Positions 1 to 31,492 of a stretch of DNA of 31,492 bases are shown here, piece by piece (position 1 is the stretch's first letter; each line of letters opens with the position of its first letter). The DNA is taken from IMG/VR virus record IMGVR_UViG_3300022847_000019, positions 1 through 31,492 of that record. One strand, given 5' to 3'. This stretch comes from a virus. The notes beneath the pieces were generated by a model. That model saw nothing but the letters and a program-made list of their open reading frames with translations. It did not search any database and was not told where the DNA came from. The position numbers and the translations under genes were made by a program.

Positions 1-2
1 GA

Positions 3-74
3 CCAGCACCGGCACCAGCACCAGCACCAGCACCAGCACCAGCACCAGCACCAGCACCAGCACCAGCACCAGCA
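3..74 (+). repeat. (CCAGCA)12 hexamer array at the left edge
   Basis: Twelve copies of CCAGCA, the second with CCG instead of CCA. The array encodes a Pro-Ala linker and touches the window edge. The same hexamer recurs at 1942-1977. Confidence 0.95.
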
Positions 75-254
75 CCCAGTGACATGCAGTGGGGTGAATT
101 TGTGGCGAAGATTACCGGCGCACAGAGTGCCAAGACGATCTCACCACAGGACACCCATGCCGCTCACTCTGCGCTCGGTGTTGATTCGTTCTCCATGCTG
201 ATCAGTCGTAACGAATTGTGGCCGCAAATTCTGACCACGTTAGGTGTGGAATGA
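3..254 (+). CDS. C-terminal part of an unknown phage protein with a Pro-Ala linker (5' end cut by window)
   Basis: An open frame runs from the window edge to a TGA at 252-254. It begins with twelve Pro-Ala pairs coded by the hexamer array at 3-74. A tail of about 59 residues follows, with segments such as MQWGEFVAKITGAQ and SFSMLISRNELWPQIL, and the protein ends in LGVE. Its stop overlaps the ATG of the next gene (ATGA), which supports it as the real upstream member of the replication operon. The layout (PA linker, then a short C-terminal domain) repeats that of the ssDNA-binding protein two genes downstream, although the tails are not clearly alike. The N-terminal domain is outside the window, so the function is unknown. 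Being next to a nuclease, an SSB and a polymerase suggests a role in replication or recombination (inference). Confidence 0.72.
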   Translation, partial: PAPAPAPAPAPAPAPAPAPAPAPAPSDMQWGEFVAKITGAQSAKTISPQDTHAAHSALGVDSFSMLISRNELWPQILTTLGVE

Positions 255-1399
255 GCTTCCTACAACCCTCATCGGCTGATATCTGGGTGCATTGTGGGGC
301 TAACCCACTCTATGCGTCCATGTATCCTGAACCCGAGACTGAAGACACCAAGGAAGGTGAGGCCAGTCACTGGGTAGTGGCAACGGTGTTGACGAGCTAC
401 ATCACAGGTGACGGTTTAGTGTTAGCATCCGATCTGACTGGTGAGGAAGCACCGAACGGTGTGATCATCACGCAGGAAATGATAGAAAACGCTCAAGTCT
501 GTATTGATGATGTACTGGATGTCTGCCAGGAATTCGGACTATTAGCTGAGTTACACATTGAAGATGTGCTGACCGTCCACTCTATCCACTCGCAGCTTGA
601 AGGTCGTCCCGACATCTGGGTATTCGATAAGAATCGCAGTGTGCTGTACGTCTGGGATTACAAGTATGGTCACAAGAGCATACCGGCTGACAGTTATCAG
701 AATAAATGTTATGTCAAGGGTGCGCTTGAGATTATCAATCTGCCTGACGATCATGTTAAGGTTGATATGAGGGTAATCCAACCTCGCAGTTATAACGATG
801 AAGGTCCGATTAAATCATACACCTGTAAGGCGAGTGATCTCAGGGCTGACTTCAATAAACTGGAAATCAAGGCGCACGAAGCCTGTAGCAGTAGCCCTAA
901 CACCACATCGGGTAACCACTGTCAGTACTGTCCGGGGCGTCACGCATGTAAGTCGGCAGGGCTGGCGGCGATGGGCGCACTGGATTACACACTGCAGGCA
1001 GTACCGCAAGTGTTGTCGGGTGAGGGTTTGTCGTTCGAGTTGACGATACTTAAACGTGGCTTGAAGGCGATGGAACACAGGCTGAAAGGCTTGGAGACTG
1101 ACGCTCTGAGCCGTGTGACAAAGGGCGAACTGGTGCCAGGCTATGGGACCAAAGAAGGTAAAGGTATTCGCAAATTCGCCGGTAAGGTGGAAGATGTGAT
1201 CGAGTACGGTGATCTGGTGGGTATTGATTTACGCGCACCGCTGAAAACCATTTCACCTTTTGAGTTAGAAAAGAGAGTCAAGAAAACAGCCTTCGACATG
1301 AAGTTGCTCGACGGTTTCATTCAACAGGATTCTACCGGCATCAAATTGGTGGTGAAGGATGAGTCTGATGTTATCAAAGCATTTACGAGGAAATCATAA
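251..1399 (+). CDS. DUF2800-type Cas4-like PD-(D/E)XK nuclease with a likely Fe-S cluster
   Basis: The 382-residue protein is read from the ATG at 251, which overlaps the preceding TGA; the GTG at 218 would extend it needlessly into the upstream gene. The nuclease core is visible: an EGEASHW segment near residue 35, D121 in GRPDIWVFD, and the D136-Y-K138 pair in VWDYKYGH, matching D...(D/E)xK. A C-terminal C224-x2-C227-x5-C233 set, together with C15 near the N-terminus, fits the 4Fe-4S arrangement of Cas4/AddB-type nucleases. In phages, DUF2800 proteins usually sit beside a DUF2815 SSB and a DNA polymerase, as here. The likely role is an exonuclease in replication-coupled recombination. The stop overlaps the next ATG by one base (TAATG). 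Confidence 0.85.
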   Translation: MSFLQPSSADIWVHCGANPLYASMYPEPETEDTKEGEASHWVVATVLTSYITGDGLVLASDLTGEEAPNGVIITQEMIENAQVCIDDVLDVCQEFGLLAELHIEDVLTVHSIHSQLEGRPDIWVFDKNRSVLYVWDYKYGHKSIPADSYQNKCYVKGALEIINLPDDHVKVDMRVIQPRSYNDEGPIKSYTCKASDLRADFNKLEIKAHEACSSSPNTTSGNHCQYCPGRHACKSAGLAAMGALDYTLQAVPQVLSGEGLSFELTILKRGLKAMEHRLKGLETDALSRVTKGELVPGYGTKEGKGIRKFAGKVEDVIEYGDLVGIDLRAPLKTISPFELEKRVKKTAFDMKLLDGFIQQDSTGIKLVVKDESDVIKAFTRKS

Positions 1400-2127
1400 T
1401 GCGAATAGGAAACGACAAAGTAATTATTGAGAATTGCATTCTTTCATGGGATGGGTTACGAAATCCTGATGTCACAACTAAGAACGACGGTAGCGGTACG
1501 ATTACCAAACACAACGTATCCGTGTTGGTGCCGGGTAACTCACCAGTGATTGCCGAACTGACTGAGATTGCCAACAAGCAATTGAATGAGGGTATTTTCA
1601 GAGGTACGTTGCCACCTAATGGAAACTGGCCGCTGGACAAGCAAGCTGATCCTGCGAAATTTGGCTCTCAATACGCAGGTTATGTGATCATTGGTGCGGG
1701 AACTCAACGCGGTGTACCGCCTATCTTGGACGCTAACTCTGCTGAGTTGAGCATCATGAGTTGTGGACAGCAATTATACCCTGGTTGCATCGTCAGCATT
1801 CTGGTTCACGCTTACGACTACAACAACGTACAGAAGGGTGTATCGTTCGGTCTGGACGGCATTCAGATTGTAGATCCGTCAGCGCCACCCCTACCAGTCG
1901 GTGGCGGCATGAGTGCCGGTGAAGTCGCTAATGCTTTCGGCGCACCAGCACCAGCACCAGCACCAGCACCAGCACCAGGCACCGCTCTCCCTGCGCCCCC
2001 AGCCGCTCCTGCGACTAACTTCACACGGATGACTGAGCTTGCGGGCGGTGCCACCTATGAGTCGTTTATCGCGGCTGGATGGACAGACGAAACGCTAGTG
2101 GCTAACGGCTATATGTTGCCGTCTTAA
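1399..2127 (+). CDS. DUF2815-type single-stranded DNA-binding protein
   Basis: A 242-residue protein with a Shine-Dalgarno (GAGGA, about 8 bases upstream) and a TAATG overlap with the nuclease. Residues 1 to about 160 look like the OB-fold core of DUF2815/gp2.5-like phage SSBs (NGNWPLD, then YAGYVIIGAGT and a run ending in VSFGLDGIQIV). Next come a linker of six Ala-Pro pairs and a C-terminal segment (YESFIAAGWTDETLVANGYM) of a type often seen at the end of phage DNA-binding proteins. That tail could act as a docking peptide for the polymerase or nuclease, as acidic tails do in other SSBs, although it is only mildly acidic (inference). The family is assigned from context and fold features rather than a single diagnostic motif. 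Confidence 0.78.
   Translation: MRIGNDKVIIENCILSWDGLRNPDVTTKNDGSGTITKHNVSVLVPGNSPVIAELTEIANKQLNEGIFRGTLPPNGNWPLDKQADPAKFGSQYAGYVIIGAGTQRGVPPILDANSAELSIMSCGQQLYPGCIVSILVHAYDYNNVQKGVSFGLDGIQIVDPSAPPLPVGGGMSAGEVANAFGAPAPAPAPAPAPGTALPAPPAAPATNFTRMTELAGGATYESFIAAGWTDETLVANGYMLPS
1942..1977 (+). repeat. (GCACCA)6 hexamer array inside the SSB gene
   Basis: Six perfect copies encode (Ala-Pro)6. It is the same repeat, in a different phase, as the one at 3-74, so the two arrays could pair during recombination or confuse assembly. Confidence 0.93.
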
Positions 2128-4124
2128 TGACTGACGCCGTATATGACATTGAAACATATCCGAACGTCTTTACGTTTGGTGTGTCAGAAGGTCGTCAGAT
2201 GTTTGTGATCTCACCGTGGCGGGATGATCGAGATGCATTGTACGACTACCTGATTGCCAGGTCACGCGACCCGTCATTCAGGTTGGTCGGATTTAACAAT
2301 GTCGGCTTCGATTATCCCGTCGTTCATGAGTTCATGAATATCAAAGTCGGCTATGAGATGGAGTCTGCCGCCACATTGGTGGATGCTCTCTATTCAAAAG
2401 CCATGCAGATTATCGAAGGTGATAATCGTTGGGAGAATATCATACCGCCTTGGGAGGTACGTATCTCGCAAGTTGACCTGTACATGATTCATCATTTTGA
2501 CAACATGGCACGTGCGACTTCACTCAAACTGTTGGAATTCAATATGCGGCGACCGTGTATTGAAGACTTACCGTTCCCGCCAGGTACCGAGTTGCGCGAG
2601 GAAGATTTACCGGTACTGATTGACTACAACTGGGAAGACATCGACGCGACTGATGACTTCCTGTCCAGATCCAAGGATATGATTGAGTTCCGTGATCAAA
2701 TGTCATCGACGTATGATCACGACTTCACCAACTATAACGATACTAAAATTGGGAAGCAGTACCTCATCATGGAATTGGAGAAGCAGCAACCAGGTTGCTG
2801 CTTTTCACGCGATGAGAGTGGTCGCCGGTCCCCCAACCAGACGCATTATGATGGTTTGCTACCGCTCTCATCCGTGATTTTCCCCTACATACGATTTCAT
2901 CACCCAGAGTTTCAGAGGATACTACGATGGTTCAACTCACAAAACGAAAACGTGGAGCCTCACGTTTATGCTGAAATCAATGGTTTCAAGATTGGACCGT
3001 TCGGTGTCGGTGGTTTACACGGCTCGATAACCGATGGGACTATTGGCTGTACACCTGATACGGCTATCATTGACATTGACGTAAAGTCTTACTACCCAAA
3101 CCTCGCCATTAAGAACCGTCTGTTCCCAAAGCATTTGAGCGAACGGTACTGTGACATCTACGAAGACATCTACGAGCAGCGCAAGTCCTACCCCAAAAAT
3201 CACCCCATCAACAAGGCGTTGAAGTTGGCGCTCAATGGTAGTTTTGGTGATAGCGGTAGTCCGTATAGCCCGTTCTTCGATCTGTCCTACCTGTACGGTA
3301 CGACGGTCAACGGTCAGCTTCTACTGTGTATGCTCATCGAGTACCTGGTGCCGATTCCCGGACTGGAGATGATTCAGGTAAACACTGACGGCATCACCGT
3401 AAAGATTCCACGCAATCAGATTGGGCGCATGCATGAGGTAATGGACTGGTGGCAGTCGTACACACAACTGGAACTTGAAGAAGTTGAGTACAATCGTATG
3501 TGGATCAGGGATGTGAATAACTACATCGCTGAGACTATGAGCGGTGAGATTAAACGTAAAGGTGCCTATGAGAACTTACCCCCTGCAGAACGTAACCCGG
3601 TGGGCTGGCATCAGAATCTCAGCGCGATAGTCGTACCGCTTGCAGTCGAGGCGCATTTCACACGGGGTGTCGATATTCGGCAATTCCTGGAAGGTCATCA
3701 GGACACAATGGACTTCATGCTACGCACCAAAATACCGCGCAGCAATCAACTGATGCTGGGCGACGAAAAGCTGCAACGAATCACCCGCTACCTGATTACC
3801 AAAGAGGGTAGTCAACTGGTTAAGATCGCACCGCCTACAGTCGGGTATCAGGTGGGTCAATGGAAACGGGCTAACAGCCTGACTGATGCCCACTACCAGA
3901 GTGTGATCAGTGAGTTGAGAGATGATGGTACTGAACTCGATTCTACCGGCTTACCGTGGGATGAACGTATCAATACGAAGAATAAAAGCAAGTACACCCA
4001 GCGGGAAACCAGTATAAACACTGGCTGGAACGCGACACCGTTTAATCGTTTAGACGGTCCGATAGATCGCAGTATAATAAACTATGACTTCTACCAGCAG
4101 GAAGCGGAGAAACTATTACTATGA
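2127..4124 (+). CDS. Family B DNA polymerase with 3'-5' exonuclease domain
   Basis: A 665-residue protein starting at the ATG in TAATG, with no strong ribosome site of its own, so probably coupled to the SSB. Exonuclease motifs: Exo I D7-I-E9-T, Exo II FNNVGFD (56-62), Exo III Y167-NWE-D171. Polymerase motifs: motif A D318-V-K-S-Y-Y-P-N, motif B K366-LAL-N370-G-S-F-G, motif C V418-N-T-D421-G. The last departs from the usual YxDTDS: the first Asp is Asn and the final Ser is Gly, while the Asp matching the essential catalytic one is kept. The length is between that of phi29-type polymerases and larger cellular ones. No terminal protein, primase or helicase is seen in the window, so the priming mode is unknown. 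ATGA overlap with the next gene. Confidence 0.93.
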   Translation: MTDAVYDIETYPNVFTFGVSEGRQMFVISPWRDDRDALYDYLIARSRDPSFRLVGFNNVGFDYPVVHEFMNIKVGYEMESAATLVDALYSKAMQIIEGDNRWENIIPPWEVRISQVDLYMIHHFDNMARATSLKLLEFNMRRPCIEDLPFPPGTELREEDLPVLIDYNWEDIDATDDFLSRSKDMIEFRDQMSSTYDHDFTNYNDTKIGKQYLIMELEKQQPGCCFSRDESGRRSPNQTHYDGLLPLSSVIFPYIRFHHPEFQRILRWFNSQNENVEPHVYAEINGFKIGPFGVGGLHGSITDGTIGCTPDTAIIDIDVKSYYPNLAIKNRLFPKHLSERYCDIYEDIYEQRKSYPKNHPINKALKLALNGSFGDSGSPYSPFFDLSYLYGTTVNGQLLLCMLIEYLVPIPGLEMIQVNTDGITVKIPRNQIGRMHEVMDWWQSYTQLELEEVEYNRMWIRDVNNYIAETMSGEIKRKGAYENLPPAERNPVGWHQNLSAIVVPLAVEAHFTRGVDIRQFLEGHQDTMDFMLRTKIPRSNQLMLGDEKLQRITRYLITKEGSQLVKIAPPTVGYQVGQWKRANSLTDAHYQSVISELRDDGTELDSTGLPWDERINTKNKSKYTQRETSINTGWNATPFNRLDGPIDRSIINYDFYQQEAEKLLL

Positions 4125-4555
4125 CCACAATTGCATTCGACGGGAAACTACTAGCGGCTGATACATTGATTATCGAGGGTAGTGTGATTATCGGCTACCA
4201 ACCAAAAGTCTTTAAGGTGAAAGGTGGTTATATCGGGGGTGTTGGTCGGGCAGATGATATTTCAGCTTACGTCGAATGGGTGCGTGGTGGCTTTGGTGAG
4301 AAACCTGAACTGACGGAAGGTGAAGATTTCATCGGAATGTTCATCACTAATGGCGGTCAGGTGTTTGAGTACGGTGAAAAGCTAAATGGTTTTGCACTAC
4401 CGCCTGGAATGTACGCATGGGGTGCGGGTGGACTGATGGCACTCGCCGCAATGCGGCTGGGTATCTCAGCACCGGATGCAATACAGTTTGCAATCGATAA
4501 CACGATTGATTCAGGCGGTACGATTGACGTATTTGAGGTAGTTCGACATGGTTGA
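4121..4555 (+). CDS. HslV/proteasome-beta-like Ntn hydrolase
   Basis: A 144-residue protein beginning MTTIAFDGK. After Met removal, Thr2 would be the N-terminal nucleophile, as in HslV (which begins TTI). D14 in AADT and K29 in PKVFKV sit where HslV has its conserved Asp and catalytic Lys. A Gly-rich WGAGGLMALAAM stretch (100-111) and the ending DNTIDSGGTIDVFEV match the C-terminal half of phage proteasome-like proteins. The length is close to a minimal HslV subunit (about 175) but shorter. No HslU-type ATPase is visible, so it may use a host unfoldase or act on its own. It overlaps the polymerase by 4 bases and the next gene by 8 bases. Substrate unknown. Confidence 0.8.
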   Translation: MTTIAFDGKLLAADTLIIEGSVIIGYQPKVFKVKGGYIGGVGRADDISAYVEWVRGGFGEKPELTEGEDFIGMFITNGGQVFEYGEKLNGFALPPGMYAWGAGGLMALAAMRLGISAPDAIQFAIDNTIDSGGTIDVFEVVRHG

Positions 4556-6050
4556 TACGGTAACAATACCCACCCTGGAACTTCAGGCAGCGATGATCCA
4601 GTCTGGTGGCAATAAGTCGAAGGCAGCGGAAATTCTTGGCATTCACCGACAAACCTTGATGAAACTCCTGGCTGAAAAGCTAACTACTACGCGCTACGTT
4701 GTCACCAGCGCCGTTAACAATACGAAGGTATTTGCGCCTTTCTGGAAAGCCCTGCAGTACTACTGCGATGAAAACGAAGCAGAGTTAATCGTCATCCCGA
4801 CAAGGTACAAAAACCCTTCCGCAATGAGGATGACAGATCCTATATGGTATGACTCTGCGATTATGTCTCACTTCTGCGAGGTCGAGCGGGAGTTGAATTC
4901 CCAGGTGATAGTCATGGGTGACGTACCTATTCAACCGACCGCATCGGACCCACTTTCATCTTTGGACCCACACGCAAAAGGCAAGTGGGCTATCTTTGGT
5001 CATCCACAGATTGAAATGCGAATGGTCCCAGCCAGGATGGACAGTACGCCTCCCATGCTGCACACCACAGGGTCAGTGAGCGAAAAGTCATATTCAGCCA
5101 GTAAGTTAGGTAAGAAAGCTCAACTTCATCATACCTATGGGGCGGTCGTGATCGAATGTGTAGGCGACAAGGCTTACGTGAGGGAGTTGGTCTCAAACGA
5201 TTCAGGTGAGTTCTACGACGTTGCTGGTGGAGTTAAGAAATACTCACCCAAAGGTATTGAGGAACTACTACGGATTCCGGCACTGGTGACTGGTGATGAA
5301 CATATCGCTAACTCGTCTGAACGGGTGATGAATGCGACTTATTACAATAAGGATTCTATTACCGCGATTGCTCGACCGGAGGAAATTTACCGGCATGACG
5401 TTTTAGATTTCTTCTCAAGGAATCACCATCACACCGATCCCATCCAGAATTTTGTGAAGTATCTGCAGGGAACCGATGATGTGAAGGCAGAGGTTGAATC
5501 AACTATCCGAAAGATCGAGGAAACCACCCCAGCGGATTCAGTGAGCTACCTGGTGGGTAGTAACCACAATGAAGCCCTGGGTCGATGGATGAAGGAATCG
5601 AATCCGAAAGTTGATCCGAAAAATGCGCGGTTCTTCCATGAGCTTTCATCAGTGGTTTACCGACTGGCAGAAGAAAAGCTGACGCACAAGATTGACCCGT
5701 TTGAAGTCTATGCCCGAGAGATTATGGGTCTGGCCGACAGGGTGAAATTCTTAGGCAGGAACGAAGGGCGAACGGTTGAAGGCGTAGAGGTTTCATACCA
5801 CGGTGATAAGGGCGCGAATGGTGCGCGAGGATCACTAACGACCTTCGCGAAAAGTTCATCCAAGACAGTCACTGGACACACGCATGGACCGGGAATCAAG
5901 AAAGGCGCATGGGGTGTGGGTCATTCAACGGACGGACTGGATTACCAGTCAGGTCTATCCAACTGGTTTAACACTCACTGCCTGATTTATCCGAACGGTA
6001 AGCGGCAGTTAATACACGTTTTATCTGATGGAACATGGAGAGCATCATGA
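4548..6050 (+). CDS. HTH plus calcineurin-like metallophosphoesterase, possibly T5 A1-like
   Basis: A 500-residue protein with GAGG placed well before the ATG. Residues about 8-45 form a Fis-type helix-turn-helix (GNKSKAAEILGIHRQTLMKL). A metallophosphoesterase signature follows: G249-D250-E-H252, H284-D285, GSNHNE (337-342), H418-G-D, and GHTH (443-446). The C-terminal GANGARGS and YPNGKRQLI segments resemble phage proteins of the T5 A1 type, which act in DNA transfer and host DNA degradation; that link is from memory and less sure than the fold. The HTH could target the enzyme to DNA. ATGA overlap with the next gene. Confidence 0.75.
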   Translation: MVDTVTIPTLELQAAMIQSGGNKSKAAEILGIHRQTLMKLLAEKLTTTRYVVTSAVNNTKVFAPFWKALQYYCDENEAELIVIPTRYKNPSAMRMTDPIWYDSAIMSHFCEVERELNSQVIVMGDVPIQPTASDPLSSLDPHAKGKWAIFGHPQIEMRMVPARMDSTPPMLHTTGSVSEKSYSASKLGKKAQLHHTYGAVVIECVGDKAYVRELVSNDSGEFYDVAGGVKKYSPKGIEELLRIPALVTGDEHIANSSERVMNATYYNKDSITAIARPEEIYRHDVLDFFSRNHHHTDPIQNFVKYLQGTDDVKAEVESTIRKIEETTPADSVSYLVGSNHNEALGRWMKESNPKVDPKNARFFHELSSVVYRLAEEKLTHKIDPFEVYAREIMGLADRVKFLGRNEGRTVEGVEVSYHGDKGANGARGSLTTFAKSSSKTVTGHTHGPGIKKGAWGVGHSTDGLDYQSGLSNWFNTHCLIYPNGKRQLIHVLSDGTWRAS

Positions 6051-6313
6051 GTGATTATCATGCATTTACGGCCAGGTGCTATCGGTGCAATACCACAAGG
6101 AATTACGACAGCTTTTATGGATTGCATACGGCAGTATCAATGGGTCAATACGTGATGATCCTTGGCTGTGAGGGTATCGTGTGTAGTGAATGTGCAGTAA
6201 CGCTGAGAGTCATTCAAGACGAACACATGGCAGTCTGCAAAAAGATTATATCGCAGGAAATCGAAGACCACCGAAAGTCCACCAGCAGCAACGTACTGGA
6301 GTTGAAGCATTGA
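6047..6313 (+). CDS. Small Cys-rich protein, probable zinc ribbon
   Basis: An 88-residue protein. The ATG at 6047 overlaps the preceding TGA and is served by GGAGAG just upstream, so I prefer it to the in-frame ATG at 6035. Two Cys pairs are visible, CYRC near the N-terminus and CSEC near the middle (with a further Cys in GCEGIVC), as expected for a small zinc-binding fold. The C-terminal third is charged and probably helical. Function unknown; such small zinc proteins in early phage operons often bind host proteins or nucleic acid (inference). Confidence 0.7.
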   Translation: MSDYHAFTARCYRCNTTRNYDSFYGLHTAVSMGQYVMILGCEGIVCSECAVTLRVIQDEHMAVCKKIISQEIEDHRKSTSSNVLELKH

Positions 6314-6603
6314 GTCAAACCCGTACCCTGAGTTGGCTGGAAGCTATCACCAATACGTCTATTGGTTTCGGTATCTCATTGCTCACTTGGATATACGTTA
6401 TTGAACCTGTGCTGATACACTTCGACTTTATTGGCAACAATGGTTTCCCGCTATGGGTGAATACCCTAATTACCGGAACGTTCACAGTGGTATCAATCCT
6501 TCGTGGATTCTGGGTTCGTCGGCTGTACGAGTCATACCTGAACAGAAAGCTAACTGAATTATCACATAGAATTGAAGACTGGAGATGTAATCGTGTTACC
6601 TGA
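6310..6603 (+). CDS. Small membrane protein, DUF7220-like (TTG start)
   Basis: 97 residues when started at the TTG at 6310, which overlaps the preceding TGA (TTGA) and lies 7 bases after GGAG. The longer frame from 6190 lies mostly inside the upstream gene and is not needed. It starts SQTRTLSWLEAITNTSIGFG, followed by two hydrophobic segments (about 14-32 and 46-62) and a basic RRLYESYLNRK tail. This pattern matches the short phage membrane proteins of the DUF7220 type. It would sit in the inner membrane; function not known. Confidence 0.75.
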   Translation: MSQTRTLSWLEAITNTSIGFGISLLTWIYVIEPVLIHFDFIGNNGFPLWVNTLITGTFTVVSILRGFWVRRLYESYLNRKLTELSHRIEDWRCNRVT

Positions 6604-6964
6604 TGACAACCCAAAAACAAAGTTTGGAGTAATGAAGGCACCACTGCATCTTGTACCCCCTATGGCAATCATATGCCTGGCTAATGCGTTTAAAGTTGGT
6701 GCTGAGAAGTATGGGGCGTATAATTGGAGAGATAAAACAGTATCCAAGTCAGTGTATTATGGAGCCTGTCTAAGACATATGTTAGCCTGGTGGGACGGTG
6801 AAGATACAGACCCTGAAACGGGTAATCACCATCTGGATCATGCAATGGCATGTCTTGCAATTATCAGGGACGGTGAATCGGTTGGTAATATAAACGATGA
6901 CCGACCGTCTAAAGGGATGGCGGCCAGTGAAATGGTCACTTCTCAACAATCGACACATCTCTAG
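6593..6964 (+). CDS. dATP/dGTP diphosphohydrolase-like (MazG/MazZ-related, DUF5664) protein
   Basis: About 123 residues from the GTG at 6593, which has GGAG 8 bases upstream; a TTG at 6572 is an alternative. It overlaps the membrane-protein gene by 11 bases. Family hallmarks are KFGVMKAPLHLVPP at the N-terminus, then GAEKYGAYNWR, LRHMLAWWDGEDTDPETG and HHLDHAMACLAII, whose acidic and His residues form the metal and nucleotide site in all-alpha NTP pyrophosphatases. The family includes MazZ of phages with 2-aminoadenine DNA, but most members occur without PurZ, and no PurZ is seen here. Likely role: adjusting dNTP pools. Confidence 0.82.
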   Translation: MLPDDNPKTKFGVMKAPLHLVPPMAIICLANAFKVGAEKYGAYNWRDKTVSKSVYYGACLRHMLAWWDGEDTDPETGNHHLDHAMACLAIIRDGESVGNINDDRPSKGMAASEMVTSQQSTHL

Positions 6965-6988
6965 CTCATATCTACATTTACCCATTAC

Positions 6989-7483
6989 ATGGACATATAC
7001 AAAATGATACCACTACATCAAAAACCGATTGCAGATTTCACACTGAACGAACTATCTCGATACAACACGTTTCGAAAGTCCAAACGGGCTGATATCGTCT
7101 ATCAGGGTCAGAAGTTCGGCATAGGCTTTTGGGAGACTGTACTGGAAGACGGCCGCAAATTCCCGTTCCTGGCGCTCACTGTGTGGACACCAGATGGCTG
7201 GCGAGTACTGGACGTCATGTCGCCCTTATGGGACTTGAACGACCTGAGTATGGATACTGGAGAGCCTAAGAAGGATCTGTCCACCTATATGTGGTGGATA
7301 GCTGAGAATTTCAATCCCGTCATCAAGGCATACTTTGAGGAGATCGGTATGGTAGAAGAAGCGACCGGCGTGGAAGATGCAGACGGCGACGGGGAAATCG
7401 CTGAATGGGAGAAGGTCGTCGAACTTTTGAACAGGAATCCCAAGATTGTCGATGGGTTCCTTATCCTGGAGGGTGAATTGTGA
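6989..7483 (+). CDS. Unknown protein with a canonical EF-hand loop
   Basis: A 164-residue protein with ATG at 6989 (a second ATG at 7004 is possible; neither has a clear Shine-Dalgarno). It follows a 24-base gap. The N-terminal half has beta-like segments (DIVYQGQKFGIGFWETVLED, FPFLALTVWTPDGWRVLD). Residues 130-141, DADGDGEIAEWE, match the EF-hand consensus DxDxDGxIxxxE at every ligand position, with helix-forming sequence on both sides (AYFEEIGMVEE before, EKVVELLNR after). A calcium-binding hairpin is therefore likely. I do not recognise the protein as a whole. It overlaps the lipoprotein gene by GTGA. Confidence 0.75.
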   Translation: MDIYKMIPLHQKPIADFTLNELSRYNTFRKSKRADIVYQGQKFGIGFWETVLEDGRKFPFLALTVWTPDGWRVLDVMSPLWDLNDLSMDTGEPKKDLSTYMWWIAENFNPVIKAYFEEIGMVEEATGVEDADGDGEIAEWEKVVELLNRNPKIVDGFLILEGEL

Positions 7484-7716
7484 GAATCATTATCGCACTG
7501 GCACTACTGCTATCCCTTGGAGGTTGCGCTGAGTTCGGGGCGTTCAAGTCCGGGGTTGCAACTCACGGGGCCGATGCTTCAGACCAGACGCTGGAAGCAA
7601 ACCTATGGTATCTGTGCAACGCATCTTCGGTGGGATCGATAAAGCGTAGGTTCAAGACCGTTGAAGAAGTCGCAGCATACAATGTAATTTGCCCCGGCGT
7701 ATTACCTGGAAGCTAA
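7480..7716 (+). CDS. Small lipoprotein (78 residues)
   Basis: GTG start in a GTGA overlap, with GGAGG 7 bases upstream. A short signal sequence MRIIIALALLLSLGGC ends in a lipobox (LGGC, Cys16), so the mature protein should be lipid-anchored. The rest (SDQTLEANLWYLCNASSVGS, then IKRRF and a final Cys in VIC) resembles a family of small phage lipoproteins that often lie near lysis genes. It could be an outer-membrane spanin component or a superinfection-exclusion lipoprotein; the sequence does not decide. It is the last gene of the + strand operon and overlaps the opposing gene by 15 bases. Confidence 0.8.
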   Translation: MRIIIALALLLSLGGCAEFGAFKSGVATHGADASDQTLEANLWYLCNASSVGSIKRRFKTVEEVAAYNVICPGVLPGS

Positions 7717-7959
7717 TGCCTCGGCTGCTGCCAGTACTCGTTCCTTATGCGCTCTCACCCGTTCTGGTGTATGCAGTGTGGTGGCGAGTTGTTTCACCAA
7801 CACATCTTCGTCGTTATCGATAGGATCGCCAGGATGAATGACACTCCGATGTATGGGTGTCGTGAACGTCTGACCGTCCTGCTCAACAATGTTGACGTAC
7901 CCACGTTCGATATTCCCGGTTACCGGATCAATCGCTATCTTGTGTAATTGTCGTTTCAT
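7702..7959 (-). CDS. Small unknown protein at the end of the late operon
   Basis: 85 residues, ATG at 7959, GAGG about 9 bases upstream, one base after the stop of the fibre gene. The N-terminal half reads like a short beta domain (IAIDPVTGNIERGYVNIVE), and the C-terminal half is a charged helix (PERVRAHKERVLAAAEAL). No family recognised. Its place directly after the fibre gene would suit a fibre chaperone or assembly protein (inference). Its 3' end overlaps the converging lipoprotein gene by 15 bases. Confidence 0.65.
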   Translation of the reverse strand: MKRQLHKIAIDPVTGNIERGYVNIVEQDGQTFTTPIHRSVIHPGDPIDNDEDVLVKQLATTLHTPERVRAHKERVLAAAEALASR

Positions 7960-7960
7960 T

Positions 7961-8950
7961 TTATGCTACCTCGTATGATCCGTTTAATGTCACCTGACCG
8001 ATTGTCATCTCTGAAATCAGTAAAGCTGTGGGGCCACCTGTACCATCCCATAGCCACAATTGGACGTAGGACGTGTTGCTGAGTACTCGCCCGACGATAT
8101 TTCCTGTCGCCACAATGGAAACAGACTGTGCATGAGTAGCGTTAGCGCCCCCAGCATCACCGCTCGCATTAGTAACGGCTGTAAAGGGTAGTCCCATAAT
8201 ATGAGCAAATTGACCGGCTGTCAGTGAACCGACACTATTCACCGTTAGTTTAATCTGGAAGAATACCATACGTCCAATCTTAATATAACGACCTGATCTT
8301 GTACCATAAGACTGGCTCTCACCCGTACCGTCAAGACTACTATCAGCCAGGGTGGGTGTAAATGTACCTTCCTCATAGTCGTCAAGCAGTTCAGATGACA
8401 TCGTGGTGCCATCAGCCGTCGCCGCAAAGTTAATACCCTGACCACTACCCACCACTACGTTAGCACCAGTGAGTGTGATATCCCCACTGGTTGTAATCGT
8501 TGTTGCAGCCAAACTACCGGGCGTTGTACCGCCGATGGGACCAGGGGCTTCCAGACGTGCTGTCAGTCCGTCAGGTGTAGCGGCTAGAGTGGCGGCCGTA
8601 CCTGTTACGTGTTCAGCGTTAGTCGCTAGTTCCACCACCCCGGCTGCTGATGTACTAGCGGCTACGACTACCGCGTTAGCGGTCACATCATTAACCGTTC
8701 GTATTGCCGCAGCCGCTGAGTCTTTCAGCACATAACTGGCAATACCCTCGTAGAATACATCTCCTTCAATCGCACCATTGGCGTTCAGAGTGTAGGGGTT
8801 TGTCGCTGGTGTGGTTAACGCTGCGTCACTGTAGATAGTAATCTGCGTGTTCGGATCATTATTCACAGTGAACTCAATCGTTCCGGCTGCCAGGGCGTTG
8901 CCTGACGAATCCCGGAATACCGGCCAACCTGTATCTGGTCTGTTACTCAT
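7961..8950 (-). CDS. Tail fibre/spike-like receptor-binding protein
   Basis: 329 residues from the ATG at 8950 (ATGA overlap with the preceding gene; TGAGGATTT upstream). Residues 1 to about 75 match the common phage fibre-head module: a VFRDSSGNALAAGTIEF segment, then YSDAALTTPATNPYTLNANG. An Ala/Thr-rich stalk follows (AAGVVELATNAEHVTGTAAT). The middle part (GQGINFAATADG, SELLDDYEEGTFTPTLADSS, GRYIKIGRMVFFQIKL) is typical of fibre proteins in aquatic phages. The C-terminus is probably the receptor-facing domain. As the last large late gene it fits the P22 gp9 position, though no enzyme motif is visible. Confidence 0.82.
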   Translation of the reverse strand: MSNRPDTGWPVFRDSSGNALAAGTIEFTVNNDPNTQITIYSDAALTTPATNPYTLNANGAIEGDVFYEGIASYVLKDSAAAAIRTVNDVTANAVVVAASTSAAGVVELATNAEHVTGTAATLAATPDGLTARLEAPGPIGGTTPGSLAATTITTSGDITLTGANVVVGSGQGINFAATADGTTMSSELLDDYEEGTFTPTLADSSLDGTGESQSYGTRSGRYIKIGRMVFFQIKLTVNSVGSLTAGQFAHIMGLPFTAVTNASGDAGGANATHAQSVSIVATGNIVGRVLSNTSYVQLWLWDGTGGPTALLISEMTIGQVTLNGSYEVA

Positions 8951-11721
8951 TTCCAAATCCTCAATAGTCCTTCCGCTGCTGCCTCACGACCTTCTTCCGT
9001 TATATTCACAATAGGTATTAGTTTAGCAATTTCCTTAACTTTCTTCCTCTTTGACATGTCACTTCTTACCACTACATCAATCGCTTTGGCGGCATCACTT
9101 ACTGCCGGTCCCATAAGGCCGAACAATCGGTGCGCCGTATTATCCATAAAACCGTAACGATATGGGCTGAATAACTGGTACGCATGAGTGAACGGTCCTG
9201 GGATAGCCGCCTTGTCGATACCATCCAACCACTTTTGCATGTCATCTTTCTTCCACTGACGTCCGGTGATGAATTCCCGGAGAAACTGGGTGTAGTAGGC
9301 AATGGTGGTTGCAGCCACCATACCCCCCATAACTGATGCTTTACGTCCTACAGGAGCCTTACCTAGTTCAGACAATGCACGTTTCATAAACAGATTTGAA
9401 AACACTCCTGTAAATGACTTGAATAAAGTCACATTCGTCCAGTGCGGGTCTGAGAATAGTAACGGTCTGGTCGCCGGGTTGGGTGAGGTGACAGCCCATC
9501 GGGTGCCGCGACCTTTAGCATTTTCGATAATGTCTGCAAGCGGTCCTTCTTTTGGCATTCCCTGCTTGAACCATTCAACAGCAACATCGGGACTAACACC
9601 CAACTCGTTCAATTGCTCGCGATAAAACTTGTTTTTCTTACCGCCTTTGGTTAATGCTTTGGCGTTACGTTCCAACACCGCACTGATTGTGTCGTAAGCG
9701 ATCATACGTAGTACGTCTGTCAGGGCTTCCAGTCCGGTGGCATGCATAAACCTCGATGTGAGGGTGTTGCCAATAGTTGAAAATCGCGCAGCCTGTGAGG
9801 ATTGCAAGGTGTTTAGGGATATTTGCCCCAGACTCTCTAACGCTTTCTCCGTTTTCATCTTTGGAATGCGATTCTTACCCATCACCAATCGCTCACCGGT
9901 TCTTGCAGCCTTGTTAAATACTGCAATCACACCTTTAGCGTATGCCTTTGGTACGAAACCAAACTGAATAGCAGGTGCCGCAAATTCAGCTAGAGATGCC
10001 AATGAGACTAAACCCATGTGAAGTACAGTCTCGTAGTTCGACACCCTACGATTCCACTTCGCGTAAGTCATGCTCTCGATGGGGTTGTATTTATTTTGCA
10101 GCGCGTCAGCCACGCTATACACATCTTTAGTTAGTTGCCCAATAGCCCTTAGATCACCTTCGATACCTAACTCTTTAATCGACTTAGCGACAGTAGCGTT
10201 TAGTCGTCCCTCATTCGCCCCGAACATACGCGCATACTCCACCCGCCGCGTTACGTTTCGAATATAGCTGGTCATCAAACCTTGAATGTCGTTGACTAAC
10301 CATTCTTCAGCCGCACGCAATGCTTCTTCCGGTATTTGAACCTTTCGGGATTTCTCAATATGGGCCGCTTTTGACGCACTACCGGGTTGTGCAATTCGAC
10401 GCGACCAGGCTTCGTGTGCTTTAGGATCAGTCAGTCGCTCGCTGACAATTTCCATGTCAGGTGTACCTTCATTCTCAACGATTCGGCGTACAAAATTTTC
10501 AGCGCCAGCCTCTGTGAAATCCATTTTCTCCTGTAGGAATTTTTTAAATCGAGCAGGGGCTTGCTGTATCTTCTCAACGCGCCACACTTGCGGTACATAA
10601 TCTTTCACATAGCCAACAGCATCCCCGAGTACCGGCTTCACGTAAGTCTCATGCATTACGTCCAGGAACTCACGAATTTCCAGTGCCTTAGCACGAAGAT
10701 GGGGTGATGCCTTACCTGTTCGCAGCGCCCGAACGATATGCTCGCTGGGTTTTGTTCGCAGACCAAACCGACCTTTCAACGGCTCTAGGATTGTGTCCAT
10801 CGCCTTAGCGAATTTACCCTGCATCTTCGCGGTCATATCAATCAGATCAGGTGCCGCAGCCGTCTCGATGGCACTAGGTGCATCTGCCCGAGTCGGGGCG
10901 TAAATACGATCAGCTATGGCGGCGAGTGATGGTGACTTCCAATCACGTAATAGTTGCACCGGTTTGTAAAATAGCAAACGACCAATAGCTCCAAACCCCT
11001 CATGGGGAGTTGTCTTCAAATCCTGAGATTTACCCACAAAGTCTTTGAATGCCTGAAAGCTGGTACCGTTATCGGCAATCGGTGCATCGGGTGTATCGAC
11101 CATTTTACCGGTCTCAACTTCGACTAACGGTTCTCTAGCCGCAGGTTCCTGTCGCGCTAATACATCGCGTAACGGACTTTTCTTTACCAGATTCACCCCG
11201 CCCTTTACCAGATTCACCCCGCCCTTTATAACGGCTGGTGCTTTAAACGGTAATAGCATTGCCGCACCATGTGCTGATGTTAGGCCAATTGCGGCCATCA
11301 GTGGGTTTCCGTGTTCAAGGTTAGGTTCAACCAGGTGTTCCTTTGCGGGTTCATCCACATACTTCATGAATCCCTCTTCGATAGCATTGATGAAAGCTTT
11401 ACCGCCCTCAGTGCGCGGTTCGTACATTGCTACGTCATTTACTGTTTGGTTGATCGACTGAAAGACATCAGCATAACTGTTCACATCTCCCCCGGTACGG
11501 ATTACCTCTGCTGCGCCGGCCAGGGTGCCGCCTAACGCACCAATCATAGCGGTTCCCATAGACGCTAATCCTTCAGCCGCACCGACTATTGGTGCGGCTA
11601 GATCCCCAACCGGCGCAGCATCTCCAACTGGTGTAAAGCCTTCGGGTATTTCTGGCTCATCCACATCCATGAGCGGAGGCGCTGCCAGTTCATCAGCCAG
11701 TAACTCGGCGAGTGTACTCAT
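8947..11721 (-). CDS. Large internal virion (ejection) protein
   Basis: A 924-residue protein, ATGA overlap upstream and downstream. The N-terminal 200 residues are Ala/Gly-rich with hydrophobic helices (PIVGAAEGLASMGTAMIGAL); the rest is largely helical and basic. Hydrophobic stretches near residues 555-590 and 785-805 (MGGMVAATTIAYYTQFL) could insert in a membrane. The end (PYRYGFMDNTAHRLFGLMGP) resembles C-terminal parts of large ejection proteins in aquatic podoviruses. As the largest of three genes after the gp10-like hub, it fits the place of P22 gp16 or T7 gp16: ejected first and forming a DNA channel. I see no certain lysozyme motif. A 21-base duplication adds one extra KGGVNLV. Confidence 0.7.
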   Translation of the reverse strand: MSTLAELLADELAAPPLMDVDEPEIPEGFTPVGDAAPVGDLAAPIVGAAEGLASMGTAMIGALGGTLAGAAEVIRTGGDVNSYADVFQSINQTVNDVAMYEPRTEGGKAFINAIEEGFMKYVDEPAKEHLVEPNLEHGNPLMAAIGLTSAHGAAMLLPFKAPAVIKGGVNLVKGGVNLVKKSPLRDVLARQEPAAREPLVEVETGKMVDTPDAPIADNGTSFQAFKDFVGKSQDLKTTPHEGFGAIGRLLFYKPVQLLRDWKSPSLAAIADRIYAPTRADAPSAIETAAAPDLIDMTAKMQGKFAKAMDTILEPLKGRFGLRTKPSEHIVRALRTGKASPHLRAKALEIREFLDVMHETYVKPVLGDAVGYVKDYVPQVWRVEKIQQAPARFKKFLQEKMDFTEAGAENFVRRIVENEGTPDMEIVSERLTDPKAHEAWSRRIAQPGSASKAAHIEKSRKVQIPEEALRAAEEWLVNDIQGLMTSYIRNVTRRVEYARMFGANEGRLNATVAKSIKELGIEGDLRAIGQLTKDVYSVADALQNKYNPIESMTYAKWNRRVSNYETVLHMGLVSLASLAEFAAPAIQFGFVPKAYAKGVIAVFNKAARTGERLVMGKNRIPKMKTEKALESLGQISLNTLQSSQAARFSTIGNTLTSRFMHATGLEALTDVLRMIAYDTISAVLERNAKALTKGGKKNKFYREQLNELGVSPDVAVEWFKQGMPKEGPLADIIENAKGRGTRWAVTSPNPATRPLLFSDPHWTNVTLFKSFTGVFSNLFMKRALSELGKAPVGRKASVMGGMVAATTIAYYTQFLREFITGRQWKKDDMQKWLDGIDKAAIPGPFTHAYQLFSPYRYGFMDNTAHRLFGLMGPAVSDAAKAIDVVVRSDMSKRKKVKEIAKLIPIVNITEEGREAAAEGLLRIWK
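11183..11224 (-). repeat. Two perfect 21-bp tandem copies inside the ejection gene
   Basis: Two identical 21-base units (11183-11203 and 11204-11224) encode KGGVNLV twice on the - strand. The frame is kept. The perfect identity suggests a recent duplication. Confidence 0.93.
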
Positions 11722-12860
11722 TTTTTAGACTCCATGATCTTCTGCTTGTAGGCTTTAGCTTTCTCTTCATCGGTGTCACCCAGGTACGCGAGTGTCAGTA
11801 GTTCTTCTGTCGTCCATTTTGGCATGGATTTTTTGATTTGTTGTAATTCATCCCAGTCCTGACCGATAGTGGCAGCGAGTGAACGCTGTTGTAATTCCTT
11901 ACCGATATAGTTGCCGTTTTTGGCTGTTAACATAACCGTCAGTGCAAGGTCCATCTTGAAGTCTGAATCGTTACCGCCGAAACTCCCCTCGCCAATCCCG
12001 GTAGAATCAATGATGGAATCCGCGATAGTCTCAGCGTCTTCAAGTTTTAATGTAACGGCACCACCCTGAGCGGTCTGAACACCAAGCCCTTCGAGTAACT
12101 GCTGTCGGTGGGTATCGCTGATATTAGCGAATTCGCCCTTCTTCTGTTGGACTTCTTGAACCATGCGTAACTTGGCTTCAAACGCAAATCCGTCACGCCC
12201 TTCACCATCGAAGTACGTTTTGGCTTTCTTAGTCATTTCAGGTGATGCTTTATCACCCATCGCCAAAATTGCAGCGTAGTGCTTGTCGTTTTTCATATCA
12301 GCCGTCATTGCTTCATCTTTTGACGTTTTAGATTCAGGATGACTTACGGTTCTATTGTTCTTACTACTGGTTTGACTGATTGGTGTACCATCTTCTGCAT
12401 AGTTAGTCGTGAACTTTTCAGGGGATTCAACGTTCAACCCTTTTTTTAAACGCGTCAGGGTATCAGGGGTTATACCTTGAAGAATACCCTGCTGTGCTTC
12501 CGCAGGTAATGACGCAAAGTCAACGTTATCTTGCAATCCTTGTTTTGCTTCTTCAGCATCGTCAAATTGTGCAGCGTATTCCAATGCAGACCTAAGTAAA
12601 GCATTCATGTCTTTCTTCTGTGCGGCAGAACGCGACAAACCTGCTTGCGTTCGGGTATCGTTATCCCGGCGAATCTGCATACCCATCTGTGGGTCTACTT
12701 GCATCAACTGCTGCAAACTGTTGGAATCGCCCATCGCTGCAGCACCGGCAAGTTCCTTGATCATACCCTCCATCTCGGCTCCACGACGAGCCGTACCCTC
12801 GTTAATTCGATTGGCTCGGCGACCGTAATAAGCGTCTGTCATTGCTCCATATTGTGGCAT
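11718..12860 (-). CDS. Putative internal virion protein (ejection protein 2)
   Basis: A 380-residue hydrophilic protein, ATG at 12860 preceded by TGAGGATTT, followed by an ATGA overlap with the large ejection gene. The sequence is Gln, Lys and Asp rich, predicted helical, with no signal peptide or membrane segment (for example the NRINEGTARRGAEMEGMIKE stretch). The C-terminal end is helical (TEELLTLAYLGDTDEEKAKA). No catalytic motif recognised. The position between the 551- and 924-residue proteins parallels the middle member of the three P22 ejection genes (gp7, gp20, gp16) or T7 gp14-16; this is an assignment by order, not by similarity. Confidence 0.62.
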   Translation of the reverse strand: MPQYGAMTDAYYGRRANRINEGTARRGAEMEGMIKELAGAAAMGDSNSLQQLMQVDPQMGMQIRRDNDTRTQAGLSRSAAQKKDMNALLRSALEYAAQFDDAEEAKQGLQDNVDFASLPAEAQQGILQGITPDTLTRLKKGLNVESPEKFTTNYAEDGTPISQTSSKNNRTVSHPESKTSKDEAMTADMKNDKHYAAILAMGDKASPEMTKKAKTYFDGEGRDGFAFEAKLRMVQEVQQKKGEFANISDTHRQQLLEGLGVQTAQGGAVTLKLEDAETIADSIIDSTGIGEGSFGGNDSDFKMDLALTVMLTAKNGNYIGKELQQRSLAATIGQDWDELQQIKKSMPKWTTEELLTLAYLGDTDEEKAKAYKQKIMESKK

Positions 12861-12862
12861 TG

Positions 12863-14518
12863 TTAAATCCTCAGTGTTTTCCAGTAGTCGGTTGCGCTAC
12901 CTGCCACATCACCCAGAAAGGCATTCTTTGCGCTTTGCGCTGCAACATTTGCATCGTTTTCGTACCTTGTCGCTTCGATGTTACCGCGACCAACACTCGC
13001 TGCGTGGCCTGTCGCCAGGTTACCCATATTGGTGGTGGTCACAGGGTTAGCGGCGCTGCTCAACTGTGTCATATACTGTTGATACGTGTCGTAGTATAGG
13101 CTTCCAGAAGCCTTACCGATATCACGCATGGTTGGTGCGGAACGACCGATCCCGCGATTGGCTGCGTATTGTGCAATCTCACCGGTTTGCCGTTCCTGCA
13201 TATCCTGCACCATTGGCAGGTCATAGAACGGATTAGCGGATCCACCGCCCGGACGCGGATCATCACCAAGTCCAAGCTGATAACTGTACATATCATTGGC
13301 TTTGGACTCGGTATTCATGAACGGTTTTAACGTCGGGTAGACGCCTGGATAAGCACCCTCGTCAGTACTACCCGGTGCGCCTTCAGGACCGCCGTACAGG
13401 GTGGTCGTCAATAGCTCTTGGCGTTGTGCCTCTGCTTCTCGAATCGCGTCAGCAGCATCCTTGGCTGTATCAGCAGCGTCATCTGACGCCTTCCAACTCA
13501 ACCCTAAACCCAGTAAAGTTGGGAAAAGATCACCCAACCAACTTGGCAACCCACCGCTTGTCGGCGTTGTGCCAGTGCCAGTGCCAGTGCCAGTGCCAGT
13601 GCCAGTGCCAGTGCCAGTGCCAGTGCCAGTGCCAGTGCCGCTTGCAACACCTACTTTGAGGAGATCGAAGTTGGGGTTAACCTGACTATACACCTCTTGC
13701 GGCATTTGGTTGACCGGCCCGTTGTAAACCACATTGCCTTGTTGATCTTTAACTTCAATCGCCCCCGTGTTATCGCCGAATGTCGGTGTTGCGGTAGCTG
13801 CATCTGCGGGTGGGGTGGATGGTCCACCACCAGTCTCGTCAGGTAATGGTGCACCTGGGTCAACTGGAGGTGTAACGGGCGGTGTAACCGGACCACCGCC
13901 AGTCTCATCAGGGTATACGGTTTCCGGTGCTGGTGTAACCGGGGGCGTTACGGTAGCAGCAGGTGGGGGTGTTTTTGTCTGACCTGGTTGAAGATAGCCG
14001 CCACTGAGTGTTCTTTCGAACCAGTCCAGGAAATTATCAGTACCACCGCCGTTACGGTAAATATCGTAGTCGCTTTGCGTCTGTTCGGGTTGATCTACAG
14101 TTGTGGCATTGTACTCTTCTTCTACCGTTTCAGGATCAGCGAGTACAGTACCATTGGATGGATCAGCTTTGTAATCCTCAACAGCCTTCACAACGGATGG
14201 TGGTGGGTTATCTATTCTCGGCTGGACGTACTCGCGTAAATATTCAGGAACATCATCGATAGTCATGAGACCTTGCAATATAAGTTGAGCATAAACGTTA
14301 AAACCTGCCTGAGCTGTACCCAGGACAACCGTACCCACCTGCGCGACATCTGAACCTCTACTCCCACGGTTCTCAGAACCATACCCACGGTTACCGACAC
14401 CTAATCCAAAATTAGGTTGCCCACCAGGTGCAGTATTGTTAAGATCCCCGAACGTACTACCTTTCGGAAACAACGTCGCGAAGAAGTTGTTGATCTCCGT
14501 TCTTATAGATTGTGGCAT
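12863..14518 (-). CDS. Putative internal virion protein (ejection protein 1) with Pro-rich and Gly-Thr linkers
   Basis: 551 residues, ATG at 14518, TGAGGATTTAA upstream. The N-terminal domain (1 to about 180) is followed by a low-complexity Pro/Thr region with two PDETGGGP blocks, a globular piece (VKDQQGNVVYNGPVNQMPQE), a (Gly-Thr)12 tract and a C-terminal helical domain. That last part (EIAQYAANRGIGRSAPTMRD, later NPVTTTNMGNLATGHA) resembles DNA-transfer or pilot proteins of podoviruses, where Gly/Ala-rich helices cross membranes on ejection. The hydrophobic stretch LPSWLGDLFPTLLGLGLSW after the Gly-Thr tract may touch a membrane. It takes the first slot of the three-gene ejection block. 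Confidence 0.62.
   Translation of the reverse strand: MPQSIRTEINNFFATLFPKGSTFGDLNNTAPGGQPNFGLGVGNRGYGSENRGSRGSDVAQVGTVVLGTAQAGFNVYAQLILQGLMTIDDVPEYLREYVQPRIDNPPPSVVKAVEDYKADPSNGTVLADPETVEEEYNATTVDQPEQTQSDYDIYRNGGGTDNFLDWFERTLSGGYLQPGQTKTPPPAATVTPPVTPAPETVYPDETGGGPVTPPVTPPVDPGAPLPDETGGGPSTPPADAATATPTFGDNTGAIEVKDQQGNVVYNGPVNQMPQEVYSQVNPNFDLLKVGVASGTGTGTGTGTGTGTGTGTGTGTGTTPTSGGLPSWLGDLFPTLLGLGLSWKASDDAADTAKDAADAIREAEAQRQELLTTTLYGGPEGAPGSTDEGAYPGVYPTLKPFMNTESKANDMYSYQLGLGDDPRPGGGSANPFYDLPMVQDMQERQTGEIAQYAANRGIGRSAPTMRDIGKASGSLYYDTYQQYMTQLSSAANPVTTTNMGNLATGHAASVGRGNIEATRYENDANVAAQSAKNAFLGDVAGSATDYWKTLRI
13571..13636 (-). repeat. (GCCAGT)11 hexamer array inside ejection gene 1
   Basis: Eleven perfect copies on the + strand; read on the - strand they encode alternating Gly-Thr. 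A change in copy number would add or remove two residues at a time without breaking the frame. Confidence 0.95.
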
Positions 14519-14520
14519 CT

Positions 14521-14531
14521 TTAAATCCTCA
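14521..14531 (-). promoter_or_regulatory. Strong ribosome site TGAGGATTTAA, shared by three virion genes
   Basis: Read on the - strand, TGAGGATTTAA lies just before the ATG at 14518. The same 9-mer TGAGGATTT precedes the ATG at 12860 (at 12873-12865) and the ATG at 8950 (at 8963-8955). In the last two cases it also codes for the end of the upstream protein. Confidence 0.7.
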
Positions 14532-14924
14532 TTATGAAGCTATTATACTCCACTCTCCATCTACCGATATTAAATAAACACTGTCATATTGTGCTGCCAG
14601 AGTTAGTGCTGTCACTGTACTGTCAATTCCAGCAGTGCAAATGTACGATATAGCCCCTGTACCTGCCCGCTTTAATATCACAATATCCCCGTCACGTTGT
14701 GGGGTGTGCACTGTGATCGTTTCTGCGCTGGTATTGGTACACCGAACGACTTCAAATCGTCTACCTAACGTCGTATAGCTCTCAGTTTGCGAGGTTACTA
14801 CACGTTCAATATCTTTCACTATACTGAATAAAAAGTCTTCAAAATATACCGTCGCAGTAAGTGACGCCTTTTCAAGTAGCGCGATGCCTGCATTCAATGG
14901 CTGGCTGAAATTACTGTGACTCAC
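14532..14924 (-). CDS. Unknown virion-region protein (130 residues)
   Basis: GTG start in a GTGA overlap with the gp10-like gene, with GAGGA 7 bases upstream. The N-terminal half is helical (LNAGIALLEKASLTATVYFE), and the C-terminal half is beta-rich with a pattern often seen in small virion or fibre-associated domains (ITVHTPQRDGDIVILKRAG, YDSVYLISVDGEWSIIAS). No family recognised. Its position between the tail hub and the ejection proteins suggests a small tail or plug component, perhaps filling the role of a tail needle such as P22 gp26, although it lacks a long coiled coil (inference). Confidence 0.65.
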   Translation of the reverse strand: MSHSNFSQPLNAGIALLEKASLTATVYFEDFLFSIVKDIERVVTSQTESYTTLGRRFEVVRCTNTSAETITVHTPQRDGDIVILKRAGTGAISYICTAGIDSTVTALTLAAQYDSVYLISVDGEWSIIAS

Positions 14925-16378
14925 AGTGATTCCTCAATGTAAATCTCACCCGTATAAAAAGCCAAATGACAAGCAGCGGTAGTGGATAGTTCGATCACCA
15001 AATCCTTATTACGCACCAGACGCCCGATATCACGAATGATTACTTGTTTGTCATACTCCCCGGTTACACCCATTGAAACACTCGAATGCTGAAACCAGGT
15101 CAATCCACCATTCTTTGAATAGCGAACGTTTAACAGCGGGTCAGTATTGCCAATAATCTGACCGACTTCCATGTTGAGGTCAATACGTTCAATAAACACA
15201 TCTTTCGGAAACGATATTGGCGGTGATACTATGAGAACTTTCTGGATGTCAGTGCCTTCGGTATATGTCTGAGGGTTCAGCGCCCATATTTTTGCGGCTT
15301 TGTTATCTCCCGCGATGATCACCCCGTTAATAGTCGCACTACTTCTCAGTCTGTAATAATCATCACCGGAACACCGTTGATGCGATAGCCTTGTGGCGGT
15401 ATCATACACCCACGTATAGTTATCCGACACCCACGTCAACACATACTGACGATGAATACCGTCATCAATCCAGAAACCGTAACAATCAGATGGTGCACTA
15501 AAGCCCGGAAAACGTGCAGTACCGTTACCTTTTAATCTTAGTTCCAAGTCATGGTCTGATATCTGTACCATTTCCGAACCGGTCATTAGTTGCACCGTAT
15601 TATTATCTGCCAGGAAAGCAATTTGATCGTCCAATCCCGCAATTGAAGCGTATGAAAGCGCACCCTGCATTTTGGTACGGCCTACAACTTTTCGAAGTGG
15701 AAAATCAACGTCATCAAACACCTGCCACAGTTCTGCAGTCCGTGTGCCAATCAGCCACATATACGAGACCAATGAACGTGCTGCGAGCAGCTTGTCCGGG
15801 TGTTCCTCTGCCTGACCGCGTGACAGTGAGCTAAACGTTGCACCGTCTGCCAGCTCAGAGGCAAAGAAGTTCTGGGTATCCCGCTGAACGTAATAAAACC
15901 GGTCATTCAGCATGGTCACATCAATTGCTGGTGTGAGGAAATTGAGTGCCGTCGATGAGACTGTAAGCGCACCGGCTGTACTATATTTATAAGTGGTACC
16001 GGCACCGTTAGTAATGGACAGTTCTTGCGAGTTATTGACTTCAACACGACAGGTACCTGATCCATTTACTGCGCCAATAGAATTAACCGTATCGACACCG
16101 GTGTCATTTGAAAATTCGTATAGGTTATCGCCTGCCACAAAGTAGACGACTTGTCGCGCACCTGTAATACCAGTACGACTTAAACCCGTTTCGGCTGAGT
16201 ACAGCATGTTACTACGAACCGTACCGTCAAGCCCGGTGATCAGTTCATCTAATCCAGGTATTCTACGCGCAGCGCGATAGTCTCCCTGCCGATCCGCTTC
16301 CAGGAGAAGGTTACATACTCGTTGTCGTGATTTCTTTGAGTCGAAGTTTTTACCACTACCGCCCATAAGCCATTGCAT
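14921..16378 (-). CDS. P22 gp10-like tail hub / packaged-DNA stabilisation protein
   Basis: 485 residues, close to the roughly 470 of P22 gp10. The start is clear: AGGAGG six bases before the ATG. The N-terminal part (DSKKSRQRVCNLLLEADRQG, then YRAARRIPGLDEL and RQVVYFVAGDNLYEFS) matches the opening of gp10-family proteins, where a short N-terminal arm leads to a beta-propeller-like body. The middle and C-terminal repeats (DQIAFLADNNTVQLM, YSKNGGLTWFQHSS) agree. In P22 this protein forms the tail hub beneath gp4 and keeps packaged DNA in the head. It follows the gp4-like gene directly, as in P22. Confidence 0.82.
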   Translation of the reverse strand: MQWLMGGSGKNFDSKKSRQRVCNLLLEADRQGDYRAARRIPGLDELITGLDGTVRSNMLYSAETGLSRTGITGARQVVYFVAGDNLYEFSNDTGVDTVNSIGAVNGSGTCRVEVNNSQELSITNGAGTTYKYSTAGALTVSSTALNFLTPAIDVTMLNDRFYYVQRDTQNFFASELADGATFSSLSRGQAEEHPDKLLAARSLVSYMWLIGTRTAELWQVFDDVDFPLRKVVGRTKMQGALSYASIAGLDDQIAFLADNNTVQLMTGSEMVQISDHDLELRLKGNGTARFPGFSAPSDCYGFWIDDGIHRQYVLTWVSDNYTWVYDTATRLSHQRCSGDDYYRLRSSATINGVIIAGDNKAAKIWALNPQTYTEGTDIQKVLIVSPPISFPKDVFIERIDLNMEVGQIIGNTDPLLNVRYSKNGGLTWFQHSSVSMGVTGEYDKQVIIRDIGRLVRNKDLVIELSTTAACHLAFYTGEIYIEESL

Positions 16379-16381
16379 TGA

Positions 16382-17311
16382 CTACCTCCTACGCAGTGAG
16401 ACTTTGACGGGATAGAGTTCAGTGTCGTAGCTCAACGCTCTGGTCATGCTGGTCGTGGCAAGGTCCATCAATACTTCCTTCCTGCCCATCGCACATCCGA
16501 ACTTCGGGATTAACCGATAAGCCAGGTTGTACACGATGGCTGAATGCCAATAGTCTGGAAGATCGAAGGTTTCAGTACTGGTGGTCATTATTTGCAGCTT
16601 GGCGTCATAAGTGAACAATAGGATCTTGTCGGACTCATCAGGTTGCCCCCACACATGCATTGTACCGCTTGGAATACCCCGCTTGAACCATGCCTGGATC
16701 GGGTCACCGGCTGATGTTTTATCCACCTGTCTGAAGTATGTCTGCTCAGAGTCGAATATCACAGGGATCTCAGAAGATGCTGAGTCGCGTCGTCTGACAT
16801 CTTTGATTCGGCTCACCGGTACAAATGTACCCCTGTAGTTCCTCACCTTCTTGCCAATAGCAGCGGCGCTGGGTAGTGCGGCGGTCAGCGTTACTACGTT
16901 AGCGACAGGTGCACCATTTACTGTCGTCCAGTGCGCTGTACCATCATCGAGCAGTATTTGAATGGTATCACTGGCGGATATGTTGTCATCGCTCGTCACT
17001 GTAACCGTAGTGTCGGTCGCTATACCCGCTACCGTTAAGTCTGTCTCATAGAATGTATTAGCGAGATTGGCTGTAGCGAATGAATATTCGTGTGAGCCTT
17101 TGACAAGGAATAATGCACCCTGTTTGGTCGCCCATAATTTGGTGCCCAATGCTTCCCATTCCTTGATCATCAGATTGAGAGTACGTCGCGCACGTTTGTA
17201 CATATCACCGGTCAACGTTTCACCGTCCTGACCGATCTGCAGGTTGTCAAACGCATCCTCCATAATGTCATTGGTGTCAAGATCGAGTGTGTAATCTGCA
17301 CTGGTTGTCAT
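16382..17311 (-). CDS. P22 gp4-like head-to-tail adaptor
   Basis: 309 residues. The N-terminal helices (EDAFDNLQIGQDGETLTGDM, ARRTLNLMIKEWEALG), KLWATKQGALFLVKG and a later GRKEVLMDLATTS helix match the gp4 family (P22 tail accessory factor), which docks on the portal and receives gp10. It is almost twice the length of P22 gp4 (about 166). The extra length is a beta-rich insertion at about residues 90-155 (TVAGIATDTTVTVTSDD, LDDGTAHWTTVNGAPV), an insertion I associate with gp4 homologues in aquatic podoviruses. The start has only a weak ribosome site, but the frame and order are clear. Confidence 0.82.
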   Translation of the reverse strand: MTTSADYTLDLDTNDIMEDAFDNLQIGQDGETLTGDMYKRARRTLNLMIKEWEALGTKLWATKQGALFLVKGSHEYSFATANLANTFYETDLTVAGIATDTTVTVTSDDNISASDTIQILLDDGTAHWTTVNGAPVANVVTLTAALPSAAAIGKKVRNYRGTFVPVSRIKDVRRRDSASSEIPVIFDSEQTYFRQVDKTSAGDPIQAWFKRGIPSGTMHVWGQPDESDKILLFTYDAKLQIMTTSTETFDLPDYWHSAIVYNLAYRLIPKFGCAMGRKEVLMDLATTSMTRALSYDTELYPVKVSLRRR

Positions 17312-17312
17312 G

Positions 17313-17567
17313 TTAAATTACCGTAATTGATCCAATTGAATCGGTCGGGTCTGCTTCTTCGGCCCGGGCATCTGGGAATGTAGGCTCCTCAACGGGTACA
17401 AACGGAAAGTCTTGAGGATGTCGTTCGTTAAAGGCTTCAGGGATCACAATATGTCCCGTCCACTCTTTGTCCAACTCATCGATTTTACGTTTAAAGCCGG
17501 TACGATCACAAATCGTATTGGATGACCCCATGACGAAATGGTTGGTGCTTGGATGTCGTGTAGCCAT
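17313..17567 (-). CDS. Small conserved phage protein with RHPQDF motif
   Basis: 84 residues from the ATG at 17567, chosen over longer starts because AAGGG lies upstream and the longer form would run back into the preceding gene. Key features: CDRTGFKRKIDELDKEW, WTGHIVIPEAFNERHPQDF and a Pro/Glu-rich tail. Proteins with the pattern TGFK...L...W.G...RHPQDF are common next to head or tail genes of many phages, but I know of no settled function. The single Cys and compact motif hint at a small structural or assembly factor. Confidence 0.72.
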   Translation of the reverse strand: MATRHPSTNHFVMGSSNTICDRTGFKRKIDELDKEWTGHIVIPEAFNERHPQDFPFVPVEEPTFPDARAEEADPTDSIGSITVI

Positions 17568-17568
17568 A

Positions 17569-17880
17569 TTACTTACCCTTCTCGATTGCAATCGTGACAG
17601 CATTCAACACTTTCGAGGTCATTAACTCCATACCCTCTTTGAAGCCTTGCAACTCACCAATCTCCCGATTGATGCTTACTAGCATGTCGTTCTTAACCTT
17701 GTGATCCTCCAGACATTCCGTAAGCCGCTTCTGAACGTCAACGTACCTTTCTGCTTCTGCTTCTTTGTCTTTCTGCATAGTGGTCCATAAATACCGACCC
17801 ATCGTCCCTATTACCAGGCACAACGTAGATACACCACCCACGACTTGTAGGTTAGTGAGCATCAATCCTGAAGGTTCCAT
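17569..17880 (-). CDS. One-TM coiled-coil protein, candidate inner-membrane spanin or holin-like
   Basis: 103 residues from the ATG at 17880, which has AAGGA at the right distance; the ATG at 17886 lies too close to it. A single membrane segment (about residues 12-30, VVGGVSTLCLVIGTMGRYLW) is followed by a charged heptad-rich helix (EAEAERYVDVQKRLTECLED, INREIGELQGFKEGME). One N-terminal anchor with a long periplasmic coiled coil is the topology of inner-membrane spanins (Rz), and a 41-residue lipoprotein lies nearby, as Rz1 would. An XhlA-like or other holin-associated membrane protein is an alternative. Confidence 0.7.
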   Translation of the reverse strand: MEPSGLMLTNLQVVGGVSTLCLVIGTMGRYLWTTMQKDKEAEAERYVDVQKRLTECLEDHKVKNDMLVSINREIGELQGFKEGMELMTSKVLNAVTIAIEKGK

Positions 17881-17889
17881 AATCATTCC

Positions 17890-18273
17890 TTAATTAGTAA
17901 TCTCATGCCAAGGGTCACCTTTATTAAACCCACTACATGAAATCCACTTGTAATCCAAATCATCTCTTAGGCACACCCAAGTAGAGAGGTTATCTATAAT
18001 CCAGCCTTCTACTTCGAGAACCAAGTGACCAGAATTCCAATCGTTCTTATCCGTCAAACAGAACACCAGTCTCGAAGGTATGCCAACCTTCCGGCACTGA
18101 TAACGAGCGGCTAGTGCGTGTCCGTCACAATCGTCTTTAAATCCTTTGCGGGCAGCTTCATCCATATCTACCCAATGTTCTGGCATTCCACGCTGTTCTT
18201 GGTCGGATGTATAGTTAAACCGCCAGCCGACATAGTTTTTTATTTCTTGTAAGTCACGCTCTCTAACAGTCAA
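17890..18273 (-). CDS. Transglutaminase-like cysteine peptidase (BTLCP, peptidase C93/LapG-like)
   Basis: 127 residues from the TTG at 18273, which has GGAGAG five bases upstream; a GTG at 18291 would add six residues and overlap the lipoprotein gene more. The catalytic triad of the family is visible: Cys49 in DDCDGHALAARYQCRKVGIP, His83 in SGHLVLEVEGW and Asp94 in IIDN. The N-terminal VGWRFNYTSD and a PEHWVDMDEA segment also match. LapG, the known member type, cuts the adhesin LapA in the periplasm. No signal peptide is seen, so the enzyme would stay inside until lysis unless carried otherwise. It lies between a lipoprotein and a one-TM coiled-coil gene, which suggests a part in lysis or release. 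Confidence 0.8.
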   Translation of the reverse strand: MTVRERDLQEIKNYVGWRFNYTSDQEQRGMPEHWVDMDEAARKGFKDDCDGHALAARYQCRKVGIPSRLVFCLTDKNDWNSGHLVLEVEGWIIDNLSTWVCLRDDLDYKWISCSGFNKGDPWHEITN

Positions 18274-18388
18274 TGTTTCTCTCCGGGTCACATCCTATCG
18301 GTGGCGCGACTTCTTCTCCAGTCTCAAAAGGAGTTGGAACCCTTACCGCGCACCCTGACAGCAATAGCAGTATCAGGAGAGTCCTCAT
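18263..18388 (-). CDS. 41-residue lipoprotein, candidate outer-membrane spanin (Rz1-like)
   Basis: The ATG at 18388 overlaps the TGA of the preceding gene (ATGA) and the stop is TAG at 18265-18263, giving MRTLLILLLLSGCAVRVPTP followed by 21 more residues. A short hydrophobic signal ends in a lipobox (LSGC, Cys13). The mature part is about 29 residues with several prolines (VPTP, VAPP) and two Cys, like Rz1-type outer-membrane spanins. The stop lies inside the next gene, so all three are coupled. Too short for most ORF filters, but the overlap, lipobox and position make it convincing. Confidence 0.8.
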   Translation of the reverse strand: MRTLLILLLLSGCAVRVPTPFETGEEVAPPIGCDPERNIDC

Positions 18389-18933
18389 AGGATATGCGCT
18401 ACCGTATCATCGCCAAATGTCACAAAGAACTGGCTGGGCGTTACTGTGTTGCCCTCGTCATCGACGTAAGGCGTGTAGTCATAGATTGATTGGTACAGCG
18501 CCAGCATGTCGGGATCGCCAGGTACTTCTTCCATAATCGGATTGGGCGTGTAGGTGGTCTGTTCTTCAACGTAATCACCAGCACCGTACACTGGAACCTG
18601 CTGATACCCATCAATCACATCGGTTGTTTCGTATGTGATGACGTCCCGGCCAGCCACCGTTTCGATCGGCTCTCCGAATTGTGGCACCTCATCAATAACA
18701 AGTTGCTGCGTATAGCCGAAGATCGTTTCATAGTCCGTTACTGTCACAAAGGGCAGTTGCTCCAGAATCTCTAAGCCGTCCTTGCTGGACAGGATAATCA
18801 TGGAGGTGTTGCCGTTCCTGTGAACGTGAGCGCCTGAACGACCGTCAATCATGCCGCGATAGGGTGACTCAATGTCTACTGCGCCGGTAGCTTTCAGGGC
18901 TGTCATGTCAGTGCATATGCTTACGATGGTCAT
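18385..18933 (-). CDS. Unknown acidic protein between adhesin and lysis genes (182 residues)
   Basis: ATGA overlaps at both ends (with the LamG gene upstream and the lipoprotein downstream). The N-terminal part is a short alpha/beta segment (ATGAVDIESPYRGMIDGRSG, then STSMIILSS-like strands: NTSMIILSSKDG). The rest is acidic and rich in Tyr, Val and Pro (DVIDGYQQVPVYGAGDYVEE), with no membrane segment. No family recognised. It may be a chaperone or accessory for the LamG protein just upstream (inference from order). Confidence 0.65.
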   Translation of the reverse strand: MTIVSICTDMTALKATGAVDIESPYRGMIDGRSGAHVHRNGNTSMIILSSKDGLEILEQLPFVTVTDYETIFGYTQQLVIDEVPQFGEPIETVAGRDVITYETTDVIDGYQQVPVYGAGDYVEEQTTYTPNPIMEEVPGDPDMLALYQSIYDYTPYVDDEGNTVTPSQFFVTFGDDTVAHIL

Positions 18934-21317
18934 AGTGCTGCCACCTGTGAGTCGGTCAATCGACGGCTGAATATCTTGACGTTACGGATGTTGCCGTTGG
19001 CTTGCTGCGAGTCGTTGTAGCTAGACCCTACGTGGATAGTCGTTACGGTGGGCGTCGATGCGGAGGAATCAGCGCCCACCGAAACCCCATCCATGTACAA
19101 CTCAATGTCATTTGTGTTGATAACGAAAGCGATTTTGTAAGTCGTCCCAGCAACCATCTGAATGGTCGAAACAATGTTAGCTTCTGTCGATCCACCACTT
19201 CTCAACAACAACCCTAAACGCCCCGTGACCGCCTCTTGATAAACCAGCGCCCGATTATTATTTGTTTCATCATCAACCGACAAGATGATTTTTGAGTTGA
19301 GCGAGGTGCTATCGTTTGGTGTGAAATCAACACTAGCCGTCATCGGGAAGCTATCCGCATTACCTGCCGCTGAGTAAGTCAGCACACCAGCATTCCGCGC
19401 CACTGCTGTACCTTCTGTTGCTATGTACGGGGTGGGGAAGGTTCCTGCTTCTACTTGTGCGCCCCAGACTAGAATAGAGGAGGTGCCGTCTAGGTCTACT
19501 GTTACGTCACCGTCTGCGTCTGCAACGTATATTCTAAATCCACCAATTACATCCGTAGTCGATTGGTAGACGGTCCAAACCCTGTACCATCCGTCACCTA
19601 CAGACTCTATTCCATAATCAGAAACAGCAGCTCCGGCAGTACCCGCCGCACCGTCGGCGAGGTCGAAATAAACGCCTTCGCTTTCATCGTAGTTGATATG
19701 TGAAACCAGCACCCAAGACAGTTGGTCGGCCTTCACATATGCAGACCATGTGTAATCCGTGTTAGTAACGATGGTCAGGGCTTGGTTAAGATACACTGCC
19801 CCCGTACCAGTAGCCCCATCATCAACCAACCGCCATGCAGTCTTGGTTCCATCAGGAGCAATGGCGTAATTAGCCGCTGGAGTGGCGTTAACGTCAGTCC
19901 AAGTGGTCGTAAACGCATTGCTTTGCAGGATGACATTAGTCCTAGCCTCATGTGTCGAAATACCGAGGGGGCCATCTGCGTCCCATTTTGCAGGGATGTC
20001 TACACCGAATGTCTTGGCTGCACCGTTGTTAGTCCATGTCTCACCCGTTGTAGATGAAGCCCACGTTGATCCGGTTACATGGTCATTGGCGTTGAAGTCA
20101 ACAGCAGGGGTGGCTGTGGGGTCTGTGGAGGCTATGACTACTGCACGGGAGATTTTGCCGGCGAATAAAGCCCCTGATCCAGTGTCATTCGACCCAACTT
20201 CAACAGGAGCGGTGGAATCAAAAATTCCGGCAGATACATGAGAAATGTCGGCATTCCCCAACTGCACCCAATTAATATCTGACAGGCTTGTACCGAGAGG
20301 TTGGTCTGATGTGTAAAAATTGGTTGTGTTAGCAACATCGTTGAAGGTTGTTCCGACCCAATGCCCTGTACCGTTAGCAAACCCTGTAATAGCATCCGAC
20401 TCGCTGCTCACCACAAGGGCTGTGCCATCAGCAGATGTAAATAATTTAAGACTACCTGTGTCGTCCAATCTCCACGAAAAAGACCTCTGATTGGCGGCTT
20501 GAATATACTTCGCCACAATCACCATGTCGGCAGCGGGCGTCCAATCTTCTAGAGCTATCCAAGCAACCCATGTGGTGTCACTCGTTCCATTACCGGAAGG
20601 GATAGCCGCACTATCAGGCGTAGATACATACGTCCCGCTTACCCCTGTGAGTTCAACAAATTGTGAGTTGCTTGAGTTTATCGCAGGGCCGGTATTCTCT
20701 GTCACGATGCCGGTGGATGATACTGTATTGCCGTTGTGGGTGCTGAATGATTTAGTGCCGTCGATACCGGAACCATGCCAAGGGCTGCTTAGGACGCCGC
20801 TTGAAACATACTCTGATGGATTCTGGTTAATACTCCCCGTCAAATTCTCCATCTGGTAATCAACAACCGTGGCAACGGAAGCGGTAGCAATGATTGTACC
20901 CGCGCCCGTAATGGTCAGGGTCTTCGATGTTCGGCTGGATGCATTAGAGGTCAGTGTTCCGGTAGAGCCTGTCGCTGTACCCGTGAAGGTAACAACGCCT
21001 GTGCCTGCACCCATCGAGAACACATAGACCGTATCAGCGGCTACCGTGATCGTGTCCGTTGCTGCTACAGCCAGTGTCGCAGAACTCGCGTTGGCTATAA
21101 CATTCTTAACCGTCCGGTTACCCTCTAGCGCAGCCTGACCACTGGATGCGGTCTTCTGCATTCCCTGATAGTAGGTGTAGGTCTCGTCTGTGGCGCGGGT
21201 GAAGGTGGCAACATTGGAGCCGTGGGCAATACGAGGGTTGAGATTCGTGTTTAGATCAGCACGAAAGCTCTGTAGCAGTTTGTTACTACCTCCACCTACT
21301 CGACGATGACGGTTCAT
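18930..21317 (-). CDS. Large LamG/concanavalin-like adhesin
   Basis: 795 residues from the ATG at 21317 (one-base overlap with the upstream TGA; a GTG at 21320 is possible). The N-terminus (SFRADLNTNLNPRIAHGS, VATFTRATDETYT) is typical of this phage family. Two concanavalin/LamG-like jelly rolls are visible: about 215-400 (TWVAWIALEDWTPAADMVIV, FSWRLDDTGSLKLFTS) and about 655-795 (YKIAFVINTNDIELYMDGVS). Between them, about 455-640, lies a carbohydrate-binding-like domain (DYTWSAYVKADQLSWVL). Likely binds host-surface glycan, from the capsid or the tail. It sits between the head genes and the gp4/gp10 genes instead of next to the fibre, so a capsid-attached fibre is possible. Confidence 0.8.
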   Translation of the reverse strand: MNRHRRVGGGSNKLLQSFRADLNTNLNPRIAHGSNVATFTRATDETYTYYQGMQKTASSGQAALEGNRTVKNVIANASSATLAVAATDTITVAADTVYVFSMGAGTGVVTFTGTATGSTGTLTSNASSRTSKTLTITGAGTIIATASVATVVDYQMENLTGSINQNPSEYVSSGVLSSPWHGSGIDGTKSFSTHNGNTVSSTGIVTENTGPAINSSNSQFVELTGVSGTYVSTPDSAAIPSGNGTSDTTWVAWIALEDWTPAADMVIVAKYIQAANQRSFSWRLDDTGSLKLFTSADGTALVVSSESDAITGFANGTGHWVGTTFNDVANTTNFYTSDQPLGTSLSDINWVQLGNADISHVSAGIFDSTAPVEVGSNDTGSGALFAGKISRAVVIASTDPTATPAVDFNANDHVTGSTWASSTTGETWTNNGAAKTFGVDIPAKWDADGPLGISTHEARTNVILQSNAFTTTWTDVNATPAANYAIAPDGTKTAWRLVDDGATGTGAVYLNQALTIVTNTDYTWSAYVKADQLSWVLVSHINYDESEGVYFDLADGAAGTAGAAVSDYGIESVGDGWYRVWTVYQSTTDVIGGFRIYVADADGDVTVDLDGTSSILVWGAQVEAGTFPTPYIATEGTAVARNAGVLTYSAAGNADSFPMTASVDFTPNDSTSLNSKIILSVDDETNNNRALVYQEAVTGRLGLLLRSGGSTEANIVSTIQMVAGTTYKIAFVINTNDIELYMDGVSVGADSSASTPTVTTIHVGSSYNDSQQANGNIRNVKIFSRRLTDSQVAAL

Positions 21318-21715
21318 CACGCATACTTCTTGAAATGAACCAATATGTCATATGATGCGCCGTTAACTGCGCCATTGGTGGTCAGTAAAACATCACCAGT
21401 GAAACCAGTCGCCTGGGGATCTACTTGATCAATACCTGCCCGGTCAAAATAACCGTTGCCGGTACCCAGTAAGGCGATAGGCTGGTTGGTGTTGGCATCC
21501 CACAGTAAGTCAACCCGCGAGAATCCTTGAACATCATATTCAATAGATTCAACGGCGAGTTGAGTTAACGTAGAAAATCCGTCAGGACCGGTAAGAGTGG
21601 ATACGTCAACTTTTGTGACTGCACTCTCACCGGTCCCATCAGATCGGTTAGTAAGATGAAGCACGTAGTTACGCGCCCCATCATGTGACACTACATTGGT
21701 TACAGTATCGGCCAT
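21317..21715 (-). CDS. Conserved virion protein of unknown function (132 residues)
   Basis: TAATG overlap with the beta-helix gene and TGATG with the LamG gene. The beta-rich sequence, with the conserved block NRSDGTGESAVTKVDVSTL, then GFSRVDLLWDANTNQPIALL and an ending in YDILVHFKKY, belongs to a family I have often seen beside capsid genes in aquatic phages, annotated as hypothetical. The likely role is a minor capsid or fibre-base protein. No enzyme motif. Confidence 0.7.
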   Translation of the reverse strand: MADTVTNVVSHDGARNYVLHLTNRSDGTGESAVTKVDVSTLTGPDGFSTLTQLAVESIEYDVQGFSRVDLLWDANTNQPIALLGTGNGYFDRAGIDQVDPQATGFTGDVLLTTNGAVNGASYDILVHFKKYA

Positions 21716-22656
21716 TAGGAATCAACTGCAGGTAACAAGTAGGCCGAAGCAGTAATTACGCCGGTACCCTTGTTATCAATCAATGCCACACCATCTGCGT
21801 CCACCAGGACTTCACCTGTGGTATCTCCATGAGAGCATGTATTATTAGCAACGATACCACTATTCGCGGTCGTGTCATTGTCGATCAACACATCGCCGCT
21901 CGCTTTCAAGCTATCGTAATGATTGCGTCGAATGCTTACATTAATCATATCTTTACCTGTTGCTTGCTCAATGAAAGCGGTGGCGTTAGCATGATCATGA
22001 ACGACATGGCAGTCTTCGACTGTAAGCCGACTGATATCGCCGGTAATCTCGATAAATGAGTCACAAGCCGCATCAACCGCATACGCATCGCATTCAGTAA
22101 CGGTCAAACCGTCTGCCGTATTGTCTGCACCCGACGCATCGATAACATCGACCCAATTCAGATTTGCACCCGATTCAATGAACTCACACTTGTGGATTGT
22201 TGCGTCAGTACCTGTTACATCGATGATACGGGTGATGTCAGCAAAACCAGCTACAAACAGACAATTCGCCACAGTAACGCTGGCTGCACTAATAACAACA
22301 CTGGCTGTCGCTGCGGTATCGAGTGTAATAGTCGGTCGAAGCGAACCGCGACCCAGACCAATCACTGCAATACCGGCAACATCAAGAGTGATTCCACTAG
22401 CGGCAGAAACTGTTTCCGTATGCCCCGGTGCGACTATAATGAGGTCGCCTCGGTTAGCGGTACAGAGTGCTACAGCCGCATCAATGGTCGCAACTGGGGT
22501 ATGATAGCTCCCTTTCGTAGAGCTATCAGCACCCAGCACACCATCGATACCTGGTACAGATGAACCATTTACCCAGACAACTCGTCCGGGGTTGGATTGA
22601 ACGATTGGTATTCCTTTGAGTACCAGACCGTCAATCCCATTTGGATAATTACTCAT
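21715..22656 (-). CDS. Right-handed beta-helix (pectate-lyase-like) virion protein
   Basis: 313 residues with GGGAGAG upstream of the ATG. After an N-terminal segment (GLVLKGIPIVQSNPGRVVWV), rungs of a parallel beta-helix are clear: RGDLIIVAPGHTET, GIAVIGLGRGSLRPTITLD, SVTVANCLFVAG, DATIHKCEFIESG, GLTVTECDAY, RLTVEDCHVVHD. The LIIVAPGHTET start is typical of this phage family. Such folds often bind or cut polysaccharide in spikes, but no catalytic site is evident. The position directly after the major capsid protein suggests a capsid-surface protein or a capsid fibre. Confidence 0.8.
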   Translation of the reverse strand: MSNYPNGIDGLVLKGIPIVQSNPGRVVWVNGSSVPGIDGVLGADSSTKGSYHTPVATIDAAVALCTANRGDLIIVAPGHTETVSAASGITLDVAGIAVIGLGRGSLRPTITLDTAATASVVISAASVTVANCLFVAGFADITRIIDVTGTDATIHKCEFIESGANLNWVDVIDASGADNTADGLTVTECDAYAVDAACDSFIEITGDISRLTVEDCHVVHDHANATAFIEQATGKDMINVSIRRNHYDSLKASGDVLIDNDTTANSGIVANNTCSHGDTTGEVLVDADGVALIDNKGTGVITASAYLLPAVDS

Positions 22657-22666
22657 TTTACTCTCC

Positions 22667-22701
22667 CTATGAACCCCGTAGGGTCCGTAGAATTTTCATA
22701 G
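22667..22701 (-). promoter_or_regulatory. Intercistronic RNA hairpin with a UACG tetraloop, just after the capsid gene
   Basis: On the - strand an outer 7-bp stem (CTATGAA at 22701-22695 with TTCATAG at 22673-22667) encloses an inner ACCC-TACG-GGGT hairpin (22684-22673), a C(UACG)G-type very stable loop. It lies 8 bases after the capsid stop and runs into the ribosome site of the beta-helix gene. No U-tract follows, so it is not a normal intrinsic terminator. It may protect the capsid mRNA end or limit translation of the next gene (inference). Confidence 0.55.
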
Positions 22702-22708
22702 TGAAAAG

Positions 22709-23611
22709 TTAAGTGCCGCTACCGAATGCCGCTCTCGGATCTGTCAGACCGTAAGAGTTATACAGCAAACCCTTATGGCGATAGTTCGAAGTGCCGAAAT
22801 CGTTGTCGGTTTCAAAAATGTAACCCTCAGCGAATCGTTCGTATCGGCAGAAACCGTTAGGTGCATCAGTCTGCAGGAACCAGTCAGTCGCCGACGTAAA
22901 TCGGTTGTTGACATGAGGTACCACATCGTCATACATCGGGTTGTGAGTAGAAGTATTTGCACTGTTCGGACCGGTGACAGATTCCAGTACCCGGGAAACG
23001 TCATAACGCAATTGTCGCGGAATATGAAGCTTCACAGCCTTAACGTCTGCCAGAAGGTTCGCACCATCCCTGAAGTCGTCAATCGCAATGTTGGCATCTT
23101 CCAATGCCGACGCGCTGAACGGTGTAAATGCGGTAAACTGATTCGAAAACGTTCCACCCTTACCCAATACGTGAGCAGTACTAAACAACGGTTGCCCGTC
23201 GCCAATATTGACCGTATAAGCGTTGTTGATCACATCGGCGGCCAACTGCTCGTCGGTGTGTACCAGTGTTCGCTTCAGCATGGTACCAGCTTGCATAATC
23301 AGATCGCGCTTCAGGTTATTCATCTGAGCTTGCATCGTGATAGTGGTGCCAAGACCATACACGTCGTGGATGTAAGATGTTACAAAATCCTGCTTTTCAG
23401 CATCATAACCGATGGATGAACCCTCGGGTACGGAACCGGCCAAGCCAAGACCTGACAGTGAAACATCCACTTCATAGCCTTTGGTAGATTTCTTTGTTTC
23501 GAAAATAGCGTCGTACTGTCGCGGTTTATCCTCGTAAGACATCCCCGCTACCGCATTGATGCCCTCCTGAAGTAAACGCGCTTCTGATGATTGTGAAGTT
23601 ATCCCAGGCAT
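22709..23611 (-). CDS. Major capsid protein (HK97 fold, Mu gpT-like)
   Basis: 300 residues, ATG at 23611 with GGGGA upstream. Matching features are an N-terminal EGINAVAGMSYEDKPRQYD, the helix-rich middle (YGLGTTITMQAQMNNLKRDL), the GDGQPLFSTAHVLGKGGTFS segment typical of gpT-like capsid proteins, and an ending in YNSYGLTDPRAAFGSGT. The length suits a short HK97-fold subunit made without a long delta domain, with a separate scaffold gene upstream. Decoration protein upstream and scaffold further upstream give the usual head order. A 214-residue antisense frame covers much of it but is a shadow. Confidence 0.85.
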   Translation of the reverse strand: MPGITSQSSEARLLQEGINAVAGMSYEDKPRQYDAIFETKKSTKGYEVDVSLSGLGLAGSVPEGSSIGYDAEKQDFVTSYIHDVYGLGTTITMQAQMNNLKRDLIMQAGTMLKRTLVHTDEQLAADVINNAYTVNIGDGQPLFSTAHVLGKGGTFSNQFTAFTPFSASALEDANIAIDDFRDGANLLADVKAVKLHIPRQLRYDVSRVLESVTGPNSANTSTHNPMYDDVVPHVNNRFTSATDWFLQTDAPNGFCRYERFAEGYIFETDNDFGTSNYRHKGLLYNSYGLTDPRAAFGSGT

Positions 23612-23613
23612 GA

Positions 23614-24189
23614 TTAATTCCCCGTTGTGCTGCGAAGCGTATTAGTGTTAATGGTAACGAGCCATTCGGCATCAGTGCCGATAGCGTTACCTACCTTGGG
23701 ATTCAATCTCAAAATTTGCAGATCAAGTGCAGCAGTCGTGTTGACTGCGGAACTGTCCAGCTCCATGCCACTCATCCCGGTAGTTGCATCGCCAGCAGCG
23801 ACCACAAAATTGGTATTCAAACCAACTGAAGCAGCAGCTACTGAACCACCAGCGGAATCTTCCTTGATTGAGAAGATTGCATTTGGGTTTACAATGACAT
23901 TACATTTTTGCAATGTTGATGCGAGATGATGGGTCTTGTTGAACGACTCGTTTGCAAAATCCGGTTCAACGGATTCCAGGACACCGACTGGTGCATCAGT
24001 TGTTGCGCATTGCGCTACAATTGGACGTTTACCGTCGGCACTGGATTCACCTGTAAGTTTTACAAAGTCACCGATGAATGCGGCAACTGTATCTGCGGCG
24101 GCAAACTCACATTCCAGGAACTGAGGGGCATAAGAGCCGTCCAGATTCCCGTAATACGTTGCTCCGCTTTTAATATCGCGATTAGCCAT
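23614..24189 (-). CDS. Capsid decoration/stabilising protein
   Basis: 191 residues from the ATG at 24189 (AAGGAG 8 bases upstream), preferred to a start at 24207. The N-terminal part (SGATYYGNLDGSYAPQFLEC, ADTVAAFIGDFVKLTGESSA) and a repeated set of beta segments resemble phage head-decoration proteins in which a short beta domain is followed by a DAPVGVLESVEP-type motif. The gene directly precedes the major capsid gene, with a two-base gap. Role: cementing the expanded capsid (from family and context). Confidence 0.72.
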   Translation of the reverse strand: MANRDIKSGATYYGNLDGSYAPQFLECEFAAADTVAAFIGDFVKLTGESSADGKRPIVAQCATTDAPVGVLESVEPDFANESFNKTHHLASTLQKCNVIVNPNAIFSIKEDSAGGSVAAASVGLNTNFVVAAGDATTGMSGMELDSSAVNTTAALDLQILRLNPKVGNAIGTDAEWLVTINTNTLRSTTGN

Positions 24190-24233
24190 TTGGCTACTCC
24201 TTGTCAAAAAAGATTAAGTTGTTGCCTATCTTC

Positions 24234-24770
24234 CTAGGACTTGGAGCCACTTTCGGCGAGCCGCATTTCGATATTTAAATCAGCTTGACACTCAGTTGGA
24301 CGCGGTATGATTTGCGCTAACATCGTATCAACATCATCGAGATTGAGAAACGCTGCCAATCTCTGTACTTCTTCTCGTTGCGTCAATAACCGCTCAAACG
24401 AGATAGTCATTATTTCCCCGTATTTGGACAACCGCTCTCTGGCGTCAAATCTTTCCTTTCGATGTAATCCAGCAATAAGATCCACATAATGATCATCGAT
24501 ACTGGCACCCATCGAACGAAGGAACTTGACTTCTGACTTAGCTTGCTCAGTCGCATCTCTGTCCATCCACACTGTGCGGTATTCACCTTTTGGAATACCA
24601 ATCACTAAAGGTTCTAGTATTTTGACACTAAAACCATCAGGAACGCAAATGTTTCTGTTACCCGTTTCAAACATCGGGTACGAACCCGCTGTCGGACCAC
24701 CGACGGAATGGATCATCTGCATCACCAGTGATGAGCCACAACGACCGAATCCGGCAACCAGGTTGATCAC
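24234..24770 (-). CDS. P-loop sulfotransferase inside the head operon
   Basis: 178 residues, GTG start in a GTGA overlap. The P-loop that binds 5'-phosphosulfate is at the N-terminus: GFGRCGSSLVMQMIHSVGG (7-25). A 3'-phosphate site of the PAPS-dependent type follows in VWMDRDATEQAKS (R71, D72, S79), and the C-terminal SFERLLTQREEVQRLAAFLN matches the conserved helix region. The fold call is solid; the acceptor is unknown and may be host-surface sugar, a virion protein or a small molecule. Family members occur in phages from aquatic samples next to capsid genes. The ribosome site AGGAG is very close to the GTG; the CTG at 24761 would have ideal spacing, so the start is uncertain. Confidence 0.82.
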   Translation of the reverse strand: MINLVAGFGRCGSSLVMQMIHSVGGPTAGSYPMFETGNRNICVPDGFSVKILEPLVIGIPKGEYRTVWMDRDATEQAKSEVKFLRSMGASIDDHYVDLIAGLHRKERFDARERLSKYGEIMTISFERLLTQREEVQRLAAFLNLDDVDTMLAQIIPRPTECQADLNIEMRLAESGSKS

Positions 24771-25282
24771 TCCTTGACTTGCTCGAAGCCGATACCACCG
24801 GTTGGCAGGTTTGGTGCATAGGTATCAAGGGTACTGTCTCCGCGTGAGTCACTATCAATCTCACCGGCTTTCCGGCTCCTATTCATCTGTGAGGCAATCA
24901 ATGCGTTTCGCTCGCGCTCTGGTCCGAGCTTAATGCGATAATACTCAGCTTCTGGTAACATCATCAGGTACATGATCTGTGTATTGTCACCTTGGTCAAA
25001 TCCGGTAGTACGACACACATAGGTACTACCCTTGCGTCGGGTATACCCTTCAACTTCTCGCGCTGCTATATTACTGGCTTCAGCGACTAATTCAGCACCC
25101 TGGTCGAGCCATCGGTCTACATCACCATTGTTCTGCTCTTTCCAGAAAAACGTATAACCAGGGTACTTTGCCATATACGTTTCGGCATCGAGCGTTCGCA
25201 TACGACCCATATCTGGACGTACTTTGGTGCCGACTTCAGCATTGTGTTGTTGTAGTGGGTGAATTGGTTGGCGTTCGGCCAT
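24767..25282 (-). CDS. Unknown virion-module protein (171 residues)
   Basis: ATG at 25282 in a TAATG overlap with the scaffold gene. A soluble, charged alpha/beta protein: AETYMAKYPGYTFFWKEQNN, DRWLDQGAELVAEASNIAAR and TQIMYLMMLPEAEYYRIKLG can be picked out, with a polar tail. No membrane segment and no catalytic motif seen. Lying between scaffold and sulfotransferase, it may be a head-assembly factor or the partner or acceptor of the sulfotransferase (inference). Confidence 0.65.
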   Translation of the reverse strand: MAERQPIHPLQQHNAEVGTKVRPDMGRMRTLDAETYMAKYPGYTFFWKEQNNGDVDRWLDQGAELVAEASNIAAREVEGYTRRKGSTYVCRTTGFDQGDNTQIMYLMMLPEAEYYRIKLGPERERNALIASQMNRSRKAGEIDSDSRGDSTLDTYAPNLPTGGIGFEQVKE

Positions 25283-26166
25283 TAATCTTCTCCTGTTAAT
25301 TTTTCGGCAAATAGATCGGCGTCGAATTTATCACCGAATTTTTCCTTTAGTGCGTCTGCAACTGATTGAGCCGAGTTCACATCATGTGGATTACGACTGC
25401 CAATACTGATATCTGACAAGTTTGTTTTACCTTTTCCCTGGGTTTCAGTGGTTGTTTTACCGGGCGCTTGCTGACGACCTCGCTTGGGGGATTTAAAGAT
25501 ATCAGGATTGAGCTTTTTCGCATCATTGAATGCGACGTTCCACGCTTTTTTAATCTGACTGTCACTGAGAGCGAGAGCCCCGTTGTTACTTAATCGCTCG
25601 ATCAGGGAGTTGTACAGTGCACCATGATCGGTGGCGAACTCCTTGTTGTAGTCATCATGCTCCGTGTCTGTAAGTGGTGTTTCGGCAATCAAACTCAAAA
25701 GCGTTTCGTTTTTCGGGATTGGCACATTGCTATCGTGTTCTTCTAACCGCTGCTTCGCATCCAGTGCAGCCTCGACATCTTCATCGTCTTTAGCCTGTTC
25801 GATTTCAGCCAGTAAGTCCTTTCGTGCCTGGGCTGCTGCTGACTTCTTTTCGCTTTCGGTATATTCAGCCACTTGACTGACCATCGTACTGAGTCGTTTC
25901 AACTCTTTCTTCTGGTCTTTATTCTCCTGGATTCGATCATACTCATGCGAATAAGCGTTTTTACCCTTGAAGTCGTCGGGATCTTTTCCGGCTTCAATCC
26001 ACTGTTCATAGCTCATGTAGCCGGGGAGTTCATCGACTATCGGCTCATCGACTATCGGCTCATCGACTATCGGCTCATCGACTATCGGCTCATCGACTAT
26101 CGGCTCATCTTCATTATTCAGAAGTTCATCCAAGGTCGCGTCGATATTTTCCTGTGGCGTACTCAT
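25282..26166 (-). CDS. Scaffold protein with a repeated acidic N-terminus
   Basis: 294 residues, ATGA overlap upstream. Residues 21-45 are five tandem EPIVD units from a 15-bp DNA array, giving an acidic arm. A YEQWIEAGKDPDDFKGKNAY segment follows, then a long charged helix (KKELKRLSTMVSQVAEYTES, AARKDLLAEIEQAKDDEDVE-like heptads) and a basic C-terminal part (FKSPKRGRQQ). A highly charged, coiled-coil-rich protein between portal and capsid genes is the standard pattern of a phage scaffold (P22 gp8-like role). The GroES-like gene precedes it directly. Confidence 0.8.
   Translation of the reverse strand: MSTPQENIDATLDELLNNEDEPIVDEPIVDEPIVDEPIVDEPIVDELPGYMSYEQWIEAGKDPDDFKGKNAYSHEYDRIQENKDQKKELKRLSTMVSQVAEYTESEKKSAAAQARKDLLAEIEQAKDDEDVEAALDAKQRLEEHDSNVPIPKNETLLSLIAETPLTDTEHDDYNKEFATDHGALYNSLIERLSNNGALALSDSQIKKAWNVAFNDAKKLNPDIFKSPKRGRQQAPGKTTTETQGKGKTNLSDISIGSRNPHDVNSAQSVADALKEKFGDKFDADLFAEKLTGED
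26031..26105 (-). repeat. Five perfect 15-bp tandem copies in the scaffold gene
   Basis: CATCGACTATCGGCT on the + strand, five identical copies from 26031 to 26105, plus a partial one at 26106-26109. On the - strand they encode EPIVD five times. Confidence 0.96.
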
Positions 26167-26555
26167 TCGATACTCCCGAAAACATCCTCGTCATTGATGA
26201 AAATCACATACTCGCTGCTACCGGGTGGGAATTCGATTCGCGCACCTTCATATCGCCTGAACATGACAACATCCCCGATCTTGCACCAGGGAGCCGCATC
26301 GATATCCCGACGCATATTCTTGTAGGCGTCCGGTCCGATATCCAGGACAACACCGTAGTTACTACCCCGGTCCTCCCTCTCCTTCTGATCATTGGACTTG
26401 GTGACAAATCCCGCACCAGCTAGTGTTTGGAATTTATCAGCTTGTGCTGCTTCAAGTCCGGCTGTTACGTCGATGGGGTCGATGAGTACCCGGTAGCCAC
26501 GCGCTTTAATGGTACCTGTATCAATCTTCTTCTTTTGTTCGTTGTGGTTCTTCAT
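26163..26555 (-). CDS. GroES-like co-chaperonin
   Basis: 130 residues, longer than a typical GroES (about 97). Family marks: ARGYRVLIDPIDV (18-30), YGVVLDIGPDAYKN (67-80), APWCKIGDVVMFRRYEGARI (88-107) and the ending INDEDVFGSIE (120-130). The region that forms the GroEL-binding mobile loop is replaced by a long charged stretch (about 32-66) without the usual Ile-Val-Leu triplet. It overlaps the preceding small gene by 35 bases and the scaffold by four. T4 gp31 shows that phages can supply their own co-chaperonin for capsid folding; the same is inferred here, as it sits next to scaffold and capsid genes. Confidence 0.83.
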   Translation of the reverse strand: MKNHNEQKKKIDTGTIKARGYRVLIDPIDVTAGLEAAQADKFQTLAGAGFVTKSNDQKEREDRGSNYGVVLDIGPDAYKNMRRDIDAAPWCKIGDVVMFRRYEGARIEFPPGSSEYVIFINDEDVFGSIE

Positions 26556-26799
26556 AGAGTTCTGACCTTCTCAGAGTTTTTATGGGATCAAGTGCTTCGT
26601 TAAAAGCAGTAATCATACCCTCTCGTTCGAACAAGGTGGCGTGACTTCGGTAGGCGCTGTCGGGATTCAATATAGGTTTGAAGTCCTCGATAACCTGCTC
26701 CAGTCTAAACTGGAGAGCCTGTAAATAAGTTTGTGTTGCTGGCATATTCAGCCAGAGTTCAACCTGTGACTGTGTAACTCGCTTGTGCTGATCGGTCAT
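26521..26799 (-). CDS. Small unknown protein overlapping portal and GroES-like genes
   Basis: 92 residues from the ATG at 26799. The longer frame from 26850 would overlap the portal by 92 bases, whereas this start overlaps by 41. The ribosome site is weak. The sequence is soluble and largely helical (QVELWLNMPATQTYLQALQF, DPIKTLRRSELYEEPQ), with an NPDSAYRSHATLFEREG stretch. No family recognised. Long overlaps at both ends are unusual for this operon, where most are 1-4 bases. Confidence 0.6.
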   Translation of the reverse strand: MTDQHKRVTQSQVELWLNMPATQTYLQALQFRLEQVIEDFKPILNPDSAYRSHATLFEREGMITAFNEALDPIKTLRRSELYEEPQRTKEED

Positions 26800-28846
26800 C
26801 TTTCTGCTCGATAGGTAGTTGGCCGTTCCCCAGGTAGGCATCTTCGCCATTCATGAGTTTCAAACCTTGTTGGGGGCTTAACCCTGCATCCACTAGAGAT
26901 TTCAACGCTTTCGCATAAATCTCTGTGGTTTTAGCGATCATTTCGTCATCGGCTAATCCGAGTTCTGCCATTGATTTGGCCGCTTCGTTGGCCGCTTTTG
27001 CCTGTTTGACAACAAGTTCACCCTCACGCAGTTCGATCTCCTTCTTTCGGAACTCTGCGTCCATTTGTTTTTCCATACGCATCAGTTCCATCATCGGATC
27101 CAGTTGCGGTTTGGGCAACATACCATCAATATCAGGGTGCTTCATGTCAATCAACCAGTTACGGTATGCCTGGCGGAGATTCAATACTTGCGCCGGTTGC
27201 GTCTTAGCTTCCTGTAGCACCGCTTCTGATCGTGCCGAACGCTCAATGTCTGAGCCTTGTGTCGGATCGGCCACCAGTCGAATATCACAATCAGATGGGT
27301 CAAAATCCTTCTGCATACTGGCATCTGTATCTTCATCGAGTACACGATTGTAAGTGTCATCGTCATAATATTTTGAATTCAAGTCGAAGATGACCTTAAA
27401 TTCATCACCCGCCGCCTTATACACTCGCATGATGATCGAGTTGGGTGTCTTTAAGGCTTGTTGCAGTCGCGCAAGGTAAAGTGTGGCCGCTTCGTTCGTA
27501 TTAGCTTCTATCTGACTGGAAGCCGTGGTGATTCGGCGCAAGGCTTCACTCAGATGATCCATAAGCTGGAATAGTCCCTGGCTTGGACCGGATGCCGGGA
27601 ATTGGTGGATGCTATCACTGAGCGGTCGGCTACCCCGAGTGTTAACAGGGGTGAGTTGCCCCATGATGACTTCCACGATACCTGCTTGGACCGCATTACC
27701 GCGACCGGTAGACGAATCAAGTTCAATCAGTCCTGAGTTTGATGCGGCATTTTGCAGCGTACCGGCATCAATCATTTGTCGTAACATGGTGTTCAATGAC
27801 GCGAAGGCCGGACCCATGAGAATGCCCCAACCTAAACCCATTGGACCACCTTGGGGGTCCGGGAGGAAACGGTATTGAGTAAAACGGATGTTAGGTTTGA
27901 TCTTAACCAATTCACCATCTTCGTTCGTACTAATGGTGTCGTCATCGTAGTTCGGTTGCAGGTAGATAATCTTACCGTGTTCTTTTTCCAGGATAGCAAT
28001 ATACGGTTCACGTATGCCGTCGTCATCCAGGTCGATCCAACTGTAAGCCTTAATGAACGCAAATTCGTTTTTGTCGGTTTCCAGTTTGTCTTCTGCGTAA
28101 TCCCACTTCTGTTCGCCCCGGATATAACCGATAACATCATTGCGTGACAATTTCAGTTCGATAAACTTATCCAGCGCCTGGTCGAAGTGACGGGATTTGT
28201 GATCGAATATAACCTCATCGGCATGTAGCATATCACTACAGACAACTTCCTCGTCACCGTCAAAGTATCCTTCCTTGAACACAGTACCAACGCAGGGTAA
28301 TGCCATCAGGAGTTTATCCTGATCGTCCGTCCAATGTGGTATTTCTTCACGAAGTTGATAATTTGAATAAGTACTCACTCGTCGAGCGCGAGCTTGTTTT
28401 AGTGCCTCTTGCGGTGGCGCTTGCTGTCCATCGGGTCCGGGTTGAGCTGCCTCAACTTTATCTTGCCCGTAGACTTTCGCTTTAACGATGTCACGCGCCC
28501 AGACTAATTCGGGTGATGCGCGAGATGAGAAGTCAAGCATAGCTTCCAAGACGTTCGGTAGCATATCCATGCTCGCGCCGTCAAAAGGAAACGTTTTCTT
28601 ATCAATGATCACACCGTTGGCATAAGGCTCAAGTTTTGCCAACCATAACGCCTCTTTGTATTTCTTCTTCCAGTCTGACATTGACCTAACGGCATCAGCG
28701 TACAGACCCATAATTCGACTGTGGGCATCAGTAGCGTCTTTATGTTTGGCCGACTTTAAAACTTCAACCAGGTTCCCCTGATCGAGTTGGTCAAGCAGTG
28801 GGTGTTGTTCCACTTCCGGTTCCGCATCATAATCTAAATCAGACAT
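26759..28846 (-). CDS. Portal protein (P22-like length)
   Basis: 695 residues, TAATG overlap with the large terminase; P22 gp1 has 725. Recognisable parts: ADAVRSMSDWKKKYKEALWL near the N-terminus, a SYSWIDLDDD-type block (AYSWIDLDDDGIREPYIAIL, middle), PQGGPMGLGWGILMGPAFAS, and a long charged C-terminal helix (EKQMDAEFRKKEIELREGEL), the expected barrel/coiled-coil region. It directly follows the terminase, as usual. The portal forms the dodecameric vertex through which DNA is pumped and later leaves through the gp4/gp10-like tail. Confidence 0.87.
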   Translation of the reverse strand: MSDLDYDAEPEVEQHPLLDQLDQGNLVEVLKSAKHKDATDAHSRIMGLYADAVRSMSDWKKKYKEALWLAKLEPYANGVIIDKKTFPFDGASMDMLPNVLEAMLDFSSRASPELVWARDIVKAKVYGQDKVEAAQPGPDGQQAPPQEALKQARARRVSTYSNYQLREEIPHWTDDQDKLLMALPCVGTVFKEGYFDGDEEVVCSDMLHADEVIFDHKSRHFDQALDKFIELKLSRNDVIGYIRGEQKWDYAEDKLETDKNEFAFIKAYSWIDLDDDGIREPYIAILEKEHGKIIYLQPNYDDDTISTNEDGELVKIKPNIRFTQYRFLPDPQGGPMGLGWGILMGPAFASLNTMLRQMIDAGTLQNAASNSGLIELDSSTGRGNAVQAGIVEVIMGQLTPVNTRGSRPLSDSIHQFPASGPSQGLFQLMDHLSEALRRITTASSQIEANTNEAATLYLARLQQALKTPNSIIMRVYKAAGDEFKVIFDLNSKYYDDDTYNRVLDEDTDASMQKDFDPSDCDIRLVADPTQGSDIERSARSEAVLQEAKTQPAQVLNLRQAYRNWLIDMKHPDIDGMLPKPQLDPMMELMRMEKQMDAEFRKKEIELREGELVVKQAKAANEAAKSMAELGLADDEMIAKTTEIYAKALKSLVDAGLSPQQGLKLMNGEDAYLGNGQLPIEQKDDRSAQASYTVTG

Positions 28847-30297
28847 TAGTATCCCCTACTGCGGTCGCGGCTGTCATGAGTTTTAGCAACACTATGTAGT
28901 TCCTTGGGTATGAGATCACAGATGCGAACAGCGAACCGGCGCATCATATACGCATATCTTATCGCATCAAGCAAGTCATCGTCTACTTTAACGATTCGGC
29001 TCTGCCCGTTGGGTAATGCCAACCGGTGGTATCGTTCAATCTCCTGGGTGACGTTAGATAGCGCCCGACCGACTTTAAATCGGCCCTCGGACATCATAGC
29101 GTTGAGTTCCATCAGTCCAGCTTCAACACCATTACCACCTTCCTCCCAACTGGCATGTTCGCCAATCATGTTCCAACCTTCCTCGACATAGTAATCGCGC
29201 TGTCGCTTGGCTGACCCTTTTTCTGTCTGTAAACCGTCTGCAGGCCATGCAGTAGGTACGTTTTTGGCCCATTTACGGACGGCATGCCATGCCTCATGGG
29301 GCTGCTTACGACGATCTTTCCACGCCCTTGTGACGTAAAATACATCGTGATCCTTGTCCCAAACAAGCTGAATATGGGCTTGCGGGTGATCCCAACCAAA
29401 GTCCATCCCGTTAATCACGAACCAGTAGTCCGGGATGTCGAATGTATCAGCCAATAGCGTTTCGATATCATGCGCGTAGATCAAACCTGACCCCATGAGC
29501 GGAATACCGCGTGAGCGCATCTTACGTTGGTACTCGGGCCATGATTCAAGTAGTGCCTGTTTGGTTTCATCAGTAAGGTGGTAAGCCTCATCGAATGTGG
29601 CTATTTGCAGATACTGGTGTTTACCCGGGTCGTCCATGAACTTAACGACCAACTCGGTACGACCGTTCTCAGGTGTGAAGGTAAGGATGCCGCGACCACC
29701 CTCACCGTTGTTACCTGCAGCAGCGGTACGGGTGATAACCTGCGGGTAGATGGTGTGGTCTTTCGGTTCCTCGTCAATATGGAAGAAGTCAACCTTGTCA
29801 CCCATGAGTGCATGTTGACCCTGGCTGTACGATTTGAAGAACACCTCGCTCTCACCGTCAGTACCCCACCTGATTTTCACACTGTCAGCAAGACCACTTA
29901 CCCCGGATGGTGTAGCACTGATAATCTGATCGACGCTGATCAGGCCGCCACTGAATTGTCCGTTGGAGTAGTCACCCAGTAGTGCTTTCTGCAGGATGTC
30001 GCGCACCTTGGCACCTGAATATCCCAGGCACCAGACAAGCGGCGCATGGATGAATCGGTAACCCGGCCAGTCAGCAGGGTAACGGCCGGTAAGATGAATG
30101 GCGTCGATGTAGGTACCGAGGTAGGTTTTCCCGGTCTGATTACTAGCCATCAACATGCACTCACGATGAGTACGTGTGGCTGCAATGAATTGAGTCTGCC
30201 AGTCATATGGCTTGATGTTATCCAGGCCATCGGCTAATTGCTGACTGAGCAGATTCAGGTAGTCCTGTTCTTCCTCGTCAGTGAGTGGTTGGGTCAT
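28846..30297 (-). CDS. Terminase large subunit (packaging ATPase/nuclease)
   Basis: 483 residues, ATGA overlap with the small subunit. Walker A is MASNQTGKT (50-58), with the ATPase adenine-site YDWQTQFI just before it (31-38). Walker B is VDFFHIDEE (169-177, with D175-E176). The C-terminal RNase H-like nuclease begins at INGMDFGWDHP, and a later acidic motif is DDDLLDAIRYAYM. The size is normal for podovirus terminases. No intein or intron is seen. Confidence 0.92.
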   Translation of the reverse strand: MTQPLTDEEEQDYLNLLSQQLADGLDNIKPYDWQTQFIAATRTHRECMLMASNQTGKTYLGTYIDAIHLTGRYPADWPGYRFIHAPLVWCLGYSGAKVRDILQKALLGDYSNGQFSGGLISVDQIISATPSGVSGLADSVKIRWGTDGESEVFFKSYSQGQHALMGDKVDFFHIDEEPKDHTIYPQVITRTAAAGNNGEGGRGILTFTPENGRTELVVKFMDDPGKHQYLQIATFDEAYHLTDETKQALLESWPEYQRKMRSRGIPLMGSGLIYAHDIETLLADTFDIPDYWFVINGMDFGWDHPQAHIQLVWDKDHDVFYVTRAWKDRRKQPHEAWHAVRKWAKNVPTAWPADGLQTEKGSAKRQRDYYVEEGWNMIGEHASWEEGGNGVEAGLMELNAMMSEGRFKVGRALSNVTQEIERYHRLALPNGQSRIVKVDDDLLDAIRYAYMMRRFAVRICDLIPKELHSVAKTHDSRDRSRGY

Positions 30298-30899
30298 TCG
30301 CCTTCCACTGTTACTGGTTCACCACTACTGGGGGGTGCAATACCCATCTTCTGTTGGTATTCAAGAATTTTAGCTTTACGTTCGTCGGCGCTGAGCAGGT
30401 TGACATTATGCTCAACGGTTTTGGTTTCTTTCCAGTCTTCTGGTTTACGATTGTACAACCAGATCGTAGCAGCCTTGGTGTCAGGTGGGTAATACTTAGT
30501 GATGTCGGTCACTGTGATATCACCCTTATGATTGGAGATATGCACATCAGGATGCTTGTAACCGACCGCCCGTTGGTACAGTGCCGTTTCAACTTCCGCG
30601 TTAGCGATATCATAGCCACAACGGATAGCATGATCAAACTGGGGATATATTTTACGCCATCGGCTGAGTGTCGAATGACTGATGTTTAATAACTCAGCGA
30701 TCTTGGATTCTTTAGCGCCTAGCGCCGCATAGTTCTCCGCCTGTTTGATGACCGCATTACCCAGGGGTGTCGCAAGCAGGTTGGCGGAGGGATTGACAAT
30801 CGCTTCCAATACTTCTGGATCCGCCAGATATGGACTATTAGCGTAACGCTCGGGTTCAGCCAGATAGCGTTCCACGAACAATGTCTTATCCTTGTCCAT
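30294..30899 (-). CDS. Terminase small subunit
   Basis: 201 residues. A helix-turn-helix for DNA recognition is visible at about 58-86 (ESKIAELLNISHSTLSRWRK), followed by a helical oligomerisation region (DIANAEVETALYQRAVGYKH) and the family ending YYPPDTKAATIWLYNRKPED followed by a flexible tail. This order matches terminase small subunits that select the packaging site. It overlaps the endolysin by 14 bases and the large subunit by four. The ribosome site is weak, so its synthesis may depend on reading through the endolysin gene. Confidence 0.83.
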   Translation of the reverse strand: MDKDKTLFVERYLAEPERYANSPYLADPEVLEAIVNPSANLLATPLGNAVIKQAENYAALGAKESKIAELLNISHSTLSRWRKIYPQFDHAIRCGYDIANAEVETALYQRAVGYKHPDVHISNHKGDITVTDITKYYPPDTKAATIWLYNRKPEDWKETKTVEHNVNLLSADERKAKILEYQQKMGIAPPSSGEPVTVEGE

Positions 30900-31200
30900 A
30901 CACCGGCGACCAGTGAATATGGAAATGGTTTGACTCCAGGATCACCACGAAGTCGGCGCCCAGCAGGTCAGCTATGGCCTGTCGGGTGACAACGGGGTCA
31001 GCGACAGTACGTGATCTCACATCAATGGCATCGCCGCGATAATGGGCTGAACGGTTTGCGGTGTGCTTGTACACCTCACTACCGCTGGTCACTACAGTAT
31101 CCACGCCTTCGCTCTCGAAGATGGATGCAATCTGTATCAGCGCGACCAGTATTGGCTGTCGGCAATTGGCGATCGATGCGCCTTTCTTAACTAAAATCAT
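30886..31200 (-). CDS. Endolysin-like M15 peptidase
   Basis: 104 residues, the first gene after the late promoter. Zinc ligands of the M15 (VanY / L-Ala-D-Glu peptidase) family are visible: H53 and D60 in AHYRGDAIDVRSR, and H94 in SNHFHIHW (90-97). Conserved helices around ILVALIQIASIFES also fit. It would cut peptide cross-links in peptidoglycan and acts as endolysin or as a virion-associated peptidase. No signal peptide, so release would need the holin or the membrane protein of this phage. The start has only a weak ribosome site (GGGAAAG). Confidence 0.82.
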   Translation of the reverse strand: MILVKKGASIANCRQPILVALIQIASIFESEGVDTVVTSGSEVYKHTANRSAHYRGDAIDVRSRTVADPVVTRQAIADLLGADFVVILESNHFHIHWSPVYGQG

Positions 31201-31227
31201 AATCGGTCTTTCCCGGTCAAGTTTGAA

Positions 31228-31257
31228 ATTTTAAAATATTTTGGCGGGGGGCGTCAA
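31228..31257 (-). promoter_or_regulatory. Sigma70-like promoter for the late operon
   Basis: On the - strand TTGACG (31257-31252) and TAAAAT (31233-31228) are separated by 18 bases. Each matches the consensus at 5 of 6 positions. They lie about 28 bases upstream of the endolysin start and nothing else in the gap fits better. Inferred, not shown. Confidence 0.6.
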
Positions 31258-31400
31258 GGCTTTTAGGGGTGGGGGTGTTTTTGGGCTTGCTTCTCAATTT
31301 TCAGCTTTTTTGATTTTCAGACGTTTAGGCGGGAGGCTGTGGGTGATATAAGTACCCGAACGCTTGATGCCCGGGCCCGTTTTGGGAGTCCAGTCTGACA

Positions 31401-31492
31401 GTGCCTGGGTGCCTGGATGCCTGGGTGCCTGGGTGCCTGGGTGCCTGGGTGCCTGGGTGCCTGGGTGCCTGGGTGCCGGGGTGCGTGGGTGC
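31401..31492. repeat. GTGCCTGG octamer array running to the window edge
   Basis: Eleven tandem 8-base units plus half a unit. The third unit is ATGCCTGG; the last two whole units (GTGCCGGG, GTGCGTGG) are degenerate. The unit length is not a multiple of three and no reading frame is kept, unlike the coding repeats elsewhere. It may be cut by the assembly. Confidence 0.95.

Follow-up and report, generated by a model that had tools for sequence, protein, structure and literature searches.

A tiny lipoprotein gene and a signal-less C93 peptidase gene conserved as a pair in phages: a possible two-part envelope peptidase

The locus in a podovirus-like phage

The window, the whole 31,492-base stretch of DNA analyzed, is an entire IMG/VR virus record of a podovirus-like phage. 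Profile searches identified genes for a portal, a GroES-like protein, a capsid, an SU10-type adaptor and a head-closure Hc3 protein. The GroES/Cpn10-like gene (26163-26555, 1.8e-5) adjoins the portal gene, as it does in Alcaligenes phage QDWS535 and the Manatee Spring phages, and a sulfotransferase-like ORF with a weak match (24234-24770, 0.0025) lies within the structural gene cluster. A 796-aa tail protein with a LamG domain (PF13385, 8.3e-13) is encoded at 18930-21320. The ORF at 4121-4555 has, by eye, the look of an HslV/proteasome-type peptidase, without a Pfam match. Close relatives of the window were sought with the adaptor protein, which returned one distant locus, and with the head-closure protein, which returned none.

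The three tightly linked ORFs recognized in the first-pass annotation are real, and all are on the minus strand: a lipoprotein gene (18263-18388), a C93/BTLCP cysteine peptidase gene (17890-18276) and a gene for a protein with one membrane segment (17569-17886). Two further minus-strand genes are mentioned for context only. The gene 5' of the lipoprotein-peptidase pair (18385-18933) has a syntenic counterpart, 49% identical, next to the L013 pair on its upstream side, and the small protein ahead of the adaptor gene (17313-17567) is homologous to QDWS535 7623-7907.

The lipoprotein, the noncatalytic half of the pair, is 41 aa long (18388-18263; MRTLLILLLLSGC followed by AVRVPTPFETGEEVAPPIGCDPERNIDC), with the lipobox LLSGC and the tail PPIGCDPERNIDC. 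Residue +2 is Ala and not Asp, which predicts export of the protein and attachment to the outer membrane; the lipobox and the Ala at +2 fit the small outer membrane lipoprotein of two-component spanins. Its earlier label as a candidate Rz1-like protein found no support in the PHROG search: the match to phrog_456 was weak (E = 0.13) and covered the signal peptide only, and the profile is nonspecific. When phrog_456 was used to survey the pair-bearing records for spanins, it was again nonspecific and overlooked the annotated Rz of PhiXhv-15. Another small lipoprotein, of 78 aa and with no relatives found, is encoded in the early region of the window (7480-7716).

The listed peptidase ORF (18291-17890, 133 aa) opens at a GTG at 18291. 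The TTG at 18276, giving 128 aa, is the likely start, because the homologues L012/L013 have an ATG at exactly this position and a GGAG lies 6 to 7 nt upstream of the TTG; the start region reads MTVKKSDLQ in L012/L013 and (M)TVRERDLQ in the window. The end of the lipoprotein gene and this start overlap by 14 nt (18263-18276), which suggests that translation of the two genes is coupled. The peptidase matched PF06035 with an E value of 1.4e-9 (38.3 bits against a curated cutoff of 27) and also matched Transglut_core in Pfam. The earlier description of a transglutaminase-like peptidase with an intact Cys/His/Asp triad was borne out. The catalytic Cys (codon 18127-18129) and His (codon 18025-18027) are invariant in a 20-sequence alignment, and the Asp (codon 17992-17994), in a DN motif, is replaced by Glu in a few relatives. 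The peptidase has no signal peptide, and a hydrophobic N terminus was found on none of the split peptidase ORFs; the export signal of the split pairs sits on the separate lipoprotein, not on the peptidase chain. The window peptidase is therefore filed here, on its predicted features, as a variant of the C93/BTLCP domain family and not as a canonical exported BTLCP. Neither a LapD-like gene nor a substrate of the peptidase was identified in the window.

The hydrophobic stretch of the third protein, of 105 aa, is plain by eye. No relatives of this protein were found in phages, IMG/VR viral contigs, Pfam or PHROGs, and no holin family matched it in Pfam or PHROG. Comparison with small membrane proteins encoded close to the pair in L021 or in QDWS535 showed no similarity either.

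Conservation and gene context of the pair

An IMG/VR profile search yielded 36 peptidase loci, nearly all of which have a lipoprotein with a Cys-pair tail just upstream. In a rule-based scan for lipobox ORFs of 35 to 95 aa ending in C-x(4-10)-C, 21 of 30 loci had a match at the start of the peptidase, and only 4 matches lay elsewhere in the 645 kb scanned; a lipoprotein outside the scan rule was recognized by eye in L019, L020, L007 and L048. The mature lipoprotein block (PTPF...GC) is under purifying selection at the protein level, judging from a pooled pN of 0.23 against a pS of 0.77. Given the scan counts and this selection, the association of lipoprotein and peptidase is not due to chance. 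About 20 distinct viral lineages, among them Xanthomonas jumbo phages, T4-like marine contigs and a Mu-like prophage, have a gene for a tiny lipoprotein with such a tail that either overlaps the start of the peptidase gene or directly adjoins it.

Nearest to the window are L012/L013, whose lipoprotein ends in MRLIVLLLMLSGCESVPTPFETGVEVAPPGGCIEGRARGVDC, and L014 and L016; the window peptidase is 73% identical to that of L013 and 66% and 63% identical to those of L014 and L016, respectively. Downstream of the pair, L012/L013 have a 113-aa ORF and then the terminase and portal genes. In L016 (3778-4889), the pair is next to a class 3 lipase gene (PF01764, 7.7e-13), an ORF that is SNase-like by eye and the gene of another small lipoprotein. 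In the Xanthomonas jumbo phages LucasX and PhiXhv-15, a lipoprotein of 54 or 47 aa ending in PPPGCVDLRKRGGAC or PPPGCVELRKQGGKC has its stop codon overlapping the start of a signal-less C93 ORF, and in LucasX the two genes stand by themselves between oppositely oriented genes and have a predicted terminator of their own. At the L039 locus (4423-4976), the lipoprotein gene lies one gene upstream, with an unrelated gene between the halves; L040 to L043 share this intervening gene and likely have the same separated arrangement. The pair occurs in the cultured phages LucasX, PhiXhv-12/15/16 and, as judged by peptidase similarity, Erwinia Ep032. A tblastn search with peptidases of the T4-like group found no additional cultured phages.

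A lone peptidase with no adjacent lipoprotein occurs in Vibrio N4-like phages and in L033. In the Vibrio N4-like phages (L010 and L011, 5965-6357), the C93-like peptidase gene is surrounded by tRNA genes, with RNA polymerase genes upstream. The pair was also found in a Thauera MAG (L048, contig JANJTU010000131.1, 7700-8333), where the ORFs listed within 8 kb include no obvious phage genes and the contig encodes a cytochrome and GGDEF, peptide deformylase and TonB-receptor-like proteins. Only 1 of 29 Thauera genomes contains the pair, and the other Thauera matches are single-chain BTLCP-like ORFs. This copy may reflect domestication or a misbinned contig. In a second genome of the order Burkholderiales, the pair lies between a long tail-fiber-like ORF and a Mu-like Com gene, and because of these neighbors the copy is probably part of a prophage.

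Lysis genes are located beside the pair in several lineages. In L029, a GH108 endolysin and a lysis-S holin gene, both with HMM support, precede it; in L024, an M15 endolysin gene and a holin-like gene with three transmembrane segments follow it. GH19 at L022 and Amidase_2 at L021 are HMM-supported neighbors as well. In PhiXhv-15, two glycoside hydrolases (endolysins) and Rz/Rz1 are encoded upstream of the pair in one same-strand run; since this phage has Rz/Rz1, the pair cannot be a mere replacement for spanins. Four lineages have a lysis gene within 1 kb (P = 0.016) and five within 3 kb (P = 0.18), values that are suggestive only, the null being built on record lengths and both distances having been chosen after the data were seen. 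No HMM-supported lysis gene was found near the pair in the window. A short ORF at 30886-31200 has an M15-like signature (SAHYRGDAIDV ... HFHIHW) and a weak endolysin match (0.062); it is possibly an endolysin gene, and its nearest phage relatives are microviruses.

Split and fused forms of the peptidase

A profile of 20 split peptidases matched the PDB sequences of LapG (4u65, 5.5e-5; 4fgo, 1.9e-4). Both halves are encoded in one ORF in two viruses, L021 and L022; the first relative found, L001/L021 (one contig), has a lipobox, a linker and a C93 domain in a single ORF. The AlphaFold model of the L021 fusion (pLDDT 79, about 60 in the tail region) gave six PDB matches below 1e-3, all to LapG (best 4u65, 9.7e-7), so that the transglutaminase-like LapG fold was recovered through a fused relative. 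The model of the window peptidase (pLDDT 82) gave weak papain/transglutaminase-like matches only.

Single-chain bacterial BTLCPs with ordinary signal peptides, such as those of Rhizobium (L049), L064 and L065, have a Cys pair just ahead of the catalytic domain. When the lipoprotein was added to the peptidase, the PF06035 match was extended in L028 and L029 and slightly raised in L044, and it was not improved in the window or in L026. There is thus only partial support for counting the lipoprotein tail, in a strict sense, as part of the PF06035 profile. Since the addition helps in some loci only, it is plausible, rather than proven, that the tail is the missing N-terminal segment of the BTLCP family. 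That the lipoprotein and the peptidase are two halves of one architecture had been overlooked in the first-pass annotation.

How many genes make up the unit bears on two alternative explanations. One of them takes all three window genes as a spanin-like lysis unit, with the one-membrane-segment protein as the inner partner. The genes are adjacent in the window, and small membrane proteins also adjoin the pair in L014, L018, L021 and L036, but these are unrelated to the window protein or unassigned, and the pairs of L012/L013 and LucasX are without any membrane protein. The charge distribution of the window protein, assessed by eye, favors an N-out orientation with a cytoplasmic C terminus, and an inner membrane type II coiled-coil partner, as in spanins, is not kept with the pair. 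We consider this explanation very unlikely. The earlier proposal had named peptidase homologues without the membrane partner as evidence against it, and L012/L013 and LucasX have just such homologues. Because the membrane protein has no relatives and the pair occurs without it, the conserved unit, as judged from sequence comparison, is the lipoprotein-peptidase pair and not the trio. What stands of the three-gene release unit is the conserved lipoprotein and C93 peptidase, with lysis genes beside several of the pairs; the membrane protein as a third component is dropped. Cleavage of an adhesin and processing of a spanin, the roles put forward for the peptidase in that proposal, would be putative functions of it. 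The other explanation reduces the pair to a single gene, which either looks split because of a sequencing error or yields one lipid-anchored peptidase through programmed frameshifting. The overlap of the window ORFs and the natural fusions in L021 and L022 would fit it. However, the peptidase frame relative to that of the lipoprotein is +1 in the window, L014, L016, L030, L036 and L038; -1 in L018, L019, L020, L024, L026, L027, LucasX and PhiXhv; and 0, with stop codons between the halves, in L028, L044 and L045. Neither sequencing error nor one conserved slippery site yields all three frame relations, so both were rejected, single-lineage frameshift events aside. The foreign gene between the halves in L039 and the peptidase's own ribosome site and conserved start position also argue against a single gene, which is the least probable of the alternatives considered here. 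The simplest reading of the frames would be separate, coupled translation of two halves, and the split of a BTLCP into two genes is well supported.

A possible role in the host envelope

LapG acts on adhesins; for LapG proper the target is a LapA-type adhesin, and cleavage is controlled by LapD. The explanation that we favor, with a confidence that stops short of an even chance, is a lysis-timed two-part envelope BTLCP, that is, a split LapG-type C93 peptidase. The phages would have divided a BTLCP into two coupled genes. The product of the first would have a signal peptide and a lipid anchor, followed by a short linker rich in Pro; at the end of this linker would come the Cys-pair segment, which in single-chain BTLCPs lies ahead of the catalytic domain. 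This product would wait in the outer membrane. The second gene would encode the catalytic domain alone, which would stay in the cytoplasm because it has no signal. At the end of infection, holin lesions would open the inner membrane and admit the catalytic half to the periplasm together with the endolysin. There it may dock on the lipoprotein tail and may cleave an envelope or surface protein, helping the progeny to exit. The probable site of action is thus the host envelope, at a late stage of infection, both target and timing being inferred. The strongest hint is that the catalytic half lacks an export signal and would meet the lipoprotein only after the inner membrane has been breached. Counted against docking are the low pLDDT of the L021 tail and the absence of a PF06035 gain in the window and L026, and against the explanation as a whole the weak statistics of lysis-gene proximity, the spanins of PhiXhv-15, the lone peptidases and the Thauera copy. 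That the protease is split between compartments and assembles only at lysis, the outer membrane lipoprotein tail in the periplasm completing a holin-released cytoplasmic peptidase, is a more doubtful part of this proposal.

Two other explanations separate the peptidase from lysis. The peptidase could be an auxiliary gene product that, like LapG and HvyA, modifies the host surface and has no part in lysis. By remodeling adhesins, the capsule or other structures on the surface while infection is under way, it would be of advantage to the infected host or would prevent superinfection. HvyA, a periplasmic BTLCP acting on capsulation, controls capsulation and phage sensitivity in Caulobacter (PMC4241560), in river-virus genomes BTLCP is described as the auxiliary metabolic gene that occurs most often (PMC11283719), and a chromosomal copy of the pair occurs in the Thauera MAG. 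However, a catalytic half without an export signal could not reach the surface before the inner membrane is opened, barring an unknown route, and we regard this explanation as unlikely. Far less probable still is a superinfection-exclusion lipoprotein of the Cor/Llp type, its translation coupled to that of an unrelated peptidase which processes phage proteins inside the cell. The L014 lipoprotein does match the PHROG Cor family (2.7e-4), but over residues 1 to 23, the signal peptide only. The conserved part of the lipoprotein is instead the Cys-pair tail, which corresponds to the segment in single-chain BTLCPs and in the natural fusions, and the coupling to C93 is kept in distant phages.

The two-part envelope peptidase would bear on the open question of spanin-less phages with orphan lipoproteins. 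In a survey of 677 phages, 91 had no identifiable spanins, and 31 of these 91 had a lipoprotein without an inner partner (PMC6139136). If true, a compartment-split protease would give phages, perhaps including some called spanin-less, a proteolytic outer membrane or egress step besides endolysin and spanin. The idea is testable because cultured phages with the pair exist. No published report of a split lipoprotein/C93 (BTLCP) pair in phages was found in a literature search that did not extend to most subscription journals.

The pair can be compared with several known systems. Two-component spanins (Rz/Rz1 and T4 PseT.3/PseT.2) likewise have a tiny outer membrane-type lipoprotein with a Cys near the C terminus, whose gene overlaps that of its partner, sometimes within a lysis cassette (PMC6139136). 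In the pair, however, the partner is a soluble peptidase instead of an inner membrane coiled-coil protein, and PhiXhv-15 has spanins besides. Vasohibin-SVBP, which is among the weak fold matches, also combines a transglutaminase-like cysteine protease with a tiny partner protein, but it is eukaryotic and cytosolic and serves as an analogy only. Phage BTLCPs have already been catalogued as auxiliary metabolic genes, and those of river-water viruses probably belong to the same peptidase family; the main text of that report does not discuss a lipoprotein partner, a signal peptide or a split (PMC11283719). The recurrent lipoprotein partner, together with the lack of an export signal on the peptidase, points away from an auxiliary metabolic gene and suggests an envelope enzyme in two parts that stay separate until infection is at a late stage. 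The closest likeness in the catalytic half is to BTLCPs of the LapG/HvyA type (PF06035, MEROPS C93), with which it shares the fold and the Cys/His/Asp triad, and some single-chain members also have the Cys pair ahead of the domain. Known members consist of one chain that has a Sec signal and is soluble in the periplasm, whereas the phage pair has the signal and the Cys-pair segment on a separate lipoprotein and a catalytic chain without a signal.
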